Shown here: piece by piece, positions 1 to 64,000 of the stretch | Layout: the number at the start of each line of letters is the position of its first letter | Numbering within the stretch: the stretch's first letter is position 1 | Origin: Flavobacteriales bacterium UBA4466 | GTDB taxonomy: Bacteria; Bacteroidota; Bacteroidia; Flavobacteriales_D; Crocinitomicaceae | Assembly (NCBI GenBank): GCA_905182335.1 | Contig: CAJJBE010000006.1 | Location: 1-64,000, forward strand | Length of the DNA: 64,000 nucleotides | Reading direction: 5' to 3' | Notes under the pieces: model-generated | Told to the model about the DNA's origin: nothing | The model's database searches: none | What the model saw: only the letters and a program-made list of their open reading frames with translations | Translations under genes and position numbers: made by a program

Positions 1-438
1 AGAAAATAAGCTATATTTTATTTTCAGTAAAAGATTCTGATTTCATGATTGGGCTCTATCAAAAATAAATTTCATCAATTATTAATGGTATTTGCACCCA
101 TACACCTCTCAAACACCCCCAGGACTTTCACAATCCTAAACAAAACACCAACTAATACAAATCTTAAACACCTATAAACAAAGGGCTTGGTGAGTGTGTA
201 AGGGTGGGGGGAAGGTGTGGCCGTACCTAGGTGTATACTGGTTTGGTATTATACCCCGTTCTTTAGAGTTAATACCCTGTTAGAGAAGCACCCCCCTGTT
301 GATATCTTTATGGTATTTACTGACAAATTTACTGTCAGTTTTTGGCTTTTTTACTGTCAGTTTTCGTATATTAGTACATATTAACTATGTCAGATTCTAA
401 ATCAGATGTAAGCTGTTAATTGTTCGGGAACCCCCATA
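1..438. other. Non-coding AT-rich leader region with C-rich patches
   Basis: I see no convincing gene here in either strand. The stretch holds short C-rich and G-rich patches (about 100-125 and 200-225) and a small cluster of repeated ACTGTCAG words at 319-360, described separately. It lies downstream of the minus-strand tRNA-Met. An upstream neighbour may lie outside the window. Confidence 0.5.
319..364. repeat. Paired TTTACTGTCAGTTTT repeats plus inverted copy
   Basis: The word TTTACTGTCAGTTTT occurs twice, with the two ACTGTCAG cores starting at 331 and 353, a spacing of 22 bases or about two helical turns. Just before the first copy, ACTGACA (319-325) is the inverse of TGTCAGT (333-339), giving an inverted repeat with a 7-base loop. 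The arrangement resembles an operator or a decayed repeat, but no flanking gene is visible on this side, so its role is unknown. Confidence 0.45.
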
Positions 439-468
439 AAAAAAGACCCACAACGATGAGTCTTTTTT
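439..468 (-). terminator. Rho-independent terminator of tRNA-Met
   Basis: AAAAAAGAC (439-447) pairs with GTCTTTTTT (460-468) around a 12-base loop. On the minus strand it starts two bases after the tRNA 3' end and runs into a U-tract. Because the stem is mostly A-U it could work in both directions. Confidence 0.7.
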
Positions 469-469
469 G

Positions 470-543
470 TAGCGAGAAGGAGATTTGAACTCCTGACCTC
501 CGGGTTATGAATCCGGCGCTCTAACCAACTGAGCTACCTCGCC
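470..543 (-). tRNA. tRNA-Met (anticodon CAT)
   Basis: A complete cloverleaf reads on the minus strand: acceptor GGCGAGG pairing with TCTCGCT (a G-U pair at 1-72), D-arm GCTCAGTTGGTTAGAGC, anticodon stem-loop CCGGATTCATAACCCGG with CAT, and T-arm AGGAG-TTCAAAT-CTCCT. Discriminator A is at 470 and CCA is not encoded, as is usual in Bacteroidota. The paired 1-72 position argues against initiator tRNA-fMet, which has a C1-A72 mismatch. An elongator Met tRNA is most likely; an Ile2 tRNA (lysidine-modified CAT) is less likely. Confidence 0.95.
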
Positions 544-571
544 ATACACTAGAATAGTGCTATTTCGGATG

Positions 572-600
572 CAAATATAGTAGTAATTTCATTTGAGCAA
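572..600 (-). promoter_or_regulatory. Sigma-A promoter of tRNA-Met
   Basis: On the minus strand TTG (598-600) is followed after 18 bases by TATATTTG (572-579), a perfect match to the Bacteroidota -33/-7 consensus TTG-N17-23-TAnnTTTG. The predicted start site near 566 gives a 5' leader of about 23 bases before the tRNA. Confidence 0.75.
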
Positions 601-619
601 GACTTTTTTTAAGAATGTT

Positions 620-2329
620 TTATAGTTTTTCCAATTGAATTTCTATAAAATCGGCAAGGCTCTTGATATGACTAATTGTGAAATTAAATTTAACTCCAGC
701 GACATTATATATCTCAGGTATGCTTCTTGTGTATGCCAGTTTTAATGCGCTTTTATACTGTTCAATCGCTAAGGCTTTGTTCTCTAAACTGTTCTTCCAA
801 ATTCCCAATGCTCCTAATTGAGAAATACCGTATTCAATATAATAAAAAGGCACTTCGAAAATATGTAGTTGACGCTGCCAAGATGTTTCAAGTAAATCTT
901 CATTCCCTGTCCAGTCTGTCAAGCCTGTACCATACTCCTTACACAAGGACACCCATTTATGCGTTCTTTCTTCTGTTGTGTGGTTATATTCTTCGTAGAG
1001 CCAATGCTGGAACTCATCTACTTGGGCAATCCAAGGTAGAATTTTTAAAATTGATTCAAGTTGCTCTTTCTTTGCGCGTTTTAAGTCGTCTTCATTTATG
1101 TAGAATTCACCCCATTTTTCCATGGAGAGTAACTCCATTGACATAGATGCTAGCTCAGCCACTTCGGAAGGTACATCTTTAAAGCCTGTTAGCTCTAGGT
1201 CTCTACTCATAAATGAGTGTATTGCGTGCCCACCTTCGTGCACCATAGTAACAAGGTCTTGCTGTGAACCTACTGCGTTCATAAAGATGAAAGGAACACC
1301 AATTTCGTAGAGTGGGTAGTTATATCCGCCAGGAGATTTACCGTCTTTAGATTCTAAATCTAAATGATTCATCTTATTCATTGTGCTTAAGCAGTCTCCA
1401 AAATAAGGATCAATTTCATTGAACATATTTACGGTTCCGTCTAGAAGTTCTTTTCCATTTGAAAAGGGTTTTAATGGTGCTTTTCCTTCAGGGTCTACTT
1501 GTGTGTCCCATGGCATGAATTTATCTTTACCTAGAAGGTTTAATCGTTCTTGTTGTATTTTACGAACTATAGGAACGATAACCTGTTTTACAGATGAGTG
1601 AAAATCGTAACAGTCTTGAACGCTATAATCAAACCTTCCCAATGTTTCCATCTTGTAATCTCGGAAATTCTTGAAGCCTGCATTCACGGCAATTTGATGT
1701 CGTTTCTTTAAGAGTGTGTCAAACAATTCGTCAAATGAATGAGTATCTTGACGACGTCTTGTTGAAATCTTATTAAAAACAGTTTCTCTTAAACCCTCGT
1801 CTGTTTCTTTTAATAAGGAAGAAGCTTTTTGAATCGTAAGTGTTTCACCATCGTGCTCAATGCTCTGAGCAGCAGCTAAAGAACCAAACTTTTGACTCTC
1901 TGTTGCAACTTCAGAAATGAGTTGAATATTCTCTTTATGATACAGCTCTAGCGCTTTTCGTATGCCCCTGAATAAAATGTGATAAGCTGGGTCAGATTCA
2001 AGTTCTTTTGTAAATTCAATACTGTTAAGTTTACGGTTGATTGTATCTTCAAGTGGTGCTATTTGAGGTTGAATCTCTGAAACGAATAATGTATAAGCCT
2101 TACTTAATGCTTCATCTTTTGTGTTGATAGTCATTTTTATATACCTCCAAGCGGCATCTTCTTCAATAATTGCTTCAAGTTCACTGTTATCTTTTAGCCA
2201 AATTTTAAAATCTTCAATGGAGTTAATGTCACGTTCAGCAAGGTCTTTAAAGTAAACGGAAATTGAATCCCAATTTTCTATTTTAAGATCTTGCGCTACA
2301 AACTGTCGTATAGGTTTATTGATTGTCAT
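620..2329 (-). CDS. M3 family oligoendopeptidase (oligopeptidase F-like)
   Basis: Zinc metallopeptidase that degrades oligopeptides in the cytoplasm. The HEGGH zinc motif sits about 65% into the protein (near residue 367), preceded by the typical M3 sequence QQDLVTMVHEGGHAIHS, and the protein has the usual length of about 570 residues. There is no signal peptide. An ATG 12 bases further upstream (2341) would also be open, but it lies right against the terminator hairpin of the preceding gene, so the ATG at 2329 (MTINKPIRQF) is preferred. The gene is transcribed away from the DUF5606 gene upstream, from which it is separated by that terminator. Confidence 0.9.
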   Translation of the reverse strand: MTINKPIRQFVAQDLKIENWDSISVYFKDLAERDINSIEDFKIWLKDNSELEAIIEEDAAWRYIKMTINTKDEALSKAYTLFVSEIQPQIAPLEDTINRKLNSIEFTKELESDPAYHILFRGIRKALELYHKENIQLISEVATESQKFGSLAAAQSIEHDGETLTIQKASSLLKETDEGLRETVFNKISTRRRQDTHSFDELFDTLLKKRHQIAVNAGFKNFRDYKMETLGRFDYSVQDCYDFHSSVKQVIVPIVRKIQQERLNLLGKDKFMPWDTQVDPEGKAPLKPFSNGKELLDGTVNMFNEIDPYFGDCLSTMNKMNHLDLESKDGKSPGGYNYPLYEIGVPFIFMNAVGSQQDLVTMVHEGGHAIHSFMSRDLELTGFKDVPSEVAELASMSMELLSMEKWGEFYINEDDLKRAKKEQLESILKILPWIAQVDEFQHWLYEEYNHTTEERTHKWVSLCKEYGTGLTDWTGNEDLLETSWQRQLHIFEVPFYYIEYGISQLGALGIWKNSLENKALAIEQYKSALKLAYTRSIPEIYNVAGVKFNFTISHIKSLADFIEIQLEKL

Positions 2330-2341
2330 AATAAAGGGCAT

Positions 2342-2367
2342 AAAAAAAGTCGGTTCCCCGACTTTTT
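2342..2367 (-). terminator. Terminator after the DUF5606 gene
   Basis: AAAAAGTCGG (2344-2353) and CCGACTTTTT (2358-2367) form a 10-bp stem with a TTCC loop, starting four bases after the stop of the DUF5606 gene. On the minus strand the stem ends in a run of T. It insulates this gene from the peptidase gene downstream. Confidence 0.85.
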
Positions 2368-2370
2368 AAA

Positions 2371-2958
2371 TTATTTCTCAGTGCTTTTATTAACTGCCGG
2401 CTTTTTCGCTGCTGGCTTTACTTTAGCCTTTGACTTTGCTTTTTCGTCTTTGGGAGCAGGTTTTTTCGCTGGCGCATTTTTCTTTGCCGGAGCTTTCTTT
2501 GCAGGGACTTTATCTTTAGGGTCTTTCGTTTCTTTCTTTTTAGCAGGGGCCTTCTTCTTTGGAGCGTCTTTTATTTCTGGTTTTAAATTACCCGAGTTGA
2601 TTAATAAATTAAACCATTGAAACAATTTCTTAATATCAGAAGGATAAACACGATCCTCATCATAGTTAGGAAGAATATCTGATAAGAACTCAATTAATTT
2701 ACTGAAATCTTCTTTATGAGATAGAGCCGCTTTACCTGCAGTTTTAGCATACATGTCTATGAAAATGTCTTTCAAAGGCTTATCATTTTCGTGTGTATAA
2801 ATACTAATGTCATCTAGTGCAGAGATTCTATCTGCTGAATATGCTGGAAAACGTTTTTTATCCACTACTGATTCGACAATAATGCTATTTTTCGCTTGAG
2901 CAACTACTTTAAATAATCCTGGTCGTCCAGAGATAGAAATAATACCTGATAAATCCAT
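2371..2958 (-). CDS. DUF5606 protein with Lys/Ala/Pro-rich tail
   Basis: The first ~135 residues (MDLSGIISISGRPGLFKVV...) match the DUF5606 family found across Bacteroidota; its function is unknown. The last ~60 residues are a low-complexity tail of PAKK-type repeats, strongly basic and like histone H1 or HU-extension tails, which could bind nucleic acid or membranes (inference). There is no signal peptide, so it is probably cytoplasmic. It is a single-gene unit with its own terminator. Confidence 0.85.
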   Translation of the reverse strand: MDLSGIISISGRPGLFKVVAQAKNSIIVESVVDKKRFPAYSADRISALDDISIYTHENDKPLKDIFIDMYAKTAGKAALSHKEDFSKLIEFLSDILPNYDEDRVYPSDIKKLFQWFNLLINSGNLKPEIKDAPKKKAPAKKKETKDPKDKVPAKKAPAKKNAPAKKPAPKDEKAKSKAKVKPAAKKPAVNKSTEK

Positions 2959-3085
2959 TGTTTATGTTTTGAATACTGTAAAAATATAAATTCTTAGTGT
3001 TAATCCTTACAATCGCCTTATTATCTGTTTGCAATCAAATTATTTTTGAAATAAATCAGCCTTTTAATTATGTTGTTTTATCTAT

Positions 3086-3403
3086 TTAACTAATTGAAGT
3101 TGTGGTTTTTAAATAAATATATCTTATAGATATTACGTTAAGTTTAAATTCGCCCCCATCGATTGACATTAAGTAAATATCGTCAATTTCATCTTCGGTA
3201 ACGAAACTTAGAAGATCAGATGCTGGAGTTGCAGTGATGAATTATCATTTTTATAGACCATCTTTAATGGTAATGCTATGATAATAATTAACTAAAGGTT
3301 TTATCGTTGTTTGATACACAAAATATTGTAAGTCGTGTAGATTTTTTTCCAGAACATCTTTAAAAGATAGTTTTTGAGAGTGGGTATTGATAGGGCTGAA
3401 TAG
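3086..3403 (-). pseudogene. Possible decayed coding remnant, unknown family
   Basis: On the minus strand one reading frame stays open for about 50 codons (including LSFKDVLEKNLHDLQYFVYQ), is broken by stops at TAA-AAA-TGA-TAA, and then stays open in the same frame for another ~50 codons (including FVTEDEIDDIYLMSIDGGEF) up to a TAA at 3086-3088. No ATG opens either part. The composition is protein-like and unlike the surrounding non-coding DNA. I do not recognise the family. It could be chance, so confidence is low. Confidence 0.35.
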
Positions 3404-3566
3404 TTATGTTTAAATAAAGAATATGGATTGTAGTATTATTACCATTTGTCATTGTTTTATGCCTTATAGACATAAATAGGCATGGAAAGATTAATTAATA
3501 GAAGCATATTCAAAAGAATAATTCTATTTTTAACCTCAATCTAATTTTTATATTAAAGTAGAACAG
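3404..3566. other. Gap upstream of the subtilase
   Basis: Together with 2959-3085 and the remnant between, this is the 608-base gap between the DUF5606 gene and the subtilase. It is very AT-rich. I see no further gene, RNA or clear promoter in it. Confidence 0.4.
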
Positions 3567-5132
3567 ATGAATAAAATTGTAATTAAATTAACGCTAAGCA
3601 TTTTTGCCTTTGGTGTAACAAGCTTGGTTTACGGTCAAGTTGATAAAAAAGTCCTTAACTGGTATAATGGTGGAGGAACAGGAATGCAAACGGAAAAAGC
3701 ATATAAGAAATTAAAGAATCGTCCGTCTAGCACTGTTGTCGTTGCCATCATTGATTCAGGAATGGATATTGAGCACGAAGACTTAAAAGGAAAGATTTGG
3801 GTTAATGAAGATGAGATTGCTGGAAACGGAATTGATGATGATAACAATGGCTACATTGATGATGTTCATGGATGGAATTTCTTAGGGAACGCAGATGGTG
3901 AGAATGCAAATGATATTCGTCTTGAGATGACGCGTATATACGCTGAGCTTAATAAGAAGTATGGAAATACTCCATTTACAATTTCTTCAGAAGAAGACTC
4001 AGCTGAGTATGATTTATACTTAGAGGTTAAAGAAGAGGTGGAGTCAACTCGTCAATATGCCCAAATGGTATTGGGTGTCGTTGAACAAAGAATGGCTAGC
4101 GCTGACGAGGCTGGTAAAGCTCAAATGCAGCGTGCTAAAGATCACTTTGAAACTCAATTAAATATTCATTACAACCCTGATCATGATGGTCGTGCTTTAA
4201 TCGGTGATGATGCTAATGATTTTACGGATGTAAACTACGGTAATAATGATGTTGAAGGTCCTGATGCATTTCACGGAACCCACGTTGGCGGTATTGTTGG
4301 AGCGGTCAGAGGAAATGAATTAGGAGGTGATGGTGTTGCTAACGATGTTAAATTAATGTCAATTAGAGCGGTGCCTAATGGTGATGAGTTTGATAAAGAT
4401 ATCGCTTTAGCTATTCGTTATGCAGTCGATAATGGAGCTTCTGTAATTAATATGTCTTTTGGAAAGGCGTACTCTCCAAACGCAATGGAAGTTTACGAGG
4501 CATTTAAATATGCTGACTCTCAAGGGGTTTTGTTAGTCCATGCTGCTGGTAATGACAATAAGGATATTGATGAGGAGCCAAACTTCCCTACTTCAATGTA
4601 TGAATTCCAAGATAGAAAGTTAGATCACTTTTTAACAATTGGTGCAAGTACCCGTTTCCCTTCAGAGGTTAAAAATATTGATGTCGAAGCGAAAGCTAAA
4701 GGAAATCCTGAGAAATTAGCTAAGCTAAGAATTGATAATCAATTTGCTGGAAATGATTTATCTGCTGACTTTTCTAACTACGGAAAGAAAGGTGTAGATG
4801 TATTCGCTCCAGGGTTTGAGATTTACAATTCTGTTCCTCAAAGTGATTATGCTGCTATCGCTGGTACATCAATGGCTTGTCCAATGGTTGCTGGTGCAGC
4901 TGCAATGTTAAAGTCTTACTTCCCTGAAATGTCAATGAAAGAAATCAAAAATGTTTTATTAAGTTCTTCAACGAAATATATTGGTGAGTCTGTAGTTTTA
5001 CCAGGTGGTAAATCTTACGATCCAAAGAAGGTTTCTGAAACAATTGATTTTGGTAACTTATCTGTTACTGGTGGTGTTATTAATTTATATAATGCTGTCA
5101 ATACTTGTTTAGAGCTTGAGAATGCTAAATAA
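3567..5132 (+). CDS. Secreted subtilisin-like serine protease (S8)
   Basis: The catalytic triad is visible: Asp in VVAIIDSGMD (~63), His in FHGTHVGG (~235-238) and Ser in GTSMACPMVAGAAA (~435). A signal peptide precedes it (MNKIVIKL..., cleavage after VYGQ). A Ca-binding-like DDDNNGYIDD loop follows the Asp motif. There is a ~120-residue insert between the Asp and His motifs with a helical, Glu/Gln-rich stretch. No T9SS tail is evident, so the protein may be periplasmic or surface-associated through another route. It is followed by a strong terminator and is monocistronic. Confidence 0.93.
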   Translation: MNKIVIKLTLSIFAFGVTSLVYGQVDKKVLNWYNGGGTGMQTEKAYKKLKNRPSSTVVVAIIDSGMDIEHEDLKGKIWVNEDEIAGNGIDDDNNGYIDDVHGWNFLGNADGENANDIRLEMTRIYAELNKKYGNTPFTISSEEDSAEYDLYLEVKEEVESTRQYAQMVLGVVEQRMASADEAGKAQMQRAKDHFETQLNIHYNPDHDGRALIGDDANDFTDVNYGNNDVEGPDAFHGTHVGGIVGAVRGNELGGDGVANDVKLMSIRAVPNGDEFDKDIALAIRYAVDNGASVINMSFGKAYSPNAMEVYEAFKYADSQGVLLVHAAGNDNKDIDEEPNFPTSMYEFQDRKLDHFLTIGASTRFPSEVKNIDVEAKAKGNPEKLAKLRIDNQFAGNDLSADFSNYGKKGVDVFAPGFEIYNSVPQSDYAAIAGTSMACPMVAGAAAMLKSYFPEMSMKEIKNVLLSSSTKYIGESVVLPGGKSYDPKKVSETIDFGNLSVTGGVINLYNAVNTCLELENAK

Positions 5133-5151
5133 AATTAAAATATTAGTTTTA

Positions 5152-5181
5152 AAGGCTGCTTGTTTTAAGTAGCCTTTTTTT
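5152..5181 (+). terminator. Terminator after the subtilase
   Basis: AAGGCTGCTT (5152-5161) pairs with AAGTAGCCTT (5167-5176) with one G-U pair, followed by a T-run to 5181. Confidence 0.85.
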
Positions 5182-5197
5182 ATCTAAAAAAACCAAG

Positions 5198-5659
5198 ATG
5201 AAGCTATTTTCAGTTATCACTATATCTTTTGCATTGCTATCCATGCAATCTGATTCAAAGAAGCCAACTTTAGATGCCTTGATGGATGGGTGGCACCTTG
5301 CAGCCTCTAATGCTGACTACGAATACTATTTTGGATTGATGAATGCATCATTCGTTTTCTTAGGGACTGCTGGGGAGGAACGCTGGGATAAAAAGCAATT
5401 CTCAGAATTTTCTAAGCCTTATTTTGACAAAGGAAAAGCATGGAGTTTTACTGCTAAAAATCGCAGATGGAAATTTTCTAGAAACAAGAAAGTAGCCTGG
5501 TTTGATGAGGACCTAGATACTTGGATGCGCGCATGTAGAGGAAGTGGAGTTATGGTTAAACGAAAAGGAAAATGGAAACTGGCATATTACAATTTAACCG
5601 TGCTTATCGAGAATGAAAAAATGAAAGAATTTATCGAATTACGAGATAAACAAATTTAA
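5198..5659 (+). CDS. Exported SnoaL/NTF2-like protein
   Basis: A protein of 153 residues with an N-terminal hydrophobic segment (MKLFSVITISFALLSMQS), so probably exported to the periplasm. The rest (LMDGWHLAASNADYEYYFGLM..., FLGTAGEERWDKKQF, then alternating strands ending KRKGKWKLAYYNLTV) fits the SnoaL-like/NTF2 fold often found as a stand-alone domain in Bacteroidota. No catalytic residues can be assigned. It is separated from the subtilase by a terminator, so it is probably transcribed on its own. Confidence 0.75.
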   Translation: MKLFSVITISFALLSMQSDSKKPTLDALMDGWHLAASNADYEYYFGLMNASFVFLGTAGEERWDKKQFSEFSKPYFDKGKAWSFTAKNRRWKFSRNKKVAWFDEDLDTWMRACRGSGVMVKRKGKWKLAYYNLTVLIENEKMKEFIELRDKQI

Positions 5660-5772
5660 TTCACTGTTAGCAATGTATTGCCTTTTAGGGTGTTTAAATA
5701 CCTTAGCCAGTTTGTTTAGCTAGTACTTAAATAAGGCTTTCCTTAAGTGATAATTAGAAATAACAGTAAATA

Positions 5773-6429
5773 TTAGCTGTTTCCTTTTGCGTGATCTGCT
5801 AAGAACGTTTCTAATCCAGAAGTAGTCAATGGGTGATTTGCTAGAGCTTTAATTGCTTTTAACGGGCAGGTTGCAACATCAGCACCTAATTCAGCACAGT
5901 TAATAATGTGCATTGGGTGTCTTACTGAAGCGGCAAGGATTTGAGTTGTAAATGTGTAGTTGTCGTAAATGTGACGAATTTGGCCTATTAAGTCAATTCC
6001 ATTTGTCGAAATATCATCGAGTCTTCCCAAGAAAGGAGAGATGTAAGTTGCCCCAGCTTTTGCTGCTAATAAAGCTTGCCCTGCAGAGAATATCAATGTG
6101 CAGTTTGTTTTAATACCCTTTTTAGAGAAGTGCTTAATTGCCTTTATGCCATCGAGAATCATAGGAACCTTTACAACGATGTTTTTGTGGAGTGTTGCTA
6201 AGTATTCTCCTTCGCGTATAATTCCTTCGTAATCAGTAGAGATAACTTCAGCGCTTACATGTCCGTCCACAATGTTACAGATATCTACGTAGTGTTTTAA
6301 TATATTCACCTCACCAATGATACCCTCTTTAGCCATTAATGAAGGGTTTGTTGTGACTCCGTCTAAAATACCAAGGTCATTTGCTTCCTTGATTTCGTCT
6401 AAATTGGCTGTGTCTATGAAAAAATTCAT
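5773..6429 (-). CDS. fsa: Transaldolase / fructose-6-phosphate aldolase
   Basis: A small (218-residue) class I aldolase of the transaldolase TalC/FSA subfamily, cytoplasmic, in pentose phosphate metabolism. The N-terminus [13 protein letters not shown] and the [14 protein letters not shown] motif are diagnostic; the Schiff-base lysine is K87 in VVKVPM. The length matches the short TalC/FSA form rather than the ~330-residue TalB. Whether it acts as transaldolase or FSA cannot be told from sequence by eye; in Bacteroidota most are annotated as transaldolase. The gene stands alone upstream of the SRP RNA gene on the same strand's 3' side. Confidence 0.9.
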
Positions 6430-6535
6430 GTGCTATTGAGGTTGTATTCAATACAAAGCTATATAGAATACGCGAAAAATACCTTTTTTTTGTCTTAAAT
6501 AAAATGTCGGTAACGAAAGGTTGTGTTGTAAAAGA

Positions 6536-6632
6536 GGGGTAAGCTACTTATATCGCACCGCTCAACCTCTTACCTTTGCTACGTTCCCGTCCTGGAGGAT
6601 TCAGAGGGAGCTGGTCGTACAAGACTTACCCC
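6536..6632 (-). ncRNA. ffs: Signal recognition particle RNA, bacterial small (4.5S) type
   Basis: A 97-nt RNA on the minus strand whose ends pair (GGGGTAAG with CTTACCCC). The conserved SRP core is present: a CAGG..GGAA-type tip (CCAGGACGGGAACGTAGCAA) followed by GGTAAGAGGTT, with the opposite strand CCAGCTCCCTCTGAATCC. It binds Ffh for co-translational targeting. The predicted promoter immediately upstream places the start at the first G of the helix. Confidence 0.95.
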
Positions 6633-6637
6633 AACTA

Positions 6638-6667
6638 CAAAAGTAATACGAATATTGATTTCCACAA
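6638..6667 (-). promoter_or_regulatory. Sigma-A promoter of the SRP RNA
   Basis: On the minus strand TTG (6665-6667), a 19-base spacer, then TACTTTTG (6638-6645): a full match to TTG-N19-TAnnTTTG. The SRP RNA 5' end at 6632 lies five bases after the -7 element, which is the expected position. Confidence 0.85.
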
Positions 6668-6743
6668 TGGAAATTTAAAAGAAAGCAAAAAAAAATCTGC
6701 TAATAAAAGGCTTTAAGATTTTAAGTGTTTGAAGTCAAGTGAT

Positions 6744-7127
<384 letters not shown>

Positions 7128-7203
7128 TTATCTATTTTTAATGAAATGTCTAAAAAAAGTTCTTCAGTGTAGGAAAATCGATTAGATGCGATAATTTTAC
7201 AGT

Positions 7204-8247
7204 GTGAAACAAGAAAGTATAATTAAGGGATTTGTTCAATTAGGAACCTTGATGGTGTCCTTGGGAAAGAGTGAAGAATGGGTTGATTTCTCTGTAGGGG
7301 TAACTAAAAAAGAATATGGCGCACTGAATATGTTGATTAATCGACAGGTGTCTTATAATGGTTGGTTTACAAAGGAGAATGTACGTCAAAGTTTAATTGC
7401 TTTGGGAGAGCGTTTGAGCCAAACTGAATTGAAAGAATGGACGAGCGTTTATTCATTTTCCGATGATCCCAAGCGTGTTGCTATTATTATGGCTGGAAAC
7501 ATTCCATTGGTAGGTTTTCATGATTTCTTATGCGTAGTCTTGTCTGGGAATAAAGCGATTTGCAAATTAAGTTCTGATGACAAGACATTGCTTCCAGCAC
7601 TTGGTGGACATTTACTAGAGTTTTTACCTGAGTTAAAAGATAAAATTGAATTCACAACTGGACGAGTTAATAACATTGAAGCTGTTGTTGCTACTGGAAG
7701 TGATAATTCTTTAAAATTCTTTGAGGAATATTTTGGAAAGTATCCACATATTTTTAGAAGAAATAGAACTTCAATTGCCATACTAGATGGCTCTGAGACT
7801 CCAGAGGAAATAAACCGATTAGGACATGATATTTTTAATTATTTTGGATTAGGATGTCGAAATGTTTCTCATTTACTGTTGCCTGAAGGGTTTGATTTAA
7901 GTCGTTTTTTTGAAGGTATCATTGATCACGGAGAGGTTTTTCATAATAATAAATATGGAAACAACTACGACTACAATAAGGCCGTCTATTTAATGAGTCA
8001 GCATGCGTTACTCGATAATAACTTTGTTTTATTGAGAGAGTCGGTAGACTTGTTTTCTCCTTTGGCAATGATTAATTATCAATTTTACAAAAATCAAGAT
8101 GAAGTTGATGCATATGTAAATGAGCATAAAAATCAAATTCAAGTTGTTGTGGGCAAAGCAAATATTGATTTTGGAGCAGCGCAATGTCCAATGTTGGATG
8201 ATTATGCGGATGGGGTAGATGTAATGAGTTGGCTAGAGAGAATCTAA
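7204..8247 (+). CDS. LuxC-like acyl-CoA reductase
   Basis: A protein of 347 residues related to LuxC fatty acyl-CoA reductases, which reduce acyl-CoA to aldehyde with NADPH. The Rossmann-like ALDH-type core (VAIIMAGNIPLVGFHDF) and a candidate nucleophilic cysteine in FNYFGLGCRNVSHL (~C218) are visible. No lux genes surround it, so bioluminescence is not implied. The start is GTG at 7204; no earlier in-frame start is available. It is divergent from the ferredoxin with 112 bases between them. The true substrate in Bacteroidota is not established. Confidence 0.85.
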   Translation: MKQESIIKGFVQLGTLMVSLGKSEEWVDFSVGVTKKEYGALNMLINRQVSYNGWFTKENVRQSLIALGERLSQTELKEWTSVYSFSDDPKRVAIIMAGNIPLVGFHDFLCVVLSGNKAICKLSSDDKTLLPALGGHLLEFLPELKDKIEFTTGRVNNIEAVVATGSDNSLKFFEEYFGKYPHIFRRNRTSIAILDGSETPEEINRLGHDIFNYFGLGCRNVSHLLLPEGFDLSRFFEGIIDHGEVFHNNKYGNNYDYNKAVYLMSQHALLDNNFVLLRESVDLFSPLAMINYQFYKNQDEVDAYVNEHKNQIQVVVGKANIDFGAAQCPMLDDYADGVDVMSWLERI

Positions 8248-8296
8248 CTGTTTCAATTTTTACATAAGCGTATTCTAATCATTTAAATATTTACTG

Positions 8297-11284
8297 TTAC
8301 TCAAAGAAAATCTCGTCTGCAAAAAGCCATGTATCATTGCCTTTGCCAAGGTGCCACTCTGGACATTTGCCATGGTTTTTAGCAATTACCCGTATTTTTA
8401 GGATTCCCTGGGTTGTATTTGTCTTTATTTGGAAGTTTTTATGATGGGGGTACACATCAGCTTTCGTAGGTGTTTCAATTTTTAAAGTTTCTAATAACTT
8501 AAATGTTTGACCATCATATGATATAAGGAATTCCACTTTACTTGGTAGGAAAATCCATGATTTTATATCTGAAAGTAATCCTATCCCAATTATTTCTAAC
8601 TCTCTAGGCTTATCAAAGCTCACTTCAGCTACTAGGTCTTGTGCCCAGTATCCTTGCCAATCACCAGTTCTGTATTCATCTGTGCCGCGTGTCTCATCAA
8701 TTAAAGTAAACTCTCCACCAGCAGCGTATTGATTGGCATATTTGGATTCTATATTCAGGCTAACTCCTTGGTCTTTTTTCATGAAACTATTAGCTATAAC
8801 GGCGCTTTTGCCACATTCATTATAAGCTATGGCTTTTATCGTTGTTGATTCACTAATTATAATGTCAGATTTGTAGAGGTTAGATTTATTCGTAGGTACT
8901 GAACCATCTAGCGTATAAAACAATTGAGTTTTTCCATTTTTAATTGCATCCAAGCTAATTGTCATTTTATCTATAAAAACATGTTCGGTTTGATTAAAGA
9001 ATGGAAGAGGAACAAAATTATTTGGTAACTTATCAATTGTTGGAGCATGTGTGAAATTATCACGATTTAATTTAGGGTTTGGGCCCATTAATATTTCAAT
9101 TTCGCCTCCTGATATTAACTCTTTATGTTCTATATAATTTCGTTTTAGTGGTGTTCCATTATAAGAGATAGATTGGATGTGTTTATTGTTAAAACTATTA
9201 TTTTTAACATTGAATGACAGTATTTTACCATTATCTAGATGAATAGATGCTTCATCCATTAACGGTCTTCCAATTTCGTAATATGGATTCCCTGGTGCAA
9301 TTTGATATATACCCAAAGCACTTAATACGTACCACGATGACATTTGTCCACAATCTTCATTTCCAGACAACCCATCTGGGGTGTTAGAATACATCTCTTT
9401 AAATATTCTGTCGATATAGTGTTGAGTTTTTTCTGGTGCGTTTGTGTAGTTGTATAAGTACGCTATATGATGTGATGGCTCATTTCCATGAGCATATTGT
9501 CCAATTAACCCTGTAATGTCTACTTGATGCCTTCCTGAAAGTTTAGATTCAGTTGTGAAGAGGCGATCTAACCATACTTCTAAGGAGTCTTTTCCGCCAA
9601 GAAGATTAATCAACACACCAACTGCATGTGGTGCGTATAGAGAGTATTGCCAGCTATTTGCTTCTGTATAATTGAAGTTAACTTCTGCTGGGTCAAAAGG
9701 TGAAAACCATTTTCCGCTTCTTCTTGCCCTCATGAATTTTGTGGATGGATCAAAGGTGTTGACAAAGTTAAACGCAGTATTAGCTTGTTTAAAGCCCCTA
9801 TTTTCTTTTTCCAGTAAACCAATACAGAAGTCGTCATATGCGTACTCTAAGGTTTTCGAAACTGACTCAGGTTCGTCTCCAGCATTTATATATCCGTTGG
9901 ATTGAAAGCTAATTTTACCAAATTCACTAGATTTAGCTGTAGCAATCATTGCTTCTAGAGCGAGATCAATATCGTAATCTCGAATTCCTTTAGTGTATGC
10001 ATCTGCAATTACAGAAACACTGTGATACCCTATCATACATTCTGTTTCATTCGCTGCAAGTTCCCAAACAGGTAGGTCCCCATCTTGTTCGTATTGGCGT
10101 AAAAATGTATTTATAAAATCGTTTGTGCGTTTTACTTGCGTTAAAGTGTATAATGGGTGAGTGGCACGGTATGTATCCCAGAGTGAAAAAACAGTGTAAT
10201 TATCGCTCTCATTTTCTTTTAGCTGATGTATTTTTTTATCTCTTCCACGATATCTTCCATCGACATCATTAAATATGTTTGGTGCTAAAAAAGAGTGATA
10301 TAGGCTTGTGTAGAAATTAGTCATTATATCCTTGTCCAGTGAATGAAAATGTATTTTATCTAATTCTTGGTTCCACTTACGCGTTACTTCTGCTCTAACT
10401 TTGTTAAAGTTCCAATCGTTAATCTCAGATTCTAGATTTAATCGTGCTCCTACTTCATCAACTGCCGAAACCCCAACTTTAATGTTGACCTGTCTTGTTT
10501 CTTTAGGGAAGGTTAATAGTAATTTGTTTCGGCCTTTTTCTTTGAAAATACGTGATTTTTGATATGGCGAGTCAAGTTCTAGGTGGAAGTAGAAGTGCTG
10601 TTCTGATGCCCAATCTTCAGAAATACGAAATCCTGATACTGTTGTTGATTGATCTTTCTTATCGATTAAGTTGATAGAACTATTCAATAATTTATCACGA
10701 TGATCTAGGTCAATAAGAATGAATTTTTTTCCTTTAGGATTATTGAATGTATACTCATGAAAACCCGCACGTTCACTAACGGTCAAACGTACATCAATAT
10801 CTCCTTGATCTAAATGAACACTGTAAAATCCAGGCGAAGCACTTTCTGATTCGTGTGAAAAATAATCGCCATAACCTTTCTTACTTGAGTGACCTGGGTC
10901 AATTTTAGGGTTCCCACTCTGTGGAACAATAAGTAAATCACCGTAATCTGGAATACCTGTTCCACTAAGATGTGTATGACTAAAACCATATATGATTGAA
11001 TCAGAATAATGATAACCCGAACAACCGTCCCAGCCTTCGCAACGAGTGTCAGGACTCAATTGTACCATACCGAATGGAGCAGAAGCTCCGGGATAGGTGT
11101 GACCGTGTCCGCCAGTTCCGATGAATGGGTTAACGTAAAGTGATTTACTTGTTCTTGTTTCGCTATTATCAACCTCGATACTCATTTGAGTACGACCTTT
11201 TTTCTGAGCAATTTTTAATTCTTTTATCTGTGATGAACAAAATAATGTAGCGCTCGAAAGAAGTAGGGTAAGAGTTAATTTCAT
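8297..11284 (-). CDS. GH92 family alpha-mannosidase with C-terminal accessory domains
   Basis: Glycoside hydrolase family 92 enzymes are exo-acting Ca-dependent alpha-mannosidases of Bacteroidota. The N-terminus has a signal peptide (MKLTLTLLLSSATLFCSSQ) and then the hallmark YVNPFIGTGGHGHTYPGASAPFG start. Further family motifs are SVSKTLEYAYDDFCIG (mid-protein) and NEDCGQMSSWYVLSALGIY before residue 700. The last ~270 residues add a chitobiase-type C-terminal domain (FYTLDGSVPTNKSNLYKS) and an F5/8-type discoidin domain. At 995 residues it is longer than most GH92 (~750). It is the last gene of a packed operon, one base after the ROK gene, linking glycan release with sugar phosphorylation. 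Confidence 0.93.
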   Translation of the reverse strand: MKLTLTLLLSSATLFCSSQIKELKIAQKKGRTQMSIEVDNSETRTSKSLYVNPFIGTGGHGHTYPGASAPFGMVQLSPDTRCEGWDGCSGYHYSDSIIYGFSHTHLSGTGIPDYGDLLIVPQSGNPKIDPGHSSKKGYGDYFSHESESASPGFYSVHLDQGDIDVRLTVSERAGFHEYTFNNPKGKKFILIDLDHRDKLLNSSINLIDKKDQSTTVSGFRISEDWASEQHFYFHLELDSPYQKSRIFKEKGRNKLLLTFPKETRQVNIKVGVSAVDEVGARLNLESEINDWNFNKVRAEVTRKWNQELDKIHFHSLDKDIMTNFYTSLYHSFLAPNIFNDVDGRYRGRDKKIHQLKENESDNYTVFSLWDTYRATHPLYTLTQVKRTNDFINTFLRQYEQDGDLPVWELAANETECMIGYHSVSVIADAYTKGIRDYDIDLALEAMIATAKSSEFGKISFQSNGYINAGDEPESVSKTLEYAYDDFCIGLLEKENRGFKQANTAFNFVNTFDPSTKFMRARRSGKWFSPFDPAEVNFNYTEANSWQYSLYAPHAVGVLINLLGGKDSLEVWLDRLFTTESKLSGRHQVDITGLIGQYAHGNEPSHHIAYLYNYTNAPEKTQHYIDRIFKEMYSNTPDGLSGNEDCGQMSSWYVLSALGIYQIAPGNPYYEIGRPLMDEASIHLDNGKILSFNVKNNSFNNKHIQSISYNGTPLKRNYIEHKELISGGEIEILMGPNPKLNRDNFTHAPTIDKLPNNFVPLPFFNQTEHVFIDKMTISLDAIKNGKTQLFYTLDGSVPTNKSNLYKSDIIISESTTIKAIAYNECGKSAVIANSFMKKDQGVSLNIESKYANQYAAGGEFTLIDETRGTDEYRTGDWQGYWAQDLVAEVSFDKPRELEIIGIGLLSDIKSWIFLPSKVEFLISYDGQTFKLLETLKIETPTKADVYPHHKNFQIKTNTTQGILKIRVIAKNHGKCPEWHLGKGNDTWLFADEIFFE

Positions 11285-11285
11285 A

Positions 11286-12227
11286 TTAATTATGTTGATT
11301 CCAAACTAACGATGCAGCACCTAGTACAGCTGCATTTTTATCATGTAGTTGAGATATTCTAATTTCAATTTTATCCTTGTATATTTTCAGTAAAGATTCT
11401 TCCATGTATTTCTTAACCTTGTCAGCAAATGGTTTACCACTTTGGGCAATGCCTCCAAATAAAATGTATGCTTTTGGACTATTAAAACAAGTGAAATCAG
11501 ACAGGGAAGACCCTAGTATTTTTGCTGTATAATCTAGGATTTCCTTGCTAAATAAATCTCCCTCATCTGCGAGTCGAAACACGTCATTAGAGCTTGGGTT
11601 ATTTATGAGTTTAAGTTCTGACGTTGATTTGTTTATAGATTCTAATTCAGTGATTGAACGAGTAACACCAGTTGCAGAAGTGTAAGCCTCTAGACATCCT
11701 TTTCGTCCACACCCACATGGTCTTCCATCATTTATTACTCTAATGTGTCCATATTCGCCAGCAAAACCATCGTGACCATAAACAAGCTTTCCATTAACAA
11801 CGACACCACTACCTAGGCCCGTACCAAGTGTAATTGTTACAAAATCATCTAAATCTTTGGCTGCACCATAAATCATTTCACCGATGGCTGCAGCATTAGC
11901 ATCATTGGTCAGTATCGCGTCAGATTTAAATCGATATTCAAAAAGTCGAGCTAAGGGGATAATTCCTTTCCATTTTAAATTTGGAGCAAATTCAATCGTT
12001 CCAGAAAAGAAATTTCCGTTTGGCGCACCAATTCCAATTCCAATAATATTTTTAAGTTGACCAATCGCATCAATTCGCTCGTAGATTTTGTCTACTAAAT
12101 CTTCTGGGGTCAAGAATGCAGAGGTTTTTAGAGACTCTTCAAAGTATAGGTTCCCTTGAATGTCAACTAATCCAAAAACTGAGTTAGTCCCTCCGATGTC
12201 AACCCCTAATGCAAGATTCTTGTTCAT
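11286..12227 (-). CDS. ROK family sugar kinase (glucokinase-like)
   Basis: A cytoplasmic kinase of 313 residues. ATP-binding motif VDIGGTNSVFG at the N-terminus, catalytic Asp in LTNDANAAAIGE, and the ROK zinc motif CGCGRKGCLEAYTS. It has no helix-turn-helix domain, so it is an enzyme rather than a NagC/Mlc-type repressor. Beside a GH92 mannosidase the substrate may be mannose or glucose (inference). Spacing to both neighbours is one base or less, so it is cotranscribed. Confidence 0.93.
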   Translation of the reverse strand: MNKNLALGVDIGGTNSVFGLVDIQGNLYFEESLKTSAFLTPEDLVDKIYERIDAIGQLKNIIGIGIGAPNGNFFSGTIEFAPNLKWKGIIPLARLFEYRFKSDAILTNDANAAAIGEMIYGAAKDLDDFVTITLGTGLGSGVVVNGKLVYGHDGFAGEYGHIRVINDGRPCGCGRKGCLEAYTSATGVTRSITELESINKSTSELKLINNPSSNDVFRLADEGDLFSKEILDYTAKILGSSLSDFTCFNSPKAYILFGGIAQSGKPFADKVKKYMEESLLKIYKDKIEIRISQLHDKNAAVLGAASLVWNQHN

Positions 12228-12875
12228 TTAGCTAGATTTAAAATTCCATTCACCATAAAACTCGTCTAAGAATTGTTCCATGTATTGGTGCCTGTGTAAT
12301 CCAATTTTTTTTGCGGTTTCTGTATTTAATCGATCTTTTAAAAGTAGTAATTTCTCATAGAAATGATTAATTGTACTTGTTTCTGAGTTTGCGTATTCTT
12401 CAAAAGAATCATGTATTTCTGACCCTAGATTAGGATCATATATGGGGTGATTCTTATTTCCGCCATACGCAAAGGTTCTTGCGATGCCAATTGCCCCAAT
12501 CGCATCTAGTCTATCCGCATCTTGAACAATTCTACCTTCTAATGAATTCATTTCAGTTTTTGTGTTTGCGCCTTTATAGCTAACATTATCAACAATGTAT
12601 TTCACATTGTCTGCAGTTTCTTTGTCGCAGCCTAATTCAAGAAGAAGGGCGTGAGCTACTTTCCCTCCTTCGTCTAGCTTTCCACCATTAAATTTATGAT
12701 CTGAAATGTCATGTAAAAAAGCGGCCAACTCTATGGTGTTGGCGTCACCACCTTCTTTTGATTGTATATGTTTAGAAAGATTTACTACACGATTAATATG
12801 GTGCCAATCGTGCCCTGTTGCCTCACCGTCAAATTGTTCAAAAATTGCTGTTTTTACTTTGTCAATTAGTGCCAT
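12228..12875 (-). CDS. HD-domain phosphohydrolase (YedJ-like)
   Basis: A protein of 215 residues with the HD metal-binding pattern: H in HDWHHINRVV, HD in AAFLHDISDHKF, and a downstream Asp in VQDADRLDAIGAIGIAR. This is the YedJ/YpgQ-type family of predicted cytoplasmic nucleotide or small-molecule phosphohydrolases. The stop directly abuts the ROK gene start. The substrate is unknown. Confidence 0.88.
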   Translation of the reverse strand: MALIDKVKTAIFEQFDGEATGHDWHHINRVVNLSKHIQSKEGGDANTIELAAFLHDISDHKFNGGKLDEGGKVAHALLLELGCDKETADNVKYIVDNVSYKGANTKTEMNSLEGRIVQDADRLDAIGAIGIARTFAYGGNKNHPIYDPNLGSEIHDSFEEYANSETSTINHFYEKLLLLKDRLNTETAKKIGLHRHQYMEQFLDEFYGEWNFKSS

Positions 12876-13921
12876 TATCGTTTGATTAGTTCAAAGAATT
12901 GGATACTTCCAAATTTTGTAGTTGCTATTAAGTGGGTTTCAGTAGCGTTTAGACTAAAGTATGAACCCTGTGCAAAAGCCGTCCAGTTTTTACCTCCATC
13001 CAGTGAAAAATCTATTCCGTTTCTGCCAGAGCTATAGTAAACATTGTCTTTAGAAAACACACACGAACGATATCCCCCAACAGGATTAATAGGGTTAAGC
13101 CAAGTTTTCCCACCATCTTCTGTATAAAAAGAAACGTTATTTTTCAGCTCAGGAGAAAGGTAATCTCCTCCTACAATTACACCGATAGAATCATTCATGA
13201 AATGCATAGAGTAGGCTCCTGTGGATTCACTGGAATAGTATGGTAAATATACATTTGACCAAGTCTTTCCGTTGTTTGTGCTCTTGAAAAAACGACTTTT
13301 CAAACCTCCTGAAACGAACATGTAGGTGCTGTCATTTAAGATTTGAACGTTTGTCCCACTCGCAGCAAACCCCGCTTCGCCAGGCGTAGCTAGAATGTTT
13401 CCTTTGCACTTATCCCAAGAATTACCAGAATCATTTGTATGAAATAAATTGAAAGCTCCCTGTGTTGGGTCTCCCATCATAAACCCTCTGTCTCCAATAA
13501 AATCCATTCCGTCCAGAAATACACCTTCCCATATTTCTAAGGCTAAAATATGTATATTTCCCTCTACGTCTAGTAAGATTATTTTTCCATTTTCACCACT
13601 ATGCATTGCGATAATTTTATTTCCACTTACATCAATGTCACGAATTTCGTTGATTTTCTTTTTTTTGAAGATAAGTTGACTTTCTTTCGATTTTGGATTC
13701 ATATAATAAATCGAGCCATCGGAATTACCCAGAAACAATCGGTCGTCCATAAACAGTAATCCTCTGGCATAAATGCTAGAGTCTCCATATTGAACACTCT
13801 CGGTATTTTTATTCTTCTTAATGTACCTCTTAGTACTCAGTTGTGCACTGACACCTAAGCCAATTAAAATAAAGAAGGAGCTACTTATTGAATTTCGTAT
13901 TAAATTTTTCACGTTGTTCAT
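12875..13921 (-). CDS. Exported BNR/Ycf48-like beta-propeller protein
   Basis: A protein of 348 residues with an N-terminal hydrophobic signal segment (SSSFFILIGLGVSAQ). It contains repeated Asp-box/BNR motifs of the type DSGNSWDKC, NNGKTWSNV, DGGKTWLNP and DGGKNWTAF, so it forms a sialidase/Ycf48-type beta-propeller. No catalytic residues of sialidases are apparent. Many Bacteroidota proteins of this kind are annotated as oxidoreductases without proof. The start overlaps the acyltransferase end by 41 bases and its end overlaps the HD gene by one. Confidence 0.8.
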   Translation of the reverse strand: MNNVKNLIRNSISSSFFILIGLGVSAQLSTKRYIKKNKNTESVQYGDSSIYARGLLFMDDRLFLGNSDGSIYYMNPKSKESQLIFKKKKINEIRDIDVSGNKIIAMHSGENGKIILLDVEGNIHILALEIWEGVFLDGMDFIGDRGFMMGDPTQGAFNLFHTNDSGNSWDKCKGNILATPGEAGFAASGTNVQILNDSTYMFVSGGLKSRFFKSTNNGKTWSNVYLPYYSSESTGAYSMHFMNDSIGVIVGGDYLSPELKNNVSFYTEDGGKTWLNPINPVGGYRSCVFSKDNVYYSSGRNGIDFSLDGGKNWTAFAQGSYFSLNATETHLIATTKFGSIQFFELIKR

Positions 13922-14801
13922 TCATTAGTAATTCAATGTCTTCTGGTAATTCTCGTTTCCATCGTTTGTGTGACCAGAGCCAGTATTGAGGTGTTAAAAT
14001 AATTTCTTTTTCTAATAACCTTGTATGCGCTTCTGTAATTCCCCCCCAATTGAAATCCCTTGGGTTTTCAGCAATAAGTGTCAACTCCATTGTATAAGTT
14101 CCGCGTTTCATTTTTTTTATCGCAAAGAAAACTACAGAGTAATCTAGTGTGTTTGCCATTAATTCTGTGCCAAATAGAACAGCTGTTTTTTGGTTTAGGA
14201 AATCCATCCAATAGCTCTTTAGAGAATTACCGGGAGATTGATCGCTTAGCAATAAGATAGCGTTCAATTCATTTTTCCTTTTGTCTAATTCAGCCTTATA
14301 GCTCTTTGCATGAGCAATAGTCATTCCGAACCTTGATCGGCGTTCATTAATTTTTTTACCCCAAAACTTAGAGCTTAAAGGCATTCCGATACCAATTGCC
14401 TTATGCTTAAAAAGTAGATCCTGTACGTTTACAAGCCATTCCCAATTGTTGTAGTGGCCTGAAACCAGAATGACGTTTCGCTCTTTCTTGTGTAATTCAT
14501 CCATTATTTCAGGATTTGTTACTTTAAGACGTCTGTGTATTTCATGTTCCGAAATTGTAAGTGATTTTATTCCTTCAGCCAACAAATCAGTCAAATGGCG
14601 ATAAAATTTCAATTTAATTTTTCTTCGTTCTTGTTTTGATTTATTAGGGAAACTTCGTTCAATATTCTCTTCAATAACTTTCTTTCGATAAGGAATAACA
14701 GTAATAATTAATAAATAGAATAAATCTGTTAATATGTATAGGGCAGTCAAGGGTAGATATGACAATGGTATAAGGAATATATAGTAGCCTATTTTTGCCA
14801 T
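13881..14801 (-). CDS. Lipid A biosynthesis acyltransferase family protein (LpxL/HtrB type)
   Basis: An inner-membrane acyltransferase of 306 residues. An N-terminal membrane segment (YYIFLIPLSYLPLTALYILTD) is followed by the catalytic H-x4-E motif in VSGHYNNWEW, and PLSSKFWGKKINERRSRFG and QSPGN motifs typical of the LpxL/LpxM family. It would add a secondary acyl chain to lipid A. Its partner in the operon, lptD further upstream, fits an outer-membrane biogenesis role. Starts overlap rarA by one base (ATGA type). Confidence 0.9.
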   Translation of the reverse strand: MAKIGYYIFLIPLSYLPLTALYILTDLFYLLIITVIPYRKKVIEENIERSFPNKSKQERRKIKLKFYRHLTDLLAEGIKSLTISEHEIHRRLKVTNPEIMDELHKKERNVILVSGHYNNWEWLVNVQDLLFKHKAIGIGMPLSSKFWGKKINERRSRFGMTIAHAKSYKAELDKRKNELNAILLLSDQSPGNSLKSYWMDFLNQKTAVLFGTELMANTLDYSVVFFAIKKMKRGTYTMELTLIAENPRDFNWGGITEAHTRLLEKEIILTPQYWLWSHKRWKRELPEDIELLMNEQREKFNTKFNK

Positions 14802-16081
14802 TATTTAGTGTATTTTTTTCCCCACAACTTCGTTGTTCTCGTTGCTATTTCTTGTTCTTTTGAGCTGCTACCTGGAGAAATGAAATTAGTTCCTTTTATC
14901 TCTTCAGGTAAAAATTCTTGTTGGGCAAAATTTCCAGGGAAATCGTGTGAGTATTTATATCCTTCTCCATAGCCAAGTTCTTTTATTAACTTGGTGGGGG
15001 CGTTCCTGAGGGGAAGAGGTATTCCTAAATCCCCAGTTTCTTTCACCAGTTGTTGAGCGCGATTAATGGCTATGTATGAAGCATTTCCTTTTGGAGAATT
15101 GGCAAGGTAAATAGTGCATTGACTTAATATTAAACGTGCTTCAGGCCAGCCTACTACTTGAACAGCTTGAAAACAATTATTTGCCATGAGCAATGCATTT
15201 GGATTTGCTAATCCAATATCTTCAGAAGCAGAGATTAATAATCTACGTGCAATAAACTTTGGATCCTCTCCACCCTCAACCATTCGTGCCAACCAATATA
15301 CTGCAGCGTTTGGGTCACTTCCTCGTATTGATTTAATAAACGCTGAAATTATATCATAATGTTGCTCACCGTCTTTGTCGTAAGACATGATAGATTGTTG
15401 TGCCGTTAAACGGACAAGGTCATTTGTAATTATAATCGGATCGCTTTTAACAGTGCCAATAATTATTTCAAAGACATTAAGTAATTTTCGTGCATCTCCA
15501 CCAGAAATAGCAAGTAGTGCATTTGTTTCTTTTAATTGAATATTCTTTGTCTTTAGAGTTTTGTCCTTAGCAATTGCTTTATCAAGTATTTCAGATAATG
15601 ACTCCTTCGAGTGTTCTTTCAATGTGTAGATTTGACAACGAGAAAGTAAAGCCGAAATAACTTCGAAAGAAGGGTTTTCTGTAGTTGCACCAATTAATGT
15701 AACCACACCTTTCTCTACCGCTCCTAGTAATGAGTCCTGCTGTGTTTTTGAAAAACGATGGATCTCATCAATAAATAGCAATGTGCCAGATTGTTGAAAA
15801 ATACCACCATTTTCAACCTTATTAATTACTTCACGAACATCTTTAACTCCCGAAGAAATGGCAGACAGTGTGTGAAAAGGTCTGTCAAGATGTTTAGCGA
15901 TTAGATGTGCTAATGTTGTTTTTCCTACGCCAGGAGGCCCCCAAAAGATCATTGAAGGAATTAATCCAGAGTCCAATGCACGGCGTAATGATGCACCTTC
16001 TTTCAGTAGGTGGTCTTGACCCCTATACTCATCTAGGGTAGTTGGACGCATACGCTCTGCTAAAGGTGCTAAAACACTCAT
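14801..16081 (-). CDS. rarA: Replication-associated recombination protein A (AAA+ ATPase)
   Basis: A 426-residue AAA+ ATPase of the RarA/MgsA/WRNIP1 family acting at stalled replication forks. Walker A GPPGVGKTT (~48-56), Walker B with LLFIDEIHRF (~101-110), sensor GATTENPSFEV, and the C-terminal MgsA tetramerisation region with EDIGLANPNAL and SPKGN motifs. Sixty bases separate it from the yqgE gene upstream, and it overlaps the acyltransferase gene by one base. Confidence 0.95.
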   Translation of the reverse strand: MSVLAPLAERMRPTTLDEYRGQDHLLKEGASLRRALDSGLIPSMIFWGPPGVGKTTLAHLIAKHLDRPFHTLSAISSGVKDVREVINKVENGGIFQQSGTLLFIDEIHRFSKTQQDSLLGAVEKGVVTLIGATTENPSFEVISALLSRCQIYTLKEHSKESLSEILDKAIAKDKTLKTKNIQLKETNALLAISGGDARKLLNVFEIIIGTVKSDPIIITNDLVRLTAQQSIMSYDKDGEQHYDIISAFIKSIRGSDPNAAVYWLARMVEGGEDPKFIARRLLISASEDIGLANPNALLMANNCFQAVQVVGWPEARLILSQCTIYLANSPKGNASYIAINRAQQLVKETGDLGIPLPLRNAPTKLIKELGYGEGYKYSHDFPGNFAQQEFLPEEIKGTNFISPGSSSKEQEIATRTTKLWGKKYTK

Positions 16082-16141
16082 TTAATATTTTAATTTGACT
16101 ATAAAAATAAGAATAAACTATACGGATAGAAAAGATTTCAC

Positions 16142-16720
16142 TTAATTGTCTGATGGGTTTTGTGGGAATTGTGATATTACTTTGTATTTACCACCAAGTT
16201 TCTCCAACATTTCTGTCCATATATCATCATGACTTGTGTCTAGTATCTCTTCTTTTTTAATGTTATTTAGAACAATCCAGGCCTTATCTCTAATCTCTCC
16301 TTCTAGTTGTCCGATTTCCCAGCCAGAATAACCAACAAAGAATCTAATTTCACTTGCTTTATCAGCATCAATTAATAGCATTTTTTTAATTGTATTAAAA
16401 TCACCTCCAATAAACAATCCGTTTGATATTGGTAATGAATTTGGAATTTCTTCGCCTAATGAATGGATGTAGAATAGATTCGAGACATCAACCGGCCCAC
16501 CAATACTAATTTTAGTTTTCACCGACGGAAAATATTCTATAAAATCACCAATCTCATTTTTAATATATTTATTTAATATAAAACCAAAATGACCATCTTC
16601 GCTTTGATTACATATGAAGACAATTGAACGTGAAAAGTACTCATCTTCTGAAAAAGGTTCAGATATCAGAATACTTCCTGATTTTAGTGGGGCTTTATTT
16701 TCGAAATAAAAGTCTATCAA
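16142..16720 (-). CDS. YqgE/AlgH family protein
   Basis: A protein of 192 residues. The family signature is clear: APLKSGSILISEPFSEDEYFSRSIVFIC near the N-terminus, FGFILNK, then IGGPVD and FVGYSGWEIGQLEGE. The biochemical function is unknown. It starts three bases after the end of lptD and is probably cotranscribed with it. Confidence 0.93.
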   Translation of the reverse strand: MIDFYFENKAPLKSGSILISEPFSEDEYFSRSIVFICNQSEDGHFGFILNKYIKNEIGDFIEYFPSVKTKISIGGPVDVSNLFYIHSLGEEIPNSLPISNGLFIGGDFNTIKKMLLIDADKASEIRFFVGYSGWEIGQLEGEIRDKAWIVLNNIKKEEILDTSHDDIWTEMLEKLGGKYKVISQFPQNPSDN

Positions 16721-16723
16721 GGC

Positions 16724-19288
16724 TTATAAAAATGATGGTGGTTTACGTAGTTCTAATTTGGCATCCGTAAATAATTTTGATGTAGATCGAATACTAAACA
16801 AGAAGCTTTTGTTTCCTCCGATTGGCGTCCAGTTGAATGCGAGCGCCCAGCAGTGAAGGTCACGTGTTAAGGCAAATCGAGTATTTGTAATTTCTTTTGT
16901 TTTAAGATCAATGTTTATTGCTGTCACTAACTTCCAGCGCTTAGTAAAGCTTACGTCACCATTGAGCATTAAGGTCTGAACCTGTGACCATTTATCTGGA
17001 TTAATTATTGTCCTATATTGGTTCGCGTTTACTTGGTATATGTGCGATAAGGAAACCTTCCAAGGTATTTCAAAACTCACTACGCGCTCTGGGTGTAATA
17101 AAAAATATTCGTAATCTGAATTCCAATTTGTAGAAACAGCGCCAACGTTATATTTTAGTTTATCACGACTTTCTTTAGAGGTAAATGTTATAGATGTTGA
17201 GAGGTTGTTAGAAATGAATCTACCTAAAACTCCATTTGTAGTTGATGCGTAATATCCAAGCTTTGTACCAGTTGAATCTACCCATCCATAAGGTGAGAAA
17301 CTTGAGTTCCCTACAAAGTTTAGCCATGGAATAGGGTTGATTCTCATGCTTATTTTAATATCTGACAAATTCATAGAGTCTTTTGAGAAGTCATAACTAC
17401 CTGTAATTGACAAGGCATCAATTATTCTTATTTTTTTGAACCCAGTAATCGTGTCTTTATCTGACTTACGCTTTAATTCAAATGTGTTATTGAGTCCAAA
17501 CCTTAATAAAGCCTGGTCTTTCCTTGTGTTTGCTTGAGATGAATATAAACTTCGTTCAAATGGAGAGTAGGTAATAGGCGTCATATCAACACCAATTGAG
17601 TCAGTTATGTTGTCTGCTAAATTGGGAGCATAAGAGAATGTAAGCGAAGGTGTAAGTACATGTCTCAGTAACAGTTCTTTTTCGCCTATGAATTTATAAT
17701 AGCTAAAAACAGTTGTTGTAAGTTGCGTATTCAGAGAAAGGTTGTGATTCATTCCGAATCGAGTAACTGTATCTATCGCCGTTGTGTTAAGTATTGGGTC
17801 GTAGCTCTTTTCAACTTGTTGAAAATTAATATTATTAGTATAGTTAGCAGACGGTGTAAGCTTCCATGTGTTTTTAAATAATCCAGCTGTAGTCTGAATG
17901 CCCATAGACTGCCTAATTCCATTTTGGAATTGATCACCGATGCGATTATAATCGGAATTATCAATCAGGGAGTCCGCAAATAAGGTTCTGTTTTGACCTT
18001 CAAAATTGTATGTCACGCCTAAACGAGAAATTATTTGGGACCAAGCACCTTTACCATTAACGAACTTCTTAAATGGAAAAACACGTGAAACATTTACGTT
18101 AATAATGGGTGATGTAAGTGAAATATTTTTCGAAATACCATTTTGACGTAAAGATATTTTCGCTCCTGCTCTTATTGGTTTGTCGGGAAAAGATCTACTT
18201 AAGTTTATGTCAGAATTGAATGAGTTTTTAAAGTAATTGTCCGTTGATAGATCCAGATCTGTTTTAGAGTTGTTGTCAGAAATGAAGTTTACGTTTGAAG
18301 TGAATTTCCAATATGGACTTGACTTTGGGTCTTTATTGTGGATCCAAGTAAGATTTACTTTATTATTGTTAATGTTATCTGGGAATCCAGATTTAAGCTT
18401 TTGAAACCCTAGCTCAAATCTTCCTTGGTAATTATAGCGTCTTGCATAATCAGTCTGGTTTCTCACCCCCCAACTTCCTCTACTATATAATGTCCCGTAG
18501 AATGTCGTTTGCAGGCGATTATTGATTGGAATATAATATCCTAAATCACGAAATCCAAAGCCATATGCCGAAACCAATTCAATTTCCGGGAAGATTAATC
18601 CTTTTGATTGTTCTTCTGCTTGCGGAAGGATAATAAAAGGAAGGCCAAGGGGAGTAGGTACACCTTTTATCCATAGATTCATAGGTCCAGAAACAATTCG
18701 CTTTTCAGGAATCATTACCGCTTTAGATAATTGGAAGTGATAATGAGGGTCGTCTAAATCACAACTTGTAAATCGCCCCTTTTTGAAGTGAACTTCTTCA
18801 TTTGTGTGTCGTTTTGCAATTTCCATGTAGAGGTAGTTCTCATCTTGCTTAACAGCGACCTCTTCAATGTATCCTTTTTCTGTGGTGAAATTATACCGGA
18901 TACTGGAGGCATTTATTTCTTCGTTTCCATCAGAGAATTTAGGTAACTGTATTTGATTTGAATCTTTGTCATAAAGATATGTTGCATAAACTTCACTCTT
19001 ATTTAGGTCAATAAGAATGTATCCAGCATCAATTTTTATTTCACCATTATCTACTTTTGCGTTATTGTAAAGGTGAATTTGTTTGTTTTTTAAATCGGAA
19101 TAAACAGAGTCGGATGCGCTGTATCTAATAGGCTTGTCCACTGCGGATTCATTAAACGATAATGTGTCCTTAATTTGTGTTAACGCAAACTTCGGGAGCA
19201 ATATTATTAACAATGCAAAGGTTATAACTAGAGGAATGGAATGCTTTTTGAAGACCAATTGTGCTTTATATTTGTTTGTGTCCAACAT
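16724..19288 (-). CDS. lptD: LptD-like LPS-assembly outer-membrane protein
   Basis: A large outer-membrane protein that would insert LPS into the outer leaflet. The N-terminus carries a signal segment (IPLVITFALLIILLPKFALTQ), then an OstA/LptA-like beta-taco domain (LKNKQIHLYNNAKVDNGEIKIDAGYILIDL), then a long beta-barrel with aromatic/basic alternation to the C-terminus, including the conserved PIRAG region. Fewer cysteines are present than in E. coli LptD. A longer start (ATG at 19357) would run into the divergent amidase gene start at 19322, so the internal ATG at 19288 (MLDTNKYKAQ) is chosen. Assignment rests on overall pattern and the Bacteroidota family. Confidence 0.82.
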   Translation of the reverse strand: MLDTNKYKAQLVFKKHSIPLVITFALLIILLPKFALTQIKDTLSFNESAVDKPIRYSASDSVYSDLKNKQIHLYNNAKVDNGEIKIDAGYILIDLNKSEVYATYLYDKDSNQIQLPKFSDGNEEINASSIRYNFTTEKGYIEEVAVKQDENYLYMEIAKRHTNEEVHFKKGRFTSCDLDDPHYHFQLSKAVMIPEKRIVSGPMNLWIKGVPTPLGLPFIILPQAEEQSKGLIFPEIELVSAYGFGFRDLGYYIPINNRLQTTFYGTLYSRGSWGVRNQTDYARRYNYQGRFELGFQKLKSGFPDNINNNKVNLTWIHNKDPKSSPYWKFTSNVNFISDNNSKTDLDLSTDNYFKNSFNSDINLSRSFPDKPIRAGAKISLRQNGISKNISLTSPIINVNVSRVFPFKKFVNGKGAWSQIISRLGVTYNFEGQNRTLFADSLIDNSDYNRIGDQFQNGIRQSMGIQTTAGLFKNTWKLTPSANYTNNINFQQVEKSYDPILNTTAIDTVTRFGMNHNLSLNTQLTTTVFSYYKFIGEKELLLRHVLTPSLTFSYAPNLADNITDSIGVDMTPITYSPFERSLYSSQANTRKDQALLRFGLNNTFELKRKSDKDTITGFKKIRIIDALSITGSYDFSKDSMNLSDIKISMRINPIPWLNFVGNSSFSPYGWVDSTGTKLGYYASTTNGVLGRFISNNLSTSITFTSKESRDKLKYNVGAVSTNWNSDYEYFLLHPERVVSFEIPWKVSLSHIYQVNANQYRTIINPDKWSQVQTLMLNGDVSFTKRWKLVTAINIDLKTKEITNTRFALTRDLHCWALAFNWTPIGGNKSFLFSIRSTSKLFTDAKLELRKPPSFL

Positions 19289-19321
19289 TAACGAAGCAAA
19301 ACTATTAAAATTACGTTTCAA

Positions 19322-20449
19322 ATGGTTGAAAAAGTATACATTAACATCAGAATTCATGCCATTTTATTTTTGGCAACATTTATCTTTAGCACAACATTGT
19401 TTGCTCAAGACGATGAAACGGACTATGCTGCTATTAAAACTGTAGTAATTGATGCCGGTCACGGAGGTAAAGATCCTGGTTGCCATGGTGCTTCTGCACA
19501 AGAAAAGCACGTCTGCCTTTCTATGGCATTGATGCTTGGGGATATGATTAAAGAAAAATATCCGAATATTAGAGTAGTTTATACCCGAAATAAGGATGTT
19601 TTCGTAGAATTGAATGAACGGGCTAAAATCGCGAATCGAAATAATGCAGATTTATTTATTTGCATTCATGCAAACGCAGCAAGCTCAAAGGCTTATGGTA
19701 CAGAAACTTATGTCCTGGGTCTACATAGAACTGAGTCTCAACAAAAAGTCGCAGAACGAGAAAATTCAATTATTCATTTAGAAGAAGATGGAGGTGCTAA
19801 ATATGATGATTTCGATTTATCACCTGACGCAATTATCGCACGTCAAATTCAACTAAGTGTCTTTTTAGATCAGTCAATCAGTTTTGCTTCGAAGCTTCAA
19901 TTAGAGTTTAAGTCGATTGGTAGGTTCGATCGTGGTGTGAAGCAGGCAGGTTTTTTGGTTTTATATAAAACAACAATGCCCTCAGTTCTAATTGAAACAG
20001 GTTTTTTGACAAATCCGAAAGAGGAAAAATTCTTAAGTATTACTGAAACTCAAATGCAAATGGCAAATTCTATGTTTATTGCATTCAGAAAGTATAAAAA
20101 TGAATTAGAGGGGGTGGAAGAATTGATTGAAGATAAGCCAATTGTTAGACCTAAGATAAATAAACAAGTAGTTTTAGATGAGGATGATGTTATTTTTCGC
20201 ATTCAAATTGAAACATCAGAAACGAAAATCCCATTAATATCAAAAAAATTTAAAGGATATACTGTTTATGAATACGAACAAAACAACATCTTTAAATACA
20301 CGGTAGGAGCCTTTATTAATGACGTTAAGGCGGCTAGAGCTTATAAAACAAGAATGGTTGAACAGGGATATCAACATGCATTTGTTGTAGGGTTCTTGGG
20401 TAAAGAGCGAATTAATTTGCAAAAAGCTATTAAATTAGCAGAAAAATAA
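19322..20449 (+). CDS. N-acetylmuramoyl-L-alanine amidase (AmiC-type)
   Basis: A secreted zinc amidase that cleaves the amide between muramic acid and the stem peptide. A signal peptide (INIRIHAILFLATFIFSTTLFAQ) is followed directly by the Amidase_3 domain: VVIDAGHGGKDPG (zinc His), ELNERAKIANRNNADLFICIHANA, and LIETGFLTNPKEE with the catalytic Glu. The C-terminal ~110 residues include a segment like an SPOR-type peptidoglycan-binding domain (VFRIQIETSETKIPL...KYTVGAFINDVKAARAYKTRM). It is followed six bases later by mlaD. Confidence 0.93.
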   Translation: MVEKVYINIRIHAILFLATFIFSTTLFAQDDETDYAAIKTVVIDAGHGGKDPGCHGASAQEKHVCLSMALMLGDMIKEKYPNIRVVYTRNKDVFVELNERAKIANRNNADLFICIHANAASSKAYGTETYVLGLHRTESQQKVAERENSIIHLEEDGGAKYDDFDLSPDAIIARQIQLSVFLDQSISFASKLQLEFKSIGRFDRGVKQAGFLVLYKTTMPSVLIETGFLTNPKEEKFLSITETQMQMANSMFIAFRKYKNELEGVEELIEDKPIVRPKINKQVVLDEDDVIFRIQIETSETKIPLISKKFKGYTVYEYEQNNIFKYTVGAFINDVKAARAYKTRMVEQGYQHAFVVGFLGKERINLQKAIKLAEK

Positions 20450-20454
20450 AGGTT

Positions 20455-21489
20455 TTGAAGATATCTAAAGAATTAATTACTGGTGTAATCGCGATCTTGG
20501 CAATAGGGCTATTAGTTGCTGGGGTAAATTTCCTGAAAGGTAGTAGCTTTTTTGGTGGAGATGATTTGTATTATTCGTACTTCCGTAATTCAGGGCAATT
20601 AGCTCCTGCTAGTTCTGTAACAATCAATGGGGTTAGTGTTGGGAAAGTTTTATCTGTTGATTATATTCCTGAAAATATTACAGATAAAAAAGTGAAAGTT
20701 TCATTTAATATTAGTGATGATAATTTGAAGATCCCTAAGGGTTCGCATGTTGAGATTGGTTCGTTGGACCTCTTTAGTAAAGGAATGTTGATTCATCTAA
20801 ATTCAGATATATCAAAAGGGTATCACGAATCTGGTGATTATATAGATGGAATTGTAGCTAGCGACATGATTGCACAAGTAAAGTCATATGCAGACCCAAT
20901 AAGTCAGAAGCTCCAGGTAATGATGAATTCTATTGATAAAATGGTTACTGGAATTAGTGCCTTTTGGGATTCAACGGCTACTTCTGAAATTGAAGGAAGC
21001 TTAAAAGAGGTCAAAATTGCAATTCAAAGATTTGGCAATGCAGCTGAAGAGATTGAGGGCTTAGTGGTTTCTGAAAAAGTTAAGCTAACCCGTATATTGG
21101 CAAATGTTGAAACAATTACACTAAACCTTAAAAAGAGTAATGAGGCTGTCAAAAACATTGTGGGAAACGTGGAAACGATTACAGACGATTTAGTAACAGT
21201 GGATTTCAAAGGTGTAATAGGTAATGCTAAAGAAACACTTGCTGGTATTAATGATGTTCTTTCCGCTGCTAAGTCTGGAGAAGGAACACTTGGAAAGCTT
21301 TTAGGGGATGAGACGCTGTATGACGAGTTGGTTAAATCAAACGCTGAACTTCAAGACTTATTGAATGATATTCAAGTTCATCCAGAAAGATATATTCATT
21401 TTTCTCTTTTGGGTGCAAAAACAAAAGGTGTCCCAATAAAAAATAGTGATGAGAAAAAGTTAAAACAGCTGTTAGATTCAATTCATTAA
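20455..21489 (+). CDS. MCE/MlaD family lipid-transport protein
   Basis: A membrane-anchored periplasmic lipid-binding protein of 344 residues. N-terminal TM helix (LITGVIAILAIGLLVAGVNFL) and then the MCE domain (YYSYFRNSGQLAPASSVTINGVSVGKVLSVDY). A long coiled C-terminal region (residues ~155-310) resembles other Bacteroidota MlaD proteins. The start is TTG at 20455; no in-frame ATG precedes the TM segment. MlaE/MlaF (permease and ATPase) are not next to it, which is common in this phylum. Confidence 0.9.
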   Translation: MKISKELITGVIAILAIGLLVAGVNFLKGSSFFGGDDLYYSYFRNSGQLAPASSVTINGVSVGKVLSVDYIPENITDKKVKVSFNISDDNLKIPKGSHVEIGSLDLFSKGMLIHLNSDISKGYHESGDYIDGIVASDMIAQVKSYADPISQKLQVMMNSIDKMVTGISAFWDSTATSEIEGSLKEVKIAIQRFGNAAEEIEGLVVSEKVKLTRILANVETITLNLKKSNEAVKNIVGNVETITDDLVTVDFKGVIGNAKETLAGINDVLSAAKSGEGTLGKLLGDETLYDELVKSNAELQDLLNDIQVHPERYIHFSLLGAKTKGVPIKNSDEKKLKQLLDSIH

Positions 21490-21512
21490 TCAAATTATTT
21501 AAAATCGATTAC

Positions 21513-22826
21513 ATGATTTCTGTGATACTGTTCTTAATATTACTTATTGGCGGATTCGGTTTTTTTGGCTGGAACGTACTTAAAGTAAGGTCTAATATTC
21601 GTTTAGGGCGTGATATTGATCGAACGGATAATAAAAAAGAGCGCTGGAAAACAATGATTCTTGTAGCTCTGGGGCAGAAGAAAATGTTTACTAGACCAAT
21701 CCCTGCACTACTTCATCTTGCAATCTATGCAGCGTTTGTCATTACTCAAATTGAATTAATAGAGATAATAGTTGATGGTGTTTTTGGGACTCATCGCTTC
21801 TTTAAAGAATCATTAGGAGGGGGGTATACATTCATAATTAGTTTTATTGAAATTCTTTCTGTTTTAGCATTAATTGCAACTTTTGCATTTTTATCTAGAC
21901 GTAACTTGCTTAAAATTCCTCGCTTAAACATGAAAGAAATGAATGGATGGCCTAAAATGGATGCTAACATGATTTTATACATGGAGCTAATTTTGGTGTC
22001 TTGTATTTTCACAATGAATGGTACTGATGAAGTGATGCATAAAATGAATGGAGGAGGGTCGTATGGCTTTTCAATTAGTAGTTTTTTGGGACCATTCTTC
22101 TTTGAAGGCATGAGTATGGGAACATTGCAGATATTAGAAAGAATTGGCTGGTGGGGACATGTTTTTATGGTTTTTTCTTTCTTGAATTATTTGCCTTATT
22201 CTAAGCATTTCCATATTTTATTAGCATTTCCAAATACATATTATTCTAATCTTGATAAGAAAGGAAGGTTTACAAACATGGATTCGGTCACAACAGAGGT
22301 TAAGTTGATGATGGATCCAGATGCTGATGCTTTCGTAGCGACTGCCGAGGGCGCCTTAGAGCCACAACGATTTGGCGCTAAAGATGTTGCAGATTTAACA
22401 TGGAAAAGCTTAATGGATAGCTATACATGTACCGAGTGTGGAAGATGCACATCTTCTTGTCCTGCTAATATTACTGGTAAATTATTATCTCCTCGAAAAA
22501 TAATGATGGATACCCGTGATCGTTTAACGGAAGTTGGAGATAATATACGTAAGTATGGTAAAGATTATGAGGATGGTAAGAGCCTTTTAGGAGATTATAT
22601 TACAGAAGAAGAATTATGGGCGTGTACATCATGTAATGCATGCGTTCAAGAGTGTCCAATCAACATTGACCCATTATCAATAATTATTGACTTAAGAAGA
22701 TACTTAGTGATGGAAGAATCTAATATGCCTACTGAACTAACAGGTATGTTAACCAATATTGAAAATAACGGTGCTCCATGGCAGTTTAGTCCATCGGATC
22801 GTTTAAACTGGGCAAATGAAGAATAA
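21513..22826 (+). CDS. Membrane 4Fe-4S protein, HdrC/HdrD-related
   Basis: A membrane protein of 437 residues with four to five TM helices (residues ~1-240), histidine-bearing (LLHLAIYAAF, WWGHVFMVFSFLNYLPYSKHFHIL; possible heme b ligands) and then two [4Fe-4S] motifs, CTECGRCTSSCP and CTSCNACVQECP. The arrangement matches the cytochrome-b/Fe-S subunits of heterodisulfide-reductase-like oxidoreductases. The CCG-domain protein two genes downstream is the likely catalytic partner. Its end overlaps the next gene by 11 bases. Confidence 0.87.
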   Translation: MISVILFLILLIGGFGFFGWNVLKVRSNIRLGRDIDRTDNKKERWKTMILVALGQKKMFTRPIPALLHLAIYAAFVITQIELIEIIVDGVFGTHRFFKESLGGGYTFIISFIEILSVLALIATFAFLSRRNLLKIPRLNMKEMNGWPKMDANMILYMELILVSCIFTMNGTDEVMHKMNGGGSYGFSISSFLGPFFFEGMSMGTLQILERIGWWGHVFMVFSFLNYLPYSKHFHILLAFPNTYYSNLDKKGRFTNMDSVTTEVKLMMDPDADAFVATAEGALEPQRFGAKDVADLTWKSLMDSYTCTECGRCTSSCPANITGKLLSPRKIMMDTRDRLTEVGDNIRKYGKDYEDGKSLLGDYITEEELWACTSCNACVQECPINIDPLSIIIDLRRYLVMEESNMPTELTGMLTNIENNGAPWQFSPSDRLNWANEE

Positions 22827-23241
22827 TTTTGAATTACTAGAAGTAGAAGAAGGCGGACAGAAAATTTCTCCAGTTCTTCCGGAGGATGTCAAGAACTACA
22901 TGATTGATATCGACGGAACTATTTGTGATGATATTCCAAATGAAGAGCCGGAAAGGATGGCAACAGCTGAGTTGTATCCAGATGCATTGGAAACAATTAA
23001 TAAGTGGTTTAGTGAAGGACATATTATTAACTTTTTTACGTCGCGAATAGAAGAGCATAGGGGAGTTACTGAGGATTGGCTAAATAGGCATGGGTTCAAC
23101 TATCATGGAGTTTTAATGGGTAAGCCAAGAGGAGGAAACTATCATTGGATAGATAATCATATCGTACGAGCAACGCGTTACGAAGGTATATTTTCAGATT
23201 TAATTGAAGAAAGTACTAATATACAGGTATTTAAGAAGTAA
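22816..23241 (+). CDS. HAD-superfamily phosphatase-like protein
   Basis: A protein of 141 residues with HAD motifs: motif I MIDIDGTICDD, motif II NFFTSR, a Lys in MGKPRGGNYHWIDNH and a following acidic motif. In Bacteroidota such proteins are often annotated as phosphoheptose isomerase, which the sequence does not support. It sits between the two Fe-S genes and overlaps the first by 11 bases, so it is cotranscribed with them. The substrate is unknown. Confidence 0.8.
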   Translation: MKNNFELLEVEEGGQKISPVLPEDVKNYMIDIDGTICDDIPNEEPERMATAELYPDALETINKWFSEGHIINFFTSRIEEHRGVTEDWLNRHGFNYHGVLMGKPRGGNYHWIDNHIVRATRYEGIFSDLIEESTNIQVFKK

Positions 23242-23244
23242 ACT

Positions 23245-24033
23245 ATGAGTTTAACTGTTCCTACAATGGCCGAGATGATGGCTAAAGGTGAATCTCCTGA
23301 AATTTTATTTTGGGTAGGTTGTTCCGGTAGTTTTGATGATAGAGCAAAGAAAATAACAAAGGCACTGGTTAAAATATTGAATAATTGTAAAGTAAATTTT
23401 GCAGTCCTTGGTGCAGAGGAAAGTTGTACTGGTGACCCGGCTAAAAGAGCAGGTAACGAGTTTACATTCCAGATGCAAGCAATGATGAATATTCAAGTAT
23501 TAGAAGGATATGATGTGCAGAAAATTGTTACCGCTTGCCCGCATTGTTTTAATACACTTAAAAATGAATACCCTGAATTAGGTGGTAATTACGAAGTTAT
23601 TCATCATACACAGCTAATTCAAGAGTTGATTAATCAAGGGAAACTTGTATTGTCTGACGGTGGAATGTATAAAGGAAAGAAAATTACATTCCATGACCCA
23701 TGTTACTTAGGGAGGGCAAATGATGTTTATGAAGCTCCTCGTGCGCTAATTGAAAAATTAGACAGTGAACTTGTTGAAATGAAACGCTGCAAAACAAAAG
23801 GATTGTGTTGTGGAGCTGGTGGTGCACAAATGTTCAAAGAAGCTGAGAAAGGGAATAAAGAAATTAATATAGAACGCACAGAAGAAGCTTTAGAGCTGAA
23901 ACCTGATATAATAGCTACTGGTTGTCCATTCTGCAACACCATGATGACAGATGGTGTTAAAAACTTAGAGAAAGAAAGGGAGGTTGAAGTTCTTGATGTT
24001 GCAGAGTTAATTGCTAATGCAGCAGATTTATAG
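23245..24033 (+). CDS. (Fe-S)-binding protein with cysteine-rich CCG domains
   Basis: A protein of 262 residues with two CCG domains as in HdrB and LutA/GlpC. Cysteine motifs visible: FWVGCSGSFDD, TACPHCFNTLKNEYPELGG, FHDPCYLGR, GLCCGAGGAQMF and ATGCPFCNTMM. The domain ligates a noncubane or standard 4Fe-4S cluster that does disulfide or lactate-type chemistry in known relatives. It is likely the cytoplasmic partner of the membrane Fe-S protein two genes upstream. Confidence 0.9.
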   Translation: MSLTVPTMAEMMAKGESPEILFWVGCSGSFDDRAKKITKALVKILNNCKVNFAVLGAEESCTGDPAKRAGNEFTFQMQAMMNIQVLEGYDVQKIVTACPHCFNTLKNEYPELGGNYEVIHHTQLIQELINQGKLVLSDGGMYKGKKITFHDPCYLGRANDVYEAPRALIEKLDSELVEMKRCKTKGLCCGAGGAQMFKEAEKGNKEINIERTEEALELKPDIIATGCPFCNTMMTDGVKNLEKEREVEVLDVAELIANAADL

Positions 24034-24034
24034 T

Positions 24035-24481
24035 ATGTATTTCCCAACATTTAATCCGCAAAGTAAAGTTTGGATATATGCGGCCAATCGAGTGCTTACT
24101 GAGTCTGAGCAAAAGTTCATTAGTAATGAAATGAAAACTTTTACAAAATCTTGGGCTGCACATGGTTCAGGCTTAAAAGCAGATGGTATTTTGGAGTATA
24201 ATCAGTTCGTTATCTTAAGTGTAGATGAATCCGACATTAATGCGTCAGGCTGTTCTATTGATAGCTCAGTGAAGTTCATAAAAGAGATAGGGGAAGAGTT
24301 AAGTGTAGATTTCTTTGATCGCTTAAACTTGGTTATTGAGAAAGATGGAAAATTCAATCGATCGCATATTTCTGAATTGAAAAACTTCTCAGATTGGAAT
24401 GTTTTTAATCCAATGATTACAGATTTAATAGGGTTGAGAACAGACTGGAAGCAATCAGTAACTAAGAGTCCCTTTTTCTAG
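24035..24481 (+). CDS. Conserved Bacteroidota protein of unknown function
   Basis: A protein of 148 residues starting MYFPTFNPQSKVWIYAANR. Homologues, typically next to the same Fe-S operon in Bacteroidota, carry the misleading label ABC transporter ATPase; no Walker motif is visible. Conserved pieces are SWAAHGSGLKADG and ASGCSIDSSVKFI. The in-frame ATG at 24035, one base after the preceding stop, is preferred to an ATG at 24011 inside the previous gene. Its end overlaps the convergent outer-membrane gene by 20 bases. Confidence 0.85.
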   Translation: MYFPTFNPQSKVWIYAANRVLTESEQKFISNEMKTFTKSWAAHGSGLKADGILEYNQFVILSVDESDINASGCSIDSSVKFIKEIGEELSVDFFDRLNLVIEKDGKFNRSHISELKNFSDWNVFNPMITDLIGLRTDWKQSVTKSPFF

Positions 24482-25463
24482 ATTTTTTTGTATGTAAACG
24501 AAAACCACTCATTATTCGGACATTATAATAGGTTTGATTATAATTCATACCTTGAATTTTTAAGGATTTTATATCGAAATCGGAAATTAGTAAAATGAAA
24601 AAATTCGATTGAGAATATCCTCCTGAAATTTTAAAGTCTACGCGAGGAGCTAATCCTAAAAATGAGCGAGTAGTTCCATCTTTTGTGTAGTACTTCGATT
24701 GAAGAACACCTCCCAACCCTACAAAGAAACCATATTGCCAGTTGTTCATTCTATTTCCATAGGCATAGCCTGGAATGATACCTAAATCGATTGCTCCAAT
24801 TTTCTGTGCATTTTTACGATCAGTTATATCTGTAAGCTCAGTTGGAATAATAGTTCCGGATTCATTAGAAACACGAAAGAAATTCAAAGATCCTTTCAAA
24901 TACCATGTTTTAGACTCTCCTGTAAAGTGTGCTGTCTTACCTTGGAATGCCTGCATCTTAAACGAATCGTCTCTAAAACACCAAACATTTGCAGATAGAC
25001 TAGTTGAATGTATAAGTGGCATTATTGCATTTGGAGTGTCTTGACTTAGAGAGTCATTAAATTTATATGCACCTTTTACGGCGTACCCTTGGTAGTTTCT
25101 GAAAGAAAGGTTACAGAATGTTTTTTTGATATTTACTTTAACAGCAACATCGAAATAATTCGTGTTTCCGAATTTATTTTCATCAAGAATGTTTAGTGGA
25201 AGAGTTAGCCCAATACGGATTCCGAACCACTTATGGGAAACACCAATTCCTAAAGTTGGCTTTATGTTATTTCTATATTTAATCTTTTCAACTCCTAGTG
25301 AATAATTATCTTTAATAGCAAATGGGGCAGAGTTAAAGCCAAGGTCAGAGAATAGTACAACACGTTTCTTAAAAAGTTCGTAGTTCATTGTGTCACTCTC
25401 TTGAGCAACCGCAAAGGTTACTTGACATGTAATCAATAAGAAGACATAAATGTTTTTTTTCAC
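24462..25463 (-). CDS. Outer-membrane protein, resembles DUF4421
   Basis: A protein of 333 residues with a signal peptide (MKKNIYVFLLITCQVTFAVAQ), then alternating strands such as KPTLGIGVSHKWFGIRIGLTLPL and NWQYGFFVGLGGVLQSKYY, which suggest a beta-barrel. The GVSHKW, NYQGY and long strand pattern resemble DUF4421 proteins; this family call is moderate. The start is GTG at 25463. It is single-gene, convergent with the preceding operon. Confidence 0.65.
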   Translation of the reverse strand: MKKNIYVFLLITCQVTFAVAQESDTMNYELFKKRVVLFSDLGFNSAPFAIKDNYSLGVEKIKYRNNIKPTLGIGVSHKWFGIRIGLTLPLNILDENKFGNTNYFDVAVKVNIKKTFCNLSFRNYQGYAVKGAYKFNDSLSQDTPNAIMPLIHSTSLSANVWCFRDDSFKMQAFQGKTAHFTGESKTWYLKGSLNFFRVSNESGTIIPTELTDITDRKNAQKIGAIDLGIIPGYAYGNRMNNWQYGFFVGLGGVLQSKYYTKDGTTRSFLGLAPRVDFKISGGYSQSNFFILLISDFDIKSLKIQGMNYNQTYYNVRIMSGFRLHTKKSRKRDS

Positions 25464-25606
25464 AACATGCTAAATTACATAAAGTTCGTTTGTTGTAACT
25501 CGAAGTAATTTGTTTTTTCTTGTGTCGGAATGGATGTTCACCATTTATTGAACAAAGTAAAGGCTAAAAAAGAGTTTTGATTAACTTTACGATTGAAAAC
25601 CATACT

Positions 25607-26380
25607 ATGAAAAAACTGTATAAATTTTTATTAAATAAGTTGCCTCGTCCATTACTGATTCGGTTAAGTTATCCCTTTAAATTAATTGCACCACTTTTAT
25701 ATAGAGGAGACAAGGTTGAATGTCCTTGTTGTACACGTAGTTTTTCTAAGTTTCTATCTTACGGAGCTGATATTGTTCATCGAGATAATGTCTTGTGCCC
25801 GTATGACTTAACCTTAGAGAGGCACCGCCTTCTGTGGTTGTATCTTAAAGATCACTCAACGTTTTTTTCTGCAGAAAAACTAGCTGTTTTACATATTGCA
25901 CCTGAACAATGCTTTCATGCAAGGTTTAAGAAACAAGCAAATTTGAATTACTTAACCGGTGATTTAATTTCTCCAATAGCGGACATGCATTTTGATTTGC
26001 ATTCAATTCCATTGGAAGACAATCGTTTTGACGTTGTTTTTTGTAATCATGTAATGGAACATGTTGATGATGCTATTCAGTGCATGAGTGAACTTTATCG
26101 TGTAATGAAGCCAGGAGGGTGGGGGATAATGCAAGTTCCGCAAGACACGAACAGAGACGTTACCTATGAAGACCCTTTAATAGTGTCCCCCGAAGACAGA
26201 GAGAAGCATTTTTGGCAAAAAGACCATGTACGTCTGTTCGGAAAAGACTATCCAAATTGGCTTAAAAAAGCAGGTTTTGATGTAGATGTATTTGACAAGG
26301 AGTCGAACTACAGCGAAGAATTAATTCACAAATATAGATTATCTAAGAGTGAAATACTGTATATTGTAAGAAAAAATTAA
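25607..26380 (+). CDS. Class I SAM-dependent methyltransferase
   Basis: A cytoplasmic protein of 257 residues. The SAM-binding signature is AVLHIAPEQC and LPLEDNRFDVVFCNHVMEHV (here SIPLEDNRFDVVFCNHVMEH), followed by the VMKPGGWGIMQVP strand. An N-terminal cysteine pattern, VECPCCTRSF and VLCPYD, may bind zinc. The ATG at 25607 is chosen over an upstream TTG at 25577, which would lie across a possible -7 element (TAACTTTA, 25582-25589). Two bases separate its stop from the MbnP-like gene, so the genes may be cotranscribed. Confidence 0.85.
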   Translation: MKKLYKFLLNKLPRPLLIRLSYPFKLIAPLLYRGDKVECPCCTRSFSKFLSYGADIVHRDNVLCPYDLTLERHRLLWLYLKDHSTFFSAEKLAVLHIAPEQCFHARFKKQANLNYLTGDLISPIADMHFDLHSIPLEDNRFDVVFCNHVMEHVDDAIQCMSELYRVMKPGGWGIMQVPQDTNRDVTYEDPLIVSPEDREKHFWQKDHVRLFGKDYPNWLKKAGFDVDVFDKESNYSEELIHKYRLSKSEILYIVRKN

Positions 26381-26382
26381 TT

Positions 26383-27345
26383 ATGAAATTATTTCTAACA
26401 CTAATAATTGTTGGGTTAAGCAGTCTTACGATTGCTCAAAATAATCTTTACTTAACATTCAGCCCGAAATGTTCAGGGAATGACCTGGTTCTTGGAGCTA
26501 CAGTTCAAGACTTGACAGGTGCAAGTATGGAAATCAATCATTTTAATTATTACATCTCTAACATTCATGTTATATACGATGGCGGTCAAGACATGGATTT
26601 TTCTGACACTATTCTTTTGGTTAAGGCAAATGCAAATACGTTTTTATTAGACAATGTGAGTGTTTCAAACATTGAGCAGATTAACTTTAGTGTAGGAGTT
26701 CCTGCAGTAGTTAATCACTTAGACATTACACAATATCCAACGGGACATTTTTTAAGTTTCCAGACACCTTCTATGCATTGGGGTTGGACATCAGGATATA
26801 AACTTTTGTTGTTAGATGGAAATGGCGATGCTAATGGAGACGGCACCCCAGAAACATTGTTTCAGTTACATAACTTAGGAGATAATAACTTTAAAAATGT
26901 TCAACTTCCAATTGTTGCAACTTATAGTGCGAGTGCTCAGGTAGATATTGTGGTTGACTGTAACCTAGACGAGTGGATTTACGGTGCTAGTCCTAATAAT
27001 ATTGGTATTCAACATGGAAGCTCAGGTGTAAACGCATCTACAATGAATAATGTAACTAATCGTGCTGTTTTTTCAGCACCTTTAAATGCATCTATTAATG
27101 AAGTATCTGAGGTTGGGTCTATGTACTTTGTAAACCAGGCAGATGGAGTAAGGATAACATGGAAAGAAATGACATCTATTTACGCGTATGAGATGATTAA
27201 CATTTCAGGGAAGGTGGTTGCTAAATCAAGGGTGTCAAATGTGAATAATACTGTTTTGATAGATAACCTTTTAAAAGGATCGTATATTTTCACAACCTTC
27301 AATAAGGCGGGTAAAAGATTAAACACGATCAATTTAGTTCATTAG
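26383..27345 (+). CDS. mbnP: MbnP-like copper-binding protein with T9SS C-terminal tail
   Basis: MbnP proteins bind Cu(I) after their partner MbnH converts a Trp to kynurenine. Here a signal peptide (MKLFLTLIIVGLSSLTIAQ) precedes the MbnP domain with its hallmark strands (INHFNYYISNIHVIY, FSVGVP, SMHWGWTSGYK, ~residues 130-138; the Trp of HWGW is the candidate modified residue). After residue ~235 a C-terminal module (YAYEMINISGKVVAKS...LKGSYIFTTFNKAGKR) looks like a T9SS type A sorting tail, so the protein is probably secreted or held at the surface. This fusion is unlike the Methylosinus prototype. The next gene, mbnH, starts six bases downstream. Confidence 0.82.
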   Translation: MKLFLTLIIVGLSSLTIAQNNLYLTFSPKCSGNDLVLGATVQDLTGASMEINHFNYYISNIHVIYDGGQDMDFSDTILLVKANANTFLLDNVSVSNIEQINFSVGVPAVVNHLDITQYPTGHFLSFQTPSMHWGWTSGYKLLLLDGNGDANGDGTPETLFQLHNLGDNNFKNVQLPIVATYSASAQVDIVVDCNLDEWIYGASPNNIGIQHGSSGVNASTMNNVTNRAVFSAPLNASINEVSEVGSMYFVNQADGVRITWKEMTSIYAYEMINISGKVVAKSRVSNVNNTVLIDNLLKGSYIFTTFNKAGKRLNTINLVH

Positions 27346-27351
27346 AACGTA

Positions 27352-28332
27352 ATGAGATATACTATTTACTTAGGGGGAGTCATATTGATTCCCCTTTTTT
27401 TGTGCCAATATAAAAAGTCTAAGAATCGTGATGTAGAAAAAACTACGGCAATTTCTTCTGACGACTTAATGGTTTCAGAAAAAATAGCTCTTGGCAGGGC
27501 GTTATTTTTTGACAGCCGACTTTCAATCAATAATGAGGTTTCTTGCGCTAGTTGTCACATTCCTGAGTTGGCATTTACCGATGGTAAAAAAGTATCTATT
27601 GGTGTCGCAGGACGAACGACACAACGGAATTCCCCAAGCTTATTAAATGCAGCACTTCTTCCAACTGTGATGTTTGATGGGCACCTACCTACATTAGAAC
27701 AACAGGTTATCGTTCCAATACAAGAGCATGTAGAAATGGACATGAATATGCTTGAATTGATTAAAAAACTTAGAAAGGTGGATAGGTACCAAAAAGCAGC
27801 AAAGCAGATTTTTAATCGAGAATTTGACGCTTGGGTATTAACCAGAGCTATTTCTGCCTATGAGCGTTCACTTGTTTCAAATAATTCACCCTTTGATAGA
27901 TATTGCAATCAAAAAGAGCAGGGTGCACTTACCGAATCGCAAAAAAATGGTTGGAAACTATTTTCAGAAAAATTATATTGTACTCAGTGTCATGCTGCAC
28001 CTAATTTCACCAATTTTGAAGCCATTAATAATGGAATGTATAACGATTTCGGTAATGACAAGGGGCGTTTTAGAATCTTTAATGACTCAACAGACATTGG
28101 GAAGTTCAAGGTGCCATCATTAAGAAACATAGTATTAACAGCACCTTACATGCATGACGGATCACTTCATTCCCTTGATGACGTTATTAATCATTATGTA
28201 GCAGGAGGATCTTCTCACATCAATAAAGACATAAGAATAGTTCCGTTTAGTCTTTCGGAAAATGAACGCACTGATCTAAAAAACTTTTTGTCAAGCTTAA
28301 CCGATACGAGTTATATGATAGATTACAAGTAG
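27352..28332 (+). CDS. mbnH: MbnH-like di-heme cytochrome c peroxidase family protein
   Basis: A member of the MauG/bacterial cytochrome c peroxidase family with two c-type heme sites: CASCH (~65-69) and CTQCH (~210-214). Conserved distal features include NSPSLLNAALLPTVMFDGHLPTLEQQ, IPIQEHVEM, and APYMHDGSLHSLDDVINHY. The N-terminus has a hydrophobic export signal ending near LFLC (a poor lipobox, so anchoring is uncertain). By family knowledge it would oxidise a Trp of MbnP to kynurenine. It is translationally close to mbnP and its stop codon abuts the stop of the convergent multicopper oxidase gene. Confidence 0.88.
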   Translation: MRYTIYLGGVILIPLFLCQYKKSKNRDVEKTTAISSDDLMVSEKIALGRALFFDSRLSINNEVSCASCHIPELAFTDGKKVSIGVAGRTTQRNSPSLLNAALLPTVMFDGHLPTLEQQVIVPIQEHVEMDMNMLELIKKLRKVDRYQKAAKQIFNREFDAWVLTRAISAYERSLVSNNSPFDRYCNQKEQGALTESQKNGWKLFSEKLYCTQCHAAPNFTNFEAINNGMYNDFGNDKGRFRIFNDSTDIGKFKVPSLRNIVLTAPYMHDGSLHSLDDVINHYVAGGSSHINKDIRIVPFSLSENERTDLKNFLSSLTDTSYMIDYK

Positions 28333-29517
28333 TTATTGAACACAGAGTTTAACTGCACTGCCTTGATAGCGTATGATATACATACCAGGCTTCTGTTTTG
28401 AAAGGTCAATCAGTTGTTCAGAAGATTTCAATACCATTTCTCCATCAACATCGTAAACAGCGTAGTCTGCTGTAAATGCATTTACAGCATGAAAAATACC
28501 ATTTCCTGAAGGATTAGGGTAAATAACTAAGTTTAATTCAAGTTTGTTGATACTTGCTAAAGAGGTTCTTAGTGTTACCTGTTGGCTAGATGCTACAACT
28601 TGCGTGTTCATATTAAAATACTCAACATCTACATTATAGAAGGCTTCAGTTCCAGTTTGAATTAGAGTGCCATAGCGTTCTCCGGGTAACACTTCTATTG
28701 TATCGTTTACAAAATCTTGTGGAAGAGGCCTTCCGTCGCTTAAGATTGTTCGTGCATTCATAGAGACAGGGAAGACATAGCGGACTCCATAATACCCAAT
28801 ATTTACTAGGCGTATAAAAATGTCTTCGTTAGCCCCCGTAGTGTAATGGTTTAACGGGTCTGCCAATTGCGTTTCAGATAGGCCATTCACTAAAAAGTAC
28901 TGAGGAATATAATCTTCCGGCACAAAAACGGAAATAGGGTTCGCAGGGTCGTGCTCATGATCAAGTACGGCTTCTGTATGCCAATTTGTATCTATTTCTG
29001 ATGCAGTAAGTAAAATGTCTCGATCAAATGTTTCTCCACCAACCCAAGTTGTATTGGTTGATCCATTTGACGGCTCTACAATAATGACCCCGTACATTCC
29101 TGCCTGAACATGAATTGTTGAGACAACATGACAGTGATAAATATAAGTTCCAGGGTGTGGTGCTTTAAATTGATAATAACCATGATCCATATGATTAACT
29201 GCGAATGAAAGGTGGGGGACGCCATCGTTTTCTTGATTAACATCTAATCCATGAAGGTGAATTGTGTGTGGTGCACCTTGCGATACATTCCAAAAATCAA
29301 TTTGAACCGTATCTCCCTCTGTAACACGAATAGTTGGTCCAGGCGTGTCAGTTACCTCATTTAAGGTTTCTGTAAATCCAAAAACCTTAGTCACATTACC
29401 ATCGTGCAATGTTTTTGTCCCTGTATTTCTTCCGATAATAAGCTTTGAGTAATCAATTTGCGCTAGACAGTCTAAGCTAATTAAGACTAGTGAAAGAGAT
29501 AGAATTAATTTAATCAT
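28333..29517 (-). CDS. Multicopper oxidase-like protein with T1 copper site and T9SS tail
   Basis: A protein of 394 residues. Signal peptide, then a cupredoxin domain carrying HTIHLHG (~83-89) and YHCHVVSTIHVQAGMYG (~125-140), with Cys, His and Met of a type 1 copper site in an order resembling the first domain of two-domain oxidases and nitrite reductases. The second cupredoxin domain (VNGLSETQ... NARTILSDGRPLPQDF... LPGERYG) has no copper ligands and resembles the middle domain of laccases. The C-terminus (INKLELNLVIYPNPSG... KPGMYIIRYQGSAVKLCVQ) is a T9SS sorting tail. Its start overlaps the previous gene's stop by four bases (ATGA). It may depend on that gene product to complete the trinuclear centre. 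Confidence 0.85.
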   Translation of the reverse strand: MIKLILSLSLVLISLDCLAQIDYSKLIIGRNTGTKTLHDGNVTKVFGFTETLNEVTDTPGPTIRVTEGDTVQIDFWNVSQGAPHTIHLHGLDVNQENDGVPHLSFAVNHMDHGYYQFKAPHPGTYIYHCHVVSTIHVQAGMYGVIIVEPSNGSTNTTWVGGETFDRDILLTASEIDTNWHTEAVLDHEHDPANPISVFVPEDYIPQYFLVNGLSETQLADPLNHYTTGANEDIFIRLVNIGYYGVRYVFPVSMNARTILSDGRPLPQDFVNDTIEVLPGERYGTLIQTGTEAFYNVDVEYFNMNTQVVASSQQVTLRTSLASINKLELNLVIYPNPSGNGIFHAVNAFTADYAVYDVDGEMVLKSSEQLIDLSKQKPGMYIIRYQGSAVKLCVQ

Positions 29518-30377
29518 GGCGCAATCAATAATGTGAGAAACATACCTGTAGCATATTCTTGCCCACCAGTTACCGCAACTAAGTTGTGATCATGAACAGG
29601 GTATTCACCTGGCTTGTCAGGTGTACACGAAAGAACAAGGTGCTCGTGAGGATATAGTGGGAATGTGTCTTTTTCTCGCCCAATAAAAGCGGGTGACCTA
29701 GAATCGTCTATGTTAAACAAGTGATACCCATGAAAATGCATTGAATGAATACTAAGTCCATTGTTTACCAGTACAATTTTAAATTCAACACCAACGTTCC
29801 CTGTAACTCGTGCAATTGTGTCTAGGTTAATATTGGGGTTGTGATTACCATTGACCGTAAAAAAGTCGGGGTCATAATCTGTAATATTTACTATTCCTGA
29901 ATTGGTTAGGATTGGATTCCAATCGGAATGAATTTCACGGATATCCCAGTAAAAGTAAGGTGTTAAATCACTTGGGTCTTTAACGTGAATTATCCCTGAA
30001 AGTCCTAGGTAAGCATTAAAAGGGGAGTTAACATTGTCGTTGTATCTGAATACACCAGCATTACTTAGGTTTATGGTTTGTGTCGACGAATCACCAGAGG
30101 AGATTGTACTGTATGAAACTAATCCGTCAGCATTAAACCCATGTTCTTCACTGTCATTATTTACAACCGTAAGGTTAACAACATCTCCAAGATTCCAAAC
30201 AAGGAGCGCACTGTTCTCTAAAAATAAATTGGTGTTGCTGTATGTAACAACCTCTAGGGAGTTCCCTCCAGATAAAGTAAGTGATCCGGATTTAATACAA
30301 AGACGTACATCAATGGTTGTAGCATGTGTTAAACTACAAGCAACGAATAATAGAATTGCTAAACACGATTTTAACAT
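29514..30377 (-). CDS. Two-domain cupredoxin protein with trinuclear-type His motifs but no T1 Cys
   Basis: A protein of 287 residues with a signal peptide (MLKSCLAILLFVACSLTHA). Domain 1 is cupredoxin-like (NNDSEEHGFNADGL) but lacks paired His-x-His. Domain 2 has HSMHFHG (~209-216) and a terminal YPVHDHNLVAVTGG..GM motif in the position of the laccase HCHxxxH signature; the type 1 Cys is Asp here, so a type 1 copper is unlikely. The His-x-His motifs remain. No T9SS tail. It lies four bases after the upstream gene and is coupled by ATGA to the downstream one, so a heteromeric complex with that partner is likely (inference). Confidence 0.75.
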   Translation of the reverse strand: MLKSCLAILLFVACSLTHATTIDVRLCIKSGSLTLSGGNSLEVVTYSNTNLFLENSALLVWNLGDVVNLTVVNNDSEEHGFNADGLVSYSTISSGDSSTQTINLSNAGVFRYNDNVNSPFNAYLGLSGIIHVKDPSDLTPYFYWDIREIHSDWNPILTNSGIVNITDYDPDFFTVNGNHNPNINLDTIARVTGNVGVEFKIVLVNNGLSIHSMHFHGYHLFNIDDSRSPAFIGREKDTFPLYPHEHLVLSCTPDKPGEYPVHDHNLVAVTGGQEYATGMFLTLLIAP

Positions 30378-30381
30378 GATT

Positions 30382-31059
30382 CTATTTTACAATCAATTTA
30401 CGCGTTGCATAAAGCGTGTTAGCTCTTTCAAAACGAATAAAATATAAACCCTTTCTTAAGTTTAAGTTTGAAATAACTAGCTTATCTGAATTAATTGTTT
30501 GCGATAAAACAGCTTGTCCAAGTGCATTTATAATTGAGAGTTTCGTATTTGGCAAAATATTCTGAATAGAAACTTGATTACCGGTAGAGGGGTTCGGGAA
30601 AACGTTAATGTGTTGCCCTAAATCAATGTCTTCTAAACCTAAAACAGCATTGTATATAAATGCAATTGTATCAGCGTTTATAGCATTCCCTGTATTGTAA
30701 ACTTTAAATCGAAGCTGACCACTTTCAGCAGTAGAGGCTAACATGTTTAACTTTATGAATCCAGATTGGTTCATTCCAAATTTTGACATTGTTCCTGATG
30801 TAATGTTTCCAGTGTAACAATTTGTATAATCACAAATTGAATAATCCCAGCCAGCAGGAATGGTATTTTCAATTATTTCCCATTGGAGTCTCAATGAATC
30901 AGTTGTACTGTTATCATAATTCATATATATCGTTGCATCTGTGTAACTGCCTACAATCACCGTTTGCTCTATAGTGTCGTTAAGAGTAATGTTATAGTCT
31001 TGTGCATTTAATGATGTTAGCAGAAAAGTAGCAGCTATAAGTGTGTATATTTTTCTCAT
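30382..31059 (-). CDS. T9SS-targeted protein of unknown function
   Basis: A protein of 225 residues with a signal peptide (MRKIYTLIAATFLLTSLNAQ), a beta-rich middle (LRLQWEIIENTIPAGWDYSICDYTNCYTG, with two Cys that might form a disulfide) and a T9SS type A tail (INVFPNPSTGNQ... LRKGLYFIRFERANTLYATRKLIVK). The middle part is short and has no recognised catalytic motif. It is the first gene of the three-gene operon with the two cupredoxin proteins, four bases ahead of the second. Confidence 0.75.
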   Translation of the reverse strand: MRKIYTLIAATFLLTSLNAQDYNITLNDTIEQTVIVGSYTDATIYMNYDNSTTDSLRLQWEIIENTIPAGWDYSICDYTNCYTGNITSGTMSKFGMNQSGFIKLNMLASTAESGQLRFKVYNTGNAINADTIAFIYNAVLGLEDIDLGQHINVFPNPSTGNQVSIQNILPNTKLSIINALGQAVLSQTINSDKLVISNLNLRKGLYFIRFERANTLYATRKLIVK

Positions 31060-31302
31060 AATAATCGAGTTAATTCATTTTACAGCTTAAATGTACGCTA
31101 TATATTTTGATTTTAATAGCTATCGTTACTGTTACAGCCTTAAAACAACCTGCTTTATTGTTAACAATACGGACAAAACGTAAAGGAATTTATACTAAAC
31201 ACGGTTATATATACGTTTTAACTATATAATGTAAACCTGTTATACTCGTTGTAGAGCCTGCTAAAATTCTACAATACCTACTAAACTATAAACCTAAAAC
31301 AA

Positions 31303-31881
31303 ATGAGAGTGAACCCAGTTTACCACCAAACTAGTGATAAGCTCCAACAAGAATTGGATTGGATCACAAATGCAAAAAGAGATTCGGAATGTTTCGGACC
31401 ATTGTACAAGAAGTATCATGAGCAGATATTCCGCTACGTTTACCAGCGTATGGATGACCAGGAATTGGCGTTTGATGTTACATCACAAGTTTTTGTAAAA
31501 GCGATTAGTAACCTTCATAAATACGAATACAGAGGCGTGCCATTTTCTTCTTGGTTGTACCGCATTGCTAAAAGTGAATTGTATCAAGCGTTTCGCGATA
31601 GAAAAGCAAGAAAGACAATAAACGTTGAAAGCATGCACCTTTTTGAAATGATTGAGGAGCTTGAAGAAGAGGACTCTTCTGAAAATAAGATACGTTTAAT
31701 GAAGTCTTTAAGACTACTTAAAACGAATGATTTACAGATAATCGAATTGAGGTTTTTTGAAAGAAGGTCTTACCGCGAAATCGGGAATGTTTTAGAAATT
31801 ACTGAAAACAATGCGAAAGTAAAAGCTTTTAGAGCTTTGGAACGATTAAAGAATCTCGTTATGAATAAACAGACGTCATGA
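31303..31881 (+). CDS. Sigma-70 family RNA polymerase sigma factor (ECF-type)
   Basis: A protein of 192 residues with region 2 (YHEQIFRYVYQRMDDQELAFDVTSQVFVKAI... GVPFSSWLYRIAKSELYQ) and region 4 (LKTNDLQIIELRFFERRSYREIGNVLEITENNAKVKAFRALERLK). Regions 1.2 and 3 are missing, as expected for ECF factors. Its stop overlaps the next gene by four bases (ATGA), typical of ECF-anti-sigma pairs. It is divergent from the copper-related operon (243 bases between), but no shared operator could be identified. Confidence 0.9.
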   Translation: MRVNPVYHQTSDKLQQELDWITNAKRDSECFGPLYKKYHEQIFRYVYQRMDDQELAFDVTSQVFVKAISNLHKYEYRGVPFSSWLYRIAKSELYQAFRDRKARKTINVESMHLFEMIEELEEEDSSENKIRLMKSLRLLKTNDLQIIELRFFERRSYREIGNVLEITENNAKVKAFRALERLKNLVMNKQTS

Positions 31882-32210
31882 AAAAAATTAAAATCAATAT
31901 AGATCGTGAAGGCTTAGGTTCAGACTACATTAAATCAAGGCAGGATTTTGGACAAGTCTTGAATGAAGTAAATAAACTCAAGCCTCCAATATGGAGTTCC
32001 GCATGGTTCTATGGTCCCATTGGATTTTCTGTTTTTATAGTTGCCGTGTCAATAACCGCCCTTGAACCTCCATTAGATATGAAAGTGAAAAATGCAGCAG
32101 GTAAAATGGATTGCATGTTACTTATTAAACCTGTTAATTCAGAAAATAGAATTTATAGAGCTAAAACGATATTTTTTGATAAAAACACTACGCTAAAAGG
32201 AGAGTCATAA
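31878..32210 (+). CDS. Small single-pass membrane protein, possible anti-sigma factor
   Basis: A protein of 110 residues. N-terminal cytoplasmic segment (~45 residues), one TM helix (WFYGPIGFSVFIVAVSITAL) and a short external C-terminal part with one Cys. There is no recognisable zinc-binding ZAS motif (H-x3-C-x2-C). Start ATGA-overlaps the sigma gene, and position argues that it holds the sigma factor at the membrane; this is inference. Confidence 0.7.
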   Translation: MKKIKINIDREGLGSDYIKSRQDFGQVLNEVNKLKPPIWSSAWFYGPIGFSVFIVAVSITALEPPLDMKVKNAAGKMDCMLLIKPVNSENRIYRAKTIFFDKNTTLKGES

Positions 32211-32356
32211 AAGCATATTATTCACTACTTCACTCTCAGTAAATAGATGCTAAAAACTACTAAAAACCATGACTGCTAATAATTTAGAGAAGGGGAGGCG
32301 TGAAACATTATAGGTGATTGTTGATTGTTTTCTAGAAAATAATCAAAGTGTGGCTT

Positions 32357-32385
32357 TTGTCACCTCTTTATCATTTGTACCTTTG
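32357..32385 (+). promoter_or_regulatory. Sigma-A promoter of pyrD
   Basis: TTG (32357-32359), an 18-base spacer and TACCTTTG (32378-32385) fit the Bacteroidota consensus. The predicted start site near 32391 gives an approximately 11-base leader to the pyrD ATG at 32402. Confidence 0.7.
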
Positions 32386-32401
32386 TCTAAAATGACTTTA
32401 G

Positions 32402-33433
32402 ATGTATAAAATTATTCGCGCTGTTCTATTTCAGTTTGATCCTGAAAAGATCCATTACTTTACTGCAAAATTGATTCGTGTTGCGCTTTCACTACCTGCA
32501 ATGAAGTGGATTTGGTCAAAAATGTATAAGGTTCAAGACAAGCGTCTAGAAAAAGAACTTTTTGGTTTGAAATTTAGCAATCCTGTTGGTTTGGCCGCTG
32601 GTTTTGATAAAAACGCTACGATGTTCAATGACTTAGCACATTGTGGTTTCGGATTTATTGAAATAGGAACGGTTACTCCTAAAGCGCAAGAGGGAAACCC
32701 AAAACCAAGGTTGTTTCGCATCAAGAACGATGCTGGCCTGATTAACCGAATGGGCTTTAATAATAGAGGGCTGTCGAATGCCATAGAAGCCTTAAAGAAG
32801 AATAAAGGGAAAGTTATTATTGGTGGAAACATTGGTAAAAACACAGAAACTCTGCCTGATGGTTACACCGCAGATTATTTAGAATGCTTTAATGAACTAC
32901 ATTGGTATGTAGATTACTTTGTTTTAAATGTAAGTTGTCCCAATGTTGGAAGTCATGCAAAGCTCGAAGATGTTGACTATTTAAAGGAGTTGATTACAGA
33001 GGTTCAGAAGTTGAACAATTCAAAAGAAACGCAAAAGCCCATCTTATTAAAGATTGCTCCAGACTTAAATGACCAGCAATTAGATGAAATTATAGTAATG
33101 ATAGCTGAAACTAAAATTGATGGCGTTATCGCTTCAAACACATCTGTAGATAGAGCCAATCTAAAAACCACTGATAATCGACTAACTGAAATTGGTAATG
33201 GAGGTTTAAGTGGTCAGCCAGTTAAAGAGAAATCTACACGTGTAATTAAGTATTTAGCTGAGAAATCACAAAAAGCATTTCCGATTATCGGAGTGGGTGG
33301 AATTCATACAGCACAGGACGCTTTAGATAAAATTGATGCTGGAGCAGACTTAGTTCAAATTTATACCGGATTCATTTACGAAGGGCCAGCCTTAGTTAAG
33401 CGTATAAACAAAGCAATCTTATCAAGGAAATAA
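32402..33433 (+). CDS. pyrD: Quinone-dependent dihydroorotate dehydrogenase
   Basis: Class 2 membrane-associated enzyme of de novo pyrimidine synthesis; 343 residues is typical. N-terminal amphipathic helical region (YKIIRAVLFQFDPEKIHYFTAKLIR) and then FSNPVGLAAGFDKNA, GFIEIGTVTPKAQEGNPKPRLFR, catalytic Ser in VLNVSCPNVGS and SGQPVKEKSTRVI with GVGGIHTAQDALDKI. The HMG-CoA lyase gene follows four bases downstream. Confidence 0.97.
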   Translation: MYKIIRAVLFQFDPEKIHYFTAKLIRVALSLPAMKWIWSKMYKVQDKRLEKELFGLKFSNPVGLAAGFDKNATMFNDLAHCGFGFIEIGTVTPKAQEGNPKPRLFRIKNDAGLINRMGFNNRGLSNAIEALKKNKGKVIIGGNIGKNTETLPDGYTADYLECFNELHWYVDYFVLNVSCPNVGSHAKLEDVDYLKELITEVQKLNNSKETQKPILLKIAPDLNDQQLDEIIVMIAETKIDGVIASNTSVDRANLKTTDNRLTEIGNGGLSGQPVKEKSTRVIKYLAEKSQKAFPIIGVGGIHTAQDALDKIDAGADLVQIYTGFIYEGPALVKRINKAILSRK

Positions 33434-33437
33434 CAGC

Positions 33438-34298
33438 ATGGGTATGGATGATAAATTGAAGTTAATAGAGTGTCCTCGTGATGCCATGCAAGGTCTACAT
33501 GACTTTATACCAACAAGCATTAAGGCTGACTACATCAACGCCATACTTTCTTGTGGGTTTGACACTGTAGATTTTGGAAGCTTTGTTTCACCTAAGGCAA
33601 TTCCACAAATGAAAGACTCTGCCGATCTTATTGATCGTTTGGAGGAATCGGATAGTAAGTTGTTGGCAATTGTAGCGAATGAAAGAGGAGCAACAGAAGC
33701 TTCTCAATTTGAACGCATCGATTTTTTAGGTTACCCATTTTCCGTTTCGGAACAATTTCAACTTAGAAACACAAATGCAACACTTGAAGAGTCCTTTTCA
33801 CGTGTAGATTTAATTCAAGAAATTGCAAAGAAAAACAACAAAGAACTTGTTGTCTATCTGTCAATGGGCTTTGGTAATCCGTATAATGAGGCTTGGCACC
33901 CAGATATTGTTGCTGAGTGGGCAGAGAAATTATACACAAAATTAGACGTAAAAACACAAGCGCTTTCAGACACCATAGGCTGTGCTGATTCTACACTCGT
34001 AACATCGCTGTTTGAAACATTGAGTTCTAGCTTAACAAGCGTTGAGTTTGGGGCGCATTTACACACCTTACCACAAAACGCATCAGGATTAGTTGAAGCA
34101 GCATACAATGCAGGATGCAGAAGGTTTGATGGAGCAATTAAAGGTTTTGGTGGCTGTCCAATGGCTGTGGATAAATTGACAGGTAACATGCCTACCGAGT
34201 TAATGTTAGATTGGTTCAATAAAAATGAAATTTATACGGGAATTGATATACTTAAGTTTAATGACACAATGTCAAAAACAGCAGCGGTATTCCCTTAA
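33438..34298 (+). CDS. Hydroxymethylglutaryl-CoA lyase
   Basis: A TIM-barrel lyase cleaving HMG-CoA to acetoacetate and acetyl-CoA (leucine catabolism). N-terminus LIECPRDAMQGLHDFIPT; the family signature appears as DGAIKGFGGCPMA with its conserved Cys; metal-site His in FGAHLHTLPQNAS. The length, 286 residues, fits. It is probably cotranscribed with pyrD though no metabolic link is apparent. Confidence 0.92.
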   Translation: MGMDDKLKLIECPRDAMQGLHDFIPTSIKADYINAILSCGFDTVDFGSFVSPKAIPQMKDSADLIDRLEESDSKLLAIVANERGATEASQFERIDFLGYPFSVSEQFQLRNTNATLEESFSRVDLIQEIAKKNNKELVVYLSMGFGNPYNEAWHPDIVAEWAEKLYTKLDVKTQALSDTIGCADSTLVTSLFETLSSSLTSVEFGAHLHTLPQNASGLVEAAYNAGCRRFDGAIKGFGGCPMAVDKLTGNMPTELMLDWFNKNEIYTGIDILKFNDTMSKTAAVFP

Positions 34299-34346
34299 TT
34301 TTACTAGGATTTAATTGTTAAAACAAAACACACTAGTTCGTTTATT

Positions 34347-35015
34347 ATGAAGTATTTTTTCTGTTTACTTATTCTTACCGTTGCACTAACTTCTTGTACT
34401 GAGACTGAAAAGCATAACTCAGATATTGGTATAGACACATCCCTTAAGCTAGATAAACTTCAGGTAGGTGAAATAACGCATATTGAAACGTTTTTTAATG
34501 GAGATGAGTTCAATTCTGTTACAGAATTTGAATTACTAAAAGAGCTAAACATTTGTGATACGAATGAATTAGAAGGTTCGCCATGTGCATCATGTACACC
34601 TGAGCACTTTAAGATATTTCCTTTTAATAAGCGTAAAACGTTAAGCGACGCATTTATACTACAGGTAAAGGCATTAACAATTATGAAAGGGCAGGAGGTG
34701 CCGCTGCCAATGCGCCATTTGATTGTGTTTGAACGCGAAAAAGGCGCTTTGGTTAAAGTGAATGGTTTTCGAGGGAATTTAATTGCGACAAGAGAAAGTG
34801 AATCAGGTATTAAAGACTTGGTGATTCGATTCTACATTCCAAATGAAGGTGCCTTTATGAACTGTTTATTTATCTGGAATAATGGAAAATATAAATTTGA
34901 ATCTGTCGAGGCAATTGATGGGGCAGGAGGGCATGGTTCTGTAAAATCTTCGGCTAAAGCTGCAGTTTCCAAAGAGGTTTATCAAACGTTAATGTCTAAC
35001 GCAATATTGTTTTAA
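34347..35015 (+). CDS. Hypothetical lipoprotein
   Basis: A protein of 222 residues. The N-terminus MKYFFCLLILTVALTSCTETEK is a convincing lipoprotein signal with Cys at the lipobox (LTSC). The mature part holds a CDTNELEGSPCASCTPE stretch with four closely spaced cysteines that could bind metal or form disulfides. I do not recognise the family. Confidence 0.72.
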   Translation: MKYFFCLLILTVALTSCTETEKHNSDIGIDTSLKLDKLQVGEITHIETFFNGDEFNSVTEFELLKELNICDTNELEGSPCASCTPEHFKIFPFNKRKTLSDAFILQVKALTIMKGQEVPLPMRHLIVFEREKGALVKVNGFRGNLIATRESESGIKDLVIRFYIPNEGAFMNCLFIWNNGKYKFESVEAIDGAGGHGSVKSSAKAAVSKEVYQTLMSNAILF

Positions 35016-35060
35016 GGTATACCTTGGTTTTAATGATGTTTATTTTTTGTTGTAGGTAGT

Positions 35061-35253
35061 TTAAAAACGAAATCCAGTCTTTAAATCTCCATAGAAATAC
35101 AAAGTGGTACTAGTTGGTTCTTTATATTGAACTGCCCCTAGCCCTCCATTAGCCTCATTCCACTCCCCGTATGCGGGGCCAATGTCCATATCGACATTCA
35201 AATTGTTTTTTGTAGTTATAGCTAACGTTTAGTCTAAATATACTGATTTTCAG
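35061..35253 (-). pseudogene. C-terminal remnant of an outer-membrane beta-barrel gene
   Basis: On the minus strand, NNLNVDMDIGPAYGEWNEAN...LYFYGDLKTGFRF ends with a stop at 35061-35063; the final GDLKTGFRF with terminal Phe is a typical barrel end. Just upstream another frame reads LKISIFRLNVSYNYKKQFE, consistent with a frameshift in the A-rich stretch around 35205-35215. No start codon, no signal peptide: the 5' part is lost. The parent family is not identified. Confidence 0.6.
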
Positions 35254-35337
35254 CTATAATTTAACCGCGTCAAAAAGGAGTAAAGAAAGAATTGCATGAA
35301 TTCTTACCAGCTAAACTTACTAAAAAAAGTCTACGTA

Positions 35338-36147
35338 TTACAGTTTTACAATTGAGACTTGTGAAATTGTATTGTCACCTTGAATCAAGCAGATGTAATT
35401 TCCTGCATCTAAGTGAGTAATATCAATCTTAGACGCAGTTGATTCAATAAGAACCTTTCCGTCTAATGAAACAAGCTGAATGTTCTGAATTGATTGCAAT
35501 CCTTTAATCGTAATGAAATCAGACGTTGGGTTAGGGTATATGCTCGCTTGAACATCCTTGTGTTCAGTTAGAGCTGCTGGATCATCTTTTGTAACACGAA
35601 TATCATCTAAGTATAGCTTGAAGCCATCAACGGTTCTATTTACAAAGGCAAGGTGAATTGTTTGATTGTCAAACCCCAAGTCACTAATATTGGCTTCATT
35701 TAAGTGTAGAGAATCTGACACCTCACCATAAACATACGCCAAGGTATCTGTAAAGCTTGATAACTGCATGTCTGTTCCAGAAACAAGTACATAGTAGCCA
35801 TCAGGAAAAGAAGGGTCGTGAGACTGTGCTTTCCAAGAGGCAGAGTTTCCAAATGCCCCCAACGTAATAGCCGGAGTAATTAACCAACGATCAGCCTGAC
35901 CAGTTGGTTCAAAGTATGATGTTGAAGAAGCGACAATATTTGTGTTTGATGTATCGAAAGGATCTGTAATGAATATCCAGGCCGCAGTGTACTCAGATAC
36001 TGCTGCGTTTGGCGTTAAACCGTCATTGTCAACAACAGTATAAGTTACAGGAAATGTAGGTTGGAAATCTTCAGCATAAATTTCTGTCTGTGCACTCGTG
36101 TAAAAACCACAAAGTAGGGCAGTAGTTAGTATCGCTTTCTTAATCAT
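35338..36147 (-). CDS. Secreted T9SS protein with choice-of-anchor J-like domain
   Basis: A protein of 269 residues. Signal peptide (MIKKAILTTALLCGFYTSAQ), then a jelly-roll domain with the motif WLITPAITLGAFGNSASWKAQSHDP, VLVSGT and FKLYLDDIRVT, as in the choice-of-anchor J/cleaved adhesin domain. T9SS type A tail: ASIYPNPTSDFITIKG...LDAGNYICLIQGDNTISQVSIVKL. It would be secreted through T9SS and may bind proteins or glycans at the cell surface (inference). Confidence 0.85.
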   Translation of the reverse strand: MIKKAILTTALLCGFYTSAQTEIYAEDFQPTFPVTYTVVDNDGLTPNAAVSEYTAAWIFITDPFDTSNTNIVASSTSYFEPTGQADRWLITPAITLGAFGNSASWKAQSHDPSFPDGYYVLVSGTDMQLSSFTDTLAYVYGEVSDSLHLNEANISDLGFDNQTIHLAFVNRTVDGFKLYLDDIRVTKDDPAALTEHKDVQASIYPNPTSDFITIKGLQSIQNIQLVSLDGKVLIESTASKIDITHLDAGNYICLIQGDNTISQVSIVKL

Positions 36148-36170
36148 AATTCAAAAATAGTTAAATCGAA

Positions 36171-36635
36171 TTAACTCGCTAAGTTGATTAGTATTTCTTT
36201 ATACACTTGATAAAACTTATCAAAACGAACAAGTTTATCTTTCAAGAAGTCATAAATTTTAGGAATATCTTCTTTGTTATAGTAGTTCAACGTGTTGTCT
36301 TCCCACTTGATACGTGAAATTAATCGACCATTCCAGTAGTGACTTTCTTCTTCCCAACTTGCTTCAAGTCCCATTTCAGAAACCATAAGCGACTTCATTT
36401 CATTCATTTGTTCCCAAAGAATAGAGCGAATACCATCATCTTTTGGTTGGATATCGTAACACAAGCGAACACCTTTAGGATCAACCTCCATACGGATGTA
36501 AGCATCTTTTAAGTCTGTAGGGTAATTGATCCAATTCATCTGTCTTCCGTTAACTGACCTAACGTCTTTGATGTCTTTTCTAAAACCCTCCCAGAACTCT
36601 GTGTTAAGATTTTTCTTCTCTTCTTTTGATAACAT
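36171..36635 (-). CDS. DUF4268 domain protein
   Basis: A protein of 154 residues matching DUF4268 (NLNTEFWEGFRKDIKDVRSVNGRQMNWINYPT, ILWEQMNEMKSLMVSEMG). The family is sometimes found in restriction-like or nuclease contexts, but no such neighbours are present here. Function unknown; cytoplasmic. Twenty-three bases upstream of the T9SS gene on the same strand. Confidence 0.85.
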   Translation of the reverse strand: MLSKEEKKNLNTEFWEGFRKDIKDVRSVNGRQMNWINYPTDLKDAYIRMEVDPKGVRLCYDIQPKDDGIRSILWEQMNEMKSLMVSEMGLEASWEEESHYWNGRLISRIKWEDNTLNYYNKEDIPKIYDFLKDKLVRFDKFYQVYKEILINLAS

Positions 36636-36834
36636 AAGTATGTTTTGCTGTTAATGCTTTGTAAAAGTACGCTTATCCTCTTTAAAAGTAGCTACAATTG
36701 CAGGTCAAATATTGATTAAGTTTCTGGAAACCACGATTTACACCAGGTATATAACGTATTAACGATACAGTAGCTTTGATTAATGGTAGAGAATACCTGA
36801 CAGGTATGTGAAAAAGATCATGTCTATTTAACGG

Positions 36835-36862
36835 TTGTTTAGCACCATTATCCTTACTTTTA
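36835..36862 (+). promoter_or_regulatory. Probable promoter of the acetyltransferase gene
   Basis: TTG (36835-36837), a 17-base spacer and TACTTTTA (36855-36862) match the Bacteroidota consensus at all but one position of the -7 element. The predicted start site near 36868 allows the GTG start at 36885. Confidence 0.5.
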
Positions 36863-36884
36863 CTTAAATTCAAGAAGATAAGAA

Positions 36885-38072
36885 GTGCTCAAGCAAAAAA
36901 AGTCAAGTATCGTTAGTCATCGCGCAATGTTAGAATCCATTCAATTGGTAGATAAACAGGATTGGGATGATGTTGTAGCTTCACGAAACATCTATTTATC
37001 TTACGACTACCTTATTTCATTAGAAACAGCGATGAAAGGGGAGATAGACTTTTATTATAGCGTTTCTTACACCAAAGAGGGGGGGGCTGCTTTGGTAATG
37101 GTGTTACAGTTGGTTAAGCTCATTAATAAACGTAAAAAACACTCTGAATTGTTTGGTAGGTTGCCTTGCCATATTTACAAAAAATTGACCGATTTTTTTA
37201 CGGTTAATATATTGGTGTGTGGAAATGTTTTCTCTGATGGCGAGAATGGTTTTTTATGGTCGTCAGCGCTGTCAACAAAAGAGGCCATGAATGAAGCTTG
37301 CCACGTTGTCAAAGAGTTTAAAGAAAATGAAAACGCTAAACTAAAAGCCTCAGTAAGCTTGTTTAAGGAGTTTTGGTCTACCTCAAAAGTGAACAGTGAT
37401 CATTTAAAGACGAATGGTTATCGAAACTTTATGATTGATGTTAACATGGTCTTAAATATTGACAAGTCATGGGAAACTATAGATGACTACTTGGCGAGTA
37501 TGAAGACTAAGTTTAGAACGCGTGCAAAACGTGTTTTTAAGAAATCTGCAGACATTGTTGTAAAAACATTAACGGTAGCTGAAATTATAGAGAATAGGGG
37601 ACGTATCTCAGAGTTGTTTGAAAATGTGATTAAGAAGTCTGACTTTAGTGTTGGCCGTCTAAATACAGATGTGTTTGAGCTATTTAAACGTAATTTGAAT
37701 GATCGGTTTTTATTGCGTGCCTTTTACTTAAATGATGAAATGGTAGGGTTTAGCACTTCGTTTTTGAATGGAGATGTTTTTGAAGCTAACTATGTTGGGT
37801 TGGATTACAAATATAATAATAAACTATCTATATATCAACGTATTCTATACGACTATGTAGAGTTATCATTAAAGACTAATTCAAAAGAATTACACCTGGG
37901 GAGAACAGCCGAATTAATGAAAAGTTCAATTGGTGCGTTACCTAAAAACATGACGCTGTATGCAAAGCATCGAAGTAGTGTTCGTAATTTTTTATTAAAG
38001 CCAATCATTAAGTCAATATCCCCAAGTGAATTTGAGTTAAGAAAACCGTTTAAAAGTAATTATAGAAACTAA
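36885..38072 (+). CDS. GNAT-like acetyltransferase (BioF2-like)
   Basis: A protein of 395 residues. The C-terminal part (SELFENVIKKSDFSVGRLNTD, MVGFSTSFLNGDVFEANYVGL, KNNKLSIYQRILYDYVELS, KELHLGRTAELMKSSIGALP) matches the BioF2-like/FemAB-related GNAT fold. Substrate unknown. Start: GTG at 36885, consistent with the predicted promoter; an in-frame ATG at 36927 is an alternative. The next gene overlaps by one base. Confidence 0.75.
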   Translation: MLKQKKSSIVSHRAMLESIQLVDKQDWDDVVASRNIYLSYDYLISLETAMKGEIDFYYSVSYTKEGGAALVMVLQLVKLINKRKKHSELFGRLPCHIYKKLTDFFTVNILVCGNVFSDGENGFLWSSALSTKEAMNEACHVVKEFKENENAKLKASVSLFKEFWSTSKVNSDHLKTNGYRNFMIDVNMVLNIDKSWETIDDYLASMKTKFRTRAKRVFKKSADIVVKTLTVAEIIENRGRISELFENVIKKSDFSVGRLNTDVFELFKRNLNDRFLLRAFYLNDEMVGFSTSFLNGDVFEANYVGLDYKYNNKLSIYQRILYDYVELSLKTNSKELHLGRTAELMKSSIGALPKNMTLYAKHRSSVRNFLLKPIIKSISPSEFELRKPFKSNYRN

Positions 38073-39082
38073 TGGATTCAATAACACAGATAGTATTAGG
38101 TGCTGCAGTAGGAGAAGTGGTATTAGGGAAGAAGATTGGTAATCGGGCAATGCTTTGGGGGGCTATTGCTGGTACAATTCCAGACTTAGATGTCTTTCTA
38201 CGTTTTTTTTTAGATGACATCACTTCTACAGAAATGCACCGTGGGTTTTCACACTCCTTGGTGTTTGCAATTCTTATAGCGCCTATACTAGGTTGGGTTG
38301 CGCATAAGGCTCACAAGAGAAGGGAAGGAGTTAGTTTCAAAAATTGGTCATGGCTATTCTTTTGGGCTACTGTTACACACCCTTTATTAGACGCTCACAC
38401 AACATGGGGAACACAGTTTTTCTGGCCTTTTGAATATCGTTTAGCTTATAAGAACATTTTTGTTGTTGACCCCTTGTATACAATTCCATTTTTAATCCTT
38501 CTGCTAATTGCACTATTTCATAAGCGTACAAACCCACGGAGAAGACTATTTAACAATGCAGGGCTGATTGTAAGCACAAGCTATATGGTCTTGACGCTTA
38601 TTTTGAAATGGGTTTCATTTGGAGAGTTTCAAGAAAGTCTCCAGGTAAATAATATTGAATATTTAGAAATGGATACAAAGCCAACACCTTTGAATTCTAT
38701 TCTCTGGAATGCGCAGGTAGAAACCAATAATGGCTACCGTGTAGCGTATTACTCTTTATTTGACACGAAAGACATCGTGTTCTCAAAGGAATTTCCAAAA
38801 AATCATCATCTGTTAGAACCTTATAAAGATCAAAAAAGCGTACAACAATTAATCACTATTTCTGAAGGTTGGTATTTCTTAGAACAAGAAGCGGATAAGA
38901 TCATCTTTTATGACATGCGTTTTGGACAAACAGGGATAAAGGCTATCAATTCCAAGTTTATTTGGAGGTACGAACTAACTGTTGACTCTGAAAATCAGGT
39001 TGCTGTTGAGCGGAGCAGACCTAGCATGGGAGATACTGGTCAGATGTTCAGTGACTTAATTGAACGTATTAAGGGGAATTAG
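38072..39082 (+). CDS. Membrane-bound metal-dependent hydrolase (YdjM-like)
   Basis: An inner-membrane protein of 336 residues with the YdjM/DUF457 signature: MDSITQIVLGAAVGEVVLGKK, WGAIAGTIPDLDVFL, HRGFSHSL, HPLLDAHTTWGTQFFWPF. Histidine and Asp residues of these motifs would bind metal. Three to four TM helices in residues ~50-185, then a periplasmic C-terminal domain. Overlaps the acetyltransferase stop by one base. The substrate of the family is unknown. Confidence 0.88.
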   Translation: MDSITQIVLGAAVGEVVLGKKIGNRAMLWGAIAGTIPDLDVFLRFFLDDITSTEMHRGFSHSLVFAILIAPILGWVAHKAHKRREGVSFKNWSWLFFWATVTHPLLDAHTTWGTQFFWPFEYRLAYKNIFVVDPLYTIPFLILLLIALFHKRTNPRRRLFNNAGLIVSTSYMVLTLILKWVSFGEFQESLQVNNIEYLEMDTKPTPLNSILWNAQVETNNGYRVAYYSLFDTKDIVFSKEFPKNHHLLEPYKDQKSVQQLITISEGWYFLEQEADKIIFYDMRFGQTGIKAINSKFIWRYELTVDSENQVAVERSRPSMGDTGQMFSDLIERIKGN

Positions 39083-39100
39083 CTCGTTAAGGCTTTGTTG

Positions 39101-39706
39101 TTAAGCCATTAAATAGAAGACTATTAATCGAAAAGAGAATAAAATCATCAACCCGCCGAATATCTTGAATAAGCGTGTTATTTTTTGTGGTTTCATTAGG
39201 TACATAAGCTTGTTGGCAAAGTAGGCCTTGAGGACATCTGTGGTGAATATAGTAAGCAGTGTGAATCCAAGTGAAATTGCTATTTCAACAGAAGAGAATT
39301 TTGTTGCGTTGTAGGAAATAAAGCCGATCCAAACTGCAAAAACAAAGGGATTCACGAAATTAATTAAGAATCCATTTATAAAATAAGTAACCAGTTTTTT
39401 GTTTTGAAGCTTACCATTAACATTGGTACTTACGTTGGGCTTTACAATATATTTTAAGCCAATAATTAAAAGAATCAAGCCTCCACAAAGTGCAAACCAT
39501 TTCTGGTATTCAGAATTGATAAACAAGTACTCAGCGCCATACAGTGCAATAAACACACAGATAATGTCTCCTGAAATGATTCCTAGAGATACAGCTATTC
39601 CAGCTTTAAACCCGGATTCAATGGAGCTTTTAATTAAATAGAAGAGTACAGGGCCTATAAAGACAAGTGTTGTTAACCCTAATAAAACTCCCGTTATAAT
39701 TGACAT
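39101..39706 (-). CDS. LysE family transporter
   Basis: An inner-membrane exporter of 201 residues with five to six TM helices. GVLLGLTTLVFIGPVLFYLIKSSIESGFKAGIAVSLGIISGD is the LysE/RhtB N-terminal pattern; FLINFVNPFVFAVWIGF is another family motif. Probably exports amino acids or metabolites. Single gene. Confidence 0.88.
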   Translation of the reverse strand: MSIITGVLLGLTTLVFIGPVLFYLIKSSIESGFKAGIAVSLGIISGDIICVFIALYGAEYLFINSEYQKWFALCGGLILLIIGLKYIVKPNVSTNVNGKLQNKKLVTYFINGFLINFVNPFVFAVWIGFISYNATKFSSVEIAISLGFTLLTIFTTDVLKAYFANKLMYLMKPQKITRLFKIFGGLMILFSFRLIVFYLMA

Positions 39707-39899
39707 GGCTACAATATACGAGTTCTAGATAATATAAGGGGACTAAGTATGTTCTAGACAGAACAATGTGAGCTATTCTATTTAACATAATATTAATTAT
39801 AGGACAGGCATGATTGTTTTAGTATAACACAGGGTATTCACGAATACATCATTAGGAATCATAGCATGATAACCAAAACTATTTATCAGACCTGTACAT

Positions 39900-40391
39900 T
39901 TATCTTACTATCAGATATAGTTTTGCACACGCTCTTGCGTCTGAAAGTGCATCGTGGTGGTGTAATTGAATCCCATGAAGAGCACAGCAAGTATTTAACT
40001 TAGCAGGAACATACCCTTTCTCTTTGAATATTTTCATTGTGCATTCCCATTTATCCGGTAAATCAAGATCAATATAATCCAGGCCAAAATCTAACAAAGA
40101 TTTCTTTAACACACTACGGTCAAAGGATTCATTATGAGCAACAATCAAATTACCCGCTAGTCGCTTCTTTATTTCAGGATAGATTTCATTAAATCTAGGA
40201 GCCTTATATGTGTCCACTTCTGTAATACCATGAACCTGGACGTTGTGCCAGTTGTATTCGTTATTAGGTGGTTGTATGAGTGTGTGATACTCTTCTACGA
40301 TTTCACTGTTTTTAACAGTAACAATACCTACAGAGCATGCAGAATTTCTTTTTGATGTCGCTGTTTCAAAATCTATCGCTACGAAGTTCAT
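39900..40391 (-). CDS. DEDDh 3'-5' exonuclease (DnaQ-like)
   Basis: A stand-alone exonuclease domain of 163 residues: Exo I FVAIDFETATS (Asp, Glu), Exo II VAHNESFDRSVL, Exo III with HHDALSDARACAKL (His, Asp). It matches DNA polymerase III epsilon-type exonucleases. A short DNA repair role is likely. Followed on the other side by the 40.4-kb gene with 32 bases between. Confidence 0.93.
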   Translation of the reverse strand: MNFVAIDFETATSKRNSACSVGIVTVKNSEIVEEYHTLIQPPNNEYNWHNVQVHGITEVDTYKAPRFNEIYPEIKKRLAGNLIVAHNESFDRSVLKKSLLDFGLDYIDLDLPDKWECTMKIFKEKGYVPAKLNTCCALHGIQLHHHDALSDARACAKLYLIVR

Positions 40392-40423
40392 CTATTGTTC
40401 TTAAGTATGATTACTTAGTATTA

Positions 40424-41188
40424 TTAATCAATAAACCTAGAAAGTAACTCTCTTAGTAGGCGCTCATCATTGGCTGTATTACGAACCAACTGAAACATAT
40501 CGTCAACTTCAAATTTTTCAATTGGAAGTTCAATAAAACTCATTGCTCTTTCTTCAAGTGTTTTTTTCTTGCGTTGGTGATATTTTATACGTTGTTCTGC
40601 ACGTGTAATGCCACTAACTGTTAACCTACCTTCTAATAATTCGTTGGCATCATCCAATTCTTTCGGATGTTTAACAAACTCTATTGCCAATCGTTTGTGT
40701 TTGTAATACAAGTCAATAGGGAGCTGTGTACGCTTTTTCCCGTTTTGATGTAAATCTCCAAGTAAGAAGTCAAATTTATGCTTCCTAGAACCTTCTTTTT
40801 CCATCAACCCATCAATTAATCCAATCAGGTAGTTCTCATCATTATTAGCACGCTCAATAGCCTTTAATTCTTTTTTATTTGGGGTGCTAGGGTCTTTTCT
40901 ATCAGAAACATAGCTTACTCCTTCGCGTACAAAGTACCAGTAGGTATCAATTTCAACACGTTCAGTATGAATTCGAGGAATAGCTTCAAGTTGTTTCGCT
41001 TTATCTAATTCCCTAAGTACTTTTCTCAACGGCATTCCACTCTTTTTGTCTTTCAAAAAGACACCGCTCTGTATCAATAATGGCATTAGTTTTTTCGCAG
41101 GAAACCATTTAGTATCTGGGTTGTCGTTAAAATATACTTCAACTGCCTCGTTGATTTTTTGATTAATGTCAATTGTTTCCTGTGTCAA
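40424..41188 (-). CDS. Unknown protein with PD-(D/E)XK nuclease-like core
   Basis: A protein of 254 residues. N-terminal ~90 residues look like a winged helix (YFNDNPDTKWFPAKKLMPLLIQSGVF... LRKVLRELDKAKQLEAIPRI). In the C-terminal half KFDFLLGD, LPIDLYYKHK, RLAIEFVKHPKE follow the beta-hairpin then Glu-x-x-Lys layout of PD-(D/E)XK nucleases (Asp of PID; Glu and Lys of IEFVK). This is inference: I do not recognise a named family. It lies upstream of the exonuclease on the same strand, 32 bases away, so the pair may be cotranscribed. Confidence 0.7.
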   Translation of the reverse strand: MTQETIDINQKINEAVEVYFNDNPDTKWFPAKKLMPLLIQSGVFLKDKKSGMPLRKVLRELDKAKQLEAIPRIHTERVEIDTYWYFVREGVSYVSDRKDPSTPNKKELKAIERANNDENYLIGLIDGLMEKEGSRKHKFDFLLGDLHQNGKKRTQLPIDLYYKHKRLAIEFVKHPKELDDANELLEGRLTVSGITRAEQRIKYHQRKKKTLEERAMSFIELPIEKFEVDDMFQLVRNTANDERLLRELLSRFID

Positions 41189-41379
41189 AATACGTGTGTT
41201 TTAATAATTAGACAAAACTAGTTATAATAAGGAATTCGATTCCTTTTATTTCTTTATTGATTCAAAATAAGTTGATGCTTTGCATCTTTAAAAAAGATAG
41301 GATTGTAAATTTAGCTTCATGGTTCTATCTTTTTTTTTAAATATAGACCATATTTCTTGTTTTCAATTACCTTCGTAGC

Positions 41380-41532
41380 ATGGCTAAACAAAAGAATGGG
41401 AGTAATAAAACCAAACACACAAAGCTTTTGAACCAGAAAAACAATAAGAAAAAACTTCAAAAAGAAGCAACTAAAATAAAGTTGAAAGAGATTTTAAGAT
41501 TAGCAATTAGTACGAATGAAGCGGGTAATTAA
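41380..41532 (+). CDS. Small basic protein of 50 residues
   Basis: An ATG at 41380 opens a frame of 50 codons ending TAA at 41532. The product is lysine- and asparagine-rich in its first half (MAKQKNGSNKTKHTKLLNQK) and helical in the second (KLKEILRLAISTNEAGN). Its last four bases overlap the end of the convergent ychJ-like gene. A possible -7 element (TACCTTCG, 41368-41375) lies just upstream but without a good -33 TTG. A real small gene is plausible but not proved. Confidence 0.45.
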   Translation: MAKQKNGSNKTKHTKLLNQKNNKKKLQKEATKIKLKEILRLAISTNEAGN

Positions 41533-41924
41533 TCTTTAAAACCGAGATAAACCCAGTGACCATTTTCACGAATAAATTTTGAGTTCTCGTGAATAAACGC
41601 CTTTTTTCCTTTCTCCTTGAAGTGCGCTTTAAATTCAACAGTCCCTTTTTGATCGTTAAGACCTCCCTCCGCCTTTGTGATGATTTCTAACTGAGCCCAC
41701 TTGACAGCGTTAGCCCAGGAGACAATTTCTAATTTTCGTTTAAGCGGTCTTGTCGATGAATGATGACTATTCATCAAGTAGTCGCCCATTCCCTTTGTAA
41801 ACGCCGTGTAGCGTGAGCGCATTAAGTCTTCAGCTGTAAGCGCTGTTGTGATGTTTAAATGCTTCTCTTTACAGCAATTTAAATAACTGTCGCTTTTTCC
41901 ACAAGGGTAATTCTTATTACTCAT
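41529..41924 (-). CDS. YchJ family (UPF0225) SEC-C domain protein
   Basis: A protein of 131 residues. N-terminal SEC-C-type zinc motif, CPCGKS-type as YPCGKSDSYLNCC, then LMRSRYTAFTKGMGDYLMNSHHSSTRP, the defining YchJ sequence, and an NTF2-like domain. Function unknown. It starts at the base before the kinase gene's stop, so it is translationally close to it. Confidence 0.9.
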   Translation of the reverse strand: MSNKNYPCGKSDSYLNCCKEKHLNITTALTAEDLMRSRYTAFTKGMGDYLMNSHHSSTRPLKRKLEIVSWANAVKWAQLEIITKAEGGLNDQKGTVEFKAHFKEKGKKAFIHENSKFIRENGHWVYLGFKD

Positions 41925-42893
41925 CTAATAGTTGTTTAGCTCTTCTAGTGCTCTTAATGTAATGCTATCACTGTATTTATTTAGTTTAGAATGATTAGGC
42001 ATCCACCCCAATAAAAACCGATTAAAATCAGCCCATGCAATTGTAAATAAAGGCCTCCACTCCTTTTCTATACCTTCAAAATCAATAGCATTTTTAGTAC
42101 TCTTTTTTAATTCTTTAAAGTAAAAGTTAATTAACTCATCTTCATACTCAAAACATTCATTTGGAGAAAGAGCACTTCCGATTAAGTAGACTAGATCTTT
42201 CATACCACAACCTATTCCTGTGTATTGGAAATCTAATCCAGCAACCCCTTTGTGGTCATCACGGAAGCAAAAATTAGTGAGTTTTGAATCACCATGAATA
42301 ATACATTTATACACTGTATTACTTAATGTATTGTCAATTTTAAAGCTGTTATCTTTTAAGGGAGACTCACGCATAGAGATATACTCATCCAGCCGTGTGT
42401 GTAAGTGCCAGTAAGATCCTTTTCCCCAAAGCTTTACGTTTTCAATAGACATGGTGTCTCCATGCATTATTGCTAGCCACGAAACACACTTCTTCAGCTC
42501 AAAAATTGTAGCTTTTTCTTTACGAATATGATACCCCTCATCATCTAAGTCTTCTAGAATAAAAAGCATTTCCTCTTCTTTTTGAATCAAGCCAATTAGC
42601 TTAGGCATTCTAAGTTTGTTTGATATGTTTTTAGCGTATAACTGGTACCAATTCGCTTCAACCTCGTACGATTTAACTTTGCGTTCATGAGAACTTGTTG
42701 TGTTCCATCCTTTTGGGTGACTGTTGTTCGGATTTAATTTAATATGTTTGATTACAACACTAGAGTAATCAGCGCCTTCTAGCCTACATCTTACAATTTC
42801 CCCATAACCACTCCAAAGCTCTTGAATAAGCTCCTTGACGGTCATTTTAGTCGCATTAGTGTACGATTTAACGATGTCGTCGACGTTTAACAT
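41925..42893 (-). CDS. Small-molecule kinase, ecdysteroid kinase/APH-like
   Basis: A protein kinase-fold phosphotransferase of 322 residues: VVIKHI (Lys for ATP), FILEDLDDEG, catalytic loop CIIHGDSKLTNFCF and GLDFQYTG (metal-binding Asp). The pattern is closest to EcKinase/DUF1679-type and aminoglycoside phosphotransferases. The substrate cannot be predicted. The next gene on this strand starts at its stop. Confidence 0.83.
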   Translation of the reverse strand: MLNVDDIVKSYTNATKMTVKELIQELWSGYGEIVRCRLEGADYSSVVIKHIKLNPNNSHPKGWNTTSSHERKVKSYEVEANWYQLYAKNISNKLRMPKLIGLIQKEEEMLFILEDLDDEGYHIRKEKATIFELKKCVSWLAIMHGDTMSIENVKLWGKGSYWHLHTRLDEYISMRESPLKDNSFKIDNTLSNTVYKCIIHGDSKLTNFCFRDDHKGVAGLDFQYTGIGCGMKDLVYLIGSALSPNECFEYEDELINFYFKELKKSTKNAIDFEGIEKEWRPLFTIAWADFNRFLLGWMPNHSKLNKYSDSITLRALEELNNY

Positions 42894-42967
42894 TGAAACA
42901 AAGTTAACACAAGCTTCAAGTTACCTTTTTATTTTATAAATTTATTTCAAAATAGTACCAGCAATAA

Positions 42968-43795
42968 ATGAACTCCACACTATTCAATACTATTGATGCA
43001 GATAAAGCAATAGCCATAAAGCAACAAGTCGATGGCTATTTAGCTACTCACGTTTTATGGAAAGGCTCTATTTTGACTGATTTAAAGCAGCTTGAGTTCA
43101 ATTATACAACGTGTAAAGTTAATGTTGATAAGCCCGAAAGAAGACTAGGAAAACGTGTCGAACAATTCTTTACTGGACTAATCAAGAGTACAAAAGAGTA
43201 TGAACTTGTCTGTCAGAACATTCAATTAAAGTCAGGTAAAATTACCATTGGTGAAATTGATTGCATTCTTAAAAAGGAAGGTGTTTTTTATCATGTTGAA
43301 CATGTCTATAAGTTTTATTTATACGATGAAACAGCAGGAGGAAAAGAATTGGGTCGTTGGATTGGCCCAAACAGGAAAGATTGCTTAAATTTTAAGTTGC
43401 TTAAACTAAAAGGCAAACAACTCCCAGTCTTACATACAGACCAAGGAAAACAAGTACTTAACGATTTTAACATTTCAATTAAACAAGTTAAACAAAGGGT
43501 TCATTTTAAGGCGCAACTATTCATTCCTAAAACAAAATCGGTCCAATTTAACCTGATTAATCCGGAGGCAGTTTCTGGGGTTTATTACCGTCTAAATGAA
43601 TTGCCTACTGATGCGCTCTATGCTATCCCTAGTAAGATCAATTGGCTACTGAAGCCTCATGAGAATGTCGAGTGGAAAACATTTGAGCAAGGGCTTTTAG
43701 AAATACACGAGTTTTTAAATCAACAAAAATCACCCCTGTGTTGGGTCAAGTCTAGCACAGGTGTTTTAGAAAAATGTTTTGTTGTTTGGTGGTAG
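42968..43795 (+). CDS. DUF1853 family protein
   Basis: A protein of 275 residues fitting DUF1853: RLGKRVEQFFTGLI, GEIDCILKKEGVFYHVEHVYKFYLYD, WIGPNRKDCLNFKLLKL. The acidic-then-E-x-x-x-K arrangement (GEID ... EHVYK) is reminiscent of the PD-(D/E)XK fold, which has been suggested for this family; no activity is established. Divergent from the kinase. Confidence 0.85.
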   Translation: MNSTLFNTIDADKAIAIKQQVDGYLATHVLWKGSILTDLKQLEFNYTTCKVNVDKPERRLGKRVEQFFTGLIKSTKEYELVCQNIQLKSGKITIGEIDCILKKEGVFYHVEHVYKFYLYDETAGGKELGRWIGPNRKDCLNFKLLKLKGKQLPVLHTDQGKQVLNDFNISIKQVKQRVHFKAQLFIPKTKSVQFNLINPEAVSGVYYRLNELPTDALYAIPSKINWLLKPHENVEWKTFEQGLLEIHEFLNQQKSPLCWVKSSTGVLEKCFVVWW

Positions 43796-43857
43796 GCAGT
43801 AGCTAAGCAGCGTGAAAGGGCGATGTATCAATTACCCCCTTTTAAAAAAAAAACAAG

Positions 43858-45213
43858 CTAGCCACGCTTTTGCTTTTTATGATAGGTCTTATCACCACGC
43901 GTTTGCGCCTTCTTGTACTTCTTCTCTTTATCTCGCTTATAAGAACCCCCTTGATTTGTCTTAGCATTTTTCTCTTTCTTCTCATGGAAAGCCAAACCTG
44001 GAGCCCTGTGCTTTGTATTCCTGTTATGGTTTATAAGTTCTTCTTCTTTTGGCCGTTCCTCAGGTGTTAATTCACTTGAAAGTTCAACTTCATCCGGAAA
44101 AGGAATTTGTGGAATCTCATAAGACATTAAATTCTCAATAGCGTTTTTGTATTCAAGCTCTTTCTTCGTGTAAAATAAAATGGCCTTTCCTTTGTGTTCT
44201 GCTCTACCCGAACGTCCAATTCGATGCATGTAATTTTCCGGGTAGTCTGGCGTGTCAAAGTTGATGACATGTGAAATACGATCTAAATCTAACCCTCTAG
44301 CCATAACATCGGTAGAAACTAATATTCTATTTTTTCCTGAATCAAAATTTTCAATAGAGCGAATTCTATAATTCTGAGTTTTATTTGAATGAATGACACA
44401 TACTTCACTGTTAAAAACCTTTTCTACGGCTTCAAACAGACGATCGGCATTTCGCTTATTGGAAACAAAGACAATCACTTTTTTAAACTCCAAATCGTCT
44501 ATTAATAAGTGCTTCAATAAATTAACCTTTGTGTAAAAGTTTCTTACTTGAAAACAAGTTTGAGAAATATTATCTAACGGTGTACCAGAGAGTGCGATAG
44601 ATATTTTTGTTGGTTTAATGAAGAAGTCATCAATTAACACATCTACATGTTCTGTCATTGTTGCCGAGAACATGATGTTCTGACGTTTATCCGGAAGCAA
44701 TTCCATAATGTTAGTCAGCTGTCTTCGAAAACCTAAGTCCAGCATCACATCAACTTCATCAATCACTAGCTTCTTTATTCCCTTAAGGCTTAACGCATTA
44801 CTTAGCGCTAAATCGTACAAGCGTCCAGGTGTCGCTACAATGATATCAGAACCCATAAGAATAGATTGAACCTGTTTGTTTAGATTGACACCACCGTAAA
44901 CTCCCAATTTACGCACATTCATATAGCGTGTAAAAGAAGCTATATTATCAACCACCTGAATTACAAGCTCACGTGTTGGAACAATTACTAGAATACGCGG
45001 GTTAAGTTGTTTTGAGAATTTTAACTCATCAAGAATAGGTAGCATATACCCCAGTGTCTTACCCGTGCCAGTCTGAGCAATACCAACAATGTCTTTTCCT
45101 GAAAGAATAACAGAGAACGATTCTTCTTGAATAGGTGTCGGTTTAACAAAACCCAAATCTTTAATTGCATTATGCAAAGGCTTCGTTAATCTAAAATCGT
45201 CAAACGTGCTCAT
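43858..45213 (-). CDS. DEAD/DEAH-box RNA helicase
   Basis: An ATP-dependent RNA helicase of 451 residues. Motifs: Q-motif FVKPTPIQEES, I AQTGTGKT, Ia PTRELV, Ib TPGRLYD, II DEVD (DEAD variant), III SATM, V STDVMARGLD, VI HRIGRSGR. A basic C-terminal extension (KKEKNAKTNQGGSYKRDKEK...) probably binds RNA. A longer start at 45243 exists, but a promoter -7 element lies at 45230-45237, so the ATG at 45213 (MSTFDDFRLTK) is chosen. Confidence 0.93.
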   Translation of the reverse strand: MSTFDDFRLTKPLHNAIKDLGFVKPTPIQEESFSVILSGKDIVGIAQTGTGKTLGYMLPILDELKFSKQLNPRILVIVPTRELVIQVVDNIASFTRYMNVRKLGVYGGVNLNKQVQSILMGSDIIVATPGRLYDLALSNALSLKGIKKLVIDEVDVMLDLGFRRQLTNIMELLPDKRQNIMFSATMTEHVDVLIDDFFIKPTKISIALSGTPLDNISQTCFQVRNFYTKVNLLKHLLIDDLEFKKVIVFVSNKRNADRLFEAVEKVFNSEVCVIHSNKTQNYRIRSIENFDSGKNRILVSTDVMARGLDLDRISHVINFDTPDYPENYMHRIGRSGRAEHKGKAILFYTKKELEYKNAIENLMSYEIPQIPFPDEVELSSELTPEERPKEEELINHNRNTKHRAPGLAFHEKKEKNAKTNQGGSYKRDKEKKYKKAQTRGDKTYHKKQKRG

Positions 45214-45229
45214 ATTGAATAATTTTGGG

Positions 45230-45257
45230 CAAATGTACGACATATAAGCTTTGCCAA
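45230..45257 (-). promoter_or_regulatory. Sigma-A promoter of the DEAD-box helicase
   Basis: On the minus strand TTG (45255-45257), a 17-base spacer and TACATTTG (45230-45237) match the consensus. The predicted start site near 45224 leaves about 11 bases before the ATG at 45213. Confidence 0.7.
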
Positions 45258-45691
45258 AATAGGAAAATGAAGAATCTCATCGAATGCGCGTTGTATTTTT
45301 TTTTATTTTTCGTTAAAAGGTTACTTACTGAAAAGTAAAAATACATTATAAAACCCTAAGTAAAAGAGCTCGCTTAATCATGTTAATACTTTATCTAGTT
45401 TTAATTTTGACATTCCTCTTTTACAGGAGTTTTCAGTACGTTAAGAGCTGGTTCATTTATTTTAGGACTTATTATCCTTCTTATTGCTATACCTTCATTA
45501 AAGCAGTACTTTCAAAAAAATAAATAATTCGCTCAATTTCTCATAAAATTGTCACGTGACAATTTTTAATTATAAAGACAAAAGGCTTTAATCCAACATC
45601 TTCCCTATTTGAACATTCGGTAAGTCTAATACGGACTGCAAATCTCTCTGAGGAAATAACTGAGTTACCAAATACCTAATATGGGGTTCAC
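45258..45691. other. Non-coding gap with small hydrophobic fragments
   Basis: About 430 bases without a supported gene. It contains a 22-base perfect palindrome (listed separately) and, at 45380-45523, two overlapping frames that encode hydrophobic peptides, for instance an open frame reading AGSFILGLIILLIAIPSL without a start codon. These may be a decayed small membrane-protein gene or chance. Confidence 0.4.
45545..45566. repeat. 22-base perfect palindrome
   Basis: AAAATTGTCACGTGACAATT then TT reads the same on both strands (45545-45566), centred on CACGTG. It is not followed by a T-run typical of terminators beyond the stem itself. It is in the gap just upstream of the gdhA remnant and may be an operator or a stem of an old regulatory site. 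Confidence 0.75.
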
Positions 45692-45993
45692 ATGCCATCT
45701 ACACCAGATGCAATTGCTGCTTTTGATGATGCTAAAATATTATTTGCTCCAGGAAAAGCGTCTAACGCTATTGGAGTTGCTGCTTCAGGTTTAGAGATGT
45801 CTCAAAACTCTTTAAGATTATCTTGGACAGCTGAAGAAGTAGATTCAAAATTAGATGCAATTATGGTTTCTATACACAGCGCTTCTGTTGAGTATGGAAC
45901 TGAAGGAAACTATACTGATTACGTTAAAGGAGCAAACATTGCTGGTTTAACGTAAAAGTTGCAGATTCTATGTTAGATAAAGGATTGGTTTAA
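45692..45993 (+). pseudogene. gdhA: C-terminal remnant of glutamate dehydrogenase, frameshifted
   Basis: MPSTPDAIAAFDDAKILFAPGKASNAIGVAASGLEMSQNS... matches the final ~85 residues of hexameric NADP-glutamate dehydrogenase. A frame stays open to TAA at 45953-45955. If one base is restored in the T-run at 45946-45948 the reading continues GFNVKVADSMLDKGLV to a stop at 45991-45993, the normal family C-terminus. The first ~360 residues, with the catalytic lysine and coenzyme domain, are absent, and sequence upstream of the internal Met is unlike gdhA. The native terminator (46017-46047) is retained. Confidence 0.88.
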
Positions 45994-46016
45994 TAACCAT
46001 ATTAATTATATTAAGA

Positions 46017-46047
46017 AGCCTCAACATAAATGTTGGGGCTTTTTTTT
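46017..46047 (+). terminator. Terminator of the former gdhA gene
   Basis: AGCCTCAACA (46017-46026) pairs with TGTTGGGGCT (46031-46040) with one G-U pair, followed by a T-run. It follows the gdhA remnant and is probably the original terminator. Confidence 0.8.
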
Positions 46048-46190
46048 GTGAAAAAAAATAGATTTTCAGCCCTAAATATTTTATTCTAGAAGCGCAAGAG
46101 TTACTATAATTTTTTTATTAAAGCCGAGTTGTGTTCGAGTCCCAAATTAGTCCTTACACATATAAGTGTAATTGGTTCTTTATAGCAATA

Positions 46191-46221
46191 AAAAAGTCCT
46201 ACCACAAACGCGATAGGACTT
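46191..46221 (-). terminator. Terminator of the cold-shock domain gene
   Basis: AAGTCCTA (46194-46201) pairs with TAGGACTT (46214-46221); on the minus strand the stem ends in a T-run, 20 bases after the stop of the cold-shock gene. Confidence 0.8.
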
Positions 46222-46240
46222 ATAATATATATTCTAGCAA

Positions 46241-46789
46241 TTAAGCTTCTGCAGTAGTTGCATCAGCATCTGGCTTATCACCTTCTTCTTCTTCTTCTTC
46301 TTCTTCTTCTTCTTCTAGGATAGGTTTTGGTGCTGGGGCTACATATTTCTTAACATTCACCGCATTCATTCCTTTCATCCCACGCTCTAACTCATAAGTT
46401 ACAACATCATTCTCTCTAACCTCTTCAAGTAAACCATTAACATGCACAAAGAAATTTTCTTGTGTCTGACTGTCTTTGATAAATCCATAACCTTTAGCAT
46501 CGTTAAAGAAAGTAACTTTCCCTTGTCTCCCTGATGGTTCGTCTGAATCTTCACGCTTGGGAACACCTAACTCAATGCTGCTAGCTTTGACTTCTTTCTT
46601 TTTCTTAGTTGGGTCTGGCGGGGTATTAGAAATATTTCCATGTTCATCAACATAAGCCATCATGTTATCTAACCCTCCTCCATCAGAATTTGCTTTTCGC
46701 TCTTCTTTCTTCAGCAATTTATCTTGACGCTTTTTCCTTCGCTTTTTTTCTTTCTCTTTTTTATTAAATGTCTCCTGAGATTTTGCCAT
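46241..46789 (-). CDS. Cold-shock domain protein with basic and acidic tails
   Basis: A protein of 182 residues. Residues ~1-30 are a Lys/Arg/Glu-rich charged helix (KKEKEKKRRKKRQDKLLKKE), residues ~90-155 are a cold-shock domain with RNP1 KGYGFI and RNP2 ENFFVHV, and the C-terminus contains 11 consecutive glutamates. The N-terminal extension is unusual compared with ~67-residue CspA. RNA chaperone function in the cytoplasm is expected. The glutamate run is encoded by 11 GAA codons, a pure triplet repeat (46283-46315). Confidence 0.9.
   Translation of the reverse strand: MAKSQETFNKKEKEKKRRKKRQDKLLKKEERKANSDGGGLDNMMAYVDEHGNISNTPPDPTKKKKEVKASSIELGVPKREDSDEPSGRQGKVTFFNDAKGYGFIKDSQTQENFFVHVNGLLEEVRENDVVTYELERGMKGMNAVNVKKYVAPAPKPILEEEEEEEEEEEGDKPDADATTAEA
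46283..46315. repeat. (TTC/GAA)11 triplet microsatellite in a coding region
   Basis: Eleven uninterrupted TTC units on the plus strand encode 11 Glu (GAA) on the minus strand. Slippage would change tail length in steps of one residue while preserving the frame. Confidence 0.95.
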
Positions 46790-47069
46790 TAAGTATTAAT
46801 TATCAGTTTTTTTCTTTGTTTTCACCTGTCTTTTACAGATGTATTGATTTTAAATAAATCGAATTCTGAAGTTTAAAACAATACAACAGAAAAGAAAATG
46901 AATAGCCAAAACAACTGACTTTTACTTTTAAAATCTTTCACAAAGATACTTTTTCTGAACGTAAAACGGGCAATATCAGTTCAAAATATTATAAGATTAT
47001 TTTATATAATTCAAAAAATCAGTGTACGCAATACAATTAAATAATTAATAACGTGACTGAATGAGTTGA

Positions 47070-47594
47070 CTATATGGCTTGATATAATTTTTTAATAATA
47101 GGACTTAAAAAACTTCTTAGTTCTCCTGATAATTCTCCATTGCTATAATGATCTTGGAAATTACCCTGACTATGGCAACCAATTACATTTGCTCCGCGAC
47201 GAGACATAATAGCTACGACATGCTCTAATGCACTGGCTCCACCTCTTTCTCCTGTAGATGTACTTAAGAATACTGTTGGTTTATCGTTGAACACTTTTGG
47301 CTCAATCCTAGATAGCCAGTCAATTGTGTTTTTAAACACTGCTGGCATTGATCCATTATGCTCCGGAATCGACACAATAAACCCATCTGCTTCTTTAAGC
47401 TTTTTATTTAAAGATGTCATTAATTCGGGGAATCCAACTTCTTGCTCCATATCAACCCCATACACAGGTGCTTGATAGTCCCTTAAATTTATAACCTCTA
47501 TTCCTTCGTGTAAATTCGAAATTGAACATACAAGTTTTTGGTTTATAGATTCTTTGCTATTGCTTCCAGCGAATACTATTATTTTTTTTTTCAT
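47070..47594 (-). CDS. NADPH-dependent FMN reductase family protein
   Basis: A flavodoxin-fold oxidoreductase of 174 residues. FMN-binding loops: KIIVFAGSNSKESINQKLV, SIPEHNGSMPAVFKNTIDWLSR and STSTGERGGASALEHV. Typical of the SsuE/ArsH-related NAD(P)H:FMN or azo-/quinone reductases. Last of a small minus-strand gene group, 41 bases after the YwbE gene. Confidence 0.92.
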   Translation of the reverse strand: MKKKIIVFAGSNSKESINQKLVCSISNLHEGIEVINLRDYQAPVYGVDMEQEVGFPELMTSLNKKLKEADGFIVSIPEHNGSMPAVFKNTIDWLSRIEPKVFNDKPTVFLSTSTGERGGASALEHVVAIMSRRGANVIGCHSQGNFQDHYSNGELSGELRSFLSPIIKKLYQAI

Positions 47595-47635
47595 GGTTCA
47601 AATTTACTGTAAATATGACAATACTTACTTGAGGC

Positions 47636-47833
47636 TTATTGTTGGAGTCTTGAGTTTATTATTTCCTTGACTCTTCCAACTTGATTATCTTCAAGCTTAA
47701 CCTTTATGCCATGTGAGTGAGACTTTGATTTTGTTAAGATCTCTTTTACAATACCCTCTGTTATTGATCCATTTCCTTGATTATTCTTCAGAACGATACC
47801 AACAAATGCTCCTATTTTAATTTCTCCTCTCAT
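47636..47833 (-). CDS. YwbE family protein
   Basis: A protein of 65 residues matching the YwbE/DUF2196 family: VGIVLKNNQGNGSITEGIVKEILTKSKSHSHGIKVKLEDNQVGRVKEI. Function unknown; members have an SH3-like fold. In the same direction as the FMN reductase and aminotransferase genes. Confidence 0.92.
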   Translation of the reverse strand: MRGEIKIGAFVGIVLKNNQGNGSITEGIVKEILTKSKSHSHGIKVKLEDNQVGRVKEIINSRLQQ

Positions 47834-47895
47834 TGCATTAAGTAATGTGAATTTAGTCTTGATAGTCTATATTGTTTTATTTCCTTTATTCTTCT

Positions 47896-48750
47896 TCAAA
47901 ACGTAATTTTATTAGCCCAGTTGAGATTCAATGAGGTGACTAATTTTTTTGAAGTATTATTAAAATATCGTTTTGTCCGATATCCGCTAACCCAGGTGAT
48001 ACCTTTTATGGCATTAGTCAAGAATATCTCATCAGCAACCAATAAGTTTTGAGGCATAATGCTGCACTCATAAACCTTTATCCTATTTGTTATGGCTAAG
48101 TTGATGATTTGCATCCTCATCGTTCCTGCCAGGCATCCATCTTCTAATCGTGGAGTATATAAAACACCATTACTTACAACAAATAAGTTTGCAGAGGTTG
48201 ATTCAAGAATCCCCCCCTCATTATTACTAATTAATAGATCGTCTAACCCTTTTTCTTTTGCTGCGATTGATGCCAACACATATATTAGTCCATTCTTAGT
48301 TTTAAAGTTAGATAAGCTTGTCTTTGGTTTTTGGTGCTCCATGAATAAATCAATTTCTATTCCTCTCGGATTCAGAACAAACTTATTTTCACTTAAAGGA
48401 TAAACTTCGATTAAGAATTCAACTTCATTTGATTCTGGACGATATGTTCCTCCAGTAGTCCTGTCTAATGAAACCCGACATTTCCCTCCTTCTTTCATCT
48501 CTGACTTGCTAAGGAGCACGTTTATTCGACTCTCAAAAAATGATACATCAAAAAAGCTTGGTGGGCGCATCATTATCTTACGGGCGCCTTCCAGCATACG
48601 TTTTACATGGTTGTCAAGATTGATTGCTCGACCATTCATAATTCGGATGGTCTCAAAAACACCATCGCCATATAAATAGCCTCTATTTCCAGCGTAAACA
48701 ATTGGTCCATTGTTCGCTATAATAGAATCGTTGTTGTTGATGTACAGCAT
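47896..48750 (-). CDS. Aminotransferase class IV (PLP-dependent)
   Basis: A fold-type IV PLP enzyme of 284 residues, of the type of branched-chain aminotransferase, D-amino-acid aminotransferase or 4-amino-4-deoxychorismate lyase. The N-terminal GYLYGDGVFETIRI motif, the PLP lysine K150 in LSNFKTKNGLIYVLA, and ESTSANLFVV are visible. Which reaction it catalyses cannot be decided; ADC lyase (folate synthesis) is one candidate. The start lies three bases after the rhomboid stop. Confidence 0.88.
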   Translation of the reverse strand: MLYINNNDSIIANNGPIVYAGNRGYLYGDGVFETIRIMNGRAINLDNHVKRMLEGARKIMMRPPSFFDVSFFESRINVLLSKSEMKEGGKCRVSLDRTTGGTYRPESNEVEFLIEVYPLSENKFVLNPRGIEIDLFMEHQKPKTSLSNFKTKNGLIYVLASIAAKEKGLDDLLISNNEGGILESTSANLFVVSNGVLYTPRLEDGCLAGTMRMQIINLAITNRIKVYECSIMPQNLLVADEIFLTNAIKGITWVSGYRTKRYFNNTSKKLVTSLNLNWANKITF

Positions 48751-48753
48751 TTA

Positions 48754-49380
48754 TTAAAAAATATAATTGACGAATGTTGTTCCTTTATCAATATTAATAA
48801 TTAAAACGTAAATAATACCAAAAATAGCACCCCCAATATGAGCATCATGTGCAATTCCTGTGTTTCCACGCTTATCTTGATAGAACTCGTATAATAAATA
48901 CAATGGACCAAAAATATATGCTGGTATATCAATTGGTATGAACATTAAGTTCAGTTTCATGCTAGGCTCCCATATTATTGCTGCAAAAATTACTGATGAA
49001 ACTGCTCCTGATGCTCCAAGAGAACGGTAGTTTGGATTGTCTTGATTTCGTGCGAATGGAATTAAGGTAGCGAATAATCCACCAAGTACATATAATATTA
49101 AAAAATGAACCTGCCCACCCAAAACACCAAATTCAGATATCAACCCACCCGGAAAGTTCAACAAGCTATTTCCTAGATAATATAAGGAGATCATATTGAA
49201 CAGTAAATGTGTATAATCAGCGTGGATCAAAATATGACTTAAAACCCTAACGTAATTTGAGTTGTGCTTAGATTCATAAGGGATAAACATCATTTTATCC
49301 ATTAAGTTTTTATTGTTGAATGCCATCACGGAGATAGCGACAGTTATTAATAATATTAGTTTAAGTATATTTAACTCCAT
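48754..49380 (-). CDS. Rhomboid family intramembrane serine protease
   Basis: An inner-membrane protein of 208 residues with six TM helices. Catalytic Ser124 in SLGASGAVSSV and His181 in AHDAHIGGAIFG; HADYTHLLFNMISLYYLG is the conserved L1 and TM2 segment. It cleaves TM substrates. First gene of the four-gene minus-strand group and divergent from the L,D-transpeptidase gene. Confidence 0.94.
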   Translation of the reverse strand: MELNILKLILLITVAISVMAFNNKNLMDKMMFIPYESKHNSNYVRVLSHILIHADYTHLLFNMISLYYLGNSLLNFPGGLISEFGVLGGQVHFLILYVLGGLFATLIPFARNQDNPNYRSLGASGAVSSVIFAAIIWEPSMKLNLMFIPIDIPAYIFGPLYLLYEFYQDKRGNTGIAHDAHIGGAIFGIIYVLIINIDKGTTFVNYIF

Positions 49381-49445
49381 TTAAATAGTTATATCTTTAT
49401 TATAATTGAACCTCTGCTAATTTACATATTTCAAAACGCATTTGT

Positions 49446-51020
49446 ATGAGACCACTACTAATCATTTTTACTTCCATCTTTATTTTTGGATGTTCTGAAG
49501 AAAAAGAACCGCCAAACATTCCTTCTTTTGAGGAACGAGAGATTAGTATTTCAGAAAAAATGAAAATAGCGGTTTCTAAAGAATATATTAGTCAAATTGG
49601 ATTGCCTGATTCTACAGTGAGATATCTGAAGGATTATTATTCACAAAGAGATTACATCCCTCGTTGGATTAATGATTCAATGATTACAAATGAAGGTGCT
49701 GCCATGAAAGGGATTTTGAATCAAACATTTTCACTAGGGATACCTTTAAATCGTATCTACTTCGCTACAACAGATAATTATATTCAAGATGAAATCAATT
49801 TAACTATTTCTTTAGCACAAATTATCGGTGATTTACAACATGGCTTTGTGGACTATGATACTAAACTTAAAAAAAGCAAAATGCTTATTCCTTTTGATAA
49901 GCTAGACTCACTTCTTGCATTTGATTTTGATTCTGACTTAAGGCTACAGTTTTTAAGGTATGGGCCTAGCGATTCAACTTATCAGGTTTTAGGTAAATGT
50001 CTAATCTCGATTATTGATTCTTTTCCGCTTGACAAAACTACTTTTGATATTAAATCAATAAAGTATGATACACTTGATGCTGTTAAAAAAACACGTAAGG
50101 CACTATTTTCAAAAGGTTATATTCCTAAAAACATTAACGATAGCATACCAATAACTGAAAGTTTAAAACGTTTCCAGAAAGACAATGGCCTTAACCCAGA
50201 TGGTGTTATTGGAAAGTATACTTCTGAAGCGTTGAATGAAAGCACATATCACAAGATAGAGCGAATCATACTTTCTATGGATAAGATTCGAGACCGAACA
50301 CCTCGACCAAATAAGTACATATACATCAACATACCTGAGTTTAAATTACGCTACTACATCAATGATGTTTTAAAAAGTGAGCATAATATCATTGTTGGAA
50401 AGTATACAAATCAAACTCCTGAATTAACCTCCAAGCTTCGGAAGATTGTCGCTTACCCATACTGGAATATTCCTTATTCTATTTCAAGTAAAGAGATTCT
50501 CCCCCACCTAAAACAATCAGTCTCCTATATGGAGAAGCACAATTATAAGCTATTGAAAAAGGAGGTAGAGATTAACCCGGATTCTGTTGACTGGAATACA
50601 ATTAAACAAAATTCATTCCCGTTTAGAATTAGACAAGAGCCTGGACCAAATAATAGTTTAGGAATTATTAAGTTTGATTTTTACAATAAGCATAGTGTAT
50701 ACTTTCATGACACTCCTTCTAAATCATTGTTTAGTGCTAATGTTCGTGCGTATTCTCATGGCTGCATGAGGACACAGAATCCGGTTCGTTTAGCTAAAAT
50801 AATTCTTGAGAATGATGAACACAGAAATAGGTTTAATGGTGTAATTTCAGACTCATTGGATTCCATTTTTTCACGAGGTGTAAACCATGAAATTAAACTA
50901 CTGTCTCCCGTTCCTATTTTTATTGAATATCAGAGTGTATCAAGAAATAAAGAGAATATAGTAATTTATCTGGATATTTACGATCGTGATGAAGAATACT
51001 TGATCATTATGCGTAAATAA
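49446..51020 (+). CDS. L,D-transpeptidase lipoprotein (YkuD/YcbB-like)
   Basis: A cell-envelope enzyme of 524 residues that cross-links peptidoglycan or attaches proteins. Lipoprotein signal MRPLLIIFTSIFIFGCSEE. Peptidoglycan-binding domain SLKRFQKDNGLNPDGVIGKYTSEALN (~residues 235-265). YkuD catalytic motif HGCMR with Cys ~441 (YSHGCMRTQNP) and an upstream His in VYFHDTPSK. Order and size match the YcbB group. Next gene, rpe, is 41 bases downstream. Confidence 0.92.
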   Translation: MRPLLIIFTSIFIFGCSEEKEPPNIPSFEEREISISEKMKIAVSKEYISQIGLPDSTVRYLKDYYSQRDYIPRWINDSMITNEGAAMKGILNQTFSLGIPLNRIYFATTDNYIQDEINLTISLAQIIGDLQHGFVDYDTKLKKSKMLIPFDKLDSLLAFDFDSDLRLQFLRYGPSDSTYQVLGKCLISIIDSFPLDKTTFDIKSIKYDTLDAVKKTRKALFSKGYIPKNINDSIPITESLKRFQKDNGLNPDGVIGKYTSEALNESTYHKIERIILSMDKIRDRTPRPNKYIYINIPEFKLRYYINDVLKSEHNIIVGKYTNQTPELTSKLRKIVAYPYWNIPYSISSKEILPHLKQSVSYMEKHNYKLLKKEVEINPDSVDWNTIKQNSFPFRIRQEPGPNNSLGIIKFDFYNKHSVYFHDTPSKSLFSANVRAYSHGCMRTQNPVRLAKIILENDEHRNRFNGVISDSLDSIFSRGVNHEIKLLSPVPIFIEYQSVSRNKENIVIYLDIYDRDEEYLIIMRK

Positions 51021-51061
51021 TGACCTAATATTATCTACCTTTACAAGAAAAAAACGAACAA

Positions 51062-51712
51062 ATGCCTCATTTAATTGCCCCTTCGGTTTTATCATGTGAT
51101 TTCGCTAATATTCAGCGTGATATTGAAATGATTAATGCCTCTGAAGCTGATTGGTTTCATGTTGATGTCATGGATGGTGTATTTGTACCAAACATTTCCT
51201 TTGGTTTCCCGGTAATTAAAGCCATTAAAAAACATGCAACTAAGCCATTAGACGTACACCTGATGATTGAAAATCCAGATCATTACATTGAAGATTTTGC
51301 TAAATCTGGTGCAGATGTTTTATCAGTTCATTATGAAGCTTGTCGCCATTTACATAGAACGATTCAATTGATTAAAGCAAATGGAATGAAGGCCGGAGTT
51401 GCTTTAAATCCTCATACAACAGTTAGCGTTTTAGAAGATGTGATTATGGATTTGGATATGGTGCTGATTATGTCAGTAAACCCAGGCTTTGGTGGTCAAA
51501 AATTTATACAGCATACGGTGACTAAAGTTAAGCAAGCAAAAGCTTTAATTAAAAAGACAGGCTCAACCGCGATTATAGAGGTTGATGGCGGTGTTAATAC
51601 AGCTAAAGGAGCTGAATTGATTAATGCAGGTGCTGACGTACTTGTTGCCGGTAGTTTTGTCTTCAACTCTGATAGTCCTGCTCAAACAATCATTGATTTG
51701 AAATCACTGTAG
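51062..51712 (+). CDS. rpe: Ribulose-phosphate 3-epimerase
   Basis: A TIM-barrel enzyme interconverting ribulose 5-phosphate and xylulose 5-phosphate. N-terminus LIAPSVLSCDFANIQRDI, metal-site HVDVMDGVFVPN and HLMIENPDHYI, MSVNPGFGGQKFI and EVDGGVN. Length 216 residues as usual. A near-consensus -7 element (TACCTTTA, 51036-51043) precedes it without a good -33 match. Confidence 0.97.
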   Translation: MPHLIAPSVLSCDFANIQRDIEMINASEADWFHVDVMDGVFVPNISFGFPVIKAIKKHATKPLDVHLMIENPDHYIEDFAKSGADVLSVHYEACRHLHRTIQLIKANGMKAGVALNPHTTVSVLEDVIMDLDMVLIMSVNPGFGGQKFIQHTVTKVKQAKALIKKTGSTAIIEVDGGVNTAKGAELINAGADVLVAGSFVFNSDSPAQTIIDLKSL

Positions 51713-51769
51713 TTGAAAAATAGCGAAAGACTTAATACTAAGTAACAATTAGATTGTATTTACGTTAAT

Positions 51770-52879
51770 ATGTTTATGAAAAGATTATTCTTCTTATTCT
51801 TATGTATTACCTTAATATCCAAAGCAATTGGGCAAGAATTTGATTTGGCAGCTGAGGAGGTTGAGTTAGAGCGATTACTTATTGATTTAAGATCGTCAAA
51901 AAATAATCAAGAAAAAAAAGAAAAAAATGCTTTATTAAAAGCTGAAATGAGTCGCGTGCTTCAATCCAAAGAAGCGATGCTCTATCCTTTTTTGAAACTG
52001 ACTACGATTGGCTTCATTGACAGCCCCGACAAGCAAATGAGAATTATTAACTGGAACGTTGAACAAGATGATTTGAGCCAGGAATACACTGCCTTTGTTA
52101 TTCATCTTGATAAAAGAGGGCAGGTACAGTATGTAACCGAATTAGAAGATAATAGTTCCGGAATACCTGTGCAGACTAATGAATTCATTACTGCTGATAA
52201 TTGGTATGGAGCATTGTACTATAAAGTTATTCCTGTAAAAAAAGGAAGTAAAACAATATATACTCTTCTCGGCTGGGACTACAACACATCCCTAAGTCAG
52301 ATTAAAATAATTGATGCTATCTACTTTAATGGTAAAAATGTAAAATTGGGCAGCCCTATTTTTAAATCTGGAAATACGACCGAAAAACGTGTATTCTTTG
52401 AGTATTCAAAGAAAGTTACAATGTCACTCAAGTACGAAGAAGATCGTGAGCGAATTATTTTTGACCACCTTTCTCCTGAATCACCAAGTATGAATGAATT
52501 TAGGACCTTCTATGTTCCTGATATGTCTTATGACGGGTTTAAGTTAAAAAAAGGTAAATGGGTGCTTCACGAAGATATTATAGGTGTAAACAAAGGCTCT
52601 AATCAAAAAAAACAATACATATACGTTCAGAATGAAAAAACAGGTAAGGTTCAGGGCAAGGAGGTGAAAGTTGAATGGCTGAATCCGGAAGACTCAGGAA
52701 ATCCTGCAAATGGAGGTCATCATGTTGCTGTCACTCCTGATGTAGAAATTAAAGGAGAAGAGAAAAATGACGTAAGGCTACCAAAGATTAATAAACGCGA
52801 TAGGCGTGACCCATCAGAGCTATCTGTTTATGGTAATGAAAAGAAAAAAAAGAGGCGCTTTAAACGGAGACGAAATTAA
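51770..52879 (+). CDS. Exported protein of unknown function
   Basis: A protein of 369 residues with a signal peptide (KRLFFLFLCITLISKAIGQ). The middle contains YPFLKLTTIGFIDSPDKQMRIINWNVEQDDLSQEYTAFVIHLDKR and YTLLGWDYNTSLSQIKIIDAIYFNGKNVKLGSPIF, and the C-terminus is highly basic (KKKKRRFKRRRN). I do not recognise a family and see no catalytic motif. Periplasmic or outer-membrane periphery. An ATG two codons later (51776) is an equally good start. Confidence 0.75.
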   Translation: MFMKRLFFLFLCITLISKAIGQEFDLAAEEVELERLLIDLRSSKNNQEKKEKNALLKAEMSRVLQSKEAMLYPFLKLTTIGFIDSPDKQMRIINWNVEQDDLSQEYTAFVIHLDKRGQVQYVTELEDNSSGIPVQTNEFITADNWYGALYYKVIPVKKGSKTIYTLLGWDYNTSLSQIKIIDAIYFNGKNVKLGSPIFKSGNTTEKRVFFEYSKKVTMSLKYEEDRERIIFDHLSPESPSMNEFRTFYVPDMSYDGFKLKKGKWVLHEDIIGVNKGSNQKKQYIYVQNEKTGKVQGKEVKVEWLNPEDSGNPANGGHHVAVTPDVEIKGEEKNDVRLPKINKRDRRDPSELSVYGNEKKKKRRFKRRRN

Positions 52880-52969
52880 AATTGTTCGCTTTAAACAGTA
52901 AAACAATCAGTGCCATATCATTAATACTCATTGTTACCTATTTGCTTTATAATAAGTTGCTATTATATA

Positions 52970-52977
52970 TATATTTG
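52970..52977 (+). promoter_or_regulatory. -7 element upstream of the universal stress gene
   Basis: TATATTTG matches TAnnTTTG exactly, 14 bases before the ATG at 52992. No TTG at the right -33 spacing, so it is a partial match only. Confidence 0.4.
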
Positions 52978-52991
52978 ATTAAAGTTTTGCT

Positions 52992-53798
52992 ATGAGTAAG
53001 AACCTGTACATTGTTCCTTATGATTTCACTCCAGTAAGTGATAAAGCGGTTGAATATGCACTTTTTTTAGGGGGACACATAGCTACAGAGATTCGCTTAG
53101 TTCACTTTACTACCGACAAAACAAAAGCATTCGAACGTACTAAAGAGATTGATAAGGCGATAGAAGGGTTAAATATCCCTTCCACTGTAGAAGTAACTTC
53201 CCTAGTTAAAGTTGGTGATGTTTTTAGTGATCTCGGTAAGATCGCTAAACAAGAAAGAGCGCAACTTATAATAATGGGAACTCATGGGATGAAAGGATTT
53301 CAGAGGTTATCAGGATCTCATGCAATGAAGGTGGTCACAAGCGCAGAAGTTCCATTTTTAGTCGTTCAAAAGGACACCCAAATAATGGAAATTGAAAACA
53401 TTATGGTTCCTGTTGACCTAACAAAAGAAAGCCTTCAAATTGTTTCTATTGCTGGAGACATGGCTAATATTTTTAAATCTAAAGTTCATGTGCTTGCTGA
53501 AAAGCAAGCAGATGAAATGCTTAATACACGAATTAATATTAGAACTGGTATTGTGAGTAAGGAATATGAAGAGCGCTCTATTAATTCTGAAATGTGTTTC
53601 CTGAATTCAAGCGGCAATTATGGTAAAAAAATCATCAACTATGTAGAAGAGAATAATGGTGGATTAATAGCAATTGCCTATCATTCTGAGAGTTTATTGC
53701 CACAATTTGATAGCTTTGCACAAGATTTAATTACAAACAAGTTAGGACTGCCTGTTTTAATCGTGAATTCAAAGCTAGCGTCCGCACTCTATTTCTAA
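52992..53798 (+). CDS. Tandem universal stress protein (UspA fold)
   Basis: A cytoplasmic protein of 268 residues with two Usp domains. The first (residues ~1-135) has YIVPYDFTPVSDKAVEYA and the nucleotide-binding motif LIIMGTHGMKGFQRLSGSHAMKVVTSAEVPFLVV. The second (~136-268) starts ENIMVPVDLTKESLQIV but lacks a G-x-G-type loop, so it is probably not nucleotide-binding. Followed by the CvfB gene three bases later. Confidence 0.92.
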   Translation: MSKNLYIVPYDFTPVSDKAVEYALFLGGHIATEIRLVHFTTDKTKAFERTKEIDKAIEGLNIPSTVEVTSLVKVGDVFSDLGKIAKQERAQLIIMGTHGMKGFQRLSGSHAMKVVTSAEVPFLVVQKDTQIMEIENIMVPVDLTKESLQIVSIAGDMANIFKSKVHVLAEKQADEMLNTRINIRTGIVSKEYEERSINSEMCFLNSSGNYGKKIINYVEENNGGLIAIAYHSESLLPQFDSFAQDLITNKLGLPVLIVNSKLASALYF

Positions 53799-53801
53799 TA
53801 C

Positions 53802-54629
53802 ATGAAAATTGGCGAATATAACGAACTGACTATACTCAGGTTCACTTCAGTGGGTGCTTACTTAACTGATGAAGAAGACAACGATGTTCTCTTACCTAAT
53901 AAATATCTAACTGATGAAATGCTGCTAGATGATATTGTGAATGTTTTCGTTTATAGAGATTCCGAAGATCGTGCTGTGGCTACTACAGAGAAGCCACTAA
54001 TTGAAATGGGGGGGTTTGCATACTTAAAAGCTACAGCAGTAAGTCATTTTGGTGCTTTCGTTGATTGGGGGTTAGAAAAAGAATTAATGGTTCCGTTCAA
54101 GGAGCAAAACTTAAAACTCGAAGAAGGCCGTTATTATTTAACGCATTTATTTCTTGATGACCAAACCGACCGTGTTGTTGGTTCTACTCGTGTAAATCGC
54201 TACTTGAAAGATTGTGAGGAGGAATTACTACCTGAAATGGAAGTTGATTTATTGATTTGTGAAACTACAGACTTAGGGGTTAAAGTTGTGGTGAACAATA
54301 AATACTCTGGATTGATTTTTAGAAGTGATATTAGTAAACCTATAAAACGAGGAGATAGTATTAAAGGATATGTCGCAAAAGTTCGTGGGGATGGTAAAAT
54401 CGATGTCCGACTAAATATTGCCGGTTACGATAAAATAAGTGGTTCTGCGAAAGACCTCTTAGAATTGTTGCAACGGAAAAAGTCATTGAATTTAACAGAT
54501 AAGAGTGATCCGGATGACATTCGTGAAGTCATTGGCATGAGCAAAAAAACGTTCAAGCAAGCTGTTGGGAACTTGTATAGAAAACGTTTGATAGCTATTG
54601 GCGATGGAAAAATCACACTTATTGAATAA
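53802..54629 (+). CDS. CvfB-like S1 RNA-binding protein
   Basis: A protein of 275 residues with N-terminal S1-type beta barrels (NELTILRFTSVGAYLTDEEDNDVLLPNKYL; then FAYLKATAVSHFGAFVDWGLEKELMVPFKEQ) and a C-terminal winged helix (SDPDDIREVIGMSKKTFKQAVGNLYRKRLIAI). This is the CvfB/YitL layout, which binds RNA and affects virulence-factor expression in Staphylococcus. Its role here is unknown. Its stop abuts the convergent response regulator stop. Confidence 0.9.
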   Translation: MKIGEYNELTILRFTSVGAYLTDEEDNDVLLPNKYLTDEMLLDDIVNVFVYRDSEDRAVATTEKPLIEMGGFAYLKATAVSHFGAFVDWGLEKELMVPFKEQNLKLEEGRYYLTHLFLDDQTDRVVGSTRVNRYLKDCEEELLPEMEVDLLICETTDLGVKVVVNNKYSGLIFRSDISKPIKRGDSIKGYVAKVRGDGKIDVRLNIAGYDKISGSAKDLLELLQRKKSLNLTDKSDPDDIREVIGMSKKTFKQAVGNLYRKRLIAIGDGKITLIE

Positions 54630-55376
54630 CTAAAGACTTAACGTTTCTTTAAAACGAATTGCTTGTCTTCGAGAGATTTCAATTTTTTCGCCTGTGCGCA
54701 ATTCCACTTGAAGCCCACCGTTAAACCAATTCTCTACTTTTTCAACCCAATCCAAATTGATGATAAATTTACGATTAGCTCTAAAGAAACATTCAGGATC
54801 TAATTTTTCTTCAAAACTGTTTAGTGAACGAAGAATTAATGGACGGCTCTTGCCAAAGTGAACTTTAACGTAATTTCCGTCTGACTCTAGAATACGTATA
54901 TCACCAAGTTTAACAAAATAACACTTCTCCCCGTCTTTAATGAAAACCTTATCTTTAAATTTCAGTTTGCGCTCAGAGCGTAATGATTCTATATTAGTAT
55001 CTGATTCAAAATCTTGATTATCTTTTTGTTTTAATTTCTCAATTGCTTCGTTTAAACGATCAGTATCAACTGGCTTTAGAATGTAGTCTAGTGCGTTAAC
55101 TTCAAATGCTTTAAGCGCATACTTATCATAAGCTGTAACAAAAATAACATGCGGAATATCAGAAAGATGTTTCAACATATCAAATCCGGTCATTCCAGGC
55201 ATGTTTACATCTAAGAATATTAAATCAGGATCAAGAGTTTTAATTTTTTCAATTCCTTCAAGCCCGTTTTTAGCTTCATCGATGATTTCAATTTCATGAT
55301 AATCGCTCAAAATTGTTCGCAGCTCTTGTCGAGCTAAGCGCTCATCATCTATGATTATTGTCTTAAATTGTTTCAT
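54630..55376 (-). CDS. LytTR family response regulator
   Basis: A cytoplasmic transcription regulator of 248 residues. Receiver domain with phospho-Asp D56 in LIFLDVNMPGMTG, acid pocket IIDDERLARQ, and Lys in LKPVD. The C-terminal LytTR DNA-binding domain includes GEKCYFVKLGDIRILESDGNYVKVHF and FFRANRKFIINLDWVEKVE. Overlaps the kinase gene by 14 bases; together a two-component system of the LytS/LytR type. Confidence 0.95.
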   Translation of the reverse strand: MKQFKTIIIDDERLARQELRTILSDYHEIEIIDEAKNGLEGIEKIKTLDPDLIFLDVNMPGMTGFDMLKHLSDIPHVIFVTAYDKYALKAFEVNALDYILKPVDTDRLNEAIEKLKQKDNQDFESDTNIESLRSERKLKFKDKVFIKDGEKCYFVKLGDIRILESDGNYVKVHFGKSRPLILRSLNSFEEKLDPECFFRANRKFIINLDWVEKVENWFNGGLQVELRTGEKIEISRRQAIRFKETLSL

Positions 55377-56406
55377 TTTTTATAAAATTCATTTGTGCAA
55401 ATACTCTCCCTTCTTCTTCCTTGATACTAAATTCAGCGCCATTTACATATTGTAGTGCTAGTCGTTGCTTTATGTTTTGAATTCCTACCCCTAAGTCAAT
55501 AATATCTATCAGTGTACCTGTGTTTTCTACTGTAATAATGATTGTGTCATCTGTCTCATTTGCTGAAATCTTTACAATCCCACCATTAGGCAAGTTTGAA
55601 ATACCATGTTTAATAGAATTCTCAACCATCATTTGTAAAGAAAATGGTGGTATTTGAAACGATTCAAGTCCTGGTAAAATCTCCCAATCAACTCTTAAGC
55701 GTTCTTCAAATCTAATTTTCTCCAATGCTAAATAGCTCTTTGCTAAATCAATTTCACTTTCCAATGCGACCAAGTTCTCACGGCCTAGTACTAATGATTG
55801 TCTAAGAAGGTTGGATAATGTTGTGATTGAGACTTTTGCTTTTTTAGGTTCAAGATCAATTAAAGCACGAATACTATTTAATGAATTAAATAAAAAATGA
55901 GGGTTTAGTTGTGACCTCAGGTTTTTTAATTCTCCCTCTTTGTTACTTGCCTCCAATTCTAAATTCGAAATTTCTTGCTTTCTAGATTGATCAAAGAAGT
56001 GAAATGTAAAATAAAGTGCATTCCAGAATAAAATCAATAGTAAGGTTGCTAATATATTCACCATCATCTGACTGAATGAGAAAGGATATTGATCAGGCTC
56101 TAGAAGCCCACTTAAATAAGCCACTCCATTCTCAATTACTGCAATTAATATGGATGAAATAAACGATGTTGCTAATAGTCTTGGGATTAAGTGAGGTAAA
56201 CGAATTCCCAACCACCCCATTCTTACATGTAACATCCGCTGTAGGTGTGTTACAGTTATCCCTGCTGTGATTAAAGCGAAGATATTCATTAAGAATATAG
56301 TGTCAATCTTGCTGGCATCTCTATTGTAAACCGAGAAAATAATAAGTCCAGAATAAGAAAACCATCCTATTAGTTGAGTAAGCCAGTAAAATCCTTTCGT
56401 ATTCAT
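55363..56406 (-). CDS. LytS-type sensor histidine kinase
   Basis: An inner-membrane kinase of 347 residues with four TM helices (residues ~1-155) and a cytoplasmic coiled region. The His_kinase domain is marked by LRSQLNPHFLFNSLNSIRALI (H ~168); the HATPase_c N-box is PFSLQMMVENSIKHGI and the G-box is GVGIQNIKQRL. The signal is unknown because no periplasmic sensor domain is present. Its cognate regulator follows with a 14-base overlap. TAGTTTTG (56414-56421) upstream on the minus strand is a possible -7 element. Confidence 0.94.
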   Translation of the reverse strand: MNTKGFYWLTQLIGWFSYSGLIIFSVYNRDASKIDTIFLMNIFALITAGITVTHLQRMLHVRMGWLGIRLPHLIPRLLATSFISSILIAVIENGVAYLSGLLEPDQYPFSFSQMMVNILATLLLILFWNALYFTFHFFDQSRKQEISNLELEASNKEGELKNLRSQLNPHFLFNSLNSIRALIDLEPKKAKVSITTLSNLLRQSLVLGRENLVALESEIDLAKSYLALEKIRFEERLRVDWEILPGLESFQIPPFSLQMMVENSIKHGISNLPNGGIVKISANETDDTIIITVENTGTLIDIIDLGVGIQNIKQRLALQYVNGAEFSIKEEEGRVFAQMNFIKNETI

Positions 56407-58600
<2,194 letters not shown>

Positions 58601-58638
58601 AAATTTATTTTGTATTAAAAAAGAAAAACACACACGTA

Positions 58639-60594
58639 ATGGATAAAAATACGGTCTTTGGACTAGTCATTATTGGATTGATACTTTCAGTATTTACAAT
58701 ATACAATCAGCCTTCTGATAAGGAAATACAAGATCAGCAAAAAAAAGTTGAGCTAACCAAGAAAGAAGATGCTAAAAAAGAAAATAAAGTCAATAAAATC
58801 TCTGATAACGTTCGAGATACTTACACTATAGCGCCAAGGTTAGGTCTTGAAGGAGAACAATTAACTAATGACGATGGAAATCTAATTTACTTTGATTCAA
58901 AAACGGGTAGAGATACAATACTGGATTCGGTAATATTGCCTGTTCAGGTTACTGCTAAAAGTGAACTTAAACGAATCTTTAACAACAAGTTAATAATTGA
59001 TTTCTCAACTAAAGGTGGACAGATAGCTGCTGTTCGGATGAAAGAATTCGAGACGTATGCAAATTACGCTAAGAATGATAACAAGATTGATCCATTAATT
59101 TTCTTTAAACAAGGTGATGCTACAAATGGTATTGTTTTACCAATGGATGGTACTGACTTGAATACAGCCAATGAAATGTTTACTGTCAAATCTCACACAG
59201 ATACAAAGATTGTATTCGAATTCAAAAATCAAGGCAAGGAAATTGTTCAGTTTTCATATACCCTTAAGCCTGATGCATATGATCTAGATCACGAGATTAC
59301 TGTGCGTGGATTTGAGGGAAAAGTAAATCCGAAAGATGTTATGTTTAACTGGAATGCCTCTTTGCGTAAGACAGAGCGATTGTTCACTGAGCAACGTCGT
59401 GTTTCTACAGTTTGCTTTAAGTATGAAGATAAAGGTTTTGATTGGTTAAACGAAATGAGTGATGGTGAAGAGATCGCTGAGGACAAAATAGATTGGATCA
59501 GTTATAAGCAAAGTTACTTCTCTTCATTTATCAATCCTAAAGATGGATTTGTCAAAGAAGGTTCAAAATTTGGAGTTAATCAATATGAAGAAGATGAGGC
59601 AAAAGACTGGACACACTTGAAAGACTTCTACACTACTGCAAATCTTAATTTAAAAGATGTTGATAATTCGACTGTTAGCATGAACTGGTTTTTCGGACCA
59701 AATGACTATAAGGTATTAACATCTTACAATGAAGGTTATGACGACGTTTTAAACTATGGATGGGGACTCTTCCGTTGGATTAACATCTATGCTGTTCAGC
59801 CGGTATTTAATATTTTGAAATCAACAGGAATGGGAATGGGAATAGCTATTCTTTTACTTACTTTAATTATCAAATTTGCATTGATGCCGATTCAATGGAA
59901 GATGTACACCTCTTCTGCGAAAATGAAAATATTGAAACCAGAAATTGAATCGATCAATGAACGATTTCCAGATAAAGCTGACTCAATGAAGAAGCAAATG
60001 GAAACTATGACATTGTATCGAGAATCTGGAGCCAGTCCATTGGCGGGCTGCGTCCCAATGTTGATTCAAATGCCAATTCTACTTGCCGTATTCCGTTTCT
60101 TCCCTTCTACATTCGATCTACGCCAAAAATCATTCTTATGGGCAGAAGATCTGTCTTCATATGATTCAATTGCAACTATTCCAGCAATTCCATTCTATGG
60201 AGATCACATAAGCCTATTCACATTACTAATGGCATTTACAACGTTAATTTATACTCACTTTAATAGTGGGCAAATGCAACAGCCATCTCAGCCTGGAATG
60301 CCGAACATGAAAGTAATCATGTATTTCTTTCCTATTATGATGATTTTCTTCTTTAATAATTACTCTTCGGGGTTATCTTACTACTATTTTATCTCAACGT
60401 TAACATCAATATTGATCATGGTGTTAATAAAGAAGTTTTTTGTAGATGAAGAGAAGCTTAAATTGAAAATGGCTAACCGCAAATCAATTGCCGCAGCAAA
60501 CCCAAAGAAAGAAAAAACAAAGTCCAAGTTCCAAGAGCGTCTTGAGCAAATGCAAAAAAAACAGCAAGAATCGTTAAAGAACAAAAAAAAATAG
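58639..60594 (+). CDS. yidC: Membrane protein insertase YidC
   Basis: Inner-membrane insertase of 651 residues. N-terminal TM helix (VFGLVIIGLILSVFTIYNQ), a large periplasmic beta-supersandwich domain (residues ~75-370), then the conserved 60 kDa inner-membrane core with AILLLTLIIKFALMPIQWKMYTSSAKMKIL, ESGASPLAGCVPMLIQMPILLAVFRFFP and the basic C-terminal tail. Upstream gene pyrG is 39 bases away. The tail ends in Lys/Gln-rich repeats that may contact the ribosome. Confidence 0.97.
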   Translation: MDKNTVFGLVIIGLILSVFTIYNQPSDKEIQDQQKKVELTKKEDAKKENKVNKISDNVRDTYTIAPRLGLEGEQLTNDDGNLIYFDSKTGRDTILDSVILPVQVTAKSELKRIFNNKLIIDFSTKGGQIAAVRMKEFETYANYAKNDNKIDPLIFFKQGDATNGIVLPMDGTDLNTANEMFTVKSHTDTKIVFEFKNQGKEIVQFSYTLKPDAYDLDHEITVRGFEGKVNPKDVMFNWNASLRKTERLFTEQRRVSTVCFKYEDKGFDWLNEMSDGEEIAEDKIDWISYKQSYFSSFINPKDGFVKEGSKFGVNQYEEDEAKDWTHLKDFYTTANLNLKDVDNSTVSMNWFFGPNDYKVLTSYNEGYDDVLNYGWGLFRWINIYAVQPVFNILKSTGMGMGIAILLLTLIIKFALMPIQWKMYTSSAKMKILKPEIESINERFPDKADSMKKQMETMTLYRESGASPLAGCVPMLIQMPILLAVFRFFPSTFDLRQKSFLWAEDLSSYDSIATIPAIPFYGDHISLFTLLMAFTTLIYTHFNSGQMQQPSQPGMPNMKVIMYFFPIMMIFFFNNYSSGLSYYYFISTLTSILIMVLIKKFFVDEEKLKLKMANRKSIAAANPKKEKTKSKFQERLEQMQKKQQESLKNKKK

Positions 60595-60615
60595 AATAGG
60601 TCGTTATTAGAATTA

Positions 60616-60646
60616 AAAAAGTCGCTCAGTATTGAGTGGCTTTTTA
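60616..60646 (+). terminator. Terminator after yidC
   Basis: AAAGTCGCTCA (60618-60628) pairs with TGAGTGGCTTT (60633-60643) with a G-U pair, then a T-run. The loop is GTAT. Confidence 0.85.
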
Positions 60647-60791
60647 ATACCATCTAAGAGGAGTAAGCTGAAATTAAGGACTAGTTTCATATGCTGCGCC
60701 TACAAGTACAGTAGCTAGCTTTAAATAGATATTCACAACCTACTCTCTCCTTTTATGAGTTAAGCTATAAAAAGATCTAAGGTCTATTTTT

Positions 60792-61569
60792 CTATCGTTT
60801 CAAACGAAGTAACAATCCCTTTATTAAAGAACTGCTAAATCCCGAGTGCTCCATTTCATTCAACCCCACAATTGTACATCCTTTAGGTGTTGTAACTTTA
60901 TCTATCTCTTGCTCAGGGTGGTTTTCATTTTGAATGATTAATTCAGAAGCATCTTTCATAGTTTGACTTACAATCTTTGTTGCTGTATCCCCATCAAACC
61001 CGATTTGCACTCCCCCTTATATCATTGCCCTCATAAAACGAAGTACGAAAGCAACTCCACAAGCGTCAAGAATCGTCGCTGACTCCATTAAAGACTCTTC
61101 AATCGTAACTACTACACCAAGCGTTTTAAATACCTTACTCACTTCCTCTTCATTGTTTAGCAGATCAATATTACTAGAAATTGCAGTTATTGACTCATTA
61201 ACACTGGCCGCAGTGTTTGGTATTGCTCTATATACTCCAATAGTTTTTCCGATTACATTTTGAATTTCTGTAAGTGTTATTCCTGTTACACAAGATACGA
61301 TGGTATGTTTGTTCGTGTCAAAAAGAGATGCGTGTTCTTTTAAAAAAGGAAGAATCGTATAGGGTTTTAAAGTAAGTATGATAATTTCAGACTCTTTTAT
61401 TAACAAAGTATTGTCCGTAGTTATTATGGTCGAATTACTATTCAAATGCTCCAGTTTTGAAATGTTTCTTTTAGAGGTGATCACTCTTGAATTAAGTGAT
61501 CTAGCTTGGATCCCATTCCAATATGGAAAGACCAAAATTACCGCATCCAATTATCCCTATTTTATTCAT
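60792..61569 (-). pseudogene. proC: Pyrroline-5-carboxylate reductase, frameshifted and with a nonsense codon
   Basis: The minus strand encodes P5C reductase, the last step of proline synthesis, in three pieces. From ATG 61569 the frame reads MNKIGIIGCGNFGLSI (the NADPH-binding motif) and then shifts: one extra G near 61518-61519 moves it out of frame and into a stop at 61501-61503. The second frame (NGIQARSLNSRVITSKRN... LDACGVAFVLRFMRAMI) ends in a TAA at 61017-61019, where homologues keep the frame, so this is a nonsense change (CAA to TAA fits). In the same frame it continues GGVQIGFDGDTATKIVSQTMKDASEL... HPEQEIDKVTTPKGCTIVGLNEMEHSGFSSSLIKG to 60792. Total length, about 259 residues, is normal. 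The gene is non-functional unless rescued. Confidence 0.9.
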
Positions 61570-61670
61570 TATTAATGTGTTTTCAACAAAGCTAATCCTT
61601 CTTATATGATGAACGGTTAAAAGCCTAATACTTTTATTTGTAATTTGCGAAACTTATTAAACCAATTATA

Positions 61671-62171
61671 TTGAAGCTTTTTACATTCTTAGCTGTTTTT
61701 TTATTGTCTTTATCGTCTCTTGGGCATGAATACTTTTTTGGATTCTCTGAATTAGAATACAATGAAATTACACAGAAGTTAGAAGCAACTATTATTGTTT
61801 CTACACATGAGTTAGAAAGAGCTTTAGCAATTTCAGCTGTTAATTCTGGTGACTTAGCAAAGCTTAAAGTCGATAGCCCTCAACAAAAAGCAGTAAAAAA
61901 CTACTTAATGAATCATTTCGTGGTTGAAGCCAATGAAACGATAAAATTCAACCTGATTGGATCTGAAGTGTTCTTAAATGGAACGACAAACTTCTACTTT
62001 GAGTCAGAATCAATAGAGCTTAAAAGAGAATTAAATATAACCTTTGATTTACTAATGGATGTTTTTAAGCAACAACAGAATAAAATCACATTAACCTGCA
62101 GAAATAAAAAATATACGCGTACGTTCCTATACACTGAGCGTAAGCAGTTAATAATAATCGAAAAGAATTAG
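61671..62171 (+). CDS. DUF6702 family exported protein
   Basis: A protein of 166 residues with a signal peptide (MKLFTFLAVFLLSLSSLGH), fitting the DUF6702 family (HEYFFGFSELEYNEITQKLEATIIVSTHELERAL). It begins with TTG at 61671; no earlier start precedes the signal segment. Function unknown, periplasmic or outer-membrane related. The M1 peptidase gene follows one base after its stop, a pairing that recurs in Bacteroidota. Confidence 0.85.
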   Translation: MKLFTFLAVFLLSLSSLGHEYFFGFSELEYNEITQKLEATIIVSTHELERALAISAVNSGDLAKLKVDSPQQKAVKNYLMNHFVVEANETIKFNLIGSEVFLNGTTNFYFESESIELKRELNITFDLLMDVFKQQQNKITLTCRNKKYTRTFLYTERKQLIIIEKN

Positions 62172-62172
62172 A

Positions 62173-64000
62173 ATGAAGAAACTTTTACTTTTAGCCGGAT
62201 TCATTCCTGCCTTCGCTTTTAGCCAAGAGCAAAACAAATTCGCTCAACTTGGACAAGAGCTACCTACTCCAAACGAATATCGTAATGCCGCTGGCGGACC
62301 AGGCCATAATTACTTTCAACAAAAAGCAGATTACAAGATTAAAGTCGAGATTGACGATGAGAATCAAAAGATAATAGGTGAAGAAACAATAACCTATACA
62401 AATAACTCCCCAGACAAACTAGAGTATTTGTGGATTCAACTTGATCAAAATGTGCGCGCAGATAATTCTGATTCAAAGCTGATTTCTATAGAACGAATGG
62501 AAGACTTTAAATCTATCAGTGATGTTGAGAATAAAATGTTATACTTCGATGGAGGCTTTAAAATTGAAGAAGTAAAAACAACTTCAGGGAAAGAAATTTC
62601 TTATTCAATCAATAAAACAATGCTAAGAATAAACCTTGAAAAACCCCTTGACTCTAAAGGTGTTATGTCGTTTAGTGTAAAGTGGTGGTATAATATAAAT
62701 GACCGGATGAAAATTGGAGGCCGAAGTGGTTTTGAACACTTTAAGGAGAATAATAATTACCTATACACGATAGCTCAGTGGTTCCCAAGAATGTGTGTTT
62801 ACAGTGATGTAGAAGGATGGCAGAACAAACAATTCTTAGGTCGTGGTGAATTTGCACTTCCCTTTGGAGATTACGAAGTTTCAATCACAGTACCTGCAGA
62901 CCACATAGTTGGCTCTACAGGAGAATTACAAAATTTGAGTAGCGTATTGACTACTGAGCAGCGTTCACGACTAAAAAAAGCTAAAAACTCAGACATACCT
63001 ATACTTATTGTTACTCAAGATGAGGCCGAAGTATCAGAGAAAGAAAAATCTAAGAACAAGAAGACATGGCTGTTTAAAGCTAAAAACGTAAGAGATTTTG
63101 CCTTTGCTTCATCTCGAAAATTCATGTGGGATGCCCAAGGTATTGAAATTGGCGGTAAAAACATTATGGCCATGTCTTATTACCCAAAAGAGGGGAATCC
63201 ACTTTGGGAGCGCTATTCAACAAAATTAGTTGCCCACACCCTAAAAGCTTATTCCAAGTATACTGTTGACTATCCCTATCCTGTTGCAATTTCAGTACAC
63301 TCTAAGTGGATTGGAATGGAATATCCAATGATTTGCTTTAATGGTGGTCGTCCTGATGATGACGGCACTTACTCTGAACGTAAGAAATATGGAATGTGGG
63401 GAGTTATTATACACGAGGTAGGACACAATTTCTTTCCTATGATTATTAATTCTGATGAGAGGCAATGGACATGGATGGATGAAGGGCTGAATACTTTTGT
63501 TCAATATCTGACAGAGCAAGAGTGGGAGCGCGGATACCCTTCCCGAAGAGGTCCCGCACATTTAATTGCTGATTATATGCGTGGAGATAAGGATCGTATC
63601 TCTCCTATCATGACTAATTCAGAGTCTATCTGGCAGTTTGGGAATAATGCTTATGGAAAACCTGCGACAGCCTTAAATATATTAAGAGAAACGGTAATGG
63701 GCCGCGAGTTATTTGACCATGCATTTAAAACATACTGTGAACGCTGGAAGTTTAAACACCCTACTCCTGCTGATTTTTTTAGAACAATGGAAGATGCTTC
63801 TGCCGTTGACTTAGATTGGTTCTGGAGGGGATGGTTTTATACAACAAATCATGTCGATATCAGTATTGATGAAGTCAATTGGTTTGAGTTGAATTCTGGA
63901 GACCCTTTAGTGGAAAAAGCTAAATCTAGAACTGCGAATGAAGTGTCTGACAAACATATCGGTGTAGCGAGAAATAAAGAAACAATCAAAGAGACCGTTA
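62173..64000 (+). CDS. M1 family metallopeptidase (partial, runs off the window)
   Basis: An exported zinc aminopeptidase. Signal peptide (MKKLLLLAGFIPAFAFSQE), N-terminal beta domain (YKIKVEIDDENQKIIGEETITYTNNSPDKLEYLWIQLDQN), then the catalytic core with the motifs GMEYPMICF, HEVGHNFFP (zinc His, Glu) and, 19 residues after, DEGLNTF (third zinc ligand Glu). The window ends after about 609 codons with no stop, so the C-terminal part is missing here. It starts one base after the DUF6702 gene. Confidence 0.92.
   Translation, partial: MKKLLLLAGFIPAFAFSQEQNKFAQLGQELPTPNEYRNAAGGPGHNYFQQKADYKIKVEIDDENQKIIGEETITYTNNSPDKLEYLWIQLDQNVRADNSDSKLISIERMEDFKSISDVENKMLYFDGGFKIEEVKTTSGKEISYSINKTMLRINLEKPLDSKGVMSFSVKWWYNINDRMKIGGRSGFEHFKENNNYLYTIAQWFPRMCVYSDVEGWQNKQFLGRGEFALPFGDYEVSITVPADHIVGSTGELQNLSSVLTTEQRSRLKKAKNSDIPILIVTQDEAEVSEKEKSKNKKTWLFKAKNVRDFAFASSRKFMWDAQGIEIGGKNIMAMSYYPKEGNPLWERYSTKLVAHTLKAYSKYTVDYPYPVAISVHSKWIGMEYPMICFNGGRPDDDGTYSERKKYGMWGVIIHEVGHNFFPMIINSDERQWTWMDEGLNTFVQYLTEQEWERGYPSRRGPAHLIADYMRGDKDRISPIMTNSESIWQFGNNAYGKPATALNILRETVMGRELFDHAFKTYCERWKFKHPTPADFFRTMEDASAVDLDWFWRGWFYTTNHVDISIDEVNWFELNSGDPLVEKAKSRTANEVSDKHIGVARNKETIKETV

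Follow-up and report, generated by a model that had tools for sequence, protein, structure and literature searches.

The closest described relatives of the gene pair reported here are the type C two-domain multicopper oxidases, among them the blue copper oxidase of Nitrosomonas europaea (3g5w) and a metagenome laccase (2zwn), both of which we take to belong to type C. In the multicopper oxidase family, electrons pass from the substrate to a type 1 copper and along an HCH segment to a trinuclear copper site, where O2 is reduced. Two-domain enzymes are described as trimers whose trinuclear site is coordinated by residues of two protomers, and are classed by the location of the type 1 copper, which in type C is the N-terminal domain (PMC13151041). 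Type C enzymes are one-gene homo-oligomers in which every chain has two cupredoxin domains and both half sites, with the type 1 copper in domain 1 and His pairs in domains 1 and 2; they are homotrimers, with each trinuclear site built by domain 1 of a subunit and domain 2 of its neighbour. Here we describe two overlapping genes, A and B, in a 64,000-nucleotide stretch of a contig from Flavobacteriales bacterium UBA4466 (the window). Both products are predicted two-domain chains like those of type C enzymes, and between them they would have the type 1 copper in domain 1, predicted in B, and the His pairs in domains 1 and 2, but, unlike in type C enzymes, each half site is retained by one gene and lost from the other. 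An initial annotation had proposed a heteromeric enzyme with a shared trinuclear cluster. The division of ligands, the pairing of the genes, the one-sided export signals and a tandem structure model all support this proposal, and A and B are very probably non-identical subunits of one secreted multicopper oxidase with a composite trinuclear site.

The two open reading frames occur at the positions first proposed for them, to which we add that both are on the minus strand (A 30377..29514, B 29517..28333). The features of the locus are as follows.

26383..27345, plus strand: MbnP-family protein, convergent neighbour (PF20243, E 2.9e-29)
27352..28332, plus strand: MbnH-like di-heme enzyme, convergent, ending by the stop of B (TIGR04039, E 8.5e-78, under the curated cut-off)
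28333..29517, minus strand: gene B, 394 aa, with a hydrophobic N-terminus, two cupredoxin domains and a T9SS tail; domain 1 is predicted to supply the type 1 site together with the half of the trinuclear site that A lacks, and domain 2 is stripped
28357..28524, minus strand: T9SS sorting tail of B, residues 332-387 (PF18962 Por_Secre_tail, E 7.2e-8)
29095..29136, minus strand: B residues 128-141, HCHVVSTIHVQAGM, with H128, C129, H130, H136 and M141 (invariant in 35/35 rows)
29251..29268, minus strand: B residues 84-89, HTIHLH (HTIHLHG at 84-90), with the type 1 His H84 and the His pair H87, H89 (invariant in 35/35 rows)
29514..29517, minus strand: ATGA, in which the stop TGA of A overlaps the start ATG of B (read from the sequence)
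29514..30377, minus strand: gene A, 287 aa, with a hydrophobic N-terminus and two cupredoxin domains; domain 1 is stripped of copper ligands, domain 2 is one half of the predicted trinuclear copper site, and a T9SS tail is absent
29586..29594, minus strand: A residues 262-264, HDH, second His pair of domain 2 (H262 and H264 invariant in 36/36 rows)
29721..29747, minus strand: A residues 211-219, HSMHFHGYH, first His pair of domain 2 (H214, H216), with H211, H214, H216 and H219 invariant in 36/36 rows
30382..31059, minus strand: SMALL, 225 aa, third gene of a probable operon, upstream of A, with an Ig-like domain and a T9SS tail

Pfam matches Cu-oxidase_3 to residues 57-151 of B (E 9.6e-18) and Cu-oxidase_2 to residues 173-267 of A (E 9.7e-12); a sorting tail is not among the Pfam matches of A. 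The initial annotation had read HSMHFHG and HDH in A and HTIHLHG with the type 1 segment in B, had assigned a T9SS tail to one subunit only, and had noted a four-base ATGA overlap of stop and start. The motifs are all present at the residues listed, Pfam finds the tail on B and none on A, and the overlap lies at 29517-29514. Four-base overlaps with an ATG, GTG or TTG start are found in 38 of 62 pairs in which B follows A, and the overlap suggests that translation of the two genes may be coupled.

The division of copper ligands between A and B is maintained across their relatives. All eight ligands of B (H84, H87, H89, H128, C129, H130, H136 and M141) are invariant in the 35 aligned B rows and all six His of A (H211, H214, H216, H219, H262 and H264) in the 36 aligned A rows, so that the predicted motifs are conserved far beyond chance; the assignment of each His to a given copper presumably follows that of the family. 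In a wider set of 142 pairs, B reads HHHHCHHM at these positions in 141, the remaining gene being cut by a contig end; 139 of the 142 A genes have the full set H214, H216, H219, H262 and H264, and the other three are cut or not aligned there. Thirteen of these 142 A genes have Gln, Tyr, Asn or Ser instead of H211, the residue that corresponds to the type 1 His; as this residue is replaceable and the other five are kept, A retains the trinuclear set. By sequence, all twelve expected ligands are present between the two chains. The complementary domains lack them. A motif count found no type 1 motif in domain 1 of A (0/141, with some HxH in 17/141) and no HxHG in domain 2 of B (0/131, with any HxH in 1/131). 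Neither domain contains an invariant His in the aligned rows; the best kept are H79 of A (31/36), which by eye is located at the expected type 1 His position of domain 1, and H180 of B (30/35). Completion of the site by domain 1 of B with its own domain 2, named at the outset as an outcome that would count against a heteromer, is thus contradicted by the absence of HxHG from that domain (0/131). Scoring of A domain 1 against the B profile was discarded in favour of the motif count, as A's own domain 2 aligns there.

The claim that the type 1 Cys of A is replaced by Asp stands as far as the residue is concerned, and requires correction in that the substitution is not peculiar to A. In an alignment, domain 2 of the type C enzyme 2zwn reads FHDHVDTH, with Asp at the same place, and the Asp of A is, judging from this comparison, normal for a type C domain 2. 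The residue between H262 and H264 is Asp in 33 of the 36 A rows and Thr in three. The PDB sequences closest to both chains are the two-domain chains 3g5w (E 2.3e-18 with B and 6.8e-5 with A) and 2zwn (E 1.6e-17 with B and 6.3e-7 with A). PDB matches, Pfam and the tandem model described below agree on two cupredoxin domains per chain, which sets A and B apart from three-domain laccases with their type 1 copper in domain 3. A type 1 site in the N-terminal domain is found in B (eight ligands, 35/35) and not in A, where Cys and His have been lost. Neither chain contains both trinuclear halves, A being without the domain-1 half and B without the domain-2 half. The pair should work like a type C enzyme, as far as sequence can indicate, but neither A nor B counts as a member of type C, because each fails to carry both half sites.

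A structure model is compatible with the predicted contact between domain 2 of A and domain 1 of B. At one locus (L113), A and B are in one frame with a single stop between them, and by reading this stop as a residue we obtained a 584-residue tandem. The AlphaFold2 input comprised 22 rows, namely 10 of 33 A rows, 10 of 31 B rows and two tandem rows carrying both halves; rows were chosen by scripted random draws, from 18 down to 10 per kind, until each row lay on its own half. A 65-row joint alignment (A3) had been dropped, as MAFFT placed B rows on the A half. The tandem model has a mean pLDDT of 85.5 and a pTM of 0.87, and is weakest near the linker and in a few loops. Its best matches among PDB folds are ceruloplasmin, coagulation factors V and VIII and MnxG (9bxa), with 689-833 aligned columns, TMq 0.59-0.68 and rmsd 6.1-9.2; the match to ceruloplasmin and to factors V and VIII spans four domains. 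Single chains of 2zwn and 3g5w align over 279-311 columns with 29-30% identity and TMt 0.67-0.71, and three-domain laccase chains give TMq 0.33-0.37 (0.34 for 1zpu and 1aoz). We read the modelled tandem as reflecting the way in which adjacent subunits pack in the ring of a two-domain enzyme, so that domain 2 of A should abut domain 1 of B.

A and B are found together in nearly all cases. We counted A genes with identical last 120 residues once and required the A score to exceed that of the B profile by 15 percent, a rule that removed one further pair (L205). B adjoins 142 of the resulting 150 unique A genes, of which 138 precede and 4 follow B, and 8 are alone. Six of the lone genes (L121, L194, L226, L235, L029 and L187) run to a contig end on the side where B is expected. 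The other two are broken: L025 has several stops, with B fragments coming after it, and L259 has an in-frame stop, with B absent from the remaining 1,007 bases of the contig. Ten more A matches, from the search of the window's order, were read after the main count, nine of which adjoin B and one of which is at a contig end. In the first searches, which yielded 69 unique A genes, B was downstream of 62, upstream of 4 and not within reach of 3. The pairing also appears in the other direction: in 60 relatives, each of the 27 B matches with E<1e-20 adjoins an A; A itself was found in 26 of these relatives, among them a one-gene enzyme (G019). Widespread homologues of one half without the other had likewise been named as evidence against a heteromer, and among forms with copper ligands this is not what we observed (142/150, 9/10 and 27/27 paired).

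The distribution of the pair is wide and uneven. Of 399 genomes from the order to which the window belongs, 104 have an A-type match, and in an even draw of 395 genomes from the phylum the pair was found only in the window's own genome; it is therefore patchy outside the window's order. Within the Gammaproteobacteria, 29 of 369 genomes have A-type matches, eight of which are of the one-gene type C (L207-L214); B adjoins 19 of the other 21, and the contig ends there in two (L187, L194). A pattern scan of species genomes returned 64 loci, 58 of them in Bacteroidota or unplaced MAGs, five in Gammaproteobacteria and one a Rhizobium one-gene enzyme. Four plasmid records match a gammaproteobacterial A. 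In two plasmid records of Indioceanicola profundi, A and B adjoin. Plasmid pTC1 of Paenarthrobacter aurescens has an A, and B was not found in the plasmid records, to which this search was confined. A plasmid of Arthrobacter sp. FW305-BF8 contains an interrupted A-B fusion as deposited, in which the A frame passes into the first part of B with no new signal in between, and the rest of B is in another frame. P0002 had no match among plasmids. The pair thus occurs in Bacteroidota, in Gammaproteobacteria, and on plasmids of Alphaproteobacteria and of an Arthrobacter. No intact fused A-B gene was found among the matches examined. One candidate (L108), with A and B in one frame, was rejected as a metagenome frame break, given its complete internal signal peptide and altered A end. 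Another locus (L105) contains a one-gene enzyme together with an A/B pair. The annotations that were seen label the halves as hypothetical, Tat domain protein or multicopper oxidase domain-containing protein, and do not let the two be recognised as one enzyme.

Export signals are also distributed unequally between the two chains. The T9SS tail is present in 32 of 35 B rows, the three without it being shorter gammaproteobacterial rows, and in none of 36 A rows. Using a mean hydropathy of 1.5 or more over 12 residues as the measure of a hydrophobic core, which is not a signal-peptide predictor, and counting related loci that are non-independent, we found a hydrophobic N-terminus in 114 A and 116 B of 116 Bacteroidota pairs. 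By the same measure, all 25 A of 25 gammaproteobacterial pairs have a core and only four B do (L186, L188, L189 and L202). The motif RR-x-[FLIM]-[LIMVQ] is found in 22 of these 25 A; the motif is absent from the A of L188, L189 and L202, and at each of these three loci B carries a core itself. A loose RR pattern also occurs in four B (L185, L186, L193 and L204), among which only that of L186 has a hydrophobic core. Tat and T9SS both transport folded proteins. Some Tat substrates are described as being exported in heterodimeric form, one partner carrying the signal (PMC10924467). A single signal for two chains would be expected of a pre-assembled complex.

The signals bear on the best surviving alternative, which we nevertheless regard as unlikely, namely that A and B have no common active site. 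B would then be a blue-copper carrier and A a His-rich copper binder, each forming its own homo-oligomer, with only a functional link between them. The A/B complex is predicted from genes and a model, which leaves room for such an arrangement, as does the plasmid on which A occurs without B. The fold can also serve other roles, as B relatives without the copper motif persist beside a tyrosinase. These relatives, found without an A in 4 of 395 Bacteroidota genomes (L129-L132), have lost the copper motifs, and their sequences indicate that the B fold can outlive its copper site. Each was located with a relative of SMALL and a tyrosinase. Against separate sites, the His kept in each chain are the type C His of that domain and the missing half is in the adjoining gene; moreover, 21 of 25 gammaproteobacterial B lack the hydrophobic N-terminus of their own that separate export would need.

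Neighbouring genes suggest a link with copper. In 63 related pair loci, we found relatives of SMALL in 49, MbnH in 17, MbnP in 15 and a heavy-metal-associated domain protein in 6. The genes for MbnP and MbnH differ in orientation between loci, converging on the pair in some and following it on its own strand in others, so the link exceeds one inherited arrangement. Their role in methanobactin clusters was called unclear in 2013 (PMC3621798). Lysobacterales pairs come after a cytochrome c gene and a gene for a metal P-type ATPase that contains YHS and HMBD domains. C76 and C81 of SMALL are invariant in 43 rows and its model has a pLDDT of 91.7; a fold search with it returned only generic Ig-like matches. 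SMALL is possibly an accessory or copper-handling protein. For the pair itself, the neighbours, namely MbnP and MbnH in some of the Bacteroidota loci and the ATPase and cytochrome c in Lysobacterales, lend weaker support to a role in copper handling outside the cytoplasm, such as Cu(I) oxidation.

That the neighbours in part of the loci are copper-related and not catabolic would also suit a composite structure without catalysis, whose site only binds copper in a store, a sensor or a matrix protein, and relatives of the fold without copper ligands do exist. We consider this improbable, and more so than separate sites, since the type 1 Cys-His-Met set, which serves electron transfer and not storage, is complete in 141 of 142 B.

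In a 69-row tree with ten one-gene type C enzymes as the root, the 30 rows of A fall into one clade and the 29 of B into another, each supported at 100/99, although columns lost in different halves help to separate A from B. Bacteroidota and Gammaproteobacteria both fall inside the A clade and inside the B clade. An earlier tree of 40 rows gave 93/92 for A and 100/99 for B. Distances among A and among B are correlated across 32 Bacteroidota pairs (r = 0.85, reached in 0 of 2000 permutations), to which common host ancestry contributes. The simplest reading of these sequences is that a type C gene was duplicated once and that the copies underwent complementary loss. Decay of a one-gene enzyme into fragments, or an assembly artefact, can be set aside as next to impossible: broken copies exist (L025, L259), but each chain consists of two whole domains with an N-terminus of its own, the same split and ligand division are seen in 142 of 150 genes and in two well supported clades, and one-gene enzymes form a separate group, one of them sharing its locus with a pair (L105).

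We return to A and B as subunits of one oxidase and hypothesize the following course. A type C two-domain gene would have duplicated, and complementary loss would have given rise to A and B. B would provide the type 1 copper, which takes electrons from the substrate, together with four His, and A would provide the other four His through its domain 2; the stripped domains of both chains would serve as scaffold. The trinuclear site, composed of H87, H89, H128 and H130 of B and H214, H216, H262 and H264 of A, would form at the interface between domain 2 of A and domain 1 of B, in the manner of two-domain enzymes, whose subunits at this interface are identical. Electrons would run from the type 1 copper of B along its HCH segment to this site, and O2 would be reduced there. 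The chains may assemble ahead of a folded-protein exporter, so that one signal would serve both, the T9SS tail on B in Bacteroidota and a Tat-like signal on A in most gammaproteobacterial pairs. We infer that A and B would be co-exported, and that the composite site would load copper and act as an oxidase.

Two kinds of subunit cannot take turns around a ring of three. The complex would therefore have to be an AB arc, a ring of A2B or AB2 composition, or something larger with an even number of subunits. With moderate confidence, we extend the proposal to an obligate hetero-oligomeric family in at least four bacterial groups, in which a four-copper centre has been divided between paralogues by complementary loss. 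Its chains would assemble before export and cross as one folded unit, by Tat where the signal is on A and by T9SS where it is on B, and they may form an asymmetric ring, A2B or AB2, that has one active site.

Several known systems resemble the pair in part. The tandem model fits four consecutive domains of the chains of ceruloplasmin and of coagulation factors V and VIII. These are single genes encoding six cupredoxin domains, and factors V and VIII work as chains cut from one precursor; A and B, unlike them, are two small bacterial genes. The name heterodimeric laccase is applied to two-chain fungal laccases, in which all coppers are bound by the large subunit and the small one does not belong to the multicopper oxidases. 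We found no published oxidase with a trinuclear site split over two genes in a literature search that left most subscription journals and bioRxiv preprints outside its scope. The manganese oxidase MnxEFG of Bacillus is likewise a multicopper oxidase that needs other subunits, but only mnxG encodes a multicopper oxidase, and MnxE and MnxF form a separate E3F3 hexamer (PMC5622069). With the pair one could test cleanly whether a signal-bearing partner brings a passenger subunit along through Tat and T9SS, and when copper is loaded. Two-domain multicopper oxidases, described as homotrimers, are a model for the origin of laccases and ceruloplasmin by duplication and fusion; if our reading is true, the conserved A/B pair would be a present-day example of a different route, in which duplication is accompanied by complementary loss.

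The two halves of the oxidase occur as one interrupted reading unit on a plasmid, and a distant A protein (the subunit whose second domain holds half of the trinuclear copper site) is found on another:

4147-6560, interrupted A-B fusion (L278), Arthrobacter sp. FW305-BF8 plasmid
3661-5451, distant A (L277), plasmid pTC1

In L278, the reading frame of A enters the start of B, the partner with the type 1 site, without a new signal peptide, and the rest of B lies in a second frame. This locus is a natural, interrupted fusion of the A and B halves. The distant A proteins of L277 and of the Indioceanicola profundi plasmids (L279/L280) have HCH in place of HDH as the second His pair; by eye, the other residues of a type 1 site are absent.

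Two related loci have very long A reading frames, in which large N-terminal extensions precede the two A domains:

3532-6810, A frame of 1093 aa (L113)
702-4085, A frame of 1128 aa (L202)

The L202 extension looks like repeated beta-sandwich segments. Many gammaproteobacterial B proteins (L183-L206) start with Gly/Met-rich low-complexity stretches that replace the signal peptide and possibly bind metal. A decayed A/B copy with several in-frame stops (L025/L056, G049:C3:216771-218128) was also observed, in a genome that is 97% complete.

Other proteins are encoded beside the pair in the window:

26383-28332, plus strand, MbnP-family protein and MbnH-like di-heme enzyme, adjoining A/B
30382-31059, minus strand, SMALL, a secreted Ig-like protein that carries a T9SS tail and in which two cysteines, C76 and C81, are invariant

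Among the 63 related A/B loci, 15 have MbnP relatives and 17 have MbnH relatives, in varying orientation relative to A/B. Relatives of SMALL also adjoin tyrosinase in other Bacteroidota, and SMALL may therefore serve several copper oxidases. Operons containing a B relative, a SMALL relative and tyrosinase (L129-L132) occur in 4 of 395 Bacteroidota genomes, and their B relatives have lost the copper motifs.
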